The notes below the pieces were generated by a model that was not told where the DNA came from, did no database searches, and saw only the letters and a program-made list of their open reading frames with translations. Positions 1 to 64,000 of a stretch of 64,000 nucleotides of DNA are shown here, in pieces. The stretch spans positions 1 through 64,000 of the forward strand of contig JAAXXK010000010.1 of NCBI GenBank assembly GCA_013334525.1. Direction: 5' to 3'. The position numbers and the translations under genes were made by a program. Every line of letters starts with the position of its first letter. The stretch's first letter is position 1. Source of the DNA: Chlorobiaceae bacterium (GTDB taxonomy: Bacteria > Bacteroidota > Chlorobiia > Chlorobiales > Chlorobiaceae).

Positions 1-11
1 TGAGTTCAGCC

Positions 12-404
12 ATGCATTACCAGAACGCCGAAGAGGTACTTTCACGCTGGATATCCGGAATCTGCACAGGCGCCATCGACGAAGTCGAAAGCCTTTATCA
101 TGAGCATGCCGTGCTTATCCCGACATTTTCACCTCACACCGTCAACACAACCCAGGGCATAAGGCAGTATTTCGATCAGCTTGCCACCAGGGACAAGATC
201 CAGGTCAGGCTTTATGACAAATCACTGAAAAAACAATTTCTGGGTGGCGAATCATGGATGCTGAGCGGCATCTACGCATTCGAGTTTGAGGTTGACCAGC
301 TCCTCCTGACATTTCCCTCACGGTTCACCTTCGCCGTAGATCTGGCCAATGAAAAGCCGATTGTCCACCACCACTCCTCACAGGTTCCAAGAAACCTCTC
401 CTGA
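12..404 (+). CDS. SnoaL/NTF2-like protein (CaMKII association-domain type)
   Basis: A 130-residue single-domain protein with the alpha+beta pattern of the NTF2/SnoaL superfamily. It has an N-terminal amphipathic helix (EEVLSRWISGICTGAIDEVESLY), a central GIRQYFDQL helix, and a C-terminal strand ending in IVHHHSSQVP. That His-rich ending is typical of the CaMKII association-domain/SgcJ-like subgroup. Members of this fold bind small hydrophobic ligands or act as isomerases; the substrate cannot be told from sequence. There is no signal peptide, so it is probably cytoplasmic. A long perfect hairpin follows the stop codon, so it is probably the last gene of its transcript. The family call is fairly secure and the function is unknown. 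Confidence 0.75.
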   Translation: MHYQNAEEVLSRWISGICTGAIDEVESLYHEHAVLIPTFSPHTVNTTQGIRQYFDQLATRDKIQVRLYDKSLKKQFLGGESWMLSGIYAFEFEVDQLLLTFPSRFTFAVDLANEKPIVHHHSSQVPRNLS

Positions 405-414
405 CCAGGCATCC

Positions 415-445
415 TCAAGGAGAAAGAGCGCCTCTTTCTCCTTGA
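415..445 (+). terminator. Long perfect hairpin after the NTF2-like gene
   Basis: A 14-bp perfect stem (415-428 with 432-445, left arm tcaaggagaaagag) closes on a 3-nt loop, 11 nt after the stop codon. No T-tract follows, so it could be a rho-independent terminator of weak type or an mRNA 3'-end stabilising hairpin. Confidence 0.5.
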
Positions 446-904
446 AAACGCCATTGAGCCCTCCCGATCCCCCAGGAAACCTTCAGCATTTTCCTGCCGA
501 AAGGATCTGGTCGCAGTTCCAGCCGAAACGACTGTCACGCCATTATCATAGGAGATAATTTCACTCGACAAAAAAATTACTGCATATAAAATGCAATACC
601 GATTCTTACCGAAATAAGAATTGTACGCAATATTGATCGACCGCGCACATATTTGACGTGATATATTGGTAAGACAACATGGCAGGGATAAAGAAATAGT
701 GGCGGATATTGGTCAAAATGAGTATATATTGTAATAATTTATACTTTAACAAAGTGACCAAAGTATATATCACGACAGTTATTTTTCTGATCGAATACCC
801 TGCGGCAGAAACTGTGAGTGATTGTCAGGACAAGACCCATAAACACTTGCTGAAACAAGCTCTATAATCCGGGAATTGTTCTTCCCCTATTAGCACTCAG
901 TACG
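446..904. other. Intergenic region upstream of cassette 1
   Basis: No gene is seen here. The stretch from about 555 to 780 is AT-rich and carries nested inverted repeats. One is cgtgatatat at 657-666 against atatatcacg at 765-774. The other is tatacttt at 740-747 against aaagtata at 760-767. This is the likely promoter/operator region of the afsA-like operon that starts at 905. The last 50 nt are conserved with the corresponding leader of cassette 2. Confidence 0.5.
657..774. promoter_or_regulatory. Nested inverted repeats, candidate operator of cassette 1
   Basis: Two inverted repeats are visible: an outer 10-bp pair (657-666 / 765-774) and an inner 8-bp pair (740-747 / 760-767, 12-nt spacer). 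They lie 130-250 nt before the first gene of the signalling cassette. A regulator-binding role is inference only; AT-richness makes chance palindromes more likely. Confidence 0.3.
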
Positions 905-909
905 ATGCA
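854..909 (+). promoter_or_regulatory. Conserved 56-nt leader at the start of cassette 1
   Basis: This block aligns without gaps to 5722-5777 (44 of 56 positions identical by eye) and runs into the start codon of the afsA-like gene. Both begin with aacaagctct and end in gcactcagtRcgatgca. No Shine-Dalgarno motif is present, so the conserved block may carry the translation-initiation or core-promoter signal. Confidence 0.45.
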
Positions 910-1825
910 GAAATCGAGCACACGCGAGGAGATAACGGAGGAAAACATTAGCCTCAATCCTGGCGAACCGCCATATACATTGCTGTTCGAAGGTGACATC
1001 CCTCCTTTGACCGCTGGTGTGCGGCAAGTAGTTACTGTAGAAACTGTTGAAGATGCGGTCCTCTTTCTGAAACTACTCGGTGATTTTTGCGAGCTCCATA
1101 TCTCCGCTGAATACCGTTTATCCTATCCGGAAATCGATACGCAGGTCCGTGCGCTTTCCGCCATGAACCACACCGACGAAGCTCCGTTTGATACGGAAAC
1201 GGCTGCAGCTCTTTTGCGAAAGCTGCCCCTCGACCTGAATAGCCTTGTAAAAAGCCATATTGCCTTAAGAGATGGGGATAAGCTTCCATCCCTCATCAAA
1301 ATGAATCTGGTACATAAAACCAGCGATGAGAATGTTCTGATTTCAGAGCCGTTCTCAACCGGATGGATCCACTATTTCAACATGTACCAGGAAACAAAAG
1401 AACTGACCTTCGACCACCCGTCAGAGCATGTTCAGGGCCTGCTCATAAGCGAAGCACTTAGACAAGCCGGCATTGCGTGTGCACACATTCAGGGACTTCC
1501 GGCAGTAGGAAAACTTGTCCTGTTGAACTACAGCACAAATTTCTACAGCTTCATTGAACGCAATGAGCCCATAATACTCAGGGCATACAGTAGCTTTACT
1601 GCAAATGAGACAAGCGAAGACAAAAATGCATCATTCTTTATTCAGGTCATGCAGTGGGGTCGGGTATGTGCTGATTCAGCGATTACAACATTTGCCTGCC
1701 TGAGCATTGAGCGCCAGAAGCAGTTGAATAAACGTCTTGAAAAAATTGAATCGAGAAACAAAGCGCATTTCGAAACAAAAGTCAGTAAGATTCTTGAATC
1801 GGAGTCAGCAAACGGATGCGTGTAG
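905..1825 (+). CDS. AfsA-type hotdog-domain protein, putative autoinducer synthase (cassette 1)
   Basis: A 306-residue protein, first gene of the cassette. Residues ~135-265 carry the AfsA/ScbA (A-factor biosynthesis hotdog) signature: LVHKTSDENVLISE, then EALRQAG at 183-189, then GLPAVGKLVLLNYSTNF. In Streptomyces AfsA joins a beta-ketoacyl chain to a glycerol-derived C3 unit in gamma-butyrolactone synthesis. Canonical AfsA has two hotdog repeats. The first ~130 residues here lack the VHK...EALRQA signature and match nothing I recognise. The stop codon lies 10 nt inside the next gene. Making a diffusible signal read by the downstream kinase is inference from domain and context; the family call itself is well supported. 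Confidence 0.7.
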   Translation: MQKSSTREEITEENISLNPGEPPYTLLFEGDIPPLTAGVRQVVTVETVEDAVLFLKLLGDFCELHISAEYRLSYPEIDTQVRALSAMNHTDEAPFDTETAAALLRKLPLDLNSLVKSHIALRDGDKLPSLIKMNLVHKTSDENVLISEPFSTGWIHYFNMYQETKELTFDHPSEHVQGLLISEALRQAGIACAHIQGLPAVGKLVLLNYSTNFYSFIERNEPIILRAYSSFTANETSEDKNASFFIQVMQWGRVCADSAITTFACLSIERQKQLNKRLEKIESRNKAHFETKVSKILESESANGCV

Positions 1826-3129
1826 CAGTTATCGGAGGGGGAATCTCGGGAATTGCCTCTGCATATTATCTCAAGCAACGCAATATCGCTGTAGACCTTT
1901 ATGAATCTGCGGAACATATCGGCGGGAGAATCGGCAGTGAGCTGTTGCTTGAACGTTGGGTAGATTTCGGAGGCAAAAACATCGGTAGCCATTACCGCCT
2001 CTTCCGGGAGTTCGCCAGGGTATGCGGAAATCCCGAATTCGAGTACTTCGGCATAAACACATCGCAACTGGTTAATGGCAGGGTGATCGGAATCAGCAAG
2101 GAGGGTGCCCGGCGCTTCAATATGCTCAGGATGATGAGCCTTTGCGGGGTTGACGGAGTCTGCAAACTCTATCCCCATGCAAGGACCATTCTTAAGGATC
2201 GACGGCAGGGGGTGCTGGGGAGCGAATATTTCACCAGGATTGCCGACCGGTACGACCATCTTACTCTTGCCGACTACCTGAAAAAGCGGTGCGTCAATCA
2301 TGTGGTAAGACCGATAACCATCAGGATGAACGGTGCAGAACCCGATGAATGTTATCCCGGGAATTTCGGTTCGAACCTTGCCCTTGCCCTTGACAGTTAT
2401 GAGCAACTCCGGAAGGGTATGCACAGCCTGCTTGATGCAGTTCGGTTTATGAGTGGACCGGGTTTGCTCAGGATTTCAGAAGGGCACCAGGTAACCTCGA
2501 TATCGAACGATTCAGCGACAGGGTTGGTTCGCATTGGATACGTTTACAAAGGACAGGCCGACACAGCGGTCTATGACCGGGTTATTTCAGCGCTGCCGGC
2601 TCTCCGACTGGCTTCAGTACTGGAGGAGAACCAGCCCGAAGCCGCGAGCCTGCTTCGACAGATCCGATACTTTCCTGTCGCTGTCGCAATAGTGAAATAC
2701 CAAAACGAAGTGTTTCGGAAAAACCGGCGGGCGATGGTGTTCGATCAATCCTTTCCCCTGAGCAACGTCGGTGCGTACGGCATCAATGATCTGGATCTTG
2801 TACGCTATACTTTCAGCGGCAGGGTTTCAAGATCGCTGGTTTCCGAAAACTCCAGGGCGGAAGAGGTTATAGGTCTTGGAGAACAGATCGCCTCTCCTTA
2901 TTTTTCGTTGGAGAAAAACCCAAGGGAGGCTTTCGTATATCGATATCTTGCCGAGGGCTTGTGCGCGTACTCTTCACGACACCACATGCTTCTCGAAAAG
3001 ATTGATCGGGCTCTTGGTAATATCAAAGATTTTGCGGCCACCGGAGACTATCGCCGTGGCGCCTCGATTGAGGCCTGCTTCAGGGCCGCCCTTGAATGTG
3101 TTGACAAAGTAATTGGAGTTCCACCTTGA
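1816..3129 (+). CDS. FAD-dependent amine-oxidase-like oxidoreductase (cassette 1)
   Basis: A 437-residue flavoprotein of the amine oxidase/protoporphyrinogen oxidase superfamily. It opens with a dinucleotide-binding GGGISG motif (residues 7-12) and an acidic end to beta2 (DLYE). The GGRIGSE segment follows, and it closes with the FAD-contacting motif ATGDYRRGASIEACFRAALE. There is no signal peptide or membrane anchor. It overlaps the afsA-like gene by 10 nt and the kinase by 4 nt (TTGA), indicating one polycistronic, coupled unit. In this context it probably oxidises or desaturates the product of the AfsA-like protein (inference). No substrate can be assigned. Confidence 0.8.
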   Translation: MRVAVIGGGISGIASAYYLKQRNIAVDLYESAEHIGGRIGSELLLERWVDFGGKNIGSHYRLFREFARVCGNPEFEYFGINTSQLVNGRVIGISKEGARRFNMLRMMSLCGVDGVCKLYPHARTILKDRRQGVLGSEYFTRIADRYDHLTLADYLKKRCVNHVVRPITIRMNGAEPDECYPGNFGSNLALALDSYEQLRKGMHSLLDAVRFMSGPGLLRISEGHQVTSISNDSATGLVRIGYVYKGQADTAVYDRVISALPALRLASVLEENQPEAASLLRQIRYFPVAVAIVKYQNEVFRKNRRAMVFDQSFPLSNVGAYGINDLDLVRYTFSGRVSRSLVSENSRAEEVIGLGEQIASPYFSLEKNPREAFVYRYLAEGLCAYSSRHHMLLEKIDRALGNIKDFAATGDYRRGASIEACFRAALECVDKVIGVPP

Positions 3130-5252
3130 AGGCTATATCTCACTTTCGGGAATTCATCAAGGACGGCACCGTAATTGCTCGCTCCAATACGCTTGCTGTA
3201 GCCGTTTTCGGCGCGCCGGCTCATTTCCTGTTTTACTTCCTCTTCAAATATGGCTTCAATCTTCCGTACGAAAGCTTTGCGCTTCGCCTGACCGCATCCC
3301 TGCTCTGCCTTAGCGCCTTGTTTAAATCAAAACTGCCGGAAGCGCTACAGCCCTATTTCACATTCCACTGGCACCTGTCGATGATCTTTGTGCTGCCGTT
3401 CATCTTCACGGTCAACCTGATCATGAACAACTTTCATGAGCTATGGCTGTACTGGGAAATTTTCATGGTGTTCGTGCTGATCATGTTCGTGCCCCACTGG
3501 GTGATGTTTTTTTTCGATCTCTGCATCGGAGTCCTTGGCGCGATCCTGTTTTGCATGGTTTCGAACCCCAACCTCCAGCTTCACCCGACCTTCAACATCC
3601 CGCTCTACTCGATCGTGTTCGTTTTTTCGATATTTGTCGGCTACGCCTTCAGCTTCAGTAACTGGCAAAGCATGAAAAACGAAGAGAGACGGAAAGCGGA
3701 GGAGAAAAACCTGGCCCTGCAGGCCCTGGCTGGCGGAATTGCCCATGAGATGCGCAATCCCCTCGGCCAGATCCGCCACAACCTCGACGAGATCCTTCAG
3801 GAACTGCCGGCGAGCACTTCAGACAGCACATACGCACCGGTTACGGCAAAGAACATCGAAACCATCAACAAGCGGGTTGCACAGGCGCATATGGCCCTCA
3901 ACCGAGGGTTGCACGTCATCGATATGACTCTTGGAAATTTCAGGAACGACGATGTTTCCCGGGAGGACTTCAACTGCCTGTCCGCTGCGGCCGCAACCCG
4001 CAAGGCGATCGACGAATACGGTTATGCATCGGAGCATGAACGCCAGCTTATTCATCTCGAATCAAGCGACGATTTTATGTTCAGGGGGGATGAGAACAGT
4101 TACGTCCTTGTGCTATACAACCTTCTGGTCAATGCGCTCTATTTTCTCCAGACCATACCCAACGGGCGCCTGGATATCCGCCTTGAACAGGGTGAGGCCG
4201 TCAACAAAATTTTCGTCAAGGATAATGGGCCGGGCATTTCATCAGATAACCTATCCAAGATATTCGACCCATTTTTCACCACGGGGAAAAAAGGCGGCAC
4301 GGGCCTGGGGCTTGCCTTCTGCAGACGCATCATCCGCTCTTTCGGTGGAGATATCATCTGCAATTCCGAAAAAGGAAAGTTTACTGAATTTGTCATGAGC
4401 TTCCCCGTGCTCGACAAATCCCTGATCGATGATTATGAAGCGAAGCTTTATGCCGAATACCGGCCTGCATTCCAGGGCAAAAGGCTTCTCCTGGCCGGAA
4501 GTTCGCCTGATAACCTTTCGATGATCAGGCGTCAGCTTATACCGTTCGGCATCTCGACCGATGAGGCTTCAGATGGAGCCCAGGCCATGAACATGATCGT
4601 GTCGAGCAGATATGACCTCCTGCTTGCCGACATCGACCTTCCCCTGATCAACGCCGCTGAACTGGCCCAGAAGATCAAGGAGATCGGCAAGGAGATGCCG
4701 GTGGTCGCCTATACCAGCTCGAAAAATCCTGTGCCGGGCAAAAAACTGGTGGAAACCTACGACATCGACACCTGGATTTCCATGCCCCCGGCACTTTCTG
4801 AACTGCTGTACGCACTGAAAACATCGCTCGAAACAGCCCGTGAAACGCTCAAGGAGTCATTGACCGGCAAAACGGTACTGGTTGTCGACGATCTTGATTT
4901 CAACCGCAGGGTCATCAAAACCATGCTCAACAAGCTCGGCGTAACGATTCTTGAGGCATCGGACGGCCAGGACGCGCTCGACAAGCTGAAAACACACCAT
5001 TGCGACCTGTTGATCATGGATATGAGAATGCCTGTGCTTGACGGTTTTGAGGCGACCAGGCGCATTCGTTCAGGAATAAGCACCTACCGCAGCATTCCGA
5101 TTCTCGGCATGAGCGGCAACCTGGATAATGCCTCATTGAAAATGGCCAGGCAATGCGGAATGACCGACTGCCTCATCAAGCCGGTCAAACTCAAGGAGTT
5201 CCTGCAGAAAGTCGGTTCCATGCTGAAGAACGAGCCCCCGATCGCCCTGTAA
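3126..5252 (+). CDS. CqsS-like hybrid sensor histidine kinase (cassette 1)
   Basis: 708 residues from a TTG start that overlaps the preceding TGA as TTGA. The same start fits all three paralogues. Six hydrophobic segments fill residues ~20-180 with almost no periplasmic loops, as in the alpha-hydroxyketone receptor CqsS. Next come HisKA (AHEMRNPL, His207), HATPase (NLLVNAL, DNGPGI, GTGLGL), a degenerate receiver (~445-560, lacking the acidic pair and the Lys) and an intact receiver (VVDD, Asp632 in MDMRMP, IKP). The order of domains and motifs such as TEFVMSFP match CqsS. It probably senses a lipophilic signal made by the two upstream genes. No phosphotransfer protein or regulator is encoded nearby. 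From codon 300 onward it is identical to the cassette 2 kinase. Confidence 0.85.
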   Translation: MKAISHFREFIKDGTVIARSNTLAVAVFGAPAHFLFYFLFKYGFNLPYESFALRLTASLLCLSALFKSKLPEALQPYFTFHWHLSMIFVLPFIFTVNLIMNNFHELWLYWEIFMVFVLIMFVPHWVMFFFDLCIGVLGAILFCMVSNPNLQLHPTFNIPLYSIVFVFSIFVGYAFSFSNWQSMKNEERRKAEEKNLALQALAGGIAHEMRNPLGQIRHNLDEILQELPASTSDSTYAPVTAKNIETINKRVAQAHMALNRGLHVIDMTLGNFRNDDVSREDFNCLSAAAATRKAIDEYGYASEHERQLIHLESSDDFMFRGDENSYVLVLYNLLVNALYFLQTIPNGRLDIRLEQGEAVNKIFVKDNGPGISSDNLSKIFDPFFTTGKKGGTGLGLAFCRRIIRSFGGDIICNSEKGKFTEFVMSFPVLDKSLIDDYEAKLYAEYRPAFQGKRLLLAGSSPDNLSMIRRQLIPFGISTDEASDGAQAMNMIVSSRYDLLLADIDLPLINAAELAQKIKEIGKEMPVVAYTSSKNPVPGKKLVETYDIDTWISMPPALSELLYALKTSLETARETLKESLTGKTVLVVDDLDFNRRVIKTMLNKLGVTILEASDGQDALDKLKTHHCDLLIMDMRMPVLDGFEATRRIRSGISTYRSIPILGMSGNLDNASLKMARQCGMTDCLIKPVKLKEFLQKVGSMLKNEPPIAL
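4023..5252 (+). repeat. 1,230-nt direct repeat, copy 1 (kinase output half)
   Basis: Identical by eye to 8891-10120, down to synonymous positions. The first difference going upstream is the Gly codon ggt versus ggc just before it. The repeat spans the ATPase domain and both receiver domains and stops close to the stop codon. Homology with a few mismatches continues ~20 nt into the 3' flank. This indicates recent duplication or gene conversion. Confidence 0.9.
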
Positions 5253-5772
5253 GAACCAACATGTGGACGGCCGTCCACTTGCCAACCCGCTGTCCTCCCC
5301 TGAAACAGATATCCCTTTCCGAACTCGCTGCAATATGCGTAAACATGCCTTTGTCCATAAAGCCCCCTCCCGAAACTGCCCGCTCCCCATTTACGCTTCA
5401 GAATTTGAGTGAAATAATGTTGAAAGGATTGTCGCGTCCATAATACTATCCATCCCTCGTCTCTTTAATTATTCCACTCTTTTTTTACGGACATATCAAG
5501 CAACACAAAATACAATTGCACTCCCGTGTAAAATCTCGAAGACAAAGACGATCAATTCTCTTTGAGAATGAGTATTAATCCGCACCGCGTTATTACATCT
5601 TTTTTACTTGTATTTATACTGTACTTTCACTATAATTGATCGAACATATACAGCTGATCTTGAATGATTTTTGACTGACAAGCCCCAATGACCGTAAGGT
5701 CGAAACCCATATCTGACTGATAACAAGCTCTCGAATCGAGGATTTGCTCTCCACCTAAATGCACTCAGTGCG
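5253..5772. other. Intergenic region upstream of cassette 2
   Basis: No gene is seen. The stretch 5453-5660 is AT-rich and is the likely promoter region of cassette 2. A short hairpin sequence gaccgtaaggtc lies near 5690-5702. Part of the region resembles the cassette 1 upstream DNA (an attgatcga block in both, and the shared 56-nt leader at the 3' end). Confidence 0.45.
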
Positions 5773-5777
5773 ATGCA
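5722..5777 (+). promoter_or_regulatory. Conserved 56-nt leader at the start of cassette 2
   Basis: Ungapped counterpart of 854-909. Here the start-proximal part, gcactcagtgc, is a perfect 4-bp inverted repeat around tca directly before the ATG. No ribosome-binding motif is visible. Confidence 0.45.
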
Positions 5778-6684
5778 AAATATGAGTACCTACCATGAAA
5801 CTCCTGAGGCAGATCTCGCCATCAATATCAGCTCATCGGCATTTACACTGCTTTTCAAAGGGGACCGGCTCCCTCTGGGCGCAGATGAACAACAGGTAAT
5901 CATTGTAGAAACGGCCGAAGAAGCCTCCCGTTTCCTGGCCCTTCTTGGAGACTCCTGCAAACTCTACATCTCCCCCGAATACTGCTCAATGCACCCTGAA
6001 ATTGAAGCTAAGACACAAATACTTGCCAACGCAAACCACAGCTACAACCCTCCGTTCGATACGGATTTGGCTGTTGCCATGATGCGGAAGCTGCCACTTG
6101 ACCTGAAAAGCCTTACAAAAAGCGCCCTTGCCTTAAAGGAAGGGGGAAAAATGCCCCCACTCATCAATAAAGAGCTGGTGCATAAATCCAGCGATAGCAA
6201 TGTTCTTATTTCAGAACCATTTACTACCGGATGGCTTCATTATTTCAACATGTTTCAGGAAACAACAGAGCTCACCTTCGACCACCCATCAGAGCATATT
6301 CAAGGCCTGCTCCTGAGCGAAGCCCTGAGACAGGCCGGAATAGCATGTACCCACCTTCAGGGACTCCCGATCGAGGGGAAACTTGTCCTGTTGAACTATA
6401 GCACGAATTACTTCAGCTTTATTGAGCGCAATGAGCCCGTTGTACTCCGGGCTTACAGCTGCTTCAACGCCAATGAGGGCAGCCAGGACAAGAACGCCAC
6501 ATTCTTTATTCAGGTTTTACAATGGGGGCGTATATGTGCTGACTCAAAAGTCACAACGTTCGCTTGTATGAACACAGAGCGTCAGCAGCAATTGAATAAC
6601 CGCCTGGAAAAGATAGCATCGAGAAACAAGGTACATTTCGAATCAAAAGTCAACAGGCTACTCGAATCGGAGCTCGCAAATTGA
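5773..6684 (+). CDS. AfsA-type hotdog-domain protein, putative autoinducer synthase (cassette 2)
   Basis: 303 residues, paralogue of the protein at 905-1825. The AfsA hotdog half is highly conserved between the two (LVHKSSDSNVLISEPF, SEALRQAGIACTH, GKLVLLNYSTNYFSFIERNEP). The N-terminal ~130 residues differ more. If both are synthases, the diverged N-terminal part or small pocket changes could give different products. The TGA stop shares one base with the ATG of the next gene (TGATG), so translation is probably coupled. As for the first copy, the AfsA family call rests on motif recognition and the signalling role on context. Confidence 0.7.
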   Translation: MQNMSTYHETPEADLAINISSSAFTLLFKGDRLPLGADEQQVIIVETAEEASRFLALLGDSCKLYISPEYCSMHPEIEAKTQILANANHSYNPPFDTDLAVAMMRKLPLDLKSLTKSALALKEGGKMPPLINKELVHKSSDSNVLISEPFTTGWLHYFNMFQETTELTFDHPSEHIQGLLLSEALRQAGIACTHLQGLPIEGKLVLLNYSTNYFSFIERNEPVVLRAYSCFNANEGSQDKNATFFIQVLQWGRICADSKVTTFACMNTERQQQLNNRLEKIASRNKVHFESKVNRLLESELAN

Positions 6685-7997
6685 TGCGTGTCGCAATCAT
6701 CGGAGGAGGAATCTCGGGAATTGCAACGACATCCTGGCTGATGCAACGCAATGTCACCGTCGATCTCTATGAATGTGATGAACAGATCGGTGGCAGAATC
6801 GGCAGCGAACTCCTGCTGAACAGATGGGTGGATTTTGGAGGTAAAAATATCGGGAAACACTACAACCATTTCCGCGACTTTGCCTCAGCCTGTGGCGATC
6901 CCGAATTCGAATACTTTGGGTTCAACACTTCACAACTGGTAAATGGCCGGATCATTACCATCACCAAGGAGGGCGCCCGCTGGTTCAACATGTTCAGAAT
7001 GATGAGCCTGTGCGGCATAGACGGTATCAGGAAGCTGTATCCACATGCAAAAGCTATTATTGACGACAGACAGCAGGGAGTACTCGGCAGCGAATACTTC
7101 AGAAAGATTGCAGAGCGATATGACCACCTGACTCTTGCCGGCTACCTGGAAAAAAGATGTCTCGATCATATAGCCAGACCGGTAACCGTCCGGATGAACG
7201 GTGCAGAACCCGATGAATGTTATCCCGGGAATTTCGGTTCGAACCTTGCCCTCGCCCTTGACAGCTATGAGCAACTGAAGCATGGCATGCACAGCCTGCT
7301 TACTGCCTTCAGGGCGATGGAAAAAAAAGAAACATTAACAATTCTCGAAGGGCGCCGGGTGACCTCGATATCGAACGATTCTTCCACAGGCATGGTTCGC
7401 ATAGGATACGTTTATGAAGGACAGCCGTCTACAGCCGGCTATGACCGGGTTATTTCAGCGCTGCCGGCTCTCCGGCTGGCTGCCGTCCTGGAGGAGACCC
7501 TGCCGGAAGCGGCAAACCTGCTCCGTCAGATCCGGTACTTCCCTGTCGCTGTCGCAATAGTGAAATACCGAAACGAAGTGTTCGGGAAATCCCGGCGGGC
7601 GATGGTGTTCGATCGATCCTTTCCCTTGAGCAACGTCGGGGCTTACGGCATCAACGACCTGGATCTGGTACGCTATACTTTCAGCGGCAGGGTTTCAAGG
7701 TCAACCATTTCCGAGCACTCTTTACCTGAACAGGTTATAAGCCTTGGAGAACAGATCGCCTCTCCATATTTCTCCATACGCGACAACCCGAGAGATGCAT
7801 TCACCTACCGTTACCTTCCCGAGGGCCTCTGCGCATACTCGTCCAATCATCATTTACTGCTCGAGAAAATCTATCTGGAACTCGGGCGCATTTCCGGCTT
7901 TGGCGCTACCGGGGACTATCGGCGCGGAGCTTCCATCGAGGCCTGCTTCAGAGCGGCCAAAGAATGCGTTGAAACCCTGTTCGGAGAGCCGAGTTGA
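6684..7997 (+). CDS. FAD-dependent amine-oxidase-like oxidoreductase (cassette 2)
   Basis: 437 residues from the ATG at 6684, chosen because it gives the same N-terminus (MRVAIIGGGISG) as the cassette 1 copy; a TTG one codon earlier is possible. The Rossmann GGGISG, GGRIGSE and C-terminal ATGDYRRGASIEACFRAAKE motifs are all intact. It shares long nucleotide-identical patches with 1816-3129, for example ~50 nt around 2334/7201 and ~36 nt around 2574/7440, amid more diverged stretches. Such a mosaic suggests repeated gene conversion between cassettes. It probably modifies the product of the upstream AfsA-like protein (inference). Confidence 0.8.
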   Translation: MRVAIIGGGISGIATTSWLMQRNVTVDLYECDEQIGGRIGSELLLNRWVDFGGKNIGKHYNHFRDFASACGDPEFEYFGFNTSQLVNGRIITITKEGARWFNMFRMMSLCGIDGIRKLYPHAKAIIDDRQQGVLGSEYFRKIAERYDHLTLAGYLEKRCLDHIARPVTVRMNGAEPDECYPGNFGSNLALALDSYEQLKHGMHSLLTAFRAMEKKETLTILEGRRVTSISNDSSTGMVRIGYVYEGQPSTAGYDRVISALPALRLAAVLEETLPEAANLLRQIRYFPVAVAIVKYRNEVFGKSRRAMVFDRSFPLSNVGAYGINDLDLVRYTFSGRVSRSTISEHSLPEQVISLGEQIASPYFSIRDNPRDAFTYRYLPEGLCAYSSNHHLLLEKIYLELGRISGFGATGDYRRGASIEACFRAAKECVETLFGEPS

Positions 7998-10120
7998 AGG
8001 TAATATCCCACTTGAGCGAATTCATCAAGGACGGCACCCTGATTGCCCGCTCCAATACACTTGCTATCGCCAAGGTCGGAGCCCCAGCCCATTTTTTCTT
8101 TTACTTTCTCTTCAGTTACGGCTTTCATCTCCCCTATGAAAGCCTTTCGCTTCGCCTTATCGCCTCATTGTTGTGCCTGAGCGCCCTGATCAAGTCGAGG
8201 CTGCCCGCGACCATTCAACCATACTTTCCTTATTACTGGCACTTTTCCATGATATTTGTACTGCCGTTCATCTTCACGGTAAGCCTTATCATGAACAACT
8301 TTCATGAGCTATGGCTGTACTGGGAAATTTTCATGGTGTTCGTGCTGATCATGTTCGTGCCCCACTGGGTGATGTTTTTTTTCGACCTCTGCATCGGAGT
8401 CCTTGGCGCGATCCTGTTTTGCATGGTTTCGAACCCCAACCTCCAGCTTCACCCGACCTTCAACATCCCGCTCTACTCGATCGTGTTTGTTTTTTCGATA
8501 CTTGTCGGCCATGCATTCAGCTTCAGCAACTGGCAAAGCATGAAAAACGAAGAGAGACGAAAAGCGGAGGAGAAAAACCTGGTCCTGCAGGCCATGGCAG
8601 GAGGCATCGCCCATGAGATGCGCAATCCCCTCGGCCAGATCCGCCACAACCTCGACGAGATCCTTCAGGAACTGCCCCAGAAAAATTCCGCTAACGATGC
8701 AGTACAGGTCACGCCAGCGAACATCATGACCATCAACAAACGGGTAGCCCAGGCGCAGATGGCCCTCAACCGAGGGTTGCACGTCATTGATATGACTCTT
8801 GGAAATTTCAGGAACAACGATATTTCACTGAGGGACTTCAACTGCCTGTCCGCTGCGGCATCAACCCGCAAGGCAATCGACGAATACGGCTATGCATCGG
8901 AGCATGAACGCCAGCTTATTCATCTCGAATCAAGCGACGATTTTATGTTCAGGGGGGATGAGAACAGTTACGTCCTTGTGCTATACAACCTTCTGGTCAA
9001 TGCGCTCTATTTTCTCCAGACCATACCCAACGGGCGCCTGGATATCCGCCTTGAACAGGGTGAGGCCGTCAACAAAATTTTCGTCAAGGATAATGGGCCG
9101 GGCATTTCATCAGATAACCTATCCAAGATATTCGACCCATTTTTCACCACGGGGAAAAAAGGCGGCACGGGCCTGGGGCTTGCCTTCTGCAGACGCATCA
9201 TCCGCTCTTTCGGTGGAGATATCATCTGCAATTCCGAAAAAGGAAAGTTTACTGAATTTGTCATGAGCTTCCCCGTGCTCGACAAATCCCTGATCGATGA
9301 TTATGAAGCGAAGCTTTATGCCGAATACCGGCCTGCATTCCAGGGCAAAAGGCTTCTCCTGGCCGGAAGTTCGCCTGATAACCTTTCGATGATCAGGCGT
9401 CAGCTTATACCGTTCGGCATCTCGACCGATGAGGCTTCAGATGGAGCCCAGGCCATGAACATGATCGTGTCGAGCAGATATGACCTCCTGCTTGCCGACA
9501 TCGACCTTCCCCTGATCAACGCCGCTGAACTGGCCCAGAAGATCAAGGAGATCGGCAAGGAGATGCCGGTGGTCGCCTATACCAGCTCGAAAAATCCTGT
9601 GCCGGGCAAAAAACTGGTGGAAACCTACGACATCGACACCTGGATTTCCATGCCCCCGGCACTTTCTGAACTGCTGTACGCACTGAAAACATCGCTCGAA
9701 ACAGCCCGTGAAACGCTCAAGGAGTCATTGACCGGCAAAACGGTACTGGTTGTCGACGATCTTGATTTCAACCGCAGGGTCATCAAAACCATGCTCAACA
9801 AGCTCGGCGTAACGATTCTTGAGGCATCGGACGGCCAGGACGCGCTCGACAAGCTGAAAACACACCATTGCGACCTGTTGATCATGGATATGAGAATGCC
9901 TGTGCTTGACGGTTTTGAGGCGACCAGGCGCATTCGTTCAGGAATAAGCACCTACCGCAGCATTCCGATTCTCGGCATGAGCGGCAACCTGGATAATGCC
10001 TCATTGAAAATGGCCAGGCAATGCGGAATGACCGACTGCCTCATCAAGCCGGTCAAACTCAAGGAGTTCCTGCAGAAAGTCGGTTCCATGCTGAAGAACG
10101 AGCCCCCGATCGCCCTGTAA
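7994..10120 (+). CDS. CqsS-like hybrid sensor histidine kinase (cassette 2)
   Basis: 708 residues from a TTG overlapping the preceding stop as TTGA. The architecture equals the cassette 1 kinase: six TM segments, HisKA with His207 in AHEMRNPL, HATPase, a degenerate receiver and an intact receiver. Residues 1-~100 (TM1-3) differ from copy 1 at about a third of positions. Residues ~100-205 are almost identical but include Tyr173 to His in the last TM segment. A short linker after HisKA differs (QKNSANDAVQV). Everything after codon ~299 is identical. The pattern suggests two receptors with distinct ligand preference feeding one output. Confidence 0.85.
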   Translation: MKVISHLSEFIKDGTLIARSNTLAIAKVGAPAHFFFYFLFSYGFHLPYESLSLRLIASLLCLSALIKSRLPATIQPYFPYYWHFSMIFVLPFIFTVSLIMNNFHELWLYWEIFMVFVLIMFVPHWVMFFFDLCIGVLGAILFCMVSNPNLQLHPTFNIPLYSIVFVFSILVGHAFSFSNWQSMKNEERRKAEEKNLVLQAMAGGIAHEMRNPLGQIRHNLDEILQELPQKNSANDAVQVTPANIMTINKRVAQAQMALNRGLHVIDMTLGNFRNNDISLRDFNCLSAAASTRKAIDEYGYASEHERQLIHLESSDDFMFRGDENSYVLVLYNLLVNALYFLQTIPNGRLDIRLEQGEAVNKIFVKDNGPGISSDNLSKIFDPFFTTGKKGGTGLGLAFCRRIIRSFGGDIICNSEKGKFTEFVMSFPVLDKSLIDDYEAKLYAEYRPAFQGKRLLLAGSSPDNLSMIRRQLIPFGISTDEASDGAQAMNMIVSSRYDLLLADIDLPLINAAELAQKIKEIGKEMPVVAYTSSKNPVPGKKLVETYDIDTWISMPPALSELLYALKTSLETARETLKESLTGKTVLVVDDLDFNRRVIKTMLNKLGVTILEASDGQDALDKLKTHHCDLLIMDMRMPVLDGFEATRRIRSGISTYRSIPILGMSGNLDNASLKMARQCGMTDCLIKPVKLKEFLQKVGSMLKNEPPIAL
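8891..10120 (+). repeat. 1,230-nt direct repeat, copy 2 (kinase output half)
   Basis: Identical by eye to 4023-5252; see that entry. A tandem pair 4,868 nt apart in direct orientation could recombine and delete or duplicate one whole cassette. Confidence 0.9.
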
Positions 10121-10427
10121 GGACCAACATGGGGCCGACAAGCCTCTCCTCTCTCATCATTCATAATTTATCAACTGCTCAATGGCGGGTTTGCCATGGT
10201 AAAGCTTGCGCCTGTGGCATTGCAGAGTATGGCAAATGCTGCTGGCTCTTGGTAAACAGATTACTGTTCCGTATATATCCATTTACATGAATCTCTGTAT
10301 ATTCGCTCAAAAGAACTAATAAGAGGGCTACCAGGTTGTTTGCCTTGTCAGCAAAATATAGATCTGGTCTTACCGGCATCAGTTCCGACTCTGCCAAATA
10401 AAGTCTGGCAGAAAAAAAAGTATCGGT
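10121..10427. other. Intergenic region between kinase 2 and the relic of cassette 3
   Basis: No intact gene is seen. If a complete third cassette once existed, this ~300 nt would be what remains of its upstream genes. I could not align it convincingly to either the afsA-like gene or the body of the FAD gene. Confidence 0.4.
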
Positions 10428-10523
10428 TCAGGAGTAATAGTTGACTATGGCAGGAAAACGTTAATCGAGAACTGTTTCCGGGTAGTGGGCTTCGAATGCA
10501 CCGACAAAGCAATTGGAGATTGA
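10428..10523 (+). pseudogene. Relic of the 3' end of a third FAD-oxidoreductase gene
   Basis: Read in frame up to the TGA at 10521-10523, this stretch encodes DYGRK..LIENCFR..ECTDKAIGD-stop. It aligns with the C-terminus of the cassette 1 flavoprotein, DYRRG..SIEACFR..ECVDKVIG. Nucleotide similarity is highest at gacaaagcaattggaga, against gacaaagtaattggagt in copy 1. No upstream part of the gene survives in frame. The relic sits exactly where the FAD gene would precede the kinase, so kinase 3 is the survivor of a third cassette. Confidence 0.75.
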
Positions 10524-10525
10524 CC

Positions 10526-12652
10526 TTGAAGATCATATCTCAATTAAGGGAGTTCATCGACGAAGGCACGGTGATATCGCGGTCCAATATTCTGGCGACC
10601 GGATTTCTTGGCGGACCTGCCCATATTTTTTTTTATTTCCTCTACAAGTATTGGTTCCCCCTTCCCTACGAGAGCTTTGCCCTTCGGCTTACCGCATCGC
10701 TGCTTTGCCTGAGCGTGTTGTTCAAGTCACGCCTCCCGAAGGCCATGCAACCATATTTCCCCCTGCAATGGCATTTTGCCATCATCTTTGCCCTGCCATT
10801 TATCTTTTCAGTCAACCTGATCATGAACAACTTCAATGATCTATGGCGGGACTCGGAAATCTGCATGGTTTTCATACTGATCATGTTTGTGCCTCACTGG
10901 GTAATGTTTCTTATAGATCTCTGCATAGGAGTTCTCGGGGCTATACTGTTCTGTATGATTGTAAACCCCCTGGTTCAGGTCAACACAAACTTCAACATCC
11001 CGCACTATGTGATCGTAATCATCTTTTCAATAGTCGCAGGCTCTGCTTTCAGCTTCGTCAACCTGAAAAGCATCAAAAACCAGCAGAAACGGAAAGCAGA
11101 AGAGAAAAACCTTGCCCTCCAGGCCCTCGCAGGCAGCATTGCCCATGAGATGCGCAACCCTCTCGGCCAGATCCGTCTCTACCTCAATGAGATCATGCAG
11201 GATTTGCAGCGAAACGGTTTCGACAGCGCTGACCCTGCCGTCAGGCTAAAAAACAGTGAATCGATCACCCAACGCCTGGCAAAGGTCCAACTGGCGCTTA
11301 ACCGGGGGTTGCACGTCATCGATATGACTCTTGGAAATTTCAGGAACGAAGAGATCCCAAAGGAGGATTTACCCCTCCTTTACGCTGCAACCGCCACACG
11401 CAAGGCGATCAACGAATATGGTTATGCATCGGAGCATGAACGTCGGATGATTCATTTCAAGTCAAGCCAGGACTTTATGTTCCGGGGCGATGAAAACAGT
11501 TACGTCCTGGTACTCTATAACCTTCTGGTCAACGCCCTGCATTTTCTCCAGGAAACTCCGGATGGTCGCATCGATATTCGCATGGAAAAGAGTGAGACCA
11601 ACAACATGCTTTATGTGAGGGATAACGGTCCAGGCATTCCACCGGAGAACATCACCAAAATCTTCGATCCATTTTTCACCTTTGGGAAAAAAGGGGGAAC
11701 CGGACTTGGACTCGCGTTCTGCAAACGGATAATGCGCTCTTTCGGTGGAGATATCACCTGCAATTCCGAGAAGGGAAAGTTTACCGAATTTGTCCTGAGC
11801 TTCCCGTTGCTCGACAAAGCACTGATCGATGACTACCAGGCAAAGCTCTACGCGGAATACCAACCGGTTTTTTCCGGAAAACGGGTTCTGCTCGCAGGAA
11901 CATCCCCTGAAAACATTGCCATAATCCGACGTGAACTGACACCATTCAGCATCGGAACCGATTATGCTTCCGATGGAACCCAGGTAATGAACATGGTCGT
12001 TTCGAACCCATACGATCTGTTGATCGCCGACATCGACCTCCCCTTGCTCAACGCTGCCGAACTGGCAAAAAAAATCAAGGGACTCGGCAAGGAGATACCT
12101 GTCGTCGCCTATACCACTTCGAATCCTCAGACTCCAGAAAACAAACTTCTGGAAACCTACGACATTGATACGTGGATTTCCATGCCGCCGGCACCTTCTG
12201 AACTGCTCTTTGCGTTGAAAACCTCTTTCCAGACGACCCGAAAAACCCTGAAGAAATCGCTGAACGGCAAAACGGTGCTGGTCGCCGATGACCTGGATTT
12301 AAACCGCAAGCTCATCAAGTCGATGCTTAACAAGCTTGGAGTAACGATACTTGAGGCATCAGATGGACTGGTAGCGCTCGACATGCTGAAAAATCATGAC
12401 TGCGACATGTTGATCATGGATATGAGGATGCCTGTTCTCGACGGCATGGAGGCCACAAGGCGTATCCGGTCAGAAATCAGCACCTTCCGCAACATACCGA
12501 TTCTCGGCATGAGCGGCGATCTGGATAATGCCTCACTGAAAATGGCTAAACAGATCGGCATGAACGACTGCTTCATCAAGCCGATCAAGCTCAAGGAGTT
12601 CCTGCAGAAAGTCTCCGCCATGCTGCAGAGCGATACGCCCATGGCACCATAA
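10526..12652 (+). CDS. CqsS-like hybrid sensor histidine kinase, orphan third copy
   Basis: 708 residues from TTG 10526, the start homologous to the other two copies. An ATG at 10496 would add ten residues, but those codons fall in the FAD-gene relic. All functional parts are intact: six TM segments, His207 in AHEMRNPL, HATPase boxes, a degenerate receiver, and a second receiver with VADD, MDMRMP and IKP. It is more diverged than copies 1 and 2 are from each other (residue 173 is Ser), so it is older or outside the gene-conversion pair. Having no synthase of its own, it may listen to the signals of cassettes 1 or 2 (inference). Confidence 0.8.
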   Translation: MKIISQLREFIDEGTVISRSNILATGFLGGPAHIFFYFLYKYWFPLPYESFALRLTASLLCLSVLFKSRLPKAMQPYFPLQWHFAIIFALPFIFSVNLIMNNFNDLWRDSEICMVFILIMFVPHWVMFLIDLCIGVLGAILFCMIVNPLVQVNTNFNIPHYVIVIIFSIVAGSAFSFVNLKSIKNQQKRKAEEKNLALQALAGSIAHEMRNPLGQIRLYLNEIMQDLQRNGFDSADPAVRLKNSESITQRLAKVQLALNRGLHVIDMTLGNFRNEEIPKEDLPLLYAATATRKAINEYGYASEHERRMIHFKSSQDFMFRGDENSYVLVLYNLLVNALHFLQETPDGRIDIRMEKSETNNMLYVRDNGPGIPPENITKIFDPFFTFGKKGGTGLGLAFCKRIMRSFGGDITCNSEKGKFTEFVLSFPLLDKALIDDYQAKLYAEYQPVFSGKRVLLAGTSPENIAIIRRELTPFSIGTDYASDGTQVMNMVVSNPYDLLIADIDLPLLNAAELAKKIKGLGKEIPVVAYTTSNPQTPENKLLETYDIDTWISMPPAPSELLFALKTSFQTTRKTLKKSLNGKTVLVADDLDLNRKLIKSMLNKLGVTILEASDGLVALDMLKNHDCDMLIMDMRMPVLDGMEATRRIRSEISTFRNIPILGMSGDLDNASLKMAKQIGMNDCFIKPIKLKEFLQKVSAMLQSDTPMAP

Positions 12653-12817
12653 AAGGTCAAACACAACCGACCGCTCTTCCTGCGTTACCCGATTCCCTTT
12701 TATTTAATAAAATCCCCGAACCATAAGCTGTGGAGCGATTCAGGCAGCCCGAGCGTTATACATGAAAAGCCCAGGGTTGTGTTGCATAAATCTTAATGTT
12801 GATAGCGACCTGAAACC

Positions 12818-15484
12818 ATGTACAGGAACATCTCGGATTACGGAATTATAGGAGACATGCGCTCTGCGGCACTTGTCTCCATTGACGGCTCTATCGATTA
12901 TTGCTCCCTGCCCTGGTTCGACTCCCCAACGATCTTCGCATCGCTGCTTGACGACCAGAAGGGGGGCTTTTTCAGCATCAATCCATCCGCAACGTTCACT
13001 TCGAGCCGTGAATACGTAACCGGAACCAACATTCTCTCATGCGCCTTTACAACAAACGACGGCCATGCGACGCTTCACGATTTCATGCCTGTCGAAAACA
13101 GCCTCCTTCCCCAGCGTCCCCAGGGAATTCACCGCTGCCTCAGTGTCGATAGCGGCAGTATGGAGTTTGTCCTGAACCTGGCGCCCCGGCCCGGCTACGG
13201 GATGCAGAAACCCGTTGTCATCGAGGAGGGCGGGCGGTTTTCGTTCACTGAGATCACCCCTTCGCTATACCTCCTGCTGACGGCGCAGGCCTGGAAAGCC
13301 GAAGGCATCGGCAGCGACAGCCTTAGACTGACCTTTACCCTGCAAAAAGGCGAATCTGCGCATTTCGACCTCGTGCTGGCGCCCCTGAATCTGGATGAAA
13401 CCCTTTCCTGCCCATTCCAGTCGACCAGGGCATACTGGGAAGAGTGGCTGCAAGTCTGCATCGGGCCTCGCTGTTCCTGGATCGGGGAGTTGACCCCCCT
13501 TATTCACCGCTCCCTGCTTGCCCTCAAGCTGCTCACCTTCCAGCCGACCGGAGCCATAGCGGCCGCCGTTACGACTTCGCTTCCGGAACTCATCGGAGGC
13601 GATAGAAACTGGGACTACCGTTTCACCTGGCTGAGGGATGCATCGTTTACCCTCAAGGCGCTCTTTTCGCTGGGACACATCAACGAGGCTGACCGTTTTA
13701 TCCGCTGGTTGCACCACATATACAGGGAAAACGGCAGCAGGAACCTCCAGATCATGTACTCAATCCAGGGCGAGCCCATGCTTGAAGAAAAATCCCTGCC
13801 GCATCTGGCCGGCTACAGGAACTCCTGGCCCGTCAGAACCGGCAACTCTGCCCAGGCCCAGAAGCAGTGGGACATTTACGGCGAGGTCATGGATGCGGCC
13901 CTGAGGCTTTCGGATTATGCAGGCAAGATCGACGACGATCTATGGCCGTTTTTCAGGGATATCTGCGAAATGGCAATGGAAAACTGGCGTCAGCCGGATG
14001 ACGGCATATGGGAGGTTCGCAACGGCCCTCACCATTTCGTCTATTCGAAAGTGATGTGCTGGGTGGCGCTCGACAGGGGCATAACCATCGCAGGAAGATT
14101 CGGATTCGACGCTCCGCTCGAACGATGGTCGAAAGAGCGTGATGCCATTAAATCAGAAGTCCTTTCCCGGGGGTTCAGCAGCCGGAGCAACAGCTTCGTA
14201 CAGCGATACGGTTCCGAGTTGCTCGACGCCAGCCTGCTGCTTTTGCCGCTGGTCAATTTCCTGCCGATATCGGACAGCCGCATACAGGGGACAATAGAAG
14301 CTTGCCGTAACGATCTCCTTCAGAATGGCTTCGTCAGGCGATACCTCGCTGATGACGGACTTGATGGAGAAGAAGGAGGGTTCGTGCTGTGCAATTTCTG
14401 GCTGATCGAATGCCTTGCGCTTTCCGGAAGGATCGAAGAGGCAGAAAAGCTCCTGGCCGTAACCATGGAGGCGTCCAACGATCTGGGGCTGTTCTCGGAG
14501 GAGTACGACCCGGATAAGGGCGAAATGCTCGGAAACTTTCCGCAGGCGTTCAGCCATATCGGCTATATCAATGCAGTAACGGCGCTACTTGCCGGCAAGG
14601 CCCCTGCCGAAACGCAGGACACTGAACTCTCACTGATGCAATGGCTTCAGCGGCTTATACCACTACAGCTCACGTTGAACAGCCCGGATGAGGGGAGTTT
14701 CGCCGAATCGCCGGAAAATATCGACGTCAGGCTCAAGAGTATGCTCGGCCGGCTTCAGGGAGCTTTTTTCGATACAAAGAAAGGAGTGGTCGACTACAGG
14801 GCCATGAAAAACTCAGGAAGCTTCCAGGACTACCGGCATCTGGCCGTTGCCCTTCACGGATTCGATCCCCTGAGCCTTGAGGGAGACCATGCATTGAAAG
14901 CCTTCTGGATCAACATCTACAATATCCTGATCATACACGGCGTCATCGCCCTCGATATCAGCCATTCAGTACTTGATATCGTCAACTTCTTCGGAAGAAT
15001 CGGGTACGATATCGGGGGCCGGTTCTACTCACCCGACGATATAGAACACGGCATACTGAGGAAAAACCGTTCCCATCCTGCTTTTCCGGTAAGGCCGTTC
15101 AGCTCTGACGACCCGAGGCTCCCTTATGTGGTAGGCACCTTCGATCCAAGAATCCATTTTGCCCTTGTCTGCGCCTCAAGCTCCTGTCCCCCGATCGAGT
15201 TCTATGATGCGGATAAAATTGACAGGCAACTCGACATCGCCGCTCGAAGCTTCATAAACCGCAACGGATTGGAGCTGGACAGGAAAAACGGTGAGATATG
15301 GTTGTCGAGGATCTTTCTGTGGTATGGGACAGATTTCGGATCATCGCCGCAGCAGGTGCTCGACTATATCCTGCCGTTCGCCGACCAGCAACTTCGTTCG
15401 GATATCGTCTCAGAGAGGCATCGTCTCCACATACGCTACCGCCCTTACAACTGGAACCTCAACAGTTCGCTGGGCCAGTTATGA
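12818..15484 (+). CDS. Glycoside hydrolase family 15 protein fused to a DUF547 domain
   Basis: 888 residues in two parts. Residues 1-~610 are a GH15 glucoamylase/trehalase-like protein. It has an N-terminal beta-sandwich (ISDYGIIGDMRSAALVSIDGSIDY), the motif GDRNWDYRFTWLRDASFTLKAL, IWEVR containing the presumed general acid Glu, and SEEYD with the second Glu. Residues ~620-880 are a DUF547 domain (FWINIYNILIIHGV, CASSSCPP). Single-domain GH15 proteins hydrolyse alpha-glucosidic bonds in starch, glycogen or trehalose; DUF547 has no settled function. There is no signal peptide, which points to intracellular glycogen or trehalose turnover. It stands alone downstream of the kinases with no coupling to them. 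Confidence 0.85.
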   Translation: MYRNISDYGIIGDMRSAALVSIDGSIDYCSLPWFDSPTIFASLLDDQKGGFFSINPSATFTSSREYVTGTNILSCAFTTNDGHATLHDFMPVENSLLPQRPQGIHRCLSVDSGSMEFVLNLAPRPGYGMQKPVVIEEGGRFSFTEITPSLYLLLTAQAWKAEGIGSDSLRLTFTLQKGESAHFDLVLAPLNLDETLSCPFQSTRAYWEEWLQVCIGPRCSWIGELTPLIHRSLLALKLLTFQPTGAIAAAVTTSLPELIGGDRNWDYRFTWLRDASFTLKALFSLGHINEADRFIRWLHHIYRENGSRNLQIMYSIQGEPMLEEKSLPHLAGYRNSWPVRTGNSAQAQKQWDIYGEVMDAALRLSDYAGKIDDDLWPFFRDICEMAMENWRQPDDGIWEVRNGPHHFVYSKVMCWVALDRGITIAGRFGFDAPLERWSKERDAIKSEVLSRGFSSRSNSFVQRYGSELLDASLLLLPLVNFLPISDSRIQGTIEACRNDLLQNGFVRRYLADDGLDGEEGGFVLCNFWLIECLALSGRIEEAEKLLAVTMEASNDLGLFSEEYDPDKGEMLGNFPQAFSHIGYINAVTALLAGKAPAETQDTELSLMQWLQRLIPLQLTLNSPDEGSFAESPENIDVRLKSMLGRLQGAFFDTKKGVVDYRAMKNSGSFQDYRHLAVALHGFDPLSLEGDHALKAFWINIYNILIIHGVIALDISHSVLDIVNFFGRIGYDIGGRFYSPDDIEHGILRKNRSHPAFPVRPFSSDDPRLPYVVGTFDPRIHFALVCASSSCPPIEFYDADKIDRQLDIAARSFINRNGLELDRKNGEIWLSRIFLWYGTDFGSSPQQVLDYILPFADQQLRSDIVSERHRLHIRYRPYNWNLNSSLGQL

Positions 15485-15536
15485 AAAGCTGCAGCGGGTT
15501 GCGCCATAAATGCCGACGGCAACCCCTCGAAAAACA

Positions 15537-16598
15537 TCACCCGTCAAGCCTTGCCTGAAAATCCCTGAGCTGGGCCTCAATCGATTCGAGCTTCTCTTTC
15601 ATGGCGCCGATTCCACGAACGAGTGCCTCCTGGCGGAACTGGTCACGCATGAGCTGGGCCGGAATACCCCGGATGGCCTGGCCTGGCTGCGTAAAAGATT
15701 TGGAAATACCAGCCTTGGCCGCGACCGATGTCTTGTCGGCTATTTCAAGGTGACCGGCAAACCCGGCCTGTCCGCCAATCAGGCATTGGCGGCCTATTTT
15801 CACACTGCCGGAAATGCCTGCCTGGGAAGCGATAACCGTGTCCTCGCCGATCCGGCAATTGTGGGCAATCTGCACCAGATTGTCGATTTTCGCTCCTCTC
15901 TGGATGAGGGTCTTGCCCATCGTAGCCCTGTCGATGGTTGTATTGGCGCCGATTTCGACATCGTCCTCGATCTGAACGGTACCCATCTGGGGAATCTTGA
16001 TGTATGAGCCGTCCTTCTGGGGCGCGAAGCCGAAGCCGTCTGCCCCTATGACTGTGCCGCTGTGAACGGTAACGCGCTCACCGATCTCGGTGCCGTCATA
16101 GCAGGTGACCAGTGGAAACAGAATGCAGCCGCGGCCAATGGTCACATCGTGCATCAGCACCGTACCGGGGCCTATGACCGTATCGTCGCCGATGACGCAG
16201 CGTTCACCGATGACGGCATGGTCGCCGATGGAAACGTTCCGGCCAAGTGTTGCTGAAGGCGCCACTATTGCGGTAGGAGCCGTGCCCGGTGCAGAAACCT
16301 GGCGAGTGCCGGCAAACTGCTTGAGGATGAAGACGAACGCGGTATACGGGTCCTTCACTTTCAGGAAACTCTTCCCATCGACCCCATCGCCTACAGGGGC
16401 ATCAGTATTGACGATCAGCAGTGAAGCGTTGGTCTCTTCAATGAAACGGTAATATTTCTCGTTGGCCACGAAGCTGACCTGGCCGACACCGGCATCTTCG
16501 ATCTTCGCAGGTCCGGTGATAACGGTATCGCCGGGTCCAACCAGGTCGACAGGATCGAAATAGCGCCCGAGAAAAGCTTTTAAGTCTTCGATGTTCAT
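15537..16598 (-). CDS. lpxD: UDP-3-O-(3-hydroxyacyl)glucosamine N-acyltransferase LpxD
   Basis: 353 residues, the usual length. It catalyses the third step of lipid A synthesis, adding a hydroxyacyl chain from ACP to UDP-3-O-acylglucosamine. The N-terminal uridine-binding domain (residues ~1-100) is followed by a left-handed beta-helix of hexapeptide repeats (~105-310). The catalytic histidine lies in [18 protein letters not shown]-terminal helix ([19 protein letters not shown]) completes the protein. It is divergent from prs, with a shared 174-nt promoter region. Confidence 0.95.
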
Positions 16599-16665
16599 GA
16601 TGTGCGGACTGACGGGGTTGGCCAGAAAATTTACTTATATACTTAACAAATTAATTCCGTTTTGC

Positions 16666-16673
16666 TATATTTG
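16666..16673 (+). promoter_or_regulatory. Candidate promoter element in the lpxD/prs divergent region
   Basis: The 174-nt divergent spacer is AT-rich and contains TATATTTG at 16666-16673, which fits the TAnnTTTG type of -7 element known from Bacteroidetes. No convincing upstream element could be placed, so this is a weak call for prs transcription. Confidence 0.25.
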
Positions 16674-16772
16674 AAATCCTATATCAAACCGGTTGCGACA
16701 GAGGATTTAAATACTCGGCAAATCAAGATGCAGGCGTAATATAATTCGTTTCATCAGAAAAAGCAGTGCACG

Positions 16773-17744
16773 ATGGAAACACCAATCAAAATTTTCGCAG
16801 GACGCAGCAATCCTGGGCTCGCAGAAAAAATTGCCGAATACCTAGGCATGCCCCTTTGCGATGCCAAGGTGGAAAATTTCTCCGATGGTGAGATTTCGGT
16901 GAACTATTTCGAGTCCATCAGGGGCTCTGACCTGTTCATCATCCAGTCCACCAATCCCCCTGCGGATAACCTGATGGAACTGCTGATCATGATCGATGCC
17001 GCCAAGCGCTCTTCAGCAGCAAGAATCACTGCTGTCATGCCCTATTACGGCTATGCCAGGCAGGACAGGAAGGACAAGCCCCGTGTAGCGATCACGGCCA
17101 AGCTCGTTGCCAACCTCCTGACCCAGGCCGGTGCAGACAGAATCCTGACCATGGATCTTCACGCGCCCCAGATCCAGGGCTTTTTCGATATTCCTTTCGA
17201 CCACCTCTACTCCAGCGTCGTACTGATAGACCATGTCAAAAACATGGATATCGCCGACAACCTCGTCGTTGCATCTCCTGATGTAGGCGGCGTCAAGCTG
17301 GCAAGAAAATTTGCAGCCGAGCTCGGTGCCGACCTCGTCATTGTCGACAAGCGCCGTCCGAAAGCCAACGTAGCCGAAGTGATGAACATCATCGGCGACG
17401 TCCGCGGCAAGAATGTACTGATCGTCGACGACATGATCGACACGGCAGGTACGCTGGTCAATGCCGCCAAGGCCATCAAGGATGCCGGCGGCCTTAAAAT
17501 CTATGCTGCCGCCACACACCCGATCCTCTCCGGACCGGCAATTGAACGCATCAACAACTCTGTGCTCGAGAAGCTGATCGTCACCGATTCGCTCGTTACC
17601 GAACACGAGTACTCTTCAAAAATCGAGATCGTCACCATCAGCAACCTGCTGGGTGAAGCCATCAAGAGAATCTACGATGGCGATTCGGTCAGCTACCTGT
17701 TCGACAGCAAGAACATTACCTACAAGATTACCAATCATCATTAA
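16773..17744 (+). CDS. prs: Ribose-phosphate pyrophosphokinase
   Basis: 323 residues. It makes PRPP from ribose 5-phosphate and ATP for nucleotide, histidine and tryptophan synthesis. Signature segments are all present: YYGYARQDRKDKPRVAITAKL, the metal-binding DLHAPQIQGFFDIPFDHLY, and the PRPP loop IVDDMIDTAGTL. It is followed after 38 nt by the L25 gene; this prs-ctc order is common in bacteria and suggests co-transcription. Confidence 0.97.
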   Translation: METPIKIFAGRSNPGLAEKIAEYLGMPLCDAKVENFSDGEISVNYFESIRGSDLFIIQSTNPPADNLMELLIMIDAAKRSSAARITAVMPYYGYARQDRKDKPRVAITAKLVANLLTQAGADRILTMDLHAPQIQGFFDIPFDHLYSSVVLIDHVKNMDIADNLVVASPDVGGVKLARKFAAELGADLVIVDKRRPKANVAEVMNIIGDVRGKNVLIVDDMIDTAGTLVNAAKAIKDAGGLKIYAAATHPILSGPAIERINNSVLEKLIVTDSLVTEHEYSSKIEIVTISNLLGEAIKRIYDGDSVSYLFDSKNITYKITNHH

Positions 17745-17782
17745 TCATAAGCGTTAACAGTTAAAAGAGATAGAGGAATAGC

Positions 17783-18385
17783 ATGGAAACAAGAGTATTG
17801 TCTGTAAACCCCCGCGAAGCAAAGAAAAAAGAGGCTGCAAAACTGCGCCGCATCGGACAGGTCCCCGCAGTCGTCTACCATAAAGGTGAAGAGACCATCA
17901 GCATAAGCGTCGAAGAAAAAGTGCTTGAGAAGCTTGTACACTCGTCGGAATCACACCTGATCGACCTTCAGTACCCCGATGGCAAAAGCATGCTTTCATT
18001 CATCAAGGACTTACAGTTCGACCCCGTAACCGACAAGGTCATCCACGCCGACTTCCAGCTGTTCTCTGCTGAAGAGGTCGTTGAAATGGAAGTTCCTGTG
18101 CATGTCGAGGGCGAATGCCCCGGCGTCAAGTTCGGCGGCGGTAAAATCCAGATCGCCGCACATACGCTGACCGTCAAGGGCAAGCCCCAGGACATCCCTG
18201 AGCACATTTCAGTGGATATCTCCAACCTCGGACTTGGCCAGACCCTGCACATCAGCGAGCTCGTTCTCGGCTCTCTCCAGGACAAGATCAAGGTTATCGG
18301 TGAAGAGGACGCTCCTGTCGTTTCGATCATAGCCCCAAGAAAAGAGGCTGAAGGCGCAACAGAAGAGGCTTCGACAGAGGCCTGA
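17783..18385 (+). CDS. rplY: Large-subunit ribosomal protein L25, long Ctc form
   Basis: 200 residues: an N-terminal 5S-rRNA-binding L25 domain (~1-92) plus the C-terminal TL5/CTC beta domain (~95-185), ending in an acidic tail rich in Glu and Ala. An AGAGG ribosome-binding motif precedes the ATG. It ends the prs operon, with a strong terminator 29 nt downstream. Confidence 0.95.
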   Translation: METRVLSVNPREAKKKEAAKLRRIGQVPAVVYHKGEETISISVEEKVLEKLVHSSESHLIDLQYPDGKSMLSFIKDLQFDPVTDKVIHADFQLFSAEEVVEMEVPVHVEGECPGVKFGGGKIQIAAHTLTVKGKPQDIPEHISVDISNLGLGQTLHISELVLGSLQDKIKVIGEEDAPVVSIIAPRKEAEGATEEASTEA

Positions 18386-18412
18386 TTCGACAGTCACCCC
18401 GACTCGGCATTT

Positions 18413-18450
18413 AAAAAAGCTGCCTTTCCCCGGAAAGGCAGCTTTTTTTT
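18413..18450 (+). terminator. Rho-independent terminator after rplY
   Basis: Stem aaagctgcctttcc / ggaaaggcagcttt with a short loop, followed by a run of T. It closes the prs-rplY transcript. Confidence 0.9.
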
Positions 18451-18544
18451 TATCGGCTGAGGTTTGTTTTCGAGCCGCCAGTATTGTTTTTTTAGAGGTG
18501 CCCTGAATCAGGCAATACCATCAGGATCACCATTACCTATTCCT

Positions 18545-20038
18545 GTGAAAAATACGAACGAACAAAAAATCCCCGCCCTGTACCGCATCATACCCGGACT
18601 CGGCCTGTTGCGCAGCGGAAAAACCGGGCCGGGGCTTTTCTACCTCATTGCCTTTACGGCGTTCCTCCTGCTGCTTGCCCTGCGTCTTGACCTGTTCGTG
18701 ATCAGCCTGAGATCCATGTATACCGGGCTGGTTCTCCTGGTCGTTTCGCCCGATAATTTCCGGCAGATCTTCTCTGCAGAAATGCTTGAGTTCTGGGTCG
18801 CGTCCATATTCATCCTGCTCGTACCCGCCATCCTCTCAACACAGTCGGCCCGCTCCTGTCGAAAAGCGATGGCTGAAAAGGAGGCGCCTGAGGTAGGTGA
18901 ACTAAGCCTCTGGCAGCTCGGCATGCGCTCTTTCAAGCGAAACGCCATTTCAGTGGTGGCCTCCGTGGTAATCTTTGTGCTCTATTCGGTAGCCTTCCTG
19001 GCTCCGTTCCTGGCACCATTCAACCCTTACGACCAGCAGGACTTCCTGGTGACCGCCTATCAGCCGCCCTTCACCAGGCTGGACGCATTGGTGCTGGCAC
19101 AACGCCGTTCGGTCACCATCCCGCTCAGGGCAGGCTCCGACTATGCTTCTCGCCTTACAAACGCCCTGATCACCGACAGCCAGAAGCTCAAATACAGAAA
19201 CCATGACTACTCGCTGAAATTTGTCAACACCTATAGCGTCAAGGCTAACGAGATACTGTTCCGCCAGGGTATCAGGGAAAAAAGCATCCCGATTTCAGAG
19301 CTCAAGGATTTGTCTGCCGGCCAGGAAGTTTCGGGCGACCGGAAACCCGGCTTTGTGATAACACGAACCTTTCTGCTCGGCACCGACCAGTATGGCCGCG
19401 ACATTTTCAGCCGCGTTATCTATGGCTCCAGGATCTCGCTCTCAATCGGTTTTCTTGTCGTGCTCATCTCGGTCACCCTTGGAACGGTAATCGGCGTTTC
19501 GTCCGGATTTTTCGGCGGTTGGGTTGACAATATCCTCATGCGGATCGTGGATGTGCTGATCGCCTTTCCTGCGCTATTCCTCATCCTTATCATCATCGCC
19601 ACCTTCGGGAACTCCATATACCTGATCGTCATCACGCTGTCGTTTACCGGCTGGATGGGTGTGGCGCGTATTGTCCGCGGCCAGGTGCTTTCGCTCAAGG
19701 AGCAGGAGTTCATCCTTGCCGCCAAATCGCTCGGGCTCTCCAACCTGAGGATCATTTTCCGCCACCTGGTACCCAATGCCCTGACACCGGTGATCGTTGC
19801 CGCGACGCTCAGGATCGGCAGCATCATCCTCACCGAGGCAGGCCTGTCGTTCCTCGGGCTTGGCGTGCAGCCTCCGACACCGAGCTGGGGCAACATCATC
19901 AACGAAGGAAGGGACAGCCTGCTGAACCACTGGTGGATATCGACCTTTCCGGGAATCGCCATCCTGTCGACCGTAGTCTGCTTCAACCTGATCGGCGACG
20001 GTGTCCGCGACGCCCTTGACCCGAGGATGCGGGGATGA
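18545..20038 (+). CDS. ABC transporter permease, OppC/DppC family
   Basis: About 497 residues from the GTG at 18545 (MKNTNEQKIPALYR). A TTG at 18464 would add 27 residues of unlikely sequence just after the terminator. The protein has an extra N-terminal membrane part, then the OppC_N-like segment, then the binding-protein-dependent permease domain. That domain carries the EAA loop QEFILAAKSLGLSNLRIIFRHLVPNALTPV, which contacts the ATPase. Likely substrates are peptides or nickel. No OppB, ATPase or binding-protein gene lies next to it, so the partners are elsewhere. The next gene starts inside its stop codon. Confidence 0.85.
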   Translation: MKNTNEQKIPALYRIIPGLGLLRSGKTGPGLFYLIAFTAFLLLLALRLDLFVISLRSMYTGLVLLVVSPDNFRQIFSAEMLEFWVASIFILLVPAILSTQSARSCRKAMAEKEAPEVGELSLWQLGMRSFKRNAISVVASVVIFVLYSVAFLAPFLAPFNPYDQQDFLVTAYQPPFTRLDALVLAQRRSVTIPLRAGSDYASRLTNALITDSQKLKYRNHDYSLKFVNTYSVKANEILFRQGIREKSIPISELKDLSAGQEVSGDRKPGFVITRTFLLGTDQYGRDIFSRVIYGSRISLSIGFLVVLISVTLGTVIGVSSGFFGGWVDNILMRIVDVLIAFPALFLILIIIATFGNSIYLIVITLSFTGWMGVARIVRGQVLSLKEQEFILAAKSLGLSNLRIIFRHLVPNALTPVIVAATLRIGSIILTEAGLSFLGLGVQPPTPSWGNIINEGRDSLLNHWWISTFPGIAILSTVVCFNLIGDGVRDALDPRMRG

Positions 20039-20307
20039 AAAAACAGAAACAGCTTGAGCTCCTCGAAGCAGCCATTACCTCCACCGGCCACAAGCTCAGA
20101 TACGAAAAAGGGAGCTTCATTGGAGGAGATTGCCGGGTGCATGAAAACAGGGTCGTCGTGGTCAACAAGTTTCTTCCCATCGAAGGAAAAATCGCCACCA
20201 TTGCCTCTGTCATAAGAAAAATCAATCCTGCCGGACTCTCTGCCGAGGTCGTCAAAATCATCGACAACCTCACCGCCAACGATCTGTTCAGCAAACAGAA
20301 CCAGTAA
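20035..20307 (+). CDS. Conserved-looking small protein of unknown function
   Basis: 90 residues, soluble, basic N-terminus (MKKQKQLELLEAAITSTG), with the core RVVVVNKFLPIEGKIATIASVIRKI and a C-terminal helix. No family is recognised. The ATG overlaps the permease stop by 4 nt (ATGA), which argues for a real, translationally coupled gene. Its link to the transporter is only positional. Confidence 0.65.
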   Translation: MKKQKQLELLEAAITSTGHKLRYEKGSFIGGDCRVHENRVVVVNKFLPIEGKIATIASVIRKINPAGLSAEVVKIIDNLTANDLFSKQNQ

Positions 20308-20329
20308 ACTTTCATCTATCCTCTTCTGC

Positions 20330-22525
20330 TCACGGCCAGATGGTCTGCACGCTTTTTGAACGGATCTCCACGCCAGGACGCCCTGAAGCAAACCGGGCGA
20401 GCAGGGCTCGCTGTGAGGCAGACATGAATGGGCCGGGCACAAGCAGCATCCGCTGAGGCCCTGCCGCAGCAATCCATGCGTCAAGCTCCTGCCACTGCCT
20501 GCCGGTAAACCGGTAGACCCAGAGCACCACATTGCCCCTCTCCCACTTGGTCCCTGCCAGACGGGCCATACCTGATACGAGAAGCATTGAACCACCTTTA
20601 CTGTCGATCCTGAGCACTTTGTCATCGAGTCGACTGACAACAATCGACCGAAGTGCTAACCTGCCTGAGGAGTCGGGACGTCGTGATACAGGAAGCGAAC
20701 CGATCACCGAATCAGGCGAGAACAGTCCGGCGGCGGCAACTGGTGCGGCAAGCCCCCATGCATCGGACTGACGCCGGATCCTCTCCCACGCGCCTCTTCG
20801 CCGCCCGGCATCGACAAGCACCGTTTCGCTGCCCGACGAGTAGAGCAGCGCGACCTCCCGGCCAAGATTGACCGTCACCATCCCCGGCGGCCTCAAAACC
20901 GGTCGGGCAAGTTCATGCCAGACAACGAGGTTCATTGCGCAAAGCACGGCGATCATGGCCTTTGCCCAGGCCTTTTTCGCGAGTGAGTGAAGGGTAACGG
21001 CAAGTGCCGCATAGAACACCGCAACCTCGAAAAGGTCTGGCCTGAACTCGATGCTTGCCAACGGCATTCGACTGAAAAACAGTGTAAAGAACAAGGTAAG
21101 CCTTGCAAAAAGCCAGGCGCTCAGGCCGAACATGGAGGCAAGCTGCCCGGCGAAACCATGAAACAGGAACAACGGAAGCGAGCAGTACATGGCAAGGTTC
21201 GAAAAGAGCACCACGGGAAGGTTGGCAACGACGCCCGAAGGGGAGAAGGTCCCGAAGTAAAGAGCGATTATCGGACTCACCCCGACCATCGCCGAAATGC
21301 TGACGCTGAAACTCTCCCATGTAAGGCGAGTTATGCGCTGAACCGGATTTTTGCCTTCGGGCACCACTGCGGACAAGCGGCCATACATCACAAGGATGCC
21401 CATTACCGCCCCGTTGGTCATCACGAAACCCGGATTGAACAGATCGAGAGGGTCAAGAAGGAGAATGACAAGGTCGGATGCCGCCAGTGAATTAACCGGA
21501 TAACTTTTGCGCCCAAGCACGCTTCCTGCGATCATCATGGCCGACATGATGGCCGCACGCTGGATAGATGGGGCGTTGCCTGTAACAAAGCTGTAGAGGG
21601 CTATCACCGAAACCAGGATCAGCATCGAAAGCCATCTGCCCACCCTGGTCACCTTGAGGCGCTGCAGGCAAAGATTGACGGCATATGCCAGGAGGGCGAC
21701 ATGCAGGCCGGAAACGGCGATGACATGAGCCGTGCCGGTTCGCCGGAATGCATCGTAAAGCTCTTCGGGCAGCATGTCCCGTTCACCGAGAATCATGCCC
21801 TTGACGAACTGCCGCTCCCTGCCAGCCGGGAAACGCCGGTCAATGCTGCCGGAAAGATAGCTGCGCACAGGATTGACGATGCTCCTGATCGGTGAGAATC
21901 CGCTTTGGGGAGCCTCCCGCAGCACGCGCCATGGCCCTGCGCAAAACAGCTGGACATGAATCCCCCTGTACCGGTTTTGCAGACGCGGGTTGTACTCTCC
22001 CCGGTTCGACGCCCCGGCTATAAGGGCCAGGCGCCCCTTGAGCCTCACATAGTCGTTCTCCTGCAGTTCCAGTTCCCCGGAAGCGGGCAACCTGACCACA
22101 ATGTTCGCCCGGTCATCGACCTTTGTGGTTTTCCCATCCTCGAATACCTCTTTCACATGCAGTTGCATGCTTGTGACGCTACTGCCCCCCAGCGGTCGCC
22201 CATCGACCTCACCGGAAAGGATCACGTCATGGCCAACCCATGAGAGTAGCGACGGCGAGGGAACAAACCTGAACGAACAGGATGCGTGAAGGGCGAAGGC
22301 GCCAATGAGAAGGCTGATGTAGCAGATCGCGGAAAAAGCGGATAGATGACCGGCAGGAAGCCGTCTCCTGTCGACCATGAGCGTGACCGGCACCAGGATG
22401 GCTGAGCACAGGGATATGGCGATCCAGGTGATCGGAAGGACAGGAAGACAAACAGCGGCTAAAATGCCGGAAATGGCACATGCGAGGATGCGCACAGCAG
22501 GATAGGCAGAGAGGAAATACCGCAT
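20330..22525 (-). CDS. comEC: ComEC/Rec2-family DNA-uptake channel protein
   Basis: 731 residues with about ten membrane segments. It has the N-terminal DUF4131-type region (residues ~25-190) and the competence domain, with VKGMILGERDMLPEELYDAFRRTGTAHVIAVSGLHVALLAY at ~245-285. ComEC proteins form the inner-membrane channel for single-stranded DNA during natural transformation. The C-terminal ~180 residues sit where a metallo-beta-lactamase domain would be but show no HxHxDH metal site. This resembles the reduced forms I associate with the Bacteroidetes-Chlorobi group. No other competence gene is nearby. Confidence 0.85.
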   Translation of the reverse strand: MRYFLSAYPAVRILACAISGILAAVCLPVLPITWIAISLCSAILVPVTLMVDRRRLPAGHLSAFSAICYISLLIGAFALHASCSFRFVPSPSLLSWVGHDVILSGEVDGRPLGGSSVTSMQLHVKEVFEDGKTTKVDDRANIVVRLPASGELELQENDYVRLKGRLALIAGASNRGEYNPRLQNRYRGIHVQLFCAGPWRVLREAPQSGFSPIRSIVNPVRSYLSGSIDRRFPAGRERQFVKGMILGERDMLPEELYDAFRRTGTAHVIAVSGLHVALLAYAVNLCLQRLKVTRVGRWLSMLILVSVIALYSFVTGNAPSIQRAAIMSAMMIAGSVLGRKSYPVNSLAASDLVILLLDPLDLFNPGFVMTNGAVMGILVMYGRLSAVVPEGKNPVQRITRLTWESFSVSISAMVGVSPIIALYFGTFSPSGVVANLPVVLFSNLAMYCSLPLFLFHGFAGQLASMFGLSAWLFARLTLFFTLFFSRMPLASIEFRPDLFEVAVFYAALAVTLHSLAKKAWAKAMIAVLCAMNLVVWHELARPVLRPPGMVTVNLGREVALLYSSGSETVLVDAGRRRGAWERIRRQSDAWGLAAPVAAAGLFSPDSVIGSLPVSRRPDSSGRLALRSIVVSRLDDKVLRIDSKGGSMLLVSGMARLAGTKWERGNVVLWVYRFTGRQWQELDAWIAAAGPQRMLLVPGPFMSASQRALLARFASGRPGVEIRSKSVQTIWP

Positions 22526-22645
22526 ACTAGGGGGTTGGCGGTTGTCCTGTGAATTTCTTTAAGTTACGCAATTCATAGTTTATTATATTCAGGTCACTTG
22601 GCAGTGGACCCATCAATTTCTCAACCAGCTCAAATACTTACGCGG

Positions 22646-23515
22646 ATGCTTGTCAAAGAGATACTCGAAACCAGAAAAGAACCGATTTTCAGCCTGGAAT
22701 TTTTCCCTCCGAAAAAGCAGGAAGACTGGGATACCCTCTTTGAGACCATCTCGAACCTGTTTCCCCTCAATCCTTCGTATGTCAGCGTAACCTACGGCGC
22801 CGGAGGTTCAACGCGGGAGCGGACGCACAACCTGGTCACGAGAATCCAGAAAGAGACGGGTTTGACGGTCGTTTCCCACCTGACCTGCATAGGATCGGAA
22901 CGCAGCGAGATAGAAAACATCCTGCAGCTTTACACGGAAAACGGCATCAACAACGTGCTGGCGCTGCGTGGCGACAAGCCCGCCGACATACCGACCATCG
23001 CCGAAGCCGTCAAGGACTTCCCGAACGCCATCGACCTGGTCAGGTTCATCAAGGCGAACTTCCCCGAAATGGGCGTCGGCGTTGCCGGCTTCCCTGAAGG
23101 CCACCCCGAGACACCGAACCGGATCAAAGAGCTCGAGTACCTGAAAGCCAAAGTGGACGCAGGCGCCGACTACATCGTCACCCAGCTCTTTTTCGATAAC
23201 CGGGACTATTTCGATTACGTGGAACGTTGCGAAATAGCCGGCATCAACGTGCCCGTTATTCCGGGCATCATGCCGATCACGACAAAAAAAGGTATGGTGC
23301 GGATGTGCGAGCTTGCCCTCGGCTCACGCATCCCGGCTCCCCTGCTGAAGAAGGTTCTCGATGCGGCAGACGACAAGGAGGTCGCCGAGATAGGTATAGA
23401 ATGGGCGACCAGGCAGGTTCAGGAGCTGATCGACCATCACGTCAAGGGAGTTCACTTTTACACCCTGAACCAGGCAGAAGCAACGCTGCGAATCTTCAAT
23501 AATATTAAGAAATAA
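22646..23515 (+). CDS. metF: 5,10-methylenetetrahydrofolate reductase
   Basis: 289 residues from ATG 22646 (MLVKEILETRKEPIFSLEFFPPKK); an upstream TTG at 22598 would add 16 residues. It is a flavoprotein that reduces methylene-THF to methyl-THF for methionine synthesis. SLEFFPPK at the first strand, YGAGGSTR, ALRGD and DYIVTQLFFDN are family signatures. It is convergent with lysA, separated by a 125-nt region of 9-nt-period inverted repeats. Confidence 0.93.
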   Translation: MLVKEILETRKEPIFSLEFFPPKKQEDWDTLFETISNLFPLNPSYVSVTYGAGGSTRERTHNLVTRIQKETGLTVVSHLTCIGSERSEIENILQLYTENGINNVLALRGDKPADIPTIAEAVKDFPNAIDLVRFIKANFPEMGVGVAGFPEGHPETPNRIKELEYLKAKVDAGADYIVTQLFFDNRDYFDYVERCEIAGINVPVIPGIMPITTKKGMVRMCELALGSRIPAPLLKKVLDAADDKEVAEIGIEWATRQVQELIDHHVKGVHFYTLNQAEATLRIFNNIKK

Positions 23516-23632
23516 GAAAGGGACCGAAAGGACTTAAAGGACATAAGGGACTTAAATGTTAAGAGAGAAAATGCTCTCCTCTTTTCTTTCCTTATGTCCT
23601 TTTGGTCCCTTTCGTCCTTTTGGTCCTTTTTC
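23516..23632. repeat. Inverted pair of 9-nt-period GGAC/GTCC repeats between metF and lysA
   Basis: GGAC recurs at 23521, 23530, 23539 and 23548. The complementary GTCC recurs at 23596, 23605, 23614 and 23623. Spacing is exactly 9 nt in both arms. The arms can fold on each other into a long imperfect hairpin with T-rich and A-rich flanks, so it probably terminates transcription from both sides. Confidence 0.8.
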
Positions 23633-23640
23633 TTAAATTC

Positions 23641-24972
23641 TCAAATCTCGTTCTGCACCAGCTGCTCGTAGGTCTCGCGGCGGCGGATCAGCCTGACATC
23701 GCTGCCGTCGACCATCACCTCTGCCGGGCGGAGCCGCCCGTTGTAGTTGCTGCTCATGACGGCGGCATAAGCGCCGGAAGAGAGTACGGCCATCAGTTCA
23801 CCTTCAGCCGCGTCATCGACCATACGCTGACGCGCGAAAAAGTCGCTTGATTCGCATACCGGCCCAACGATATCGGCGACGATGCTGCGATCATGGCGGG
23901 TCACGGAGAGAACCTCGTGATGTGACTGATAGAGCGCTGGCCGGATCAGTTCGGTCATGCCTGCATCGACGATGAAGAACTCCTTTCCGGCATGGTTTCT
24001 CTTCCTGTAAAGAATCCTCGTCAGTATAACCGAAGCGTTTGCCGCCAGGAACCGTCCCGGCTCAAAAATCACGGTTACGCCCTTGCCTTCAAGCATCGGT
24101 ATGAGCTTCTCGGCAAACCGCCCGATCGGGGTGGCCGGCTTTTGCGGATCGTAGGTCACGGGGAACCCCCCACCGACATCAAACCATTTGATATCGAAAC
24201 CGAGCGAACGGGTCGATTCCAACACATCAAGCAGTTTCTGGGTCGCTGCGACATAATATTCCGGATCGAAGATCTGTGAACCGATATGCATGTCAAGCCC
24301 CTCAAGGGAGAGGTTCGGCAACGTCCGGAAAAGATTGAACACTTCGCCAAGTTCAGCTTCGTCGATGCCGAATTTCTCCTTGCTGTCGCCGGTCGTGATG
24401 TACGGGTGGGTTTCGGCCGTAACGTTCGGGTTGATCCTGATCGCCACACGCGCGACCTTCCCGAGACGGGAGGCGACGCGATCGATGGCCCGAAGCTCGG
24501 AAACCGATTCGGCCTTGATCATCAGGACACCTGACGAAAGCGCGTAGCCGATTTCATCCTCACTCTTGCCGATACCGGCCATGATGATCCTGGCGGGAGG
24601 CACACCGGCTTTGAGGGCACGATAGAGTTCACCTCCGGAATTGACATCGCAGCCGCATCCCTCTGAAGCAAGGGCCTGGATGACTGAAAGGTTGAAATTG
24701 GCCTTGACCGAATAACAGGTGAAATGCGGCAGGGTTGCGAAAGCGGCCTCAAAGGCCCTGAACTGACTGACCAGGCTCTGGCGGCTGGTCACAAAAAGAG
24801 GGGTCCCGAACTCTCCGGCCAGCTCGTCCAGCCTTACCGATTCACAGCACAGGGATCCTTCCGAATATGAAAACAAATGACTGTCCAGCACTATTGGCCT
24901 TGAATTTAAGGTGTTGGTGAAAAGATTCAATAATAGCGTTTCTTGACGTCGAAACAAAAAAACGGAGCGCAC
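23641..24972 (-). CDS. lysA: Diaminopimelate decarboxylase
   Basis: 443 residues from a GTG with AGGAG 10 nt upstream; a later TTG at 24930 is possible but has no such motif. It is a PLP enzyme of the alanine-racemase fold that makes lysine from meso-diaminopimelate. The PLP lysine lies in CYSVKANFN, with GGGFPVTY, FEPGRFLAANA and the substrate-site CESSDFF. Length and motifs are normal for the family. Confidence 0.95.
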   Translation of the reverse strand: MRSVFLFRRQETLLLNLFTNTLNSRPIVLDSHLFSYSEGSLCCESVRLDELAGEFGTPLFVTSRQSLVSQFRAFEAAFATLPHFTCYSVKANFNLSVIQALASEGCGCDVNSGGELYRALKAGVPPARIIMAGIGKSEDEIGYALSSGVLMIKAESVSELRAIDRVASRLGKVARVAIRINPNVTAETHPYITTGDSKEKFGIDEAELGEVFNLFRTLPNLSLEGLDMHIGSQIFDPEYYVAATQKLLDVLESTRSLGFDIKWFDVGGGFPVTYDPQKPATPIGRFAEKLIPMLEGKGVTVIFEPGRFLAANASVILTRILYRKRNHAGKEFFIVDAGMTELIRPALYQSHHEVLSVTRHDRSIVADIVGPVCESSDFFARQRMVDDAAEGELMAVLSSGAYAAVMSSNYNGRLRPAEVMVDGSDVRLIRRRETYEQLVQNEI

Positions 24973-25145
24973 TCACGGGCAGCTCCTGCTCATTTTCGGG
25001 ATTGTTCGTCTTAAGAGGCGATGGAGGTACTGAAACCGTATTACCGACAAGATCGCGCAACAAATAACTTGAGGTATGCTTGCATAATCAAACATGGTAA
25101 TGTATATTCGTTGCTCCTCAATCAACCAACTGATATACGTTACTG

Positions 25146-25328
25146 ATGGCAAAAGGAAAAGAAAATAGAATCGTTATTACGCTCGAATGCACCGAAGCGA
25201 AAAAGGAAGGCGGAACCGTTTCCAGGTACACGACGACCAAGAACAAGAAAAATACCACGGAACGTCTTATCCTGAAAAAGTACAACAAGAACCTCAAGCG
25301 CCACACGGAGCATAAAGAGATCAAGTAA
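25146..25328 (+). CDS. rpmG: Large-subunit ribosomal protein L33
   Basis: 60 residues, basic, with the family core [40 protein letters not shown]. It has one cysteine only, so it is the zinc-free form. The Leu tRNA gene follows 57 nt downstream, possibly on the same transcript. Confidence 0.95.
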
Positions 25329-25385
25329 TTAGCATTATACTCAAAAAGAGCTTATCTTGCTGAAGAGCCTTTATTGACAAGCATT

Positions 25386-25467
25386 GCCCGAATGGCGGAA
25401 CTGGTAGACGCACTCGTTTCAGGGACGAGCGCCGAGAGGTGTAGGAGTTCGAATCTCCTTTCGGGCA
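25386..25467 (+). tRNA. tRNA-Leu (anticodon CAG)
   Basis: 82 nt without encoded CCA. The acceptor stem gcccgaa pairs with ttcgggc and the anticodon stem ctcgt with acgag. The loop ttcaggg places CAG as the anticodon, reading CUG. The long variable arm and the T-arm ggagttcgaatctcc are typical of a leucine tRNA. Confidence 0.95.
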
Positions 25468-25559
25468 CTAACTAGCTCAGAAAGCGAAATGCGCAAAAGG
25501 ACGGGACTTGATCGGAATATCACTATTTTAGTTCAGATAGCGGATTTTGCATACAAGGT

Positions 25560-25588
25560 AAGCACCTTCCATGGAGGTGCTTTTTTTT
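25560..25588 (+). terminator. Rho-independent terminator after rpmG/tRNA-Leu
   Basis: Stem aagcacct (25560-25567) / aggtgctt (25575-25582) with loop tccatgg, then a T-run. It separates the rpmG-tRNA unit from the zinc-ribbon gene. Confidence 0.85.
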
Positions 25589-25623
25589 CTCCTTTTTTTT
25601 ATCAAATCTAAACCAGCGCAGTA

Positions 25624-26430
25624 GTGGATCATACAAAAATCAATCTCATCGTTCGCCTTCAGCACATCGACAATCTGATCGAGAGCATCATGAGCCTTCA
25701 GAAAGGCCTGCCAGAGGAGATCACTGCACTTGAGGAAGATCTTGCTTTTACGGCACGCCAGATCGAGGCACGAAAGAGAGTTGCGGAAGACCATCAGAAA
25801 CTGCGGGAGCGACTGAACGGCACTATTTTCGAATGCAAGGAAAAAATCAAGTCTTTTAAAGAGAAGCAGACCCTTGCGCGCAACAACAAGGAGTATGACG
25901 CCCTTTCCAAGCAGATCGAGTATGAGGAAAAAGAGATCGCGCAGGCTGAAATAAAGCTCCAGGACATTTCGCATACAGAGCACCACGCCCAGGAACTCCA
26001 GAAAAAGGGGCGCGACCTGATTTCCGAAAACCGTTACGACGAAATTTCGGAGGAGATGATGCCGGACGATGTCCTGAATCAGCAGATGGAGGATCTCAGC
26101 CAGCAGGTCAACCTCAAAAAAGAGGAGCTCGACAGCATTGTCATCGAAACAGCCGAAGAGATAACCAGGCTCAGGGAGACGCTCGCGTCCCAGAGGAAGT
26201 CTGTCTCGAACGACGCCAAACGGCTGCTCGACAAATATGACCACCTCAAAAGCGGTTCAATGCAGAACGCCATCGTCAAGCTGGATCGCCACGCATGTTC
26301 GGGCTGCAACACAAGGGTACCGACCAACAGGCACACGCTGATCGTCCAGGGTGGGTTTTATGTCTGTGAATCCTGCGGACGCATCGTGGTCCACGAGCGC
26401 TTGTTCGAAGAGGCCGCTGCCGCCCAGTAA
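25624..26430 (+). CDS. Coiled-coil protein with C-terminal C4 zinc ribbon
   Basis: 268 residues from GTG. A long helical coiled coil (~residues 15-190, rich in Glu, Lys and Gln) is followed by a C4 zinc ribbon: CSGCNTRVP...CESCGR. This is the bacterial zinc-ribbon/DUF164 layout (C4-type zinc ribbon family, PF02591), seen in many phyla beside the RNase P RNA gene or in nucleic-acid loci. The molecular role is not established. Here it directly precedes rnpB, with a terminator between them. Confidence 0.85.
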   Translation: MDHTKINLIVRLQHIDNLIESIMSLQKGLPEEITALEEDLAFTARQIEARKRVAEDHQKLRERLNGTIFECKEKIKSFKEKQTLARNNKEYDALSKQIEYEEKEIAQAEIKLQDISHTEHHAQELQKKGRDLISENRYDEISEEMMPDDVLNQQMEDLSQQVNLKKEELDSIVIETAEEITRLRETLASQRKSVSNDAKRLLDKYDHLKSGSMQNAIVKLDRHACSGCNTRVPTNRHTLIVQGGFYVCESCGRIVVHERLFEEAAAAQ

Positions 26431-26442
26431 CCGCAACAGCAC

Positions 26443-26486
26443 AAGAACGCCTGAACGGATTCAACCGGTCAGGCGTTCTTTTTTTT
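26443..26486 (+). terminator. Rho-independent terminator after the zinc-ribbon gene
   Basis: Stem aagaacgcctga / tcaggcgttctt with a central loop, followed by a T-run. Confidence 0.9.
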
Positions 26487-26542
26487 AAAGCCCCCTGTGA
26501 TGATATCTTTGGACAGGGACGGCCAGATGTTCTTATTCCATT

Positions 26543-26941
26543 GCTGAAACCGCAAGTGTGCAGTCGCTGTAGGGCATAATGCCTTACAGAGGAAAGTCCG
26601 AACTTCACAGGGCAGGGTGCCGGTCGAGAACATGGTTCAAGCCCGGGGGCAGCGGTGCAAACCGCCTGTCACAGAGAGTGCAACAGAAAGCGAACCGCTC
26701 CGGCCAGCCGGAGTAAGGGTGAAAAGGGGGTGTAAGAGACCACCAGGTATTTCAGTGATGGAGTACGCTATGAAAACCTCCCCGAAGCAAGGCCGAATAA
26801 GAAAGCTTTTTCCATTGGAAAAGAGGGTTGCCCGCCCAATTCCGCAAAGAGAGTTTTCGGGTAGGCCGCATTAGATAAATGGCTGCAGCTTCACCACTTG
26901 ATGGTGATTCACAGAATTCGGCTTACAGCTTCGGTTTCAGC
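26543..26941 (+). ncRNA. rnpB: RNase P RNA, bacterial type A
   Basis: The 5' P1 strand gctgaaaccg (26543) pairs with cggtttcagc (26932-26941), giving an RNA of about 399 nt. Universally conserved blocks are present in order: gaggaaagtccg at 26589-26600, agggcagggtgcc, aacagaaagcgaaccgc and acagaattcggctta at 26911-26925. A T-run follows P1 directly and serves as terminator. It is the catalytic RNA that matures tRNA 5' ends. Confidence 0.95.
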
Positions 26942-26970
26942 TTTTTTTATTCCCCTTCTTCTATCGGCAG

Positions 26971-29670
26971 CTAACTGCCAAGAATTCCCTTCACCTTTGC
27001 CTCAAGCGCCTCGACCGAAAACGGTTTCTGCAGGAATGACAACCCCTCGTTGAGCACGCCGTGGCTGGTAATGATGTTTTTCGTGTATCCCGACATGTAG
27101 ATCACCTTGATCGAAGGCATCTTCAACTTTATCTGCTCATAAAGCTCCTTGCCGTTCATTCCACGCATGACCAGGTCTGTCAGCAAAAGATCCGGGACAA
27201 GATCGCCATTCCTGAGCAGCTCGAGAGCCTCTTCCCCACCCGCGGCGTCATGGATCGAAAATCCCTCCGCCGCCAGTGCCTGAACAACAAATTTCCGGAC
27301 CATTTCGTCATCCTCGACCACCAGGACGGTGGCTCCTGCCGAATGCTGAAGCTTTGATGTTTCCTGGGGCGACGGCGGCAGAAGATCGGGCTCATGCAAA
27401 GGAAAACAGATCCTGAAGCAGGTGCCGTTTCCCTGCTCGCTGGAAGCCTTGATCGTGCCTCCATGCTGCCTGACGATACCGTAGACTGTAGAAAGACCTA
27501 GGCCGGTCCCCTTTCCTTTTGCCTTGGTGGTATAAAACGGTTCAAAAATATGGGCAAGGGTTTGCCTGTCCATGCCGATCCCCGTGTCCTGAACCATAAG
27601 CATCGCATAGCGCCCCGGAGCCAGCCCTTCGAAAGAGCTCTGCTGCCCTTTTTCAATGACCGTTATGGAGCTCTCCATAACCAGTTCCCCTCCTGAAGGC
27701 ATGGCGTCCTCAGCATTGATGGCAAGGTTCATGATGATCTGCTCCAACTGACCGGCATCTCCCTGTATGGCAAGCGCACCCTCGTGGAGACGGTACTGTA
27801 TATCGATGTTGGCCCTTATGGTATGTCGCAGAAGCTTCTCGAAACCAAGAATCACCGCATTCAGGTCGATCATCCTGAATTCGAGCGCCTGGCGACTGCT
27901 GAACGCCAGGAGCTGGCGAACGAGGTTACGTGCCTTGAGCGCAGCATCATGAATGATTTCGATACGCTGGCGGTGTTTGTCCAACTCCGGAAAACGGGAT
28001 GAAAGCATCTCCGAGTAACCGAGAATCGGCGTAAGAAGATTGTTCAGGTCATGGGCCACACCCCCGGCCAACCGCCCGATCGACTCAATTTTCTGTGACT
28101 GGTAAAGCTGGAGTTCGAGTTCAGTACGCTCATTTTCAGCCCTCTTGCGGGCACTGACATCACGCATGAATACCAATGCCCCCTGAATGCCGGCATACAT
28201 GAACGGTACGGCGGAAGCCTCGACATCTACCGTACTGCCGTCTATACGCAAAATCCGGTTATCGATTGATGATTGCGGTTTTTGAAAGTCGTTGATCTCG
28301 CGTATCCGGTTTCCCACCATGAGGCGAAAATCAGGATGTATCCGATCCAGCACCTTTTGGCCGAGAATCTCTTCGGCAGACGAAGCTCCGAACAGAAGCC
28401 TTGCTCCCTGGTTAAGGTAGGCGAAGCACCCGCCGGTCTGGACAAAGATTGCCTCGGGCGCAGATTCCACGACCGAGCGGAAACGCTCCTCGCTCTCAAG
28501 CAGCGCTGCCTGCCAGGCCACCCGCTCCGTAATGTCCTGCATGGTCGCGATCCTGTAGAGAACTTTACCATCCTCATCGCCAACGCTTACCACATCCATC
28601 TGGACTGGAATAGCTGAGCCATCGCTGCGCATCATCCTCGCCTGATAACTGACAAATCCAGAGCGGTCAGCCTCCCTGATATGGCCAATCACCGGCTCCC
28701 TGTCGTCAGGCACGTACATGCTGAATATGGACGAGCCCTCGATAGCGCTGACCGGCTGGCCCTGCATTCGTGCGAATGCTTCGTTGCAGGTCAGGATGGC
28801 GTCGCTCTGGGGAAGACCGATGGCAATGCCGTGGGCACAGAAGCGGAAAGCGTCCGCCCAGAGACGGGTCTCCCGTTCGCTCTCTATTCGCGCGGTTATG
28901 TCCCTTGCAACGGCATAAAGGACGCTTTCCTCAACGGCAGTCGAATTCCACTCAAGCCATCGGTATGAACCATCCTTAGCCCGGTACCGGTTGACGAAAT
29001 TTGTCAAACCCCCGCCGGTCAACTGGCGCCTGATCTGTATTCTGGTCCGTTCCCGGTCTTCGGGATGTATCAGGTCGGCGTAAGGTATTGCAAGAATTTC
29101 CTCTTCCGTATATCCGAGCGCTTTTTGCCATGCCGCATTGACTTTGGTAAAATGCCCATCGTCCGATGCGATGCAGACCATATCCGGCATAAGGCTGAAA
29201 ATCCTTTCGAACTCCAGTTCCATCTTTTTCCGCCGGCTGATATCCCTCACCGAGCAAAGCAGGCCGGTGACGGCTCCGGAGCTGTCAAGCACAGGGGTCT
29301 TGATCATATGCAGCCAGATTCGCCCATCCTGCCCGTGAACGTTCCTGTCCTCTACCTCCGGCTCAAGGGTGCACAAAACTTTCAAATCCCCACTGGCATA
29401 AATGGCCGCATCCTCGGGAGGAAACAGGTCATAATCGCTCTTTCCGATGATCTCATCCTCGCGCTTTCCAAGAAACCTGCAGAAAGCCGGATTGACGAGG
29501 CGATAGACGGAGTTCCTGTCCTTGAGCACAAAAAAATCAGGGGTAACTTCAAGCACCGTCTTCAACAGGGATCGCGCATCGTCAAGACCCTTGCCGAGAT
29601 CCTGAATCTGCAAGTTCGCCGCGTCCAGCTCCCTGCGCAGCCGCTGAAGTTCTTTGTCCTGATTATCCAA
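26971..29670 (-). CDS. Multi-PAS hybrid sensor histidine kinase with C-terminal receiver
   Basis: 899 residues, cytoplasmic (no TM segment). After a short N-terminal coiled coil come four PAS domains (about 30-150, 150-270, 275-395, 395-515), e.g. PDFFVLKDRNSVYRLVNPAF and PDMVCIASDDGHF. HisKA follows (AHDLNNLLTPILGYSEML, His540), then HATPase (N box [27 protein letters not shown]) and a receiver with Asp832 in LLTDLVMRG. A phosphorelay to a separate output is expected; none is encoded next door. Redox or ligand sensing through PAS is possible, but no cofactor residue can be named. The CPXCG gene is 8 nt upstream and probably co-transcribed. Confidence 0.88.
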   Translation of the reverse strand: MDNQDKELQRLRRELDAANLQIQDLGKGLDDARSLLKTVLEVTPDFFVLKDRNSVYRLVNPAFCRFLGKREDEIIGKSDYDLFPPEDAAIYASGDLKVLCTLEPEVEDRNVHGQDGRIWLHMIKTPVLDSSGAVTGLLCSVRDISRRKKMELEFERIFSLMPDMVCIASDDGHFTKVNAAWQKALGYTEEEILAIPYADLIHPEDRERTRIQIRRQLTGGGLTNFVNRYRAKDGSYRWLEWNSTAVEESVLYAVARDITARIESERETRLWADAFRFCAHGIAIGLPQSDAILTCNEAFARMQGQPVSAIEGSSIFSMYVPDDREPVIGHIREADRSGFVSYQARMMRSDGSAIPVQMDVVSVGDEDGKVLYRIATMQDITERVAWQAALLESEERFRSVVESAPEAIFVQTGGCFAYLNQGARLLFGASSAEEILGQKVLDRIHPDFRLMVGNRIREINDFQKPQSSIDNRILRIDGSTVDVEASAVPFMYAGIQGALVFMRDVSARKRAENERTELELQLYQSQKIESIGRLAGGVAHDLNNLLTPILGYSEMLSSRFPELDKHRQRIEIIHDAALKARNLVRQLLAFSSRQALEFRMIDLNAVILGFEKLLRHTIRANIDIQYRLHEGALAIQGDAGQLEQIIMNLAINAEDAMPSGGELVMESSITVIEKGQQSSFEGLAPGRYAMLMVQDTGIGMDRQTLAHIFEPFYTTKAKGKGTGLGLSTVYGIVRQHGGTIKASSEQGNGTCFRICFPLHEPDLLPPSPQETSKLQHSAGATVLVVEDDEMVRKFVVQALAAEGFSIHDAAGGEEALELLRNGDLVPDLLLTDLVMRGMNGKELYEQIKLKMPSIKVIYMSGYTKNIITSHGVLNEGLSFLQKPFSVEALEAKVKGILGS

Positions 29671-29678
29671 TATGGCTC

Positions 29679-29870
29679 CTAAACGTCTTCGCCCCTGGTT
29701 TCGACACTCACGTTACCATCATCCGAAACGTTCACAACAAGCGTAACCGGCCTGCTGCAGACCTCGCAATCTTCGATATACTCCTGCTGTCCTATCGAAC
29801 AATCGACAAGCACCTCAAAACTCTCGGCACAGTAAGGACACTGCACCATGACGGTCTGCTCAACATTCAT
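29679..29870 (-). CDS. CPXCG-motif cysteine-rich protein
   Basis: 63 residues with two CxxC pairs, CPYC near residue 11 and CEVC near residue 36, in the arrangement of the Cys_rich_CPXG family. It is probably a small zinc-binding protein of unknown function. It lies 8 nt upstream of the PAS kinase on the same strand. Confidence 0.85.
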   Translation of the reverse strand: MNVEQTVMVQCPYCAESFEVLVDCSIGQQEYIEDCEVCSRPVTLVVNVSDDGNVSVETRGEDV

Positions 29871-29996
29871 CGCGATACCTCCCGTTTTCTTCTTTTTTTG
29901 ACCCCGAGACTACTCACACGACACTGATTCGAGAACAACAGGAACAACCAGGGGCGCCTGCCTGCCAATAAATATTTCAACGCCATCCCGAACGCT

Positions 29997-31160
29997 TCAG
30001 GATAAACGCAGTTTCAGCAATTTTTCGCAGGCCTCTTCAAGGACGGGTCCCTCTTTTGCAAAACAGAACCTCACCAGCGACTTCCCGCCCTGGCCATGGA
30101 AGAACGCACTGCCCGGCACCGATGCGACACCCGTCTTGTGAAGGATGTACATGGCCCGCTCCTTTGCTGTCGCCCCTGGCACACTGTCGGTATCGGCGAG
30201 GACATAATAGGCTCCCTGCGGGATATGCGGCCTGAGGCCCGCCTCTTCAAGAGCCTTGCAGAAAAGATCCCTTTTGGCGCCGTATTCGACGGAAAGGCCC
30301 AGGTAATAACTGTCATCGAGCAATCGAAGCCCGGCAGTAACGCCGGCCTGAAGCGGTGAGGGGGCACAGACGTAGAAAAGATCGTTGAAATGGCCTATGG
30401 CTCCAGCCCAGCGTGCGTCACACAAGGCGTAACCGATGCGCCAACCCGTAACACTGAAGGTCTTGGACAGGCCGGAAACGGTAATGGTCCGCTCCTTCAT
30501 GCCGGCAATAGTCGCCAGCGAGCGATGCAACAACCCGTCATAGACAAAATGCTCATACATCTCATCGGTAAAGACGAACAGGTCGTGTCGTATGGCAAAA
30601 TCGGCGATAAGCGAAAGCTCCTGCAGTGAAAAAACCTTGCCCGATGGATTGGCGGGGGTATTGACGAGAAGCGCCCTGGTCCTGGGTGTGACCGCTGCCT
30701 CGAGGATCTCCGGACGGAAAGACCAGTCCGGCGGATCGAGAGGCACAAAAACCGGTACGGCCTCGACGGCGAGAAGGGTCGAGACATGATACCCGTAATA
30801 GGGCTCGAACACGATCACCTCGTCGCCCCGGTTGAGCAGCGCCTGGAAAGCGCAATACATGGCTCCTGTCGCACCGGCGGATACAACGATCTCGGTATCG
30901 GGATCGAACTCCATCCCGGTAAACCGCTGCTGCTTGGCCGATATGGCTTCCCTGAGCTCCCTGATCCCCGCATGATGGGTATAGGTGTTGACTCCCTGGC
31001 TGATCGCATCGACAGCCCCCTGCAGGACTTCGATGGGCACCGGGGTGTCGCAGACCCCCTGGGAAAGATTGATGCCGCCAATACGGGCACATTCTATAGA
31101 CATCGAGCGGATATCCGACTGCATCACACAACCGCAACGCTCACCAAGGTTCAAACCCAT
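29997..31160 (-). CDS. Class I/II PLP-dependent aminotransferase
   Basis: 387 residues, fold type I aminotransferase of the aspartate/kynurenine/methionine aminotransferase group. It has NLSQGVCDTPVP near the N-terminus, PANPSGKVFS, the PLP aspartate segment VFTDEMYEHFVYDG, the Schiff-base lysine in SGLSKTFSVTGWRIGY, and the C-terminal arginine in LVRFCFAKE. Amino-acid substrate cannot be fixed from sequence. An internal ATG (MQSDIRSMS) is an alternative start 12 codons later. Confidence 0.88.
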   Translation of the reverse strand: MGLNLGERCGCVMQSDIRSMSIECARIGGINLSQGVCDTPVPIEVLQGAVDAISQGVNTYTHHAGIRELREAISAKQQRFTGMEFDPDTEIVVSAGATGAMYCAFQALLNRGDEVIVFEPYYGYHVSTLLAVEAVPVFVPLDPPDWSFRPEILEAAVTPRTRALLVNTPANPSGKVFSLQELSLIADFAIRHDLFVFTDEMYEHFVYDGLLHRSLATIAGMKERTITVSGLSKTFSVTGWRIGYALCDARWAGAIGHFNDLFYVCAPSPLQAGVTAGLRLLDDSYYLGLSVEYGAKRDLFCKALEEAGLRPHIPQGAYYVLADTDSVPGATAKERAMYILHKTGVASVPGSAFFHGQGGKSLVRFCFAKEGPVLEEACEKLLKLRLS

Positions 31161-31214
31161 TATAATCGGTCTCTGGAAAGTTCTTGTTTACCGTAAGCCG
31201 AAACCCCCGGCAGT

Positions 31215-31433
31215 TCAAAATGTCGGAAGCTGATGGGAAATTGAGTGAAATCCCCACATTTCGCCGAATACAAACATCAGGATCGTCAATAAAATCGCAA
31301 AGACAAGCCAGAGCATCAGTAACGCAGGAATACTGGCCAGAGCCCATTTGATCATAAAAACAACCATGGAGCTGAACGGCATCCTGACATCGGTCACAAC
31401 GACCTTCTGCGCTTCTGCAACATTGTCGTTCAT
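31215..31433 (-). CDS. Small membrane protein of unknown function
   Basis: 72 residues with a ~35-residue hydrophobic stretch (SSMVVFMIKWALASIPALLMLWLVFAILLTILMFVFG), enough for one long or two short TM helices. A clear GGAG motif stands 8 nt before the ATG, which supports a real gene. No family is recognised. Confidence 0.6.
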   Translation of the reverse strand: MNDNVAEAQKVVVTDVRMPFSSMVVFMIKWALASIPALLMLWLVFAILLTILMFVFGEMWGFHSISHQLPTF

Positions 31434-31656
31434 GGCAACATCTCCGTCATCTGTTATAGATCGCCTGGCGGCCGAACAACCGCACCGCTCCCTTCAACTT
31501 GCAAAAATCAGGTCAAATCCCCAATTCCTGACTGGATAACGAATCGAAACCAGGCATGAAACCTGCTACCGTAGCTACAGGATGGTACAACATCGTAAGC
31601 GGGAAGAAGTTGACGTTAACGCAATATGGTCGGGATCGGAAGTTGGTGCGGAAAAT

Positions 31657-31690
31657 ATCGCCCCGGGAGTCGGTCGGCTTCCGGGGCGAT
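31657..31690 (-). terminator. GC-rich hairpin after the chlorosome gene
   Basis: Ten-bp perfect stem atcgccccgg (31657-31666) / ccggggcgat (31681-31690), followed on the minus strand by atattttcc. It is placed 30 nt beyond the stop of the csm-type gene and is a probable terminator. Confidence 0.6.
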
Positions 31691-31719
31691 ACGATGGCAA
31701 ATCCATAGAGGCTGAAGCC

Positions 31720-32349
31720 TCATCCTTTGGATTGAGGTTGTACGCTTATGTTGACCCTCTCGAGCACTACGGGCGGGGCGGATTTCGAAGGAAGAAAAGG
31801 CAGTTTGACCGGAAGGCTGCCCACAATCCCCAATAGCTGCTCCTTTAAGGGAAGCAACTGGGGAACGCTGTCCACAGCCAGCTTTACCGCGCCGGTTGCA
31901 GACTCAAACAGATCGCCGAGAGCCTCCCTGCCGCCCATTTCGCCTCGCTGGATCCGTCCGGCGAGATTAATGATGCCGGGGCCGATCTGTTGGGCAGTGT
32001 CCTGTCCCAGCTGGCCGCCGAATGTGACCAGGCCGCGAGGATTGCTGAAAAGCAGCCTGCGAACCTCTTCGGGACGGGACAGCACCTTTACGGCACCATC
32101 TTTCGTTATGGTGGCCTGGCAGGCCAGGCGCCCGCCGGAGGCTATCTGGCGCGGCGACAGGAAGGCCTTTTCGATATCGGTAAGCCCGGAAAGGTTGTCC
32201 GCTCCTTCCTGCACGGTCACATAACATGCCTGGCAAAGGCCGTGGCCTCCGCATACATAACCTACATGGCTGTGGTTAAGCCTTGCCGCCTTGCCGATCG
32301 TCTGGCCAACGACGGAATCGGCAGGTTTGTCATTGATGATGAGGTTCAT
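31720..32349 (-). CDS. Chlorosome envelope [2Fe-2S] protein, CsmI/CsmJ type
   Basis: 209 residues from the ATG giving MNLIINDKPADS, the usual N-terminus of the family; the frame stays open upstream to 32433. The N-terminal ~95 residues form an adrenodoxin-type ferredoxin with cluster cysteines in CGGHGLCQAC and RLACQA. The C-terminal part (GLVTFGGQLGQDTAQQIGPGIINLAGRIQRGEMGG onward) is the amphipathic chlorosome-envelope portion shared by CsmI, CsmJ and CsmX. In these proteins the cluster is thought to control redox quenching of bacteriochlorophyll aggregates. I cannot separate CsmI from CsmJ by eye. It marks the host as a green sulfur bacterium. Confidence 0.85.
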   Translation of the reverse strand: MNLIINDKPADSVVGQTIGKAARLNHSHVGYVCGGHGLCQACYVTVQEGADNLSGLTDIEKAFLSPRQIASGGRLACQATITKDGAVKVLSRPEEVRRLLFSNPRGLVTFGGQLGQDTAQQIGPGIINLAGRIQRGEMGGREALGDLFESATGAVKLAVDSVPQLLPLKEQLLGIVGSLPVKLPFLPSKSAPPVVLERVNISVQPQSKG

Positions 32350-32578
32350 GACTGTGGTGTTTGATCGTTTGAATAGATCGCCCATACGACGGAGGCGCCT
32401 GATGATCGCTTTATAACACCGGCTCCGAAACAAACGGGCTTGAATTGATGAAAATTACAAAAAAATTATCAGAACCAACCGATGCGGCCATGCTTTGAAA
32501 AACATGCCGCACCGGTCGCCCGCAGGCGAAATGGTTATAGATAAAAGGATAAAGGAGCCGGGTGTGGGTGCCGGCCGG

Positions 32579-32992
32579 TCAGGCTTTCAACTGTTGAAGA
32601 TATTGATTCTCCAGCACGGTCATCCCGGCCCGCTCCCCATCCGTTGAGTCGTCGTACCCCATGAGATGCAGGACGGAATGAATGGTAACGCGCAGGAGTT
32701 CATCCTCGAAGGGAACGCCGAACCGGACGGCGTTGGCCTCAATGACATCCAGGCAGATGTAGAACTCCCCTTCAATCTCCGGCCCTTCGTTATATCGGAA
32801 GGTTATGGTGTCGGTCACGTAGTCGTGATGCAGGAACTCGCGATTGATTCGCCTGATCATGCGGCCGCCGCAATAGACCGCCTCGATCGACTCCGAGGTG
32901 CACCCCTCGTTGTCGAGCACGAGCTGGATCGCGCCGGCAATGCGTGATTCGACAAACTCGCGCCTTGTAGTGTTATAGATCTGCAGGGACAT
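32579..32992 (-). CDS. ybeY: Endoribonuclease YbeY
   Basis: 137 residues from the ATG giving MSLQIYNTTRREF. It is a single-strand RNase needed for 16S rRNA 3' maturation and ribosome quality control. The zinc-binding HSVLHLMGYDD signature is present in the reduced form HxxxHxxGYDH, with Asp in place of the usual final His. Its first ~20 nt overlap the end of hflX on the same strand, so the two are coupled. Confidence 0.9.
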   Translation of the reverse strand: MSLQIYNTTRREFVESRIAGAIQLVLDNEGCTSESIEAVYCGGRMIRRINREFLHHDYVTDTITFRYNEGPEIEGEFYICLDVIEANAVRFGVPFEDELLRVTIHSVLHLMGYDDSTDGERAGMTVLENQYLQQLKA

Positions 32993-34277
32993 GCTTTTTG
33001 GACGCTGACGCCTTGAGCATGGCATCGATTTGCTTGATATTGTTCCGGTGAACCCTGATGGTAAGATGTACCTGTTCCTCGACGTGTCGTTTTTCGATCA
33101 CTTCGGCGTTGTCGTAAAGATAGCCGATAAGCTTGTAGTTCGAGACGTGTGTTTTCACCTTACGCACCTTGTAATCCCTGGCCACATGCTCGCTGATGCT
33201 CTCCTTGAGGGCAGAAAGGTTCAGGCCGCGGACAGCCGAGATGAAAACCGCATCCGGATATTTGCCGCGCAGGCTGGTAAGGACGGTCGGGTCTTCGAGA
33301 GCGTCTATCTTGTTGAACACCTCGATGATATGGTCGTGCATGACGCCGATCTCGGAAAGGGTCTGGCGGACCACCTCCATCTGCTCCTCGAAAGCGGGAT
33401 GGCTGAGGTCAATGACGTGCAGAAGGAAATCGGCCTGCAGGACCTCATCGAGCGTCGATTTGAAACTTTCGACAAGGGTATGGGGCAGCTTGCGGATGAA
33501 ACCAACCGTATCGGAGAGCAGCACCAGCTTGTTGATCTTGAGTTGCAGGCGCCGGGTCTTTGTATCGAGCGTCGCAAACAGACGGTTTTCGGCGAACGCC
33601 CCGGCCTCGGGACAAAGCGCGTTCATCAGGGTCGATTTGCCGGCGTTGGTGTAGCCTACAAGCGCCACCCTCGGTACCGTCGAGCGCCCCCTGGTCTGGG
33701 TATTATGCTGCAGCGACACCTCGCGGAGCTTCTTCTTCAGCACCGATATCCGGTTGCGCACAAGCCGGCGATCGGTTTCGATCTGGGTTTCGCCCGGCCC
33801 CTTGGTGCCGATGCCGCCCTTCTGCTTGGACAGATGGGTCCACGCACCCGAAAGACGCGGCAGCAGGTACTCCAGCTGCGCCAGCTCAACCTGCATCTTG
33901 GCCTGGAACGATTTTGCCCTGATCGCGAAAATCTGGAGGATGAGGCCGGTCCTGTCGATCACCTTGCACTCGAAGATTCGTTCAAGGTTCCTGGCCTGCA
34001 TCGGAGAGAGGTCATCATCGAAAATGACGATGTCGATCTTCTCGTCCTTTACCAGCCCGGCCAACTCCTCGGCCTTTCCCTTGCCTATAGCCGTTGCAGG
34101 GTCAGGCTGTTTTTTTTCCTGGATGATTGAGCTTACAACCTCTGCGCCGGCAGTATCGGCTAAAAACGCCAGTTCTGCCAGATACTCCTCCACGAGGGTC
34201 CTGGGCATGTCGGGCTGGGATGAAAGACCTACGAGAACAGCCTTCTCCCTGGTCACTGCTGATGGAAATGTCGTCAA
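32973..34277 (-). CDS. hflX: GTPase HflX
   Basis: 434 residues. A ribosome-associated GTPase that splits stalled or hibernating ribosomes. An N-terminal nucleotide-binding-like domain and linker helices (GGIGTKGPGETQIETDRRLVRNRI) precede the G domain with P-loop GYTNAGKSTLMNAL, switch/G3 DTVGFIRKLPHTLVESFKSTL, and G4 as FNKIDAL. Length and motifs are typical. It is transcribed ahead of ybeY and divergent from crtB. Confidence 0.95.
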   Translation of the reverse strand: MTTFPSAVTREKAVLVGLSSQPDMPRTLVEEYLAELAFLADTAGAEVVSSIIQEKKQPDPATAIGKGKAEELAGLVKDEKIDIVIFDDDLSPMQARNLERIFECKVIDRTGLILQIFAIRAKSFQAKMQVELAQLEYLLPRLSGAWTHLSKQKGGIGTKGPGETQIETDRRLVRNRISVLKKKLREVSLQHNTQTRGRSTVPRVALVGYTNAGKSTLMNALCPEAGAFAENRLFATLDTKTRRLQLKINKLVLLSDTVGFIRKLPHTLVESFKSTLDEVLQADFLLHVIDLSHPAFEEQMEVVRQTLSEIGVMHDHIIEVFNKIDALEDPTVLTSLRGKYPDAVFISAVRGLNLSALKESISEHVARDYKVRKVKTHVSNYKLIGYLYDNAEVIEKRHVEEQVHLTIRVHRNNIKQIDAMLKASASKKHVPADL

Positions 34278-34525
34278 ATGGATACTGTAAAATGAATTGC
34301 TGCAAGCACGAACTTCGAGTCACGGTAACGGTATGCCGTACTTGCTCTTGGTATATTATCGCCATTATTTTATCTTGCCGTCACATTCCTGACAACATAT
34401 TCCGGCCCCTGAAAGTTACATTTTTTTGTTTCTCCGGCAGTACAAAAGAGCGCCGGCAGGGAAAAGGAGGGCATCAGGCAAAAAACATTGCCCCGCAAGA
34501 AGGGACAAAACAGCGTCGAGAGTTC

Positions 34526-35458
34526 ATGAACTACAGCTACAACGGACAGACAGTTTTTCAGGATGCCGGCAATAAGCTGTCACTCTCGAACGCCTGCAGC
34601 TATTGCCGGCAGATTACGAAGCATCACGCCAAGACATTCTACATGGCGACCCGCTTTCTTCCGAAGCGCCAGCAGAACCCCATTTTCGCCATGTACGCGC
34701 TGCTTCGCACGGTCGACGACCTGGTCGACCTGGCCGAAGACAAGCTCAGCAACGGACAGTTGACCCGTCAGGAGATCAACCGTTCAATCGATGAGTGGAA
34801 AACACGCCTGCATGATTGTTACGCCGGAAATCACGGGAACGACCCGATACTGATGGCCTGGCAGGATACCATTCGCCAATACACCATTCCCATCGAACTG
34901 CCGCTCGACCTGATCGACGGTGTGGCCATGGACATCGATTTCACGACCTTTGAAACCTTCGACGAGCTTTACGTGTACTGCTACAAGGTCGCCTCGGTAG
35001 TGGGGCTGATGACCGCCGAAATTTTCGGTTACAGCGACAAAAAAGCCCTGCAGCACGCCATAGACCTCGGCATCGCCATGCAGCTGACCAACATCCTGCG
35101 GGACATCGGTGAGGATGTTGACCGCGGCCGGATTTACCTCCCGCTGGAAGACCTTCGACGCTTCAATTACAGCCAGGAAGAGTTCATGAAAAAAACGATG
35201 AACGAAAATTTCATCAGTCTCATGAAATTCCAGATTGAGCGGGCACGCCGCTATTACCAGTCGGCGGAACAGGGCATTGCGATGCTAGAAAAAAACAGCC
35301 GGATGGCCGTCGAAATCAGCAGCCGCAATTACAGCGAGATCCTTAAGGCCATCGAAGAAAACGATTACGACGTCTTTTCCAAGCGCGCATACCGTTCACT
35401 CTACCAGAAATTGAGCACCCTGCCGGCGATCTGGCTCAAAAGCATGATCACAGGCTGA
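34526..35458 (+). CDS. crtB: Phytoene synthase (squalene/phytoene synthase family)
   Basis: 310 residues from ATG 34526 (MNYSYNGQTVFQDAG). Open frame continues upstream to 34127, but that part overlaps hflX and reads unlike the family. It condenses two geranylgeranyl diphosphates to phytoene, the first carotenoid step. The first Asp-rich motif is DDLVDLAED and the second lies in QLTNILRDIGEDVDRGRIYLPLEDLRRF. A hopanoid/squalene-type synthase is the alternative, but RDIGED with RGRIYLP favours CrtB. Carotenoids are chlorosome components in this group. Confidence 0.85.
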   Translation: MNYSYNGQTVFQDAGNKLSLSNACSYCRQITKHHAKTFYMATRFLPKRQQNPIFAMYALLRTVDDLVDLAEDKLSNGQLTRQEINRSIDEWKTRLHDCYAGNHGNDPILMAWQDTIRQYTIPIELPLDLIDGVAMDIDFTTFETFDELYVYCYKVASVVGLMTAEIFGYSDKKALQHAIDLGIAMQLTNILRDIGEDVDRGRIYLPLEDLRRFNYSQEEFMKKTMNENFISLMKFQIERARRYYQSAEQGIAMLEKNSRMAVEISSRNYSEILKAIEENDYDVFSKRAYRSLYQKLSTLPAIWLKSMITG

Positions 35459-35509
35459 ATTCAGGACACGCGCCCGCGAACCCATTTTTCATTACCATAC
35501 AGACTACCA

Positions 35510-37042
35510 ATGTCCACAGAAGAACAGAAAAACAACCACTCCGATCCCTCCCCGGCAGTCGAACTGAACGACCAGATGAAGAGGCGCCTCGAAGAGCGAA
35601 CGCACCTTGCCGAAGCGGGCATAAACCCCTATCCCTACAAGTTTGACGTCACGGCGTTTTCGAGCAGCATCGTCGCCTCGTTCGTTGACGACACCCCCGA
35701 AAACGTCTCGGTGGCCGGCCGCATCATGACCATCAGGAAAATGGGCAAAGCCTCGTTCCTGCACATACAGGACTGCCAAGGCCGCATCCAGATCTACCTG
35801 AAGCGCGACGACGTCGGCGAAGATGCATACAACGCCTTCAAACTGCTCGACATCGGCGATATCGTCGGCGTCAGCGGATACTCCTTCAGGACCAAGACCG
35901 GTGAGGTTTCGGTCCATGCGCAGCAGTTCGAACTGCTCTCCAAATCCCTGCGCCCGATCCCGGTCGCCAAGGAGAAAGAGGTTGACGGCGAAAAGGTGGT
36001 CTTCGACGCCTTCAGCGACCGCGAAATGCGATACCGCCAGCGATACGTCGACCTGATCGTGAACCCCGAGGTGCGCGAAACCTTCATCCGCCGCACCAAC
36101 GTTGTCAGCTTCATACGCCGCTACTTCTCCTCAAACGGCTGGCTAGAGGTCGAAACCCCTATCCTCCAGCCCATCTACGGCGGAGCGGCCGCACGCCCCT
36201 TCACGACGCACCACAATGCGCTCGACATGCAGCTTTACCTGCGCATAGCCAACGAACTCTACCTCAAGCGCCTCATCGTCGGCGGCTTCGACGGCGTGTT
36301 CGAATTCGCAAAGGATTTCCGTAACGAAGGCATCGACCGCTTCCACAACCCCGAGTTCACCCAGGTCGAGCTCTACGTCGCCTACAAGGATTACATCTGG
36401 ATGATGGAGCTGGTCGAAAACCTGCTGCACGAAGCCTGCCTCGAAGTCAACAAGAGGGACACAACGACCTTCCTGGGCAATGAAATCAACCTCAAACCGC
36501 CATTCAGGCGACTGACCATCTCCGACTCGATCAGGGAATACACAGGTCGAGACATCAGGGACAAATCCGAAGCCCAGCTCCGCGACATCGCCAAAGACCT
36601 CGGCCTCGAACTCGACCCGAAGATCAGCAGCGGCAAGATCATCGACGAAATTTTCGGAGAGTTCGTCGAACCCAGGCTCATCCAGCCGACCTTCATCACC
36701 GACTACCCCGAAGAGATGTCTCCGCTGGCCAAGAAGCACCGCTCCGAGCCCGGCCTGGTGGAGCGCTTCGAGCTCATCGTCGGCGGCAAGGAGCTCTGCA
36801 ACTCCTTCTCCGAGCTCAACGATCCGGTCATCCAGCGCGAACGCCTCGAATCGCAGGCCAAACTCCGCCAGCGCGGCGACGACGAAGCCATGATCGTCGA
36901 CGAAGACTTTCTCCGCGCCCTCGAATACGGCATGCCCCCCTGCGCAGGACTCGGCATAGGCATCGACCGCATGGTCATGCTCCTGACCGGCCAGGACTCA
37001 ATCCGCGATGTGATCTTCTTCCCGCACCTGAAGCCGGAGTAA
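35510..37042 (+). CDS. lysS: Lysyl-tRNA synthetase, class II
   Basis: 510 residues. An N-terminal OB-fold anticodon-binding domain (~residues 65-185, [23 protein letters not shown]) is followed by the class II core. Motif 2 is [20 protein letters not shown] and motif 3 is [26 protein letters not shown]. It charges tRNA-Lys and is the usual bacterial length. Confidence 0.97.
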
Positions 37043-37073
37043 CAGGACCCATTTACGGATCTGTTTCAACTGT

Positions 37074-37127
37074 CCATCAAACGCAAAGAGCCTCAGTATA
37101 AAAACTGGGGCTCTTTGCGTTTGATGA
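37074..37127 (+). terminator. Long hairpin after lysS
   Basis: Stem atcaaacgcaaagagcc (37077-37093) pairs with ggctctttgcgtttgat (37109-37125). The loop is partly paired and there is no clear T-run. Either a terminator or an mRNA 3'-end structure. Confidence 0.65.
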
Positions 37128-37380
37128 TCCCTAAACAAGGAAACTTGATTCCCCCTGAAATATAGCCGCCGTTCTTACGACTTAATATACTGGTTTTATA
37201 CGCTTATATTTAAATTGAGGTTTCGCAACGATCTGAGCCCAGATTGTTGAGTGCTTAAGGATCTTCTCATTGCGCGGGGAAACATCACAGGCATCGTTAC
37301 CGAATAACTCCCTGCCCATATTTCCGATCAACCTGAATGTTTTCCCGGCTTCCTGCCAATATGTTTATTAAGTCTTCACT
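37128..37380. other. Intergenic region upstream of the TPR-like exported protein
   Basis: About 250 nt of non-coding sequence after the lysS hairpin, AT-rich at 37150-37215. No RNA gene or repeat is seen. It presumably holds the promoter of the gene at 37381. Confidence 0.4.
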
Positions 37381-38760
37381 ATGAAACCACTATCTGCAGT
37401 ATCAACCCTTGTGTCCTGCCTGGCATTCGCCCTCATGAGCATGGCCACCCAACCAGCCATCGCTGCGATCAAAATGCAGCTCTGCATTGATACGCACTTC
37501 ACTCCCGTCGGAGAGTCCAGGAATTTACCTCCAGACTCACGGGAGACACTGGAGGTCACCCTTGCGGATAATTATACATCGGTCGAGTCTACACAGGAAA
37601 ATGAGATAGTCGATTTCAGTCTGCGGCGACGATTTCAAATCGACAACGAGTCAAAAACCTATGTTGAGTATTCACTTTACAGTACCGTGGGCTTCCGAAT
37701 TCTTGAGTTACAGAATCGTCAAAAAATGCATCAACTGTTCAATAAAATGTTTGAGCCAGGGACACCGCAGGCGGCACAGTTTCCTTCCGGCGAACATGGC
37801 GCGATTGACGACGAGCATAACCTGTCCATATGCATTCCCGGTACCTCACGCAATATCGTCATGACGGAAAAGGGTGATGAGCGGATTTACACCAATGAAA
37901 ATCATCAACTGGCAAGGTGGAGAATAAATGGTGTTGCGGTCAATGCTGCAGACGCCCAACGTTTCGTCAAATTCATCCGGTTCAGGGTGGGTGGACACCC
38001 GGAAATCCTGAAAAGGGTGGCTGAGGAAAAGATCATTCCTGATAAAATGGTATTCACCATGCATGACATGCTTTCGTTATGCTCCCGCACATTGGTAATT
38101 ACCAACATCCATACAACCGACTCTGCATCGTACAACCTCGCTGCATATTCAAAGCGCAAAGTCTCACCATCTGCCAACAAACTGGAGTTCATACTGGACC
38201 AGGCAGAGAGTCGTTCTCCAAAAGCCATAGAAGCCGACAAATCAGCGAAACGAAAAGCGATTGACACGGTTTTACAAAAAGGAAAGATTTTCGATCGTTT
38301 GCTTGGCTCATTAGAATTGGCACTCATGGGTGAGCCTTTACAGGCCTTCCCTGACAGCCAATTACTCCTTATGAAAACAGAGCCATCTATTACCAAATTC
38401 ACGAAAGCAATGGGTGCGAAGACCAGGGATGAACTCAAAATGGCGGTTCAAACCCTTGTCGATCTCCGTTCACAGGCATACACAAAATCATACCTGCTAA
38501 AATTGTTCGAAGCAAGCTATCGCCTTCGGCTGGTTGAACTCGACACCGCGAAAAATCTTTTTCTGGAAGTCCTTCAAAGCAATCCTTCTCTGGCCGGGGC
38601 ATACAACGACCTGGGCGGCCTGCTCTATATGAGGTATGACACCCCGGGGGCCTGGCGATGCTGGGATATCGCCCGACGTATCGCACCCCAATTCCCTTTA
38701 TCAGATAAAGTGAACAAGTTGGAAACGTCATTGGTGGAATCTTTCCCTGAATATTTTTAA
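37381..38760 (+). CDS. Exported protein with C-terminal TPR-like region, unknown function
   Basis: 459 residues. A cleavable signal peptide is evident (VSTLVSCLAFALMSMATQPAIAA). The middle (~40-320) has no motif I recognise. The last ~100 residues read like one or two TPR units (AKNLFLEVLQSNPSLAGAYNDLGGLLYMRYDTPGAWRCWDIARRIAP). It is probably periplasmic. The gene stands alone between lysS and an antitoxin-like gene. Confidence 0.7.
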   Translation: MKPLSAVSTLVSCLAFALMSMATQPAIAAIKMQLCIDTHFTPVGESRNLPPDSRETLEVTLADNYTSVESTQENEIVDFSLRRRFQIDNESKTYVEYSLYSTVGFRILELQNRQKMHQLFNKMFEPGTPQAAQFPSGEHGAIDDEHNLSICIPGTSRNIVMTEKGDERIYTNENHQLARWRINGVAVNAADAQRFVKFIRFRVGGHPEILKRVAEEKIIPDKMVFTMHDMLSLCSRTLVITNIHTTDSASYNLAAYSKRKVSPSANKLEFILDQAESRSPKAIEADKSAKRKAIDTVLQKGKIFDRLLGSLELALMGEPLQAFPDSQLLLMKTEPSITKFTKAMGAKTRDELKMAVQTLVDLRSQAYTKSYLLKLFEASYRLRLVELDTAKNLFLEVLQSNPSLAGAYNDLGGLLYMRYDTPGAWRCWDIARRIAPQFPLSDKVNKLETSLVESFPEYF

Positions 38761-38824
38761 TGTTCCCATTCAGAACCATCTGGGCATTCCGATCCGGCAA
38801 AATGGTTCTAAGTTTACCATCTGA

Positions 38825-38920
38825 AGTGACAAAATCCAGCTCATTTCTTCCCGGGATATGAGCCAAAAAGAGCAGGATATTTATGAAAAAGAAGAAAAAC
38901 GCGATTCCGGAATTCAATAG
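38825..38920 (+). pseudogene. Relic of a BrnT-type toxin gene 3' end
   Basis: In the frame ending at the TAG 38918-38920, this reads IQLISSRDMSQKEQDIYEKE. That is the characteristic C-terminus of BrnT/DUF497 toxins (usually ..RIISARxMxxxERxxYE). An in-frame TGA at 38822-38824 cuts off the rest, and there is room for only ~120 nt before the preceding gene. A frameshift upstream gives GKMVLSLPSE, a plausible further fragment. The antitoxin start lies inside this tail, the usual brnT-brnA overlap. Confidence 0.55.
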
Positions 38921-39158
38921 CGTTCAAGAGGAGCAGGCATTCTGGACGACTCATGACTCGGCAGAGTATGTCGATTGGGAAAAAGCAGGCACTGCAATTT
39001 TTACAAACCTGAAACCCACAATGAAAACCATTTCGCTACGGCTGCCCGAACCCATGCTGAATCGTCTGAAAGTTCTGGCCAACGAACGGGATGTGCCTTA
39101 CCAGTCCCTGATGAAAATATTCCTGAAAGAACGCATCGACCGTGAATTTCAGGCTTGA
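38883..39158 (+). CDS. CopG/BrnA-type antitoxin, orphan
   Basis: 91 residues. The N-terminal toxin-binding part (IPEFNSVQEEQAFWTTHDSAEYVDW) precedes a ribbon-helix-helix DNA-binding domain (MKTISLRLPEPMLNRLKVLANERDVPYQSLMKIFLKERI). This is the CopG-family antitoxin layout of type II systems such as BrnA. An AGGA motif precedes the ATG. No intact toxin is adjacent; upstream sequence looks like a decayed BrnT. It may persist as an anti-addiction antitoxin or a repressor. Confidence 0.8.
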   Translation: MKKKKNAIPEFNSVQEEQAFWTTHDSAEYVDWEKAGTAIFTNLKPTMKTISLRLPEPMLNRLKVLANERDVPYQSLMKIFLKERIDREFQA

Positions 39159-39268
39159 GACCAGTTGTATAACATTATTTTTATGCTATTTACTGGGCCA
39201 TCAAAGATCGTAAATGGTATGAGAGCCCTGATATATCCGGCAAGTTCTGCTACCCTGAATCGTCTTCA

Positions 39269-39631
39269 TTACTGCCTCAACCAGGCGTCTGCTTCCGATT
39301 GCTCCTGGAAGATCCTGATCGAATAGGTAAGTTCTTCTGCCTGGCCGAGAAATAGTTCAGCCAGCGCCTGATGCAGGTTGTTCGAGGTCAAAATCGCCGT
39401 TTTCAGCCTGGTGGCGTTTCGAGGATAATAGGTGCTGATATAACGGGTCAACTCCTCATAACAGGAGTGGGAAAAATCACACTCGCACCCATCAAAAACC
39501 CAGAGAGCGTTTTTTTCCCGGTAATCAGGCAGGGCAACTTCATCCTTGAACGCATTGAGAAGGTCGTCATCATTTACCCGTCCTGAAAACACGACACGAA
39601 TATAGGAGCCGGCATTTTCGATGGTGTACAT
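39269..39631 (-). CDS. SpoIIAA/STAS-like domain protein
   Basis: 120 residues, soluble, alpha/beta alternation (YIRVVFSGRVNDDDLLNAF, ALWVFDGCECDFS, TRLKTAILTSNNLHQALAELFL, YSIRIFQEQSEADAWL). The layout and the closing EADAWL resemble SpoIIAA-like/STAS proteins, in which the last helix follows IFxxxxEAxxWL. Function unknown. It is a single gene with spacers on both sides. Confidence 0.6.
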   Translation of the reverse strand: MYTIENAGSYIRVVFSGRVNDDDLLNAFKDEVALPDYREKNALWVFDGCECDFSHSCYEELTRYISTYYPRNATRLKTAILTSNNLHQALAELFLGQAEELTYSIRIFQEQSEADAWLRQ

Positions 39632-39823
39632 GGCTCATTCAAAATTGGATTGAATGAAAACAGATAGCGATCAAAACCAGGAAAAGTGACGATCACGTGT
39701 CTCAGACAATCGATACAATTCACACGGTTCACTGTACAGGTTAAGCGGGGTTGCTGAAGCTCCACTCGAAAACGGCTTTGCCTTGCTTAACTCCAAAAAG
39801 TTCTGAACGCCCAACCGCTCCTA

Positions 39824-40474
39824 TTAGTTTTCAGAGTCGATCAGCACATCTTCCCCAAAACCGCCCACGTTCACGTAAGATGTTTTATTGTTCGATAATG
39901 GGGAACGCTTTACCCTGACAGGGCGAGCGCTGGCCTTGATTGCCTGATCCATATCCGAATCGGCATCTCCATAATAAATAACCACATGGGCCGCCGCTAT
40001 GAAATCCTTTTTTGGAGCATTGCAGGTAAAAACAATAGCAGGATTGGACAACATGAAACTCTGCGCCAGGATTTTCGGCAGGATGGATACCTGCGAGCTG
40101 TCACGCGCGGTAATGAATACTATTTTGTCGCCTCTCGAAGAGTGCATTTCGATCAAAGCCCGGCCTGAGGCCTTCGGCAAACTGAAATTATCGAACTGTC
40201 CATTCATATCATTCCAGAAGCTCTTTGAGCCCAGTGGATTTGAGCCGTATTTATTCTTGCCGTCAGGCCCATCCAGGTTAGCCAATCCGTAATAAAATCC
40301 GGGGGTTGAAAATAGAACGGTATCATCGATATCGAATCCTGCGATTACCGGAGTCGCGGGAAGCGACGCCTTGATCTCGCTTACGGTTACATACCTGACG
40401 GCCGGCCTGGGCGAACATGCCGTTACCGTAACCATCAAAACAAGTACCAAAGCAGCCCTGATGTGTCTGTTCAT
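39824..40474 (-). CDS. Class B acid phosphatase, AphA-like lipoprotein
   Basis: 216 residues. The signal sequence ends in a lipobox-like VTAC, so it is probably lipid-anchored in the periplasm. The HAD nucleophile motif is GFDIDDTVLFSTPGF, with ITARD and the Asp-rich YYGDADSDMDQA. The tail GGFGEDVLIDSEN matches the class B non-specific acid phosphatase AphA. It would dephosphorylate nucleotides and other organic phosphates. Confidence 0.88.
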   Translation of the reverse strand: MNRHIRAALVLVLMVTVTACSPRPAVRYVTVSEIKASLPATPVIAGFDIDDTVLFSTPGFYYGLANLDGPDGKNKYGSNPLGSKSFWNDMNGQFDNFSLPKASGRALIEMHSSRGDKIVFITARDSSQVSILPKILAQSFMLSNPAIVFTCNAPKKDFIAAAHVVIYYGDADSDMDQAIKASARPVRVKRSPLSNNKTSYVNVGGFGEDVLIDSEN

Positions 40475-40640
40475 AGTTTGCCCTTTCGAATATTTGATAG
40501 GGAAAGATGGAAACCGTACATGAGTATGTTAACGAAACGGCCGATTAATCAGGACATTTTATTACAAGAGAGTTTTATGGACGACTCAACTCAGCTTCTG
40601 CCTTTTCAATCCCGCGAACGAGCCAATTGCCGGATATAAA

Positions 40641-40667
40641 TAAAGCCCGGCGATGAACCGGGCTTTA
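40641..40667 (-). terminator. Perfect hairpin between aphA-like and small membrane genes
   Basis: Stem taaagcccgg (40641-40650) / ccgggcttta (40658-40667), loop cgatgaa. It is about 100 nt beyond the stop of the small membrane gene on the minus strand, so it probably ends that transcript. Confidence 0.6.
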
Positions 40668-40765
40668 TGCTTTAATCGAGTCTTGGCGTGCAGTGCTTGC
40701 GGGTATCAGTTCCTGGATCAACCGGTCTTTACCATACAAACTCTTTTCATGTTTTCCTGACTTGA

Positions 40766-40984
40766 CTACACCTGCTTCTTTTTTTTGCGCAACATAAGCA
40801 CAGCAAAACCTGTAAAGCAGAACAGAACACCGACAAAATACCATAAAGCATGCTCAACACCCGGGTATCCGTTGTCGTCAGCCAGAGCAACAGCCCCAAC
40901 GCTGCAACCCGTGGTCACGAACAAGGCAAAGAATACCATCATTATCCTTGATGAGTCAATCATAGCCGATATATGGTGATTCAA
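40766..40984 (-). CDS. Small two-TM membrane protein, unknown
   Basis: 72 residues with two hydrophobic segments (MMVFFALFVTTGCSVGAVAL and ALWYFVGVLFCFTGFAVLML) and a positively charged tail RKKKKQV, so both ends probably face the cytoplasm. No family is recognised and no clear ribosome-binding site is seen. The downstream hairpin supports a transcribed gene. Confidence 0.5.
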   Translation of the reverse strand: MNHHISAMIDSSRIMMVFFALFVTTGCSVGAVALADDNGYPGVEHALWYFVGVLFCFTGFAVLMLRKKKKQV

Positions 40985-41371
40985 TAGTGGAGAGTTCTCA
41001 AAAAGGCACTACTCAGGATGCCGCTACCCAAATATATACATTATCATATAAAATAAAAACAAATATCCACCTAAATTACATTATACCAAGTATTTATAAG
41101 CGCCAACCAAATACATACACAATATATAACATCCGGATTGCTCCAATATTTTATACCACCAGAACCGTTCTCCAGAAACAAGCAAACCGTGTCGTCATCA
41201 ACACGGCTTCGAGCGCCTCATCCTCCGGCCCCACGGTCCAGGCACTCATCTTTGACAGGCCCTGTTGGTTGACATGATCGCTGGCTCCTCCCCCTTTTTC
41301 GCCTCAACATACGTTCTGATCTGATGTTTTGTAAGGCGGGTTCATCATTCATGTATCTACTTATACCTTAA
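40985..41371. other. Intergenic region, partly very AT-rich
   Basis: 41030-41130 is almost pure A/T with scattered C, clearly below the surrounding GC content. A 96-codon open frame crosses the region but has no coding character. No RNA or repeat is seen. Confidence 0.4.
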
Positions 41372-41686
41372 TCATTTTGTACCGAGAATCCATTTAACCA
41401 ACGTTGCGGCCTCCTCTTTGTCTATGTTACCGGCATGCATGGGCATGTTACCCCAAACGCCTACCCCGCCGTTTATGACCTTATCTTCCAATATGCTTTC
41501 CGCACCATTATTACCGGAATACTTTCTGGCGATCTCTTTAAATGAGGGACCTACTATCTTCATATCTAACTGGTGACATGCCAGGCAGCCCCGGGAGTCA
41601 GCCAATTCATATTCGTCATCAGCTTGAGCGATGTTTGAAGCCATGAGCCAAATGCCGAGCAACAAGGTAAACGGATAAATTCTCAT
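41372..41686 (-). CDS. Small periplasmic cytochrome c
   Basis: 104 residues. A signal peptide (ending ...NIAQA) is followed by a single-haem class I cytochrome c: CLACH haem site, VGPSFKEIARKY, and MPMH as the likely Met axial ligand. The last helix is EEAATLVKWILG. It resembles cytochrome c-551/c-555-type electron carriers, which in green sulfur bacteria link sulfur oxidation to the reaction centre. The exact partner is unknown. Confidence 0.88.
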   Translation of the reverse strand: MRIYPFTLLLGIWLMASNIAQADDEYELADSRGCLACHQLDMKIVGPSFKEIARKYSGNNGAESILEDKVINGGVGVWGNMPMHAGNIDKEEAATLVKWILGTK

Positions 41687-42108
41687 GTTTTGCTTCTTTT
41701 AATTTATATCCAGAGCAATTATAGAGAACGAACGGAAGTGCACTTCGTGCTCGAAAGGAGCTGGCCTGATGGTAGATCGTTGACTGCCGTCAGGTGAAAT
41801 ATCATTTATAACAATGATTTCAGCACCAGCAAACGCACGCCAAGGCTAAAGTATTAAAATATTTCGGGTTATAATATCCGGAAAAAAGTGCGCCCTTCTG
41901 CATGACAGAATCAGTAACGCAAATGTAAAGAAAATATCGCTGAAAATCCCGTATCCGGGGCAGATCGGGCAAACGTTTACTGCTTCCGATACCACTACAG
42001 CACTGGTTCGCAAGGCCGGATAGAGTTGCGGCAGGCAAGTGCCGGAAATGGTTGTCGATCAAAAAGGCAAATGCCGGAAGGAATCAACGGCAGATGTGGT
42101 GCAAAATT
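41687..42108. other. Intergenic region
   Basis: About 420 nt with no supported gene; an 80-codon minus-strand frame lacks coding character. It should contain the cytochrome c promoter near 41690-41870 (AT-rich). Confidence 0.4.
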
Positions 42109-42134
42109 GAAAACCCGGTTCAAGCCGGGTTTTC
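42109..42134 (-). terminator. Terminator overlapping the superinfection-immunity-like stop codon
   Basis: Perfect stem gaaaacccgg (42109-42118) / ccgggttttc (42125-42134) with a 6-nt loop that includes the stop codon of the minus-strand gene. Confidence 0.65.
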
Positions 42135-42386
42135 ATGGGCAAAGGCCTTGTTTATTCTATCAGGACCAGTGTAGGCCAGCGACCATACAAAAGCACCGAT
42201 CCAGCCCAGGCCAGTCCACCCGAGAAGGATATTGAGAGCCAATATGGCGGCTTTGCTGCGATGGTTGCGCCAGAAGGCTATGACTGATGGGATGAAATAA
42301 ACTCCCCAGAACGCCAGCGTAAGGAAAAACGCCAGGGCCGGAGAAGAATCAGACCAATACCAGGAACGTGACCATTCGTGCATCAT
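42120..42386 (-). CDS. Superinfection-immunity-like small membrane protein
   Basis: 88 residues from the first ATG of an ATGATG pair, chosen because AAGGAG lies 8 nt before it. Two TM helices (LAFFLTLAFWGVYFIPSVIAFW and AILALNILLGWTGLGWIGAFVWSLAYT) flank a basic loop RNHRSK. The second helix, ALNILLGWTGLGWIGAFVWSL, fits the superinfection immunity family named after T4 Imm. These proteins are common in bacterial chromosomes, and a phage-blocking role is not shown for most. Confidence 0.75.
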   Translation of the reverse strand: MMHEWSRSWYWSDSSPALAFFLTLAFWGVYFIPSVIAFWRNHRSKAAILALNILLGWTGLGWIGAFVWSLAYTGPDRINKAFAHENPA

Positions 42387-42593
42387 AGTGGGAACTCCTT
42401 TTTTGCCAATTTTTGGGTACTGATATGTGACGTCACTTTTGCCGCAGCCTTTCGCTTGTTCAAAAATATTCTTCGTACAGCTAAAGGCGCAATCGCATCT
42501 AATCAATTCCTTCCGGTTGGCCATGGCTACTGCAACAGCAGGGTATGCTCATGCCTTACGCTAATCACTGCTGAAACAAACTTCATGAAATAA

Positions 42594-42619
42594 GGAAACC
42601 CGGAACATGCCGGGCTTCC
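42594..42619 (-). terminator. Hairpin after the Gly/Tyr-rich exported protein
   Basis: Imperfect stem ggaaacccgg (42594-42603) / ccgggcttcc (42610-42619), 28 nt beyond the stop of the minus-strand gene. Confidence 0.5.
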
Positions 42620-42646
42620 AAGGAGTTTAATCTGACGGCTTCAGGA

Positions 42647-43090
42647 TTATCTCCCTCCGCGTCCGTCACGACCACCCCATTTGTCACGATCCATCCTGAA
42701 CCTGTTGTCCCAGAAAACCCGATCATGATTACGGTACTCAGCATCACGGCGATTGTGGATATCGCTCCAGTTGTGCCGTCCTATCTGGGGAGGCAGATCA
42801 GCATTTCCTATACGTCCCCACGGGCCCCGATAATCCTGCGAGCGGTACCAGTAACCGTCACGGTAGACGAAGTAGTAATCACCATAGTAGACGACATCGT
42901 AAGCCCCTCCATAGGATACGGCAAAACCATAGTCATCCAGATAGATGAAATCCGGCCTGATTTCAATACGAAAATCCGGGCCGCCTCTCACTCCCATAGC
43001 TAACGGTATACCTGCATGAACTTCAGGTTGAGGATAAAACAGATAACTTCCTGCCATACCCAATGCCAATAACAACATCTGCTTCTTCAT
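42647..43090 (-). CDS. Exported Tyr/Asp/Gly-rich protein, unknown
   Basis: 147 residues from ATG 43090, preceded by AAAAGGAG. A signal peptide (MKKQMLLLALGMAGSYLF...VHA) leads a mature part dominated by Tyr, Asp, Arg and Gly: GGPDFRIEIRPDFIYLDDYGFAVSYGG, then YYGDYYFVYRDGYWYRS, then an Asp/Arg/Gly tail. This resembles small periplasmic or surface proteins with YXX-rich sheets that appear in many Gram-negatives. No function is assignable. Confidence 0.7.
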   Translation of the reverse strand: MKKQMLLLALGMAGSYLFYPQPEVHAGIPLAMGVRGGPDFRIEIRPDFIYLDDYGFAVSYGGAYDVVYYGDYYFVYRDGYWYRSQDYRGPWGRIGNADLPPQIGRHNWSDIHNRRDAEYRNHDRVFWDNRFRMDRDKWGGRDGRGGR

Positions 43091-43478
43091 AATTATTCTC
43101 CTTTTCACGTTGAACACTCAATCACTTTTGCTTTTCTTCAGTTCAGGAAGTACTTATATGTATGTATAACAATTCCTGACTCTATTAGTGCCTTTTACTT
43201 TAAAATACAAAGCCGCAAATAACGAACAGATGGATTAATCCTGCTCCGGCATCGTTCGTTTAGCCTGAAAGTCATGAATAACCGGTGCTCATATCATCAG
43301 TCTTGCCGAGGAGAATCCGAACAACGTGCCTGCCGTCCGTTGCCCGCGGCAGAAAGGTATACCCATGACGCAAAAACGGTTTGCGTCTAGGCCTATTTCT
43401 GCTTATGGTTATTTTACTTGTATGCTCGAAACAGGAACAGCCGCATCGGAGGCCATTTAAACAAGATAGAGGAGCCCC
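43091..43478. other. Intergenic region upstream of the AlbA_2-domain gene
   Basis: No supported gene. A 7-bp hairpin acgcaaa/tttgcgt sits at 43368-43386. The GAGGAG before 43479 is the ribosome-binding site of the next gene. Confidence 0.4.
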
Positions 43479-44159
43479 ATGCCCTACATCCGCCAAGGAT
43501 CATCAAGAGCCACCCTGCTCGACCTCGTCGGCCAGGGTGAAGGGTTGTGCATAGAGTTCAAGCGTCTCATCCATTCAGCGCCAAAAATCGCACGCTCTAT
43601 CGCGGCGTTCGCCAACACATCGGGAGGAGTGATCCTGATCGGGGTTGACGACGACAGCCGGATCGTCGGTATCCAGAGTGAGAAAGAGACCCTTCAGGTA
43701 ATAGATGAAGCCCTGAGGCACCACATCGAGCCAAGACCCGATGTCGAGGTGTTTGTTGAGGAGTACAAACGTCGCATGGTGCTTCTGGCCAATGTTCCTG
43801 AAAGCACCGTGCGCCCCCATTACCACATCGAACAGCTGATCTGCCGACAGAGTGGCAGACGAACTGTAGAACGTCGCGTATTTATCCGCGACGGAAGCCA
43901 CAACAAGGCTGCCACCGAGGACAGGATTGAGCTCATGATCTCTTCGGCCGCTCCTGTAAGGATTTCGTTCACCCAGAGGGAACGGCGACTGCTCGACCAC
44001 CTGGCCCTTCATGAGCGGATAACTGCTGATGATTTTGCCGAGGAGTCGGGCATACCGCTGCAGGAAGCTCGCCGCATCCTCATATCGCTCGTCAGGTCGG
44101 GCACACTCCGGCTCGTGACCGAAGGAAAAAACAGCTTTTATACCATCTCGGAGCACTGA
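43479..44159 (+). CDS. AlbA_2 (Schlafen-like) domain protein with winged helix
   Basis: 226 residues. The N-terminal ~125 residues are an AlbA_2/divergent AAA_4 domain: EFKRLIHSAPKIARSIAAFANTSGGVILIGVDDDSRIVGI, then ...FIRDGSHNKAA. The C-terminus is a winged-helix fold (RERRLLDHLALHERITADDFAEESGIPLQEARRILISLVRSGTLRLV). The family is typical of putative transcriptional regulators or nucleic-acid-binding proteins. A strong GAGGAG precedes the start. It is a single gene with no evident defence partner. Confidence 0.85.
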   Translation: MPYIRQGSSRATLLDLVGQGEGLCIEFKRLIHSAPKIARSIAAFANTSGGVILIGVDDDSRIVGIQSEKETLQVIDEALRHHIEPRPDVEVFVEEYKRRMVLLANVPESTVRPHYHIEQLICRQSGRRTVERRVFIRDGSHNKAATEDRIELMISSAAPVRISFTQRERRLLDHLALHERITADDFAEESGIPLQEARRILISLVRSGTLRLVTEGKNSFYTISEH

Positions 44160-44303
44160 CCCAGTCTCTGCCCCAGCCTTTCAGCCGGTTAATTATTCTA
44201 CAAATAAGTATAAATTATTAAGGCATATTTTTTATTTAGCCGAATTTATTTAAGTTACTGTTCAGAAGATGACGAGTTCATATCAGCTATACCATTTCCG
44301 GCC

Positions 44304-45752
44304 ATGACCCGACTGTTCGACAACTACGACGCTCTCCCCGACCGTTTTTTTGACGAGGTTATTTCGCGGGACGACACCCCAAGGGTTCATTACGAAAAAA
44401 TGATGCGCCGCTTCACCCAGCTTTCACCCGAAGATATCCGGGCAAGGCGCGAGCTTGTGAACATCTTCTTCAGGAATCAGGGTATAACCTTCACCGTCTA
44501 CGGGGTCGAGGAGGGTATCGAACGCATCTTTCCGTTCGATTTAATTCCGAGAATCATCCCGTTGCCCGAATGGGAGGTTATCGAGCGGGGCCTCATCCAG
44601 CGCATCACTGCGCTCAACGAGTTCCTGTCCGACATCTACCAGGGCCAGAAAATCCTGAAAGACAGGATTATTCCACCGGAACTGGTTCTTGGAAGCAAGC
44701 ATTTCAGAAGGGAGTTCGTCGGTGTAAAGCCTCCGCTTGGAGTCTACATCCACGTAACGGGCAGCGATCTGATCCGCGATGGTGCCGGACGCTATCTTGT
44801 ACTTGAAGACAACCTTCGCACACCGAGCGGCGTCTCCTATATGCTGCAGAACCGCCAGGCCATGAAAAAGGCCTTCCCGGTACTTTTCGACCAATACAAG
44901 GTACGACCGGTGGACGGTTACCCGCAACAGTTGCTCAAAACCCTCCAGGAGATAAGCCCTACGCTGAAACCGGAGCCGAAAGTGGTCGTGCTTACCCCCG
45001 GCATCTACAATTCGGCATACTTCGAACACAGTTACCTGGCCCAGCAGATGGGCGTGCAGCTGACCGAAGGGCGCGACCTGGTGGTCAACAACAACAAGGT
45101 GTATACGCGCACGACGCGAGGGCTGCAGCGCGTCGACGTGATCTACAGGAGAGTCGACGACGATTTCATCGATCCGCTCGTTTTCAGGCCAGACTCGAAG
45201 CTCGGCGTTGCAGGGTTGATCAATGCCTACCGCAAGGGCAATGTGGCGCTGGCCAACGCGATCGGAACCGGTGTAGCCGATGACAAGGTCATTTACAGCT
45301 TCGTGCCTGACATTATCCGGTACTATCTCAACGAGGATCCGATCCTCGACAATGTCGAAACATGGCTGGCCAGCAACCCGATGCACCTGAAACACATCCT
45401 GGCAAATCTCGAAACGCTGGTCGTCAAGGCGGCCAACGAATCAGGTGGTTACGGCATGCTGGTCGGCCCTGAATCAACGGCTGCAGAACGCGAGAAGTTC
45501 GCAGAAAAAATCGTGGCCAACCCACGCAACTACATCGCACAGCCAACCATCTCCCTGTCGCGTCATCCCAGCTTTTTCAACGACAACGAGATCGCGGCCT
45601 GCCATATTGATCTCCGTCCTTATGTTCTTTATGGCAAATCACCCTCCATCGTACCGGGCGGGTTGACCAGGGTAGCCCTGAAGCGTGGCTCTCTGGTGGT
45701 CAACTCTTCACAGGGTGGCGGGAGCAAGGATACCTGGGTTATCGATATCTGA
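44304..45752 (+). CDS. Circularly permuted ATP-grasp protein
   Basis: 482 residues, full-length match to the circularly permuted ATP-grasp family (formerly DUF404/DUF407), with [36 protein letters not shown] and [22 protein letters not shown]-grasp folds form carboxylate-amine or thiol bonds, so a peptide ligase or amidoligase activity is predicted. It is the first of three genes always found together (this, alpha-E protein, transglutaminase), thought to make or modify a peptide-like metabolite. Confidence 0.9.
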
Positions 45753-45774
45753 ACCATTAACGAACCGAACGCCA

Positions 45775-46845
45775 ATGCTGAGCCGTGTCGCCGAATCGCT
45801 CTTCTGGATGAGCCGATATTTCGAAAGGGCCGAGAATACCGCCAGGTTCCTCGACGTGAATTTCAACCTGATGCTCGACCTGAACAGCATCACCGATGTG
45901 GACCATCCAAACTACTGGAAGCCGCTCATCATGGTCATGTCCAACCTGGACAACTTCAATGCGCACTACCAGGAGTACAACGTCCACACGGTAACCGATT
46001 ACCTGGTGTTCAACCGCCAGAACACCAGCTCGATCCTATCATCGATCAGCATGGCGCGCGAAAACGCCAGAAGCATCATCGAGAGCATTTCGAGCGAAAT
46101 GTGGGAGCAGGTCAACAACCTCTACCATTTCCTGCAAAGCGTCACACCCCAGCAGGTGCATACCGACCCTTACAGCTTCTACAAGGAGATCAAGAACGCC
46201 TCACACCTTTTCCAGGGCATCACCGACAACACTTTCTCACGTAACGAAGGGTGGGATTTCGTGCAGATCGGCAAATACCTGGAAAGGGCCGACAACGCCG
46301 CTCGCCTCATCGACGTCAAGTACCATATGCTGATGCCGAAACGCGGCCAGCACCTCGACCTGGTCAAGGACTCTGTGGATATCATCCAGTGGATGGCTGT
46401 ACTGAAAAGCTGCAGTGCACTGGAGGCATTCCGGAAGGTCTATCTTTCGAAGATCGACCCCGACAACATTCTCCGGTTCCTCATTCTGGACCGCACCTTC
46501 CCGCGCAGCATAACCTTTTCGATCTGTGCGGCCCAGGAGGCCCTGTGGAGGATCTCCGGAAGCTCGCTTCACCGCTATGTGAACAACGTCGACCGGTTGA
46601 TCGGCAAGACAGATGCCGAATTGAGCTACACTACCGTCGAAGATATTTTCCACAAGGGTGTCCATGAATTTCTCGAAGAGATCGAACATGGACTGATCAG
46701 AATAGGAGAACAGCTCCATCTGCTCTATTTTGCCTATCACACTCCGAAAATCGAGCCACTCGACGTTTCCGAAGCGCTCCCGTTTACCGGAGTCGCCGGC
46801 GGGCGGGCAAACTGGAGCCAGTCACAGCAACAACAGCAGCAGTAA
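45775..46845 (+). CDS. Alpha-E domain protein (DUF403)
   Basis: 356 residues from ATG 45775 (MLSRVAESLFWMSRYFERAENTARFLDV), the conserved N-terminus of the family; it lies 22 nt after the ATP-grasp gene. It is all-alpha and Glu-rich. The C-terminus carries a poly-Gln tail (SQSQQQQQQ). It is the partner of the ATP-grasp and transglutaminase-like proteins; biochemical role unproven. Confidence 0.9.
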   Translation: MLSRVAESLFWMSRYFERAENTARFLDVNFNLMLDLNSITDVDHPNYWKPLIMVMSNLDNFNAHYQEYNVHTVTDYLVFNRQNTSSILSSISMARENARSIIESISSEMWEQVNNLYHFLQSVTPQQVHTDPYSFYKEIKNASHLFQGITDNTFSRNEGWDFVQIGKYLERADNAARLIDVKYHMLMPKRGQHLDLVKDSVDIIQWMAVLKSCSALEAFRKVYLSKIDPDNILRFLILDRTFPRSITFSICAAQEALWRISGSSLHRYVNNVDRLIGKTDAELSYTTVEDIFHKGVHEFLEEIEHGLIRIGEQLHLLYFAYHTPKIEPLDVSEALPFTGVAGGRANWSQSQQQQQQ

Positions 46846-46884
46846 ACCCATGGTCGCCACCTTAAACGGGAAAACACAAGCGTT

Positions 46885-47742
46885 ATGATACTCAAGGTTG
46901 AACATTCGACGATATTCGAGTACGAAGAACCGATTTATGAAACGGCGACCGAAGTCCGCCTGCATCCGGCAAGCGGCGTCAGCTCCCAGCGATGCGCCAG
47001 CTTCAGCCTTCAGGTAAACCCGGCGGCACCGATCTCCGAATACACCGACTTTTACGGCAACAAAGTACACCACTTCAATCTCCTGCAGAGCCACAAGCGG
47101 GTTCAGATCGTGGCGACCTCGGTCGTGGAAACCATCGCATCACCTGCCGGCTGGAAATTCAGGGAGGATGAGATATACCTGATGGATTTCTCTGCCGAGA
47201 GCCATTACGTTCATTTTGATCCATCAATCCAGTCGCTGGCAGGGCAGTTCAGGGGCATCGAAGACCCCTACCAGCAGGCAATTGCGATCTGCGGCAACAT
47301 CAACAGCACGTTCCGCTACGAGCCGGGTGTGACGGACGTACACAGCACCAGCGCCGTTGTCATGGCCCTCGGCCGCGGCGTCTGCCAGGATTTTGCCCAC
47401 GTCATGCTTGCCTTCTGCCGTGAACTCGGCCTTCCTGCCCGGTATGTCAGCGGCTACCTTTATGGTGGTGGAAGTACTCCAGATGGACAGGACGAGGCCA
47501 GTCATGCCTGGTGCGAAGTGTATTGCGGGGAAGAGAGAGGATGGACAGGCTTCGATCCAACCCACAAAACCCTCGTCGTGGATGATCGCTATATCAAAAT
47601 CGGCACGGGACGCGACTACGGAGATGTACCACCGGTGCGCGGCACCTACAAAGGCACTTCAGCCGAAAAGCTTAGCGTTGCCGTCAAGGTAAGCTCGCTT
47701 GAGCAGGCCCCGGAGGTTTTCGAATCGAACCGCCACTCCTGA
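46885..47742 (+). CDS. Transglutaminase-like cysteine protease-fold protein
   Basis: 285 residues. An N-terminal beta domain (Bact_transglu_N, residues 1-~85) precedes a transglutaminase-like core with Cys in GRGVCQDFAHVMLAFCRELGLPARYVSGYL, His in ASHAWCEV and Asp in GFDPTH, the full catalytic triad. It probably hydrolyses or transfers peptide amide bonds. It is the third gene of the ATP-grasp/alpha-E operon, 39 nt after the alpha-E gene. No signal peptide. Confidence 0.92.
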   Translation: MILKVEHSTIFEYEEPIYETATEVRLHPASGVSSQRCASFSLQVNPAAPISEYTDFYGNKVHHFNLLQSHKRVQIVATSVVETIASPAGWKFREDEIYLMDFSAESHYVHFDPSIQSLAGQFRGIEDPYQQAIAICGNINSTFRYEPGVTDVHSTSAVVMALGRGVCQDFAHVMLAFCRELGLPARYVSGYLYGGGSTPDGQDEASHAWCEVYCGEERGWTGFDPTHKTLVVDDRYIKIGTGRDYGDVPPVRGTYKGTSAEKLSVAVKVSSLEQAPEVFESNRHS

Positions 47743-47760
47743 GAGCATTTGCTGCGGGAA

Positions 47761-50229
47761 TCACTTCATGTCGAGGGCTTCACGCACCTTACCTGCCAAT
47801 GCCTTGATGGTAAAGGGTTTGCGAATGAAATTCACGGCCGGGTCAAGCACTCCGTGACTTGCGATGATGTCTGCCGTGTATCCCGACATGAACAGGATCC
47901 TTAAGCCGGGACTTATTTTCAGAAGTTTTATTGACAAGTCGCTGCCGTTCATTCCCGGCATGACGACATCGGTCAGGAGCAGATCGATTTTGCCACTCCA
48001 CTCTTCGGCAATCCTGATCGCCTCGTCAGGAGAAGCGGCGGTCATTACCTTGAAACCCGACTTTTCGAGCATGAGCCTGCAGAGGTTGAGAATCTCAGGT
48101 TCATCCTCGACGACAAGAATCGAAGCGCCAGATCCCTGGCTTGAAGCTCCCGTCTTCCCGCTGTTGGCCTCCCTGGTCTCGCTCTTGTACAGGGGGAGGA
48201 AAACCTGGAAATTGCTGCCCTTACCCTCCTTGCTTTCAAATTCGACGAACCCCCTGTTCTGCTTGACAATGCCGTAAACCGTCGAAAGACCAAGGCCGGT
48301 GCCTTTACCGAGCTCCTTGGTGGTGAAAAACGGCTCGAAAATGTGGGGCATATGCTCCTCTGGAATTCCATGCCCTGTATCTACGACCGAAATCATGATA
48401 TAGTCGCCGGTCATCCTGAAGGCCTCCGAGTCGCCGGACTTGGCGTCGATATGCACCAGGCTGGCTGTAATGGAGATCCTTCCAACGCCGTTCATGGCAT
48501 CGCGGGCATTAATGCAAAGATTCATGAGAATCTGGTCGAGTTGCGAGGGATCAATGCTCACCATGCAATTCGATCCGCAGGGGTACCAGTCGAGCGAGAT
48601 CTCCTTGCCGCTCATCCTCTGGAGAATTGCAAGGGACTCTTCCACCGCCTTGTCAATACACAGCACTTTGGGGACCGCCGTCTGCTTGCGTGCAAAAGCG
48701 AGAAGCTGGCTGGTCATTTCAGCAGAGCGCTCTGCCGCCTTGTAAATCTCCTGAAGGTTGCTTTGCAACGACTCGTCCAGGTCTTCGTTTGACAGCGCTA
48801 TTTCGGTATTGCCCAGAATGACGCCCAGCATGTTGTTGAAGTCATGGGCGATGCCTCCTGCAAGCTGACCGACAAGCTCCATCTTCTGGATCTGCAGCAG
48901 GAGCGACTGAACCCTCGTTTCAGACTGTTCGGCCAGTTTCCGGGCGACAATGTCCCATACCAGGTCAGCCATGGTGCCAACCCAATGGACATCATCATCG
49001 TGGTAGGGCGATCGTTTGTTGCCCACGAGAAAAGCAGCCACTACCCGACCGGCCTCAATGACGGGCACGACCAGGCTGTTTTTCAGCATTGGATGATTGG
49101 AAGGAAAAGCCGGGGAAACCGCACTGCTGTAGTCATTGATAACGACGGGGCGTTTGATCTGGACGGCTTCGTTCAGGATGGGCATCACATCAAATGGGTG
49201 ATGAATCCCTTTTTCGCCCATTATCCTCATGGAGTCGCGGACGCGACCGGACCAGATGCGCTGAGGCAAGGAACCGTGTTCGGAGGAGAGGATATGGATG
49301 AACCCGAAAGAGCTGTCAGTCTGCTTTTCGGCCTCGTCGAGGGCACTTTGAAGAAGCGCTTCAGCCGACGAATTTTCCGCATGTTCCAGAAGATTGAGGC
49401 GAAACGAGGTGAGCGCCTCAAGCCTTTTTCGCTGGGTAAGATCGTAAAGAAGCCCTATCATTCCCTCAATCCGGTTGTCATGGTAACGCTGTAGCTTCAG
49501 CTCGACATAGATTACCAGACCATCGTTCTTGCGCAACCTGAACTCGTGTGTCCTTATCACCGAAGGATTAGAGCCTATCTCGTTGATCATGGAGACCGCC
49601 TTGTCGACCTCATCTCCTTCGAGAAAACGATGGAACGGCTGGCCTTTGCACTCGGCGAACGTGCTGTTGGACATCTTTTCGAAAGCCGGTGACATATACA
49701 TGATGGCGCCTGCCGTATCGGTAATGAAAACCGGCGCTTCACCCTGCTCGAAAATGGAACGGAACCGCTGCTCGCTCATCATCAGCGCCTGTCCGGCCTT
49801 TTTCAGGGTAGTAATATCGATGCCGGTTCCGACTATGTAATAATGTCCGTCTCTTTCGTAACGGCTTCCCGTGAGCAGGAACCAGCGATAGGCCGGCCCC
49901 CCCTTCAGGAGAATCCTGAGCTCCACGGTCTCTTCGACCTTGTGCTCAAGAATGTTGCGCATTCGCTGGGCAGCCAGTTCCCTGTCATCGGGATGAACCA
50001 GATCGATAAACCTGATAGACGCCAGAACCTCGTCCGATTGGCCTGCGATGCGGTCCCTGAACCACGGGCTCCATCTTACAATACGCCCATCACCATCCAC
50101 CAGGTACATGGACTGGGGAAAAACTTCAGTAAATGTTTTATGGCATGCGCAGGAGGAATCTTCGGCAAGATGAACCGTTGAATCTGGTTCTGTATGTGTC
50201 CAGATACTATTTTCATGCTCTTCGTACAT
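47761..50229 (-). CDS. PAS-GAF hybrid sensor histidine kinase with C-terminal receiver
   Basis: 822 residues, cytoplasmic. Two PAS domains (~30-140 and ~145-270, the first with [22 protein letters not shown]) are followed by a GAF domain (~275-445, [21 protein letters not shown]). Then come HisKA (His462 in [19 protein letters not shown]), HATPase ([27 protein letters not shown]) and a receiver with Asp754 in LLTDVVMPG. It is built like the kinase at 26971-29670 but with GAF in place of two PAS domains. No cognate regulator is adjacent. It converges on the transglutaminase gene with an 18-nt gap. Confidence 0.88.
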
Positions 50230-50481
50230 AAGCTGGTATATATATGAAAATTACTCTGGCATTCCGTCAACTATAAAGATAATCATATTTTTATATATAA
50301 AAAAATACATCGATGCCGTATTATATTTCACCCGTATTTCCCAGGATCGCTTTATCATCAGCATTTGCAGACCCATTGCAAGGAGCTGACTTGGCACGTT
50401 TTTTTTTATGGGTGCTGTTGCCTACTTTCATTCATCGCAAACTCAGAGTAAAACGCCCATTGTCACCCGTTCCTCCGTAAC

Positions 50482-51615
50482 ATGAAATTTTCAGTATCGT
50501 CGAAAGACCCCCGTTCAGCCGCCCGTAGCGGAATTCTCTCGACAAGCCACGGTGACATCCCAACCCCGATCTTCATGCCGGTAGGAACCCGGGCAAGCGT
50601 AAAAGCGGTCGAACCGGAAGAGCTGAAGACGCTCGATGTAAAAATTATCCTCGCGAACACCTACCATCTGTTCCTGAAGCCGGGCAACGACATCCTCTTC
50701 AAGGCAGGTGGCATTCACCGCTTCATGGACTGGAACCGCCCGTTGTTGACCGACAGCGGCGGCTACCAGGTCTACTCCCTGTCGCAACTCCGTAAAATAA
50801 GTGAAGACGGGGTTACCTTCAAGTCCCACCTTGACGGCTCCCGGCTGCATTTTACCCCGGAAAATGTCGTCGATACCCAGAGGATCATCGGCAGCGACAT
50901 CATGATGCCTCTCGACGAGTGCCCCCCATGGCCGACAGAAAAGGAATACGTCCGCAAATCCGGAGAGCTGACCGTCCGCTGGGCCGAACGGGCAAGAAAC
51001 CATTTCCTGTCGACAACTCCGCTGTACGGTTACCAGCAATACCAGTTCGGAATAACCCAGGGCGGAACCTATGAGGATCTCCGTGCGGATTCGAGCAGGG
51101 CGCTTGTCGACCTGGATTTCGACGGCTATGCGGTCGGAGGAATGGCGGTCGGCGAACCTGCCGAAGAGATGTACCGCATGCTCGAACTGTCGCACACTCT
51201 CCTGCCCGAATCCAAACCCCGTTACCTTATGGGCGTCGGAACTCCTGCCAACATTCTGAACGCCATCGAACGGGGCATCGACATGTTCGACTGCGTGATT
51301 CCGACACGCGAAGGTAGAAACGGACGGGTCTATACCCGATCGGGCACGATGAACCTGAGATCGGCAAGGTTTGCCGATGACTTCAGGCCAATCGACGAAG
51401 GTTTCGACAACCACGTCTGCAGGAACTACTCGCGCGCCTACATCCGGCACCTGCTGAACGTGGGGGAGATCCTCGGCATGAAACTCTGCACCCTTCAAAA
51501 TATTTCATTTTATCTCTGGCTCACCTCGACAGCACGCAGGCACATCGAAGCAGGCACCTTCACCGACTGGAAAGAGGCATTCCTCATGGAGTTCAATCGC
51601 AATGACAAAGCATAA
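50482..51615 (+). CDS. tgt: Queuine tRNA-ribosyltransferase
   Basis: 377 residues. It exchanges guanine 34 of GUN-anticodon tRNAs for preQ1. Signatures: DSGGYQVYSL with the catalytic Asp, FDGYAVGGMAVGE, and FDCVIPTREGRNGRVYT containing the nucleophile region. The usual zinc-site pattern CxCxxC is altered here: the C-terminal part reads HVCRNYSRAYIRHLLNVGE, with only the last Cys and the following His. This is one thing to check. The rimO gene overlaps its 3' end by 14 nt. Confidence 0.93.
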   Translation: MKFSVSSKDPRSAARSGILSTSHGDIPTPIFMPVGTRASVKAVEPEELKTLDVKIILANTYHLFLKPGNDILFKAGGIHRFMDWNRPLLTDSGGYQVYSLSQLRKISEDGVTFKSHLDGSRLHFTPENVVDTQRIIGSDIMMPLDECPPWPTEKEYVRKSGELTVRWAERARNHFLSTTPLYGYQQYQFGITQGGTYEDLRADSSRALVDLDFDGYAVGGMAVGEPAEEMYRMLELSHTLLPESKPRYLMGVGTPANILNAIERGIDMFDCVIPTREGRNGRVYTRSGTMNLRSARFADDFRPIDEGFDNHVCRNYSRAYIRHLLNVGEILGMKLCTLQNISFYLWLTSTARRHIEAGTFTDWKEAFLMEFNRNDKA

Positions 51616-52915
51616 CCGGCAAATCCGGCCGACGGCAGTATTCCTGCTCAGCCTCGGCTGCTCGAAGAATACGGTGGACAGCGAACGCCTGATGGCCCAG
51701 GCTGTGGCCGGCGGCCTGACCTTCACCGACCAGGCCGACCAGGCCGACATCATCATCATCAACACCTGTGGATTCATCCTTGACGCCAAGGAGGAATCGA
51801 TCAACGAAACCCTTGCCGCCATCGGCAAGAAAGAGGAGGGAATAGTTCGCGAAGTCTATATGATGGGATGCCTCGTCGAACTGTATCGCAAGGAACTGAA
51901 GGAGGAGATGCCGGAAATAGACGGATTTTTCGGCACCCGCCAGCTCCCTGAACTGCTCGCGGCGATAGGAGCCCGCTACCGGCATGAGCTTTACGACAAC
52001 CGGTGCCTGCTGACCCCGCCCCATCACGCATGGCTGAAAATCTCGGAAGGGTGCAACCGTCACTGCTCCTTCTGCTCAATCCCTAAAATAAGGGGTCCGT
52101 ACGTAAGCCAGCCGATCGAACAGTTGCTGTCAGAAGCCGCCCTGCTGCATGGGGCCGGCGTCAGGGAACTGAACGTAATCGCACAGGACATAAGCCTTTA
52201 CGGATACGACCTGTATGGGAAATCGATGCTCAACGAGCTGGTGCTCCGTCTTTCGGACATGGATTTCCAGTGGATCAGGCTGCTGTATGCCTACCCGCTG
52301 AACTTCCCTCTCGAAGTGATCGACACCATGCGCCGTCGAGACAACATCTGCAACTACCTCGACATGCCGTTGCAGCACATCAACGAACGGATACTGCGCT
52401 CCATGAAACGGGGAGTCGGCCGACAGGAGACCGTTGAACTCATCTCCGGCATTCGCGACAGGAATCCCGAAATCAGGCTCCGCACGACCATGCTCGTCGG
52501 ATATCCTGGTGAAACGAGGCAGGAGTTCGAAGAGCTGCTCGAGTTCGTAAGCCAGACGCGCTTCGACCGCCTCGGCTGCTTCCCCTACCGGCACGAGGAG
52601 CACGCCCCCTCATTCGAGCTGGAGGACACGGTGGGCGACGAAGAGAAGGAGGCAAGGGTCGGGGAACTGATGGAGTTGCAGGAGGGCATCGCTGCCGCAA
52701 ACAACCGGAAATTAGAGGGAAAAAGGTTGAAGACGGTCATCGACACGGTCGAGGGGAACACAGCTTTCGGCCGCACCGAATTCGATGCCCCGGAGGTCGA
52801 CAACGACGTCATCATTACACTCGGCGAACATCAGGTCTCGCCCGGCGACTTCTGCTACGTACAGATCAACGACACCACCCCGCACGAACTCCACGGTTTG
52901 ATCGTCAGCGGCTGA
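51602..52915 (+). CDS. rimO: Ribosomal protein S12 methylthiotransferase
   Basis: 437 residues. A radical-SAM enzyme that adds a methylthio group to Asp of ribosomal protein S12. The N-terminal UPF0004 domain has its three cluster cysteines (LGCSKN, INTCGFI, MMGCLVEL). The radical-SAM CxxxCxxC motif is CNRHCSFCSIP, and the C-terminus is a TRAM domain. LGCSKNTVDSE is diagnostic of RimO over MiaB. It is coupled to tgt by overlap. Confidence 0.95.
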   Translation: MTKHNRQIRPTAVFLLSLGCSKNTVDSERLMAQAVAGGLTFTDQADQADIIIINTCGFILDAKEESINETLAAIGKKEEGIVREVYMMGCLVELYRKELKEEMPEIDGFFGTRQLPELLAAIGARYRHELYDNRCLLTPPHHAWLKISEGCNRHCSFCSIPKIRGPYVSQPIEQLLSEAALLHGAGVRELNVIAQDISLYGYDLYGKSMLNELVLRLSDMDFQWIRLLYAYPLNFPLEVIDTMRRRDNICNYLDMPLQHINERILRSMKRGVGRQETVELISGIRDRNPEIRLRTTMLVGYPGETRQEFEELLEFVSQTRFDRLGCFPYRHEEHAPSFELEDTVGDEEKEARVGELMELQEGIAAANNRKLEGKRLKTVIDTVEGNTAFGRTEFDAPEVDNDVIITLGEHQVSPGDFCYVQINDTTPHELHGLIVSG

Positions 52916-52919
52916 CCAC

Positions 52920-53567
52920 TCAAAACCTGAACATCGGCAGCAGGTTGAAGGGATGGCTCTTCATCCACGCCGCACCCAGCCGGATAAGCGCCTGGTGGAA
53001 TCCTTCGTTCGGGAATGTGTCGAGTACATCCACGACATAACTATCCTTGAGCTTGTGTCGCAACATGCCTTTTGAAATATCGATCCAGTCGGCTTTCCTG
53101 AATTGTTCGACCAGCCAAGACGGATTTGCTTGGTAAGGCCTGATCTTGTGGTGCTGCCGGATCATGGCCTGGATCTCCTCGCGCCATTCTGTCTGTCCGG
53201 TCGCCTCAAGTTGTTTTCCGGCAAGCCGACACGAGGGTTCGATATAGTCGAAGCTTCCCTCCGTCCAGATTCCCAGATCATGAAACGCCGCGGCAATGGC
53301 TATTTTCATCCGGGCCGTTTCGTCTGACTGCTCGACAAAGGCAGTGCAGAAAAGGAAAACCCTTCTGCAGTGGTTCCGGTAACCATCGAAGTCGGGTCCG
53401 ACGAGCTGGCGAAAAGGTTCAAGGAGTTCATCCAAAGGAGCGACCTGCAGCTCAGGTTCATCGAGATAAGCGGGTGATTTTACCATGGTTTGGTCATAAT
53501 CCTCATTGCATCGGCGGTTAGATTGTGGCGCATTTCCTTCAGGAGCACCTCCCGGCAAGTCATTCAT
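52920..53567 (-). CDS. HD-domain protein, putative phosphohydrolase
   Basis: Up to 215 residues; an internal ATG at 53486 (MVKSPAYLDEPELQVAPLDELL) may be the true start because the first 27 residues look non-native. The HD fold shows YRNHCRRVFLFC, the metal pair in AAAFHDLGIW and a later RQHHKIRP. Such proteins hydrolyse nucleotides or small phosphate esters. It converges on rimO with a 4-nt gap. Confidence 0.75.
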   Translation of the reverse strand: MNDLPGGAPEGNAPQSNRRCNEDYDQTMVKSPAYLDEPELQVAPLDELLEPFRQLVGPDFDGYRNHCRRVFLFCTAFVEQSDETARMKIAIAAAFHDLGIWTEGSFDYIEPSCRLAGKQLEATGQTEWREEIQAMIRQHHKIRPYQANPSWLVEQFRKADWIDISKGMLRHKLKDSYVVDVLDTFPNEGFHQALIRLGAAWMKSHPFNLLPMFRF

Positions 53568-53672
53568 CGTTTTTCGATGACAGGCCCCATAAAATCAGGG
53601 AGATAAAAAATGCCCTTTCGTATATTCTCCAGAAGATACTTAAAACATTCATCATTGTCGGGAGAGTAACAC

Positions 53673-54584
53673 ATGGAGGAAGGCAAAAGGGCAGCAGGGA
53701 GGAGAATAGGTATAATCTGGGCTGCAAGCCTCGTTGCGACTGCACTGATCGCATTTTTTGCATCCTCTTACTTCCACAGGACATTTCGCCTGGACGCAAA
53801 CAGCCTCTTTGTGCAGAAACAAGCCCTGGTTGCAGACATGAGAATCAATCTTGTCCGTTCGGTTGAAAAAGAAAAAAGCGCCGTCATCGCCTCCAGCGAC
53901 GAACAGTCCCGGAATTTTGCCGAGCAATCAGCAAGCTCGTCAGCACAGGTTGACAGGGACCTGAAAAAACTCGCTCGCCTGATCGAGCAGGGCGGCTCGG
54001 AAAAGGAGCGGGACCTGCTCCATAAATTCGAGATCTCGTGGAACAATGTACGCCAGATCGACACCGCGCTGCTCGAATCGGCCACGCAGAACACCAACAT
54101 CAAGGCAGTTGAGCTCTCCAGCACCATAGGAGCCGAACTGCTCCGCAAAATCGACGAGAATCTCGCGAAACTGACGGCAAAAACCGCGCAGCCCGCCAAA
54201 AAAGCACAGATTGAAAAAATCGCTGCCGGAGTGGCCTTAGCCGACCGGAATATCGCCATATACCAGTTGCGCCACATCAATGCCCCCGGAGAAGCAGAAA
54301 AAAAAGGCATCGAAGGCTCAATTCAGGCTGAAGGAGCAAAGGTCGGTGCGGCCCTGAAAGCACTTGAGCGCATACCGGGAGAAAAAAGCCGGACATACGC
54401 GAAGGAGGCCGTTACGGATTTCGTGGAATTCATGAAGGTCAACGATGAGATCCTGCGGTTGTCACACCTGAACACGAACCGGAATACCATTGAACTCTCT
54501 CTCGGGAAAAAAAGACTTGCCGAGGCCGAATGCGATCGTACGCTGAAGTCGTTGCAGTCGCTTTCCTCCGGCGACCAGCAATAA
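53673..54584 (+). CDS. Membrane-anchored four-helix-bundle sensor-like protein without signalling domain
   Basis: 303 residues. There is one TM helix (RIGIIWAASLVATALIAFFASSYF) near the N-terminus, then ~260 residues of almost uninterrupted helix with heptad character. This looks like the periplasmic four-helix bundle of chemoreceptors (4HB_MCP), e.g. SVEKEKSAVIASSDEQSRNFAEQ and EISWNNVRQIDTALLES. No HAMP or cytoplasmic signalling domain follows, and the stop is clean. It might be a stand-alone extracytoplasmic helical protein. Function unknown. Confidence 0.65.
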   Translation: MEEGKRAAGRRIGIIWAASLVATALIAFFASSYFHRTFRLDANSLFVQKQALVADMRINLVRSVEKEKSAVIASSDEQSRNFAEQSASSSAQVDRDLKKLARLIEQGGSEKERDLLHKFEISWNNVRQIDTALLESATQNTNIKAVELSSTIGAELLRKIDENLAKLTAKTAQPAKKAQIEKIAAGVALADRNIAIYQLRHINAPGEAEKKGIEGSIQAEGAKVGAALKALERIPGEKSRTYAKEAVTDFVEFMKVNDEILRLSHLNTNRNTIELSLGKKRLAEAECDRTLKSLQSLSSGDQQ

Positions 54585-54632
54585 ACCGTACCTGAATCGG
54601 CTGCGCCGCAAGAGTTCGAATTACAACCGATG

Positions 54633-54655
54633 CCCGGGAGCCCCATTCTCCCGGG
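54633..54655 (+). terminator. GC-rich hairpin after the helical-bundle gene
   Basis: Perfect 8-bp stem cccgggag / ctcccggg with a 7-nt loop, no T-run, located 25 nt before recD2. Confidence 0.5.
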
Positions 54656-54679
54656 CCGGAAACAGAACCATCTGCCTCA

Positions 54680-56887
54680 ATGATCGAACCAAACGCCGAT
54701 AACAGCGAACAGCGCCTGGCCGGTTCCGTTGAAAGGGTGACCTTTCACAGCGAGGAATCAGGATTTTCGGTGCTGCGCCTGAAGGTCAGGGGGCACCGCG
54801 AGCCGGTTACCGTAATCGGCACAGCCGCTTCGCCAAGCCCCGGCGAGTTCATGGAGTGCGTCGGCTCCTGGCATAACGACCGAACCCACGGCCTGCAGTT
54901 CAAGGCGCTTCAGATCACTCCGGTACCACCCACGACCCTTGAGGGAATTGAACGCTATCTCGGCTCGGGACTGATCAAGGGACTCGGCCCGTTTTTCGCA
55001 AAAAAAATGGTCAAGGCTTTCGGAGATTCAGTCTTTGATGTCATCGAAACCCGTCCGGACAGATTGCGCGAAATACCGGGAATCGGCGACAAAAGGCTTG
55101 AACTCATCACGGCTTCCTGGAGTGAACAGAAAGCGGTCAGGGACATCATGCTCTTCCTTCAGACCCATGGCGTCGGCACGGCAAGGGCATGGAGAATTTA
55201 CAGGCTATACAGGGAACGGGCCATTGCCATGGTCACCGAAAACCCATACCGCCTATCGCTCGATATCGAAGGCATCGGCTTCCAGACGGCCGACACCATC
55301 GCCGAAAGCCTCGGTATAGAAAAGAACTCACTGATCAGGGCGGAAGCAGGCATCCGGCATGTCCTTTCCACCATGTCGCTCGATGGGCACTGCGCCGTAA
55401 AGGAAGAGACGCTGATGGCCGAATCGTCGACACTGCTCGGTATCGACAGGCACCTCATCGTCGAGGCTGTGACTGCCGAAAAAGCCCGGGGTAACATCAA
55501 TGCCGAAACGATAGATGGAGATGATTGCATCTTCCTTGCTCCGCTCTACCAGGCCGAAAAAGCGCTCGCTGCCGGAATCCTGCGCCTGAAACAGGGAATC
55601 CTCCCGTGGGGGTTCATGGACGCTCACGACATCCTCCCGTGGGTCGAGAAGGAAACAGGACTTGAGCTCTCCCCTTCGCAGCGAAGCGCCATCACGCTGG
55701 TACTGGCCAGCAAGGTATCGGTAATAACCGGTGGGCCGGGCGTAGGCAAGACCACCCTGCTCAAGGCAATCCTTTCCGTCCTGCGTAGGGAAAAAGTCTC
55801 CGTAACGCTCTGCGCGCCTACAGGGCGAGCGGCCAAACGACTGACCGAATCGACCGGAATCGAAGCGAAAACGATTCACCGGTTGCTCGAATTCGACCCG
55901 AAAGCCTTCGATTTCAGGCGAGGCCGGGGCAACCCCCTCGACACCTCGCTGGTGGTCGTGGACGAAACCTCGATGGTGGACGTGGTGCTGATGCAGAAAC
56001 TGGTCGCTGCCGTACCGGACAGGGCGGCGATCGTGTTCGTGGGCGACGTCGACCAGCTTCCGTCCGTAGGGCCTGGTGCCGTGCTCTCCGACATGATCTC
56101 CTCAGAGACCATTCCAACCATCCGGCTGACCGAAATTTTCCGCCAGGCTGCCGAGTCGATGATCATCGTCAACGCGCACCGCATCAACCAGGGAGTCATG
56201 CCGCTCCGAACGGAAAACGATGCTCTGCTTTCTGACTTCTATTTCGTACCGGCCGGATCGCCCGATGAGATACTTGCCAAGGTAATGCAGCTCGTGACAG
56301 AGCGCATCCCGAAACGTTTCGGGCTGCACCCGGTCAGGGATATCCAGGTGCTGACGCCGATGAACCGGGGCGGTTTGGGCGCAAAGTCCCTTAACGCTGA
56401 GCTTCAACAGGCTCTCAACGGAAATGCGGAACCAAAAATCAACCGCTTCGGCAGCGTGTTCGCCCCCGGCGACAAGGTGATCCAGATGGTCAACAACTAC
56501 GACAAGGATGTTTTCAACGGGGATATCGGAATGGTCGAAACCGTCAACCCTGACGAGGAGGTAATGACGGTGCTTTACGACAGGCTTCGGGTAGATTACC
56601 CTTTCGGGGAACTTGACGAGATTTCACTTGCCTACGCCACCAGCATTCACAAAAGCCAAGGTTCCGAGTACCCTGCAGTGGTCATTCCCCTGGCCATGCA
56701 GCACTTCACGCTTCTGGAGCGGAACCTCGTCTACACGGCCGTTACGCGCGGCAAAAAGCTGGTGGTGATCGTGGCGGAACCGAGGGCGCTTCATACGGCC
56801 GTGCAGAACTGCCGGTCGAAACTGCGATTGACCGGCCTGGCATCGAGGCTCAAAACGCTCGACTCGCAAGACTGGCAAAATTCCTGA
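54680..56887 (+). CDS. recD2: RecD-like DNA helicase RecD2
   Basis: 735 residues. A 5'-3' superfamily 1B helicase that acts outside RecBCD. The N-terminal OB-like region and helix-hairpin-helix repeats (residues ~80-200, LREIPGIGDKRLELITASW) are followed by Walker A GGPGVGKTTLLKAI and Walker B VVDETSMVDVVLM. The C-terminal SH3-like insertion and motif VI, SIHKSQGSEYPAVVIPL ... VYTAVTRGKK, complete it. The last 38 nt overlap the convergent amidotransferase gene. Confidence 0.93.
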   Translation: MIEPNADNSEQRLAGSVERVTFHSEESGFSVLRLKVRGHREPVTVIGTAASPSPGEFMECVGSWHNDRTHGLQFKALQITPVPPTTLEGIERYLGSGLIKGLGPFFAKKMVKAFGDSVFDVIETRPDRLREIPGIGDKRLELITASWSEQKAVRDIMLFLQTHGVGTARAWRIYRLYRERAIAMVTENPYRLSLDIEGIGFQTADTIAESLGIEKNSLIRAEAGIRHVLSTMSLDGHCAVKEETLMAESSTLLGIDRHLIVEAVTAEKARGNINAETIDGDDCIFLAPLYQAEKALAAGILRLKQGILPWGFMDAHDILPWVEKETGLELSPSQRSAITLVLASKVSVITGGPGVGKTTLLKAILSVLRREKVSVTLCAPTGRAAKRLTESTGIEAKTIHRLLEFDPKAFDFRRGRGNPLDTSLVVVDETSMVDVVLMQKLVAAVPDRAAIVFVGDVDQLPSVGPGAVLSDMISSETIPTIRLTEIFRQAAESMIIVNAHRINQGVMPLRTENDALLSDFYFVPAGSPDEILAKVMQLVTERIPKRFGLHPVRDIQVLTPMNRGGLGAKSLNAELQQALNGNAEPKINRFGSVFAPGDKVIQMVNNYDKDVFNGDIGMVETVNPDEEVMTVLYDRLRVDYPFGELDEISLAYATSIHKSQGSEYPAVVIPLAMQHFTLLERNLVYTAVTRGKKLVVIVAEPRALHTAVQNCRSKLRLTGLASRLKTLDSQDWQNS

Positions 56888-57569
56888 GGAGCGTGGCCGC
56901 ATCGGGACACTCCACGACCCCGGCGATCATCCCCTCCACATCCTTCCCTGCAGCTTCGAGACCTCGCCGCTGCTCTTCGATGTAACCTCTCATGACCGCT
57001 GCGGTGTATTCAGGATGGAACTGCACGCCCCATGCGCAACGACCGATACGGAAGGCATGGTGCGCCTCATGGCCGTTGCCCCCGAGAAGCACCGACCCCG
57101 GAGGCAGTTGCAATACGCTCTGGGCATGGGTCGCATGAGCATGGAAACATTTGGGAATCCCCCGGAACAGCTCGTCACCGTTGGCTTCGTCGTTCAGGTC
57201 AACCGTTACGGTGCCGACCTCCCTGCCGAGCGGGTGGTATCCAACCGTTCCTCCTGTTGCCCTCCCCAGGAGCTGATGGCCATAGCATATGCCGAGAAAA
57301 GGCACGGCTTCGTTCAAAAGGCCTGGAATCCAGCGCTCGATACCGAGGCTCCATGGCAGGTCGTCCGTCACCATGGCATGAGAACCGGTAACCACGACAC
57401 CGCTGCATAGATCGGCACCCGGGAGTTGCCCGCCCCGCGCCGCATCGACCACCTGGATCCTCATCGGCGGCATGCACAAACCCTTTTCCACCCACTCCTC
57501 AAAATCCCCGAGGGGTTCAAGCAGGGAATCGAATGTTGAGCCGGCCTTGATGATGAAAAGCTTCTTCAT
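56850..57569 (-). CDS. Class I glutamine amidotransferase (GMP-synthase-like)
   Basis: 239 residues, standalone GATase1 domain. The nucleophile is in FLGICYGHQLLGRATGG, with His/Glu of the triad in VQFHPEYTAAVMRGY. It resembles the GuaA amidotransferase-like proteins that process gamma-glutamyl compounds; the acceptor is unknown. Its 3' end overlaps the recD2 3' end by 38 nt. Confidence 0.85.
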   Translation of the reverse strand: MKKLFIIKAGSTFDSLLEPLGDFEEWVEKGLCMPPMRIQVVDAARGGQLPGADLCSGVVVTGSHAMVTDDLPWSLGIERWIPGLLNEAVPFLGICYGHQLLGRATGGTVGYHPLGREVGTVTVDLNDEANGDELFRGIPKCFHAHATHAQSVLQLPPGSVLLGGNGHEAHHAFRIGRCAWGVQFHPEYTAAVMRGYIEEQRRGLEAAGKDVEGMIAGVVECPDAATLLRNFASLASRAF

Positions 57570-57804
57570 GGTTGTTTTGCCGATACGTTACCGCCAGCCT
57601 GTAATAAAGAGGCCATATGGGCCGGCTGATGCGTTGAAAATCAGTAGATAATGTATCATCTTTCCCGTTACCGAAAAGCTGTAACAACCGATGTACCGGC
57701 TTTTTTCGTATATTTTCCGCAACCATTGCGTGCACTGTCCAATGCCTCCATCCTTGAAACGTGGGGGTTTCACCACGCTCTAAAGCAGCTCTTCGTTACG
57801 CAGG

Positions 57805-58380
57805 ATGAAACATCATTCGCTCATATTTCTCACCGGATTCAGCGGCTCAGGAAAGTCGACGATCGGACCATTGCTGGCCAATTCGCTCGGCTTCGAGTTT
57901 ATCGACCTCGACAAACAGATAGAGCTGGCTGCCGGTAAAAGCATCAACAGGATCTTCACCGAGGATGGCGAACCTTTTTTCAGGAACCTCGAACTCAAAA
58001 CCCTTGAAGGGCTCGTCAGTCGAAAGGACCTGATCGTGTCGCTTGGAGGAGGAGTCCTTGAAAACGACCGCTGTTTCAGCATGATCAGGCAGCATGGTAC
58101 CCTGGTCTACCTGAAATCAAGCCCGGAGATCCTGACGATCAGGCTTCAGCATAAAACCGATCGGCCGCTGCTGAAAAGTGAAGAGGGCGATAAGCTCACC
58201 AGGGAAGAGATCGAGCTTAAAATAGCGGCCCTTTTGGCAAAACGCGAGCCCCGTTACCAGAAAGCAGACCTGGTCATCCTGACCGATTCAAAAAAAATAG
58301 GCACAACCGTCGAAGAGCTGACAAGAAGAATAGAGAGGCACGTCAGGCGTGCCGCCAGGAATTCCAAAAAGGAGAAGTAA
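57805..58380 (+). CDS. aroK: Shikimate kinase
   Basis: 191 residues. It phosphorylates shikimate in chorismate synthesis. P-loop GFSGSGKSTIGPLLA, the shikimate-binding FIDLDKQIE and SLGGGVLEN, and the lid KTDRPLL. It is followed 2 nt later by aroB, so the two are co-transcribed. Confidence 0.95.
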   Translation: MKHHSLIFLTGFSGSGKSTIGPLLANSLGFEFIDLDKQIELAAGKSINRIFTEDGEPFFRNLELKTLEGLVSRKDLIVSLGGGVLENDRCFSMIRQHGTLVYLKSSPEILTIRLQHKTDRPLLKSEEGDKLTREEIELKIAALLAKREPRYQKADLVILTDSKKIGTTVEELTRRIERHVRRAARNSKKEK

Positions 58381-58382
58381 GC

Positions 58383-59486
58383 ATGCAGACCCCGACCAGC
58401 CATATCATCGTCAGGACACCGGTCGTCGAGTCGATCGCAGAGCTCTACGCGGCCAGTGGCCTCAGCAGGAAAACCGTGCTCCTTTTCGACGAAAACACCA
58501 GGAAAATCTACGGCGACGGCATCATCGAATCGATGCACCGCCAGGGATTCCTGACAAGGGAGCTTGTCGTACCTGCCCGTGAGACATCCAAAAGCCTCTC
58601 CTCAGCCTGGAAACTCTACGGAAAAATGATCGAAACCGACGTCGACAGAAGCTGGAACCTCCTGGCTGTAGGCGGCGGTGTGGTCGGCGACCTCGGAGGA
58701 TTCATCGCGGCGAGCTACTACCGCGGCATCCCTGTCGTACAGCTTCCGACAACCCTGCTGGCCATGACCGACAGCTCGATTGGCGGCAAGGTGGCCATCA
58801 ACCATCCGCTAGGCAAGAACCTCATCGGATTTTTCCATTTACCGGAACTCGTGCTGATCGATCCGGCATACCTGAAATCACTTCCGTCAAGGGAGATCTA
58901 CGGTGGATTGGCCGAGGTGGTAAAGTACGGATTCATCTCCGACCGCAACTTCTTTGATTTCCTGAAAGGGCACTTCGACGATATCACCGCTCTCCGGGAA
59001 GAGTACCTGACCGAAGCCGTCAGCAGAAGCGCCTTCATCAAGGCAGACGTCGTGGAAAAGGATTTCAGGGAGATCACCGGACTGCGTGCTACGCTGAACT
59101 TCGGGCACACCTTCGCCCACGGGCTCGAAAAGATGGCGGAGTACCGACACCTGAGGCACGGTGAAGCCGTAACCATCGGCATGGCCTGCGCGCTCTTTCT
59201 GTCGCATCGCCTCGGCTACCTGCCTGAAGCGGAGCTCACTGAAGGACTTGGCCTGATTGGGCGGTTCAAGTTCCCGAAAGGGGTCATCGAAAAACGGTTC
59301 CTCTCCCTCGACCAGCAGGAACTGTTCGAAAGCATGTATTCAGACAAGAAAAAAATCGACCGCCAGTTGCGGTTCGTGCTGCTTGACCGGATAGGACACG
59401 CGTTCCTTCACGGAGAGAATGTGGCAAAAGCGGAGGTACTGGGCGCAATCGACGACGCCAAAAGGTTCTTCAGGCAAACTCCCTGA
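58383..59486 (+). CDS. aroB: 3-dehydroquinate synthase
   Basis: 367 residues. It converts DAHP to 3-dehydroquinate with NAD and a divalent metal. GGGVVGDLGGFIAASYYRGI, the PTTLLAMTDSSIGGKVAINHPLGKNLIG stretch and the metal-site NFGHTFAHGLE identify it. Second gene of the aroKB pair. Confidence 0.96.
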   Translation: MQTPTSHIIVRTPVVESIAELYAASGLSRKTVLLFDENTRKIYGDGIIESMHRQGFLTRELVVPARETSKSLSSAWKLYGKMIETDVDRSWNLLAVGGGVVGDLGGFIAASYYRGIPVVQLPTTLLAMTDSSIGGKVAINHPLGKNLIGFFHLPELVLIDPAYLKSLPSREIYGGLAEVVKYGFISDRNFFDFLKGHFDDITALREEYLTEAVSRSAFIKADVVEKDFREITGLRATLNFGHTFAHGLEKMAEYRHLRHGEAVTIGMACALFLSHRLGYLPEAELTEGLGLIGRFKFPKGVIEKRFLSLDQQELFESMYSDKKKIDRQLRFVLLDRIGHAFLHGENVAKAEVLGAIDDAKRFFRQTP

Positions 59487-59631
59487 AAAGCGATGATCAG
59501 CCAAGGGTGATAATTGGAGAGAGCGCATATCAGGAGTGGAGCTGTGAGTCCGCCCTTTTTCGTATTTCGACTCCGACCTCCCGCAACAACGAAGCGATCA
59601 AATCGCGGATCAGGTTATCGAACGGTTCAGT

Positions 59632-60438
59632 TCAGGTATTGATCTCCAGCAACAAGCGGCTCCCGCGAGCCACGGCAAGTTCGTCTACAACACCGATACT
59701 TTTGATTTCGGCGGCGATTAGACGGCTGTTTCCCCCGGTTGCGATCACTCCGACCGACATCTCTCCCAGCTCCCGCATCAGATAGCCGCTTATTTCGTCG
59801 ATCAGGCCATCTATCTGCCGGACTACTCCCCAGAAAATGCCGCTTCTGATGCACTCGTCAGTCGATCGCCCGAGAAGGTTTGCTGTTTTTCCAATGTTTA
59901 CCAGGGGAAGCTGGGCGGTCCTTGAGTGCAGGGCGCCGGCCATCATATCGAGCCCCGGCATGATCAGGCCGCCGACGTAGCTGCTTTTCGAGTCGAGAAC
60001 ATCGAAGGTTATGGCTGTACCGATATCGACAGCGATATGTGCCTGGCCCGGGAAAAGCTTCTGGCTCCATGCACACAGGGCGATGCGGTCGGCACCGAAC
60101 GTATCGCGATTGCCATATTCAAAGCTGAACGGCAGTCGAAGGTCCGAACTGACACTCAGCACGGGCACGGAAAACATCGATTCAAAAAGAGCGACATAGC
60201 GTGTGGAAAGATCAGGCACAACGCTGCAGATGGCTATTTCGCGGGGGGAACCGTACCGGAGAACAAGTTCGCCGATGGCATCGGCAATGCTCTCGTTACT
60301 TGCCGACCGGTCGCTCGGAATGCGCTCCACCAAAGGATCGGGGCCGTCGGAAAACACGACCATCGTCGTGGTCGTATTGCCGATAACCACGACCAGCCCA
60401 GGCTGAACTACGGTCGATCCGGATTGATGTTGTCCCAT
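59632..60438 (-). CDS. coaX: Type III pantothenate kinase
   Basis: 268 residues. ASKHA-fold kinase for the first step of CoA synthesis. Phosphate motif VVVIGNTTTTMVVF (TTT in place of the usual DIGNTNT), then FGADRIALCAW, the catalytic AVDIGTAITFDVLD, and GVIATGGNSRLIA. The replacement of the usual first Asp by a neutral residue in the phosphate motif is unusual. No other coenzyme gene is adjacent. Confidence 0.88.
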   Translation of the reverse strand: MGQHQSGSTVVQPGLVVVIGNTTTTMVVFSDGPDPLVERIPSDRSASNESIADAIGELVLRYGSPREIAICSVVPDLSTRYVALFESMFSVPVLSVSSDLRLPFSFEYGNRDTFGADRIALCAWSQKLFPGQAHIAVDIGTAITFDVLDSKSSYVGGLIMPGLDMMAGALHSRTAQLPLVNIGKTANLLGRSTDECIRSGIFWGVVRQIDGLIDEISGYLMRELGEMSVGVIATGGNSRLIAAEIKSIGVVDELAVARGSRLLLEINT

Positions 60439-60464
60439 GGAAATTATAGGCTGGAAACCGGATG

Positions 60465-60980
60465 TTACGGGCGTTTGACCGTCAATCCGGTCTTTGCCGA
60501 AAGCTCGGTCATGAGCTTTGCTGAACCCGGCAGCCCATGATCGCCATCAGTGACGAAAACCGAATCCTTCAGGCCGGCATTCCTCGCTATGATAAAAATT
60601 CTGGCAGGTGGGTTATAGGTAACCTGCTCCTGGTAAATCGAAACAATGTCCTTGAACAGGAACATCTTCCTCTCCCCCTTGCGGAAGCGATACTCGATGC
60701 GGTCGGCTGAAAGTTTAACGGTATCCCCGTCATTGCCATGCTCGGCACTGAAGCGTGTGTTGTAGTACTGGGGTCCTCCGAGCGCCACGGTGGTCATGAG
60801 GACAAGAAGCGTAGTTTTCCAGAAGCAGCCGAAATCGACGCCATAGGAGAACTTGCCGAACCGGTAGAATACGGCCCATACGGCGCCAAGAAACAGCATG
60901 CTCAGGCACCACGTGGCATAATAGTAGTTATCGAGCCACCAGCCGGGAAACGGCATCGGGTACTGGAAGAGGTCGGTCAT
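60465..60980 (-). CDS. Membrane protein of unknown function
   Basis: 171 residues with two TM helices (YATWCLSMLFLGAVWAVFYRF and FWKTTLLVLMTTVALGGPQYY), then a ~95-residue soluble beta-rich domain (TVKLSADRIEYRFRKGERKMFLFKDIVSIYQEQ). The soluble part has a PH-like feel, but I cannot name a family. It is 26 nt upstream of coaX on the same strand and may be co-transcribed. Confidence 0.65.
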   Translation of the reverse strand: MTDLFQYPMPFPGWWLDNYYYATWCLSMLFLGAVWAVFYRFGKFSYGVDFGCFWKTTLLVLMTTVALGGPQYYNTRFSAEHGNDGDTVKLSADRIEYRFRKGERKMFLFKDIVSIYQEQVTYNPPARIFIIARNAGLKDSVFVTDGDHGLPGSAKLMTELSAKTGLTVKRP

Positions 60981-61092
60981 GAGCGAACCTTGTATAGTTT
61001 CTTGTTATTTTAAGGTCAATAATACGGCTTTTCGACCGTTGTTCTAAACAGAATAATCACGGTTCCCAACCAAACCTTTCACCCCCTGACCA

Positions 61093-61509
61093 ATGAAATC
61101 ATATCACAAAGAGCTATGGATGAATGTGCCGGCCAGAATGGATTTCGTCAACATCACCCATGAAGTGGAGCACACGCTACGCGAAAGCGGCATCATGGAA
61201 GGGCTCTGCCTGGTCAACGCCATGCACATCACCGCTTCGGTATTCATCAACGACGACGAACCCGGCCTGCATGCAGACTACAAGCAGTGGCTCGAAGAGC
61301 TGGCCCCGCACGACCCGCAGCATTATCGCCACAACCGTACCGGCGAGGACAACGGAGACGCGCACCACAAACGCCAGGTCATGGGCCGTGAGGTCGTCGT
61401 GGCCGTCACCGCCGGAAAACTCCACCTCGGCCCCTGGGAACAAATCTTCTACGGCGAGTTCGACGGAAAGCGCCGCAAACGCGTGCTCATCAAAATCATC
61501 GGAGAATAA
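61093..61509 (+). CDS. yjbQ: YjbQ family protein (UPF0047)
   Basis: 138 residues. The family core is intact: [52 protein letters not shown] and [46 protein letters not shown]. coli YjbQ has weak thiamine-phosphate-synthase activity, so the real role is not settled. Confidence 0.93.
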
Positions 61510-61514
61510 TCCTC

Positions 61515-61570
61515 TCTTCCGTCCATTCCGTCCATAACGTCCATAACGTCCATTCTTCAATTCGTCCATT
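61515..61570. repeat. 9-nt-period GTCC repeat downstream of yjbQ
   Basis: GTCC recurs at 61521, 61530, 61539 and 61548 with exact 9-nt spacing, plus a further unit at 61564. The units read cgtccat followed by two variable bases. It has the same period and core as the arms at 23521-23626. Confidence 0.75.
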
Positions 61571-61596
61571 TCTTACATTCCCTCTTCCTTCCTCCC

Positions 61597-61635
61597 CAAA
61601 AAAAAAGAGGCCTGCAATGCAGACCTCTTTTTTTA
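61597..61635. terminator. Bidirectional terminator between yjbQ and glnN
   Basis: A-run, stem agaggcctgca / tgcagacctct (one mismatch) and T-run; can serve both converging transcripts. Confidence 0.85.
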
Positions 61636-61656
61636 TTAGCGTTTCCAGCTCCGGAA

Positions 61657-63801
61657 TCAATGCTCGAAGAGCATTTCGGAGTAGGTCGGAAGCTGCCACC
61701 TGCTGCGGTCAACCTGAAGCTCAAGCTTGTCGGCGACGATACGGATAGCGTTCATGGCTGGCAGAATAGTGGCTGCACAGAAGTCAGCCTTGTCAAGCTC
61801 GCCTTCGATCTCTTCGAGCTCTTCAATCGTCTCTTCGAACTCTGCGGTCAGATCGATCAGTTTCGAAAGATCTTCAGCCAGTGACTTGAGGTGGCCGGCC
61901 TGGCTCTTGAAGGCCTCATCGGACAGGCCGATGACTTCAGCGGCTGCGACGAGGTTGTTGAAGGAGCTTCCGAGGTCGCCCTGGTATTCCGAAACGTCCG
62001 GAATGACCATGGTCTTGACGATGAGAAGCAGGGTGCGGGCTTCGATGTCGATGCCTTTAACATAACGCTCGATACGGATGTTGTACCTGGAGTCGATCTC
62101 CTCTGCGGAGAAGACGCCGTACTTGACGAACATATCAACGTTATCCTTCTCGATCCATACACGGATGGATTCAGGAGTGTTCTTCATGTTGGGCAAACCA
62201 CGCTGGGCAGCGGCTTTCTGCAGATCGTCGCTGTAGTTGTCGCCCTGGTAGCGAATATTCTTGGTGGCGGTAATGCCTTCGCGGATGGCTGCCTGGATGG
62301 CGTCGTCTTTCGACAAACCAGACTTGATCTTTGCGGCAATTTCAGCGTTAACATCGTCAAGGGCTTCAGCCATGAGCGTGTTGAGTACCGTGTTGGGCAC
62401 GGAGACCGGCTGGCTGGAGCCGACTGCCCTGAACTCGAACTTGTTGCCGGTGAAGGCGAATGGCGATGTACGGTTACGGTCGGTGTAATCCTTGTTGATC
62501 ACGGGAAGCTGGCCGAGGCCCAGGTTGAGGATCTGCTTCTCGGTCTTCAGGTCGACCTTGCCGCTTTCGATGGCGTCAAGCACCTTCTCAAGCAGGTCGC
62601 CGAGGAATACGGTAACAACTGCCGGAGGAGCCTCGTTGGCGCCAAGACGGTGGTCGTTGCCGATGCTGGCGACAGAAGCACGAAGGACTGCCGAACGTTT
62701 GTAGACGCCCTTGAGCACGGCGATGAGAAACACGAGGAAATTGATGTTCGATTCAGGGGTGTCACCCGGATCGAGCAGGTTCACGCCGCCGTCGATGCCG
62801 ATCGACCAGTTGTTGTGCTTGCCCGAACCGTTGATGCCTGCGAAAGGCTTTTCGAACAGGAGCAGCGCAAAGCCTTTCTTGTCGGCAACCTTGCGCATGA
62901 TCTCCATCACGAGCAGGTTGTGGTCCGAGGCGATATTTGCCTGTTCGAAGATCGGAGCGAGTTCGAACTGGTGAGGGGCAACCTCGTTGTGACGGGTCTT
63001 GGCCGGAATGCCGAGCAGGAAAAGCTCCTCTTCGACCTCCTGCATGTATTCGAGCACACGGTCGGGAATCGAACCGAAATAGTGGTCCTCAAGCTGCTGG
63101 CCTTTGGGAGGGAGGGCACCAAGAAGGGTGCGGCCGCACATGACCAGGTCAGGACGCTGCGTATAGAATTTCTTGTCGATCAGGAAGTACTCCTGTTCCG
63201 GGCCGGCATAGGTGTTGACCTTGGTCACACCGGAGACGCCGAGCGTTTCAAGCAGCCTGATGGCCGCATTGCTGACTGCGTCCATGGAGCGCAACAGCGG
63301 GGTCTTTTCATCAAGTGCTTCACCGTGGTATGAGATGAAAACAGTCGGGATGCAGAGGGTCAGGCCCTTGCCTCCCTTCATCAGGAACGCTGGGCTGGTA
63401 GGATCCCAGGCCGTGTAGCCGCGTGCTTCAAAGGTCGAACGCATGCCGCCGGACGGAAAGCTCGATGCATCGGGCTCGCCCTGGATCAGCTGTTCGCCCG
63501 AGAAACGCTCGATCACGCTGCCATCCCTGTCGATGGTCAGGAAAGCGTCATGCTTTTCTGCCGTCGAGCCGGTCATCGGCTGGAACCAGTGCGTGTAATG
63601 GGTAGCGCCGTTCTCCATGGCCCACTCTTTCATGCCGTGCGCCACAACACCGGCTATATCGCCAGGAAGTTTCTTTCCTGCCTTGATCGTATCCTGCAAT
63701 GCCTTGAACTCCTCTTTCGGAAGCCTTTGGCGCATGGCTTCGGTGCCGAATGTCAAGGCACCGTAATAGGACGTCACCTGTACTCTGGTCTCGTTACTCA
63801 A
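61657..63801 (-). CDS. glnN: Glutamine synthetase, type III
   Basis: 714 residues, the size of GSIII and about 250 longer than GSI. It makes glutamine from glutamate, ammonia and ATP. Diagnostic parts: FPSGGMRSTFEARGYTAWDPTSPAFLM, AGPEQEYFLIDKKF, RHNEVAPHQFELAPIFE, GSGKHNNWSIGIDGG and the GSIII C-terminal domain. GSIII is typical of Bacteroidetes, cyanobacteria and some anaerobes and is known in green sulfur bacteria. A single gene; an AGGAGG motif lies upstream (rc of 63806-63811), consistent with this start. Confidence 0.95.
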   Translation of the reverse strand: MSNETRVQVTSYYGALTFGTEAMRQRLPKEEFKALQDTIKAGKKLPGDIAGVVAHGMKEWAMENGATHYTHWFQPMTGSTAEKHDAFLTIDRDGSVIERFSGEQLIQGEPDASSFPSGGMRSTFEARGYTAWDPTSPAFLMKGGKGLTLCIPTVFISYHGEALDEKTPLLRSMDAVSNAAIRLLETLGVSGVTKVNTYAGPEQEYFLIDKKFYTQRPDLVMCGRTLLGALPPKGQQLEDHYFGSIPDRVLEYMQEVEEELFLLGIPAKTRHNEVAPHQFELAPIFEQANIASDHNLLVMEIMRKVADKKGFALLLFEKPFAGINGSGKHNNWSIGIDGGVNLLDPGDTPESNINFLVFLIAVLKGVYKRSAVLRASVASIGNDHRLGANEAPPAVVTVFLGDLLEKVLDAIESGKVDLKTEKQILNLGLGQLPVINKDYTDRNRTSPFAFTGNKFEFRAVGSSQPVSVPNTVLNTLMAEALDDVNAEIAAKIKSGLSKDDAIQAAIREGITATKNIRYQGDNYSDDLQKAAAQRGLPNMKNTPESIRVWIEKDNVDMFVKYGVFSAEEIDSRYNIRIERYVKGIDIEARTLLLIVKTMVIPDVSEYQGDLGSSFNNLVAAAEVIGLSDEAFKSQAGHLKSLAEDLSKLIDLTAEFEETIEELEEIEGELDKADFCAATILPAMNAIRIVADKLELQVDRSRWQLPTYSEMLFEH

Positions 63802-63857
63802 GAGATCCTCCTTTGCTTGTTATTGAACGTGATTGGTATACCTGAATAATGCTATTG

Positions 63858-64000
63858 CTATTTTCTTGATTTTTTTTCATCGAAGGTTATCAGCACCTGC
63901 CGGTCCTGCAGGTTGTTGCGAACGATCTCGGCGCTGATCCTGTTGTTCTTCTTCAACGGAGAAAGTACGAAACTGGTATTGGTGCCGAGCACTCCCGGCC
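63858..64000 (-). CDS. 3' end of a gene running off the right edge
   Basis: The minus-strand frame ending at 63858-63860 stays open to the window edge (~47 codons). It reads ...GVLGTNTSFVLSPLKKNNRI...VRNNLQDRQVLITFDEKK. Composition looks coding and it sits just upstream of glnN on the same strand. The family is not recognised. Confidence 0.55.
   Translation of the reverse strand, partial: PGVLGTNTSFVLSPLKKNNRISAEIVRNNLQDRQVLITFDEKKSRK

Follow-up and report, generated by a model that had tools for sequence, protein, structure and literature searches.

We found that a 64,000-nucleotide stretch of Chlorobiaceae DNA (here called the window) contains, twice in tandem, a three-gene unit encoding an AfsA-like hotdog protein, an FAD-dependent oxidoreductase and a CqsS-family hybrid histidine kinase. 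The unit is likely a self-contained module for making and sensing an acyl signal, in which the receptor belongs to the CqsS family and the usual synthase is replaced by two enzymes. The signal itself has no experimental demonstration, and its chemistry is inferred. The three-gene unit itself, and the exchange of its synthase genes for others at one site in relatives, are well supported.

An original prediction, made from sequence alone, had described two operons joining an AfsA-like protein, an amine-oxidase-like flavoprotein and a CqsS-type kinase, with genes overlapping by 10 nt, at TGATG and twice at TTGA. The open reading frames matched that description, with units at 905-5252 and 5773-10120 (Table 1). 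The three protein identities held (PF03756, PF01593 and homology to CqsS), as did all of the junctions, and the overlaps between the three genes were also kept in relatives. The prediction missed a third kinase, HK3, which lies outside the range that it covered. For the second oxidoreductase gene, the ATG at 6684 is the probable translation start. No TetR-type ArpA receptor was found in the units or their flanks (window 1-16 kb), where the neighbors are SnoaL, kinase, GH15 and lpxD genes. Within the unit there was no transporter or further biosynthetic gene, and no phosphatase or ScbB-type reductase.

Table 1. Features of the window in and around the two units.
Feature	Position	Strand	Description
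SnoaL/CaMKII_AD-like gene	12..404	+	PF08332, E 1.5e-10; genus-wide left border of the exchange site
AfsA-like hotdog protein, copy 1	905..1825	+	306 aa; putative beta-ketoacyl/DHAP condensing enzyme; PF03756
FAD-dependent amine-oxidase/PPOX-like oxidoreductase, copy 1	1816..3129	+	437 aa; PF01593; 10 nt overlap with AfsA
HK1, CqsS-family hybrid histidine kinase	3126..5252	+	708 aa; six-TM sensor, HisKA H207, HATPase, degenerate REC1, intact REC2
AfsA-like hotdog protein, copy 2	5773..6684	+	303 aa; PF03756; 65% identity to copy 1
FAD-dependent oxidoreductase, copy 2	6681..7997	+	PF01593; 77% identity to copy 1
HK2, CqsS-family hybrid histidine kinase	7994..10120	+	708 aa; final 1.23 kb identical to HK1
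HK3, third CqsS-family hybrid kinase	10496..12652	+	718 aa; no synthase of its own adjoining
GH15/DUF547 fusion protein	12818..15484	+	often right of the unit; decayed in some relatives
lpxD	15537..16598	-	75% identity to L115 LpxD (has PF04613); genus-wide right border of the exchange site

Both AfsA-like proteins belong to the PF03756 family and have a hotdog fold. Copy 1 matched PF03756 with 121.5 bits (E 3.3e-35) and copy 2 with 117.5 bits (E 5.6e-34); the cut-off is 24 bits. Each protein has one such domain (aa 135-263 in copy 1). In the AF2 model of copy 1 (pLDDT 83.5) the hotdog is the C-terminal domain, which gave Foldseek matches to FabZ/hotdog thioesterases (E ~1e-5), and the N-terminal half lacks this fold. 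H171, E183 and R186 were invariant across 28 AfsA-like homologues. We take H171 and E183 to be the FabZ-like catalytic H/E pair, and E-x-x-R to be the AfsA-type motif; this assignment follows what is generally known of FabZ and ScbA, without a structure alignment. Neither copy reached the cut-off of 200 bits for the ScbA/BarX equivalog NF041195 (36.1 and 37.6 bits). The match covered only positions 169-268 of the 290 in the profile, and the two-domain, full-length criterion was not met. Because there is a single PF03756 domain and the ScbA/BarX cut-off was missed, the substrate may differ from that of A-factor synthesis. Other PF03756 enzymes combine a beta-ketothioester with DHAP to give a phosphorylated butenolide (PMC7756379). 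Condensation with DHAP by the window proteins is inferred from the family.

The flavoproteins satisfied both the FAD-binding motif and the fold criterion for membership in the PPOX/amine oxidase group. They matched PF01593 (copy 1, E 3.4e-17; copy 2, E 1.9e-16) and NAD_binding_8, and the best Foldseek match, found with an AF2 model of copy 1 (pLDDT 86.6), was protoporphyrinogen oxidase (E 5e-25, TM 0.76). A housekeeping protoporphyrinogen oxidase is disfavored: equivalog cut-offs were missed, and the gene is strictly linked to the patchily distributed AfsA gene, with the caveat that the flavoprotein was searched for only together with AfsA.

The window kinases are true homologues of CqsS; that they respond to what the adjacent synthase makes is inferred. 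They contain HisKA, HATPase_c and two receiver domains. HK1 is a full-length homologue of the Vibrio CqsS encoded beside CqsA (27-29% identity, E 6e-73), and the homology of sensor and kinase spans ~690 aa (E 1e-73 to 1e-78); the CqsS comparison sequence was the L137 kinase, which adjoins a 48%-identical CqsA. A simple hydropathy cut gave five hydrophobic segments in the sensors of HK1 and HK2, four in HK3 and six in the G019 orthologue. The predicted six-TM sensor is nonetheless well supported, because the sensor region aligns with Vibrio CqsS over its whole length. H207 was present in 54/54 kinases. The second receiver keeps the DD, D and K residues, and the first is degenerate. The output route of the unit is unknown, since no HPt (PF01627) was found in G000, G011 or G019 and the window genome is without a detected HPt/LuxU. 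The canonical CqsA-linked kinases of relatives carry HPt. A weak HPt match in G001 was discounted because it fell within the fusA/rpsG region of a ribosomal operon.

The two units share one identical stretch of about 1.23 kb: the DNA of HK1 and HK2 is identical from gene nucleotide 898 to the stop codon, and outside this stretch the units have diverged. HK3 clusters with HK1 and HK2 in the kinase tree, and its orthologue comes after a single unit in L031/L039. The window holds two diverged copies of the unit and one extra receptor. The unit is under purifying selection (dN/dS 0.08-0.19, the value of 0.19 being that for AfsA copy 2 against copy 1).

Of the 86 Chlorobiaceae genomes, 27 carried AfsA. 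Wherever it occurred in this family (27/27 genomes), the three genes stood together, overlapping, in the order AfsA-FAD-kinase; in two of these genomes the contig ends inside the unit and the kinase runs off. The recurrence of this order, together with the low dN/dS, indicates that the unit is more than a chance arrangement, and with the domain matches it led us to reject chance or annotation error. The original prediction had called the synthase and receptor classes "not normally paired". For known systems this is correct, but within part of one family the pairing is fixed and not a peculiarity of the locus. There was no AfsA outside Chlorobiaceae among 395 sampled genomes of the Bacteroidota phylum; other phyla were outside the survey. 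A contig search with one protein as query found only one close relative. A plasmid-borne origin of AfsA was rejected, as no homologue was present in 72,556 plasmids. The predicted absence of a CqsA-type PLP synthase held genome-wide, with no NF005526 match at E <= 1e-60 in the window genome (assembly 94% complete).

In the genus of the window, the unit occupies a fixed site between ompA-like/SnoaL genes and lpxD, and the SnoaL/CaMKII_AD-like gene is at the equivalent position in relatives. Seven relatives have the same kinase at that site with another synthase, either CqsA (4 genomes; NF005526 E ~1e-179) or a methyltransferase (3 genomes). At the CqsA sites of two genomes, a decayed relic of the flavoprotein directly precedes the kinase (E 5.8e-13 and 1e-5). 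The relic was weak in a third genome, and the reversed-sequence control gave none. Because this relic remains upstream of the kinase, we conclude that CqsA replaced AfsA-FAD and that the receptor was kept. No AfsA relic was found at the CqsA sites. The sensors of the site CqsA-linked receptors nest among AfsA-linked sensors (support 99/99), far from the canonical CqsA-linked receptors. A single clade of all CqsA-linked sensors was not rejected (AU p = 0.11); the inference of replacement rests on the relic and not on this test.

The receptors linked to the methyltransferase at the site were chimeric. By sensor half they fall with other receptors linked to a methyltransferase, and by kinase core with the resident lineage (AU p = 1e-50 and 2e-7). 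Replacement of AfsA-FAD by CqsA or the methyltransferase, the remaining flavoprotein relic, and the exchange of sensors with the synthase give the synthase-receptor reading independent support. The original prediction was to fall if PF03756 and the hotdog fold were lacking, or if the three genes did not recur together elsewhere, and it passed on both counts. The predicted self-contained unit for signal synthesis and reception is thus supported, with its chemistry still inferred.

Based on these results we propose that AfsA and the flavoenzyme make a fatty-acyl signal, probably of the butenolide type, that is read by the adjacent kinase; the chemistry is inferred. The AfsA-like protein would take a beta-ketoacyl thioester supplied by fatty-acid metabolism and condense it with a C3 partner, e.g., dihydroxyacetone phosphate (inferred from the family), and the PPOX/amine-oxidase-like enzyme would oxidize or reduce the condensation product to the final signal (also inferred). 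The signal would enter the membrane and be sensed by the six-TM domain, mainly its first half, as the sensor exchange supports. Ligand state would then alter how phosphate passes from H207 to the second receiver's aspartate, using residues that are seen in the sequence. The partner beyond this receiver is unidentified, with no HPt protein detected. In the history of the site, CqsA has displaced AfsA-FAD under a retained receptor, and the methyltransferase has arrived with a matching sensor half that was joined to the resident kinase core. A bolder reading, toward which we lean only slightly, is that AfsA-type and PPOX-like enzymes with a CqsS-family kinase constitute an undescribed signal class, located at an exchange site that re-pairs one receptor scaffold with different synthases, by synthase swap under a kept receptor or by a joint move of synthase and sensor half.

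Our results might also indicate a signal system whose product is not a butyrolactone or butenolide, and this remains possible. The product could, for example, resemble CAI-1 closely, as a molecule like a long-chain alpha-hydroxyketone or one derived from a fatty acid; the flavoenzyme would then serve as a dehydrogenase and the hotdog protein as a thioesterase or dehydratase. In favor of this, sensors are 50-62% identical between AfsA-linked and site CqsA-linked receptors, and the replacement of AfsA-FAD by CqsA beside the same receptor lineage would be easiest with similar ligands. The single hotdog with a FabZ-like H/E pair and the lack of a ScbB-like reductase in the unit also fit. Against it are the strong PF03756 match, including the AfsA-type E-x-x-R pair, and the condensation with DHAP carried out by characterized PF03756 enzymes (PMC7756379).

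It is unlikely that the AfsA-FAD metabolite has another role (membrane lipid, pigment or antibiotic) and that the kinase only regulates the operon in response to something else. Operon linkage alone is compatible with this, and the chemistry is inferred. However, known members of the kinase's family respond to what the neighboring synthase makes (CqsS, PMC3285556), the same receptor lineage was paired anew with CqsA, which belongs to a synthase family dedicated to autoinducers, the sensor halves track the type of synthase, and the unit lacks a transporter or further biosynthetic genes. We also consider it improbable that the exchange is non-functional, i.e., that AfsA-FAD underwent neutral decay, CqsA came to lie nearby only by chance, and the kept kinase has stopped sensing a signal made by the cell itself. 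CqsA is transcribed divergently, 0.5-0.9 kb from the kinase, and the AU result for CqsA-linked sensors leaves room for this view. However, four species have kept the CqsA-kinase pair, with the kinase intact and the only CqsS-like receptor found there, divergent cqsA/cqsS is the arrangement in most canonical pairs of Chlorobiaceae, and sensor and synthase were exchanged together at the methyltransferase sites. A partial assembly artifact in the two-copy structure, suggested by the 1.23 kb HK1/HK2 identity (a repeat type able to confuse assembly), is very unlikely, given the diverged AfsA, FAD and sensor parts (dS 0.5-1.2), the separate flanks of each copy, and the single-copy units in 26 other genomes.

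The signaling reading bears on a long-standing puzzle in quorum sensing, the origin of a new signal-receptor pair, since synthase and receptor must change together. At one site in close relatives, the same receptor lineage is accompanied by AfsA-FAD, by CqsA alongside what is left of the decayed earlier synthase, or by a methyltransferase and a transplanted sensor half. One receptor scaffold thus appears to have acquired different chemical signals as partners, and with these pairings side by side the question is directly testable in cultivable green sulfur bacteria. The sensor halves that travel with the synthase mark the ligand-recognizing part of the CqsS receptor family. If the reading is true, AfsA-type signal synthesis extends beyond actinobacteria and couples to a membrane kinase. 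In the literature searched we found no experimentally studied cell-cell signaling in green sulfur bacteria, and the open-access part held no earlier report of AfsA with CqsS, of AfsA in Chlorobium, or of a butyrolactone in green sulfur bacteria.

The unit shares features with several known systems. Like Vibrio CqsA/CqsS (CAI-1; homologues occur in Chlorobiaceae), it has a synthase gene adjoining a receptor that is homologous over its full length (six-TM, HisKA, HATPase, receiver). In contrast, its synthase is AfsA plus a flavoenzyme and not the PLP enzyme CqsA, and its kinases have two receivers, the first degenerate, with no HPt/LuxU found in the window genome. With the Streptomyces A-factor/gamma-butyrolactone systems (AfsA/ScbA and ArpA/ScbR) it shares PF03756, the FabZ-like H/E pair and E-x-x-R. 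However, the window protein has a single hotdog domain and a PPOX/MAO-type flavoprotein partner, its receptor is a membrane histidine kinase and not a cytoplasmic TetR-type repressor, and its host is a green sulfur bacterium and not an actinobacterium. Legionella Lqs (LqsA/LqsS/LqsR) uses the same receptor superfamily, and LqsA is in the alpha-hydroxyketone synthase family of CqsA; the window has no LqsA/CqsA, and no LqsR-like gene was noticed beside the kinase, without a directed search for one. A SAM methyltransferase beside a membrane histidine kinase, as in Ralstonia PhcB/PhcS-R-Q, is the alternative occupant of the site in three relatives and is not in the window (homology to PhcB itself is not established). 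A distant homologue of this methyltransferase is encoded on a Paraburkholderia graminis plasmid, beside a kinase and two response regulators.

The original prediction placed two three-gene units in the window, each an AfsA-like gene, a flavoprotein gene (FAD, for an FAD-dependent protein) and a CqsS-like hybrid kinase gene fused by stop/start overlaps. All six open reading frames were confirmed at the predicted positions, as were overlaps of 10, 4, 4 and 4 nt; the TGATG junction arises from the ATG at 6684, and the junctions overlap in nearly all relatives too. The AfsA assignment also held: both ~305-aa proteins matched PF03756 (E 3.3e-35 and 5.6e-34), far exceeding the curated cut-off. Both 437/438-aa proteins matched PF01593 (flavin amine oxidoreductase), and HisKA, HATPase_c and a pair of receiver domains were identified in each 708-aa kinase. 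Operon structure and family membership are shown by these results. The predicted range stopped just short of a third homologous kinase, HK3, without its own synthase. The ~45 bases 5' of both afsA starts are alike between copies and in frame, with no obvious ribosome-binding site 5' of either start codon. Translation may in fact begin further upstream, or a leader element may be located there.

Coordinates of features in the window and at loci in other genomes
Feature	Locus	Coordinates
SnoaL gene (left border)	window	12-404
Bases 5' of afsA, copy 1	window	~857-904
AfsA, copy 1	window	905-1825
FAD, copy 1	window	1816-3129
HK1	window	3126-5252
Bases 5' of afsA, copy 2	window	~5725-5772
AfsA, copy 2	window	5773-6684
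FAD, copy 2	window	6681-7997
HK2	window	7994-10120
HK3	window	10496-12652
GH15-DUF547 fusion gene	window	12818-15484
lpxD (right border)	window	15537-16598
Second site-type kinase, G005	L116	1590-3752
Hotdog-methyltransferase fusion	L122	12818-14227
Hotdog-methyltransferase fusion	L132	10105-11502
Hotdog-methyltransferase fusion	L133	2879-4276
KAS III-like enzyme and kinase, plasmid NZ_CP013105.1	L135	3921-7562
Three-receptor genome G040	L037/L128/L156	
Three-receptor genome G043	L043/L129/L154	
Three-receptor genome G046	L036/L127/L155	

Over the final ~1.23 kb of the two genes, starting at nucleotide 898, HK1 and HK2 DNA did not differ. The remainder of the two units has diverged (AfsA, 65% aa; FAD, 77%), the sensors included. 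Identical ends within diverged units most likely reflect recent gene conversion; an assembly effect is possible but less likely. dN/dS values of 0.08-0.19 indicate purifying selection.

The window kinase shows homology over ~690 aa to a CqsS of Vibrio encoded beside a CqsA, and its sensor aligns with the Vibrio sensor over its whole length. H207 and the DD/D/K residues of the second receiver are intact, and the first receiver is degenerate across the window's genus. Receptor homology and conservation of phosphorelay residues are shown from sequence. No HPt domain (PF01627) was found in the window's genome or two others searched (G011 and G019), despite hybrid kinases ending in a receiver.

AfsA was present in 27/86 Chlorobiaceae genomes, always in the order AfsA, FAD, kinase on one strand (two loci are truncated by contig ends). 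It was confined to two genera among 395 genomes sampled across the phylum and 98 from the class; the survey was limited to Bacteroidota, with other phyla outside its scope. No AfsA homologue was found on plasmids. The AfsA and FAD trees both split the two genera cleanly (100/99), which may reflect inheritance within each genus.

We found that the synthase type is exchanged at a single site. The unit is flanked, throughout the window's genus, by an ompA-like gene and the SnoaL gene on the left and by lpxD on the right. AfsA-less relatives have a homologous kinase there with a different synthase: a divergently transcribed CqsA in four genomes (the two tested matched NF005526 at E ~1e-179) and a SAM methyltransferase in three. 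This replacement is shown from sequence. A genome-by-genome sensor search found no further CqsS-like receptor in the four CqsA-site species. In the rest of the family, the kinases of canonical CqsA-CqsS pairs are ~850 aa, ~29% identical to the window kinase, and have a fused HPt (two tested). Many genomes have a GH15-DUF547 fusion gene 3' of the unit (noted in the window and at loci L050, L051, L053 and L058), and in several it is shortened or broken (e.g., L051 and L053). G005 has a second site-type kinase beside its methyltransferase unit; like HK3, it has no synthase of its own. Together with HK3, it indicates that extra receptors accumulate at the site.

At CqsA sites, sequence directly 5' of the kinase, on the same strand, resembles the C-terminal half of the flavoprotein. 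The relic at L115 spans flavoprotein residues 216-433 (E 5.8e-13), stopping 6 bp short of the kinase; that at L121 is frame-broken (E 1e-5), that at L120 is a weak match (0.009; HMM 8e-4), and none was found 5' of the kinase at L117. Reversed flavoprotein queries gave zero matches. These relics indicate that AfsA-FAD was probably ancestral there and that CqsA arrived later beside a retained receptor. CqsA-site receptors nest with AfsA-linked receptors in the sensor tree (99/99); the AU test of this placement alone was not decisive (p = 0.11).

Methyltransferase-linked receptors at the site are chimeric. In the sensor tree they fall among the other genus's methyltransferase-linked kinases (100/100), a placement also obtained with the first 125 residues alone (100/100). 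Their kinase cores fall in two separate places within the resident site lineage, a clade supported at 100/100. Constraining the cores to join other methyltransferase-linked kinases was rejected (p = 1e-50), as was constraining site sensors into one group (p = 1.5e-7). An identity scan placed the switch between residues ~125 and ~180. Sensor exchange, too, is shown from sequence. The first transmembrane helices, where CqsS carries ligand-binding motifs (PMC3376566), are within the exchanged portion. These results argue strongly, if indirectly, for a match between sensor and synthase, and hence for AfsA-FAD as the source of the ligand that the neighbouring kinase senses.

The AfsA-like model was confident (AlphaFold2, 28-sequence alignment; pLDDT 83.5). 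Its C-terminal domain resembles FabZ and thioesterase hotdogs (E ~1e-5); no hotdog is formed by the N-terminal ~130 residues, and only a single PF03756 domain was detected. H171, E183 and R186 are invariant. By motif, without a structural test, we take the H/E pair to be the FabZ catalytic pair and, also by motif, E-x-x-R to be the AfsA signature. The flavoprotein (pLDDT 86.6) is nearest to protoporphyrinogen oxidase and monoamine oxidase structures and reached no equivalog cut-off. Other PF03756 enzymes condense a beta-ketoacyl thioester with DHAP (PMC7756379). The AfsA-like protein is inferred to do so with DHAP or a similar partner (the exact product is open), the flavoenzyme would complete the signal, and the kinase would respond to it by an output route that remains open.

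Such a unit would work like a CqsS-family quorum-sensing unit. It differs from CqsA/CqsS in lacking CqsA and HPt, and from the A-factor system in having a single hotdog and a kinase receptor. Earlier papers noted CqsA/CqsS in Chlorobium and Prosthecochloris, with one strain having lost cqsA from a conserved locus (PMC5289986, PMC10158934). In the open-access literature searched (subscription journals were outside the search), we found no report of AfsA in these bacteria, its pairing with a CqsS-type kinase, or synthase-type exchange at one site.

Other candidate pairs were observed. In other Chlorobiaceae, a thioesterase-like hotdog/leucine-carboxyl-methyltransferase fusion immediately adjoins a kinase of ~830 aa related to CqsS (the single example tested has a fused HPt), possibly a further synthase-receptor unit. 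On a Paraburkholderia caribensis plasmid, a KAS III-like enzyme, conceivably another, different synthase, is followed directly by a CqsS-like kinase (31% identity across 720 aa). Three genomes each have three CqsS-family receptors, adjoining AfsA-FAD, a methyltransferase and CqsA.
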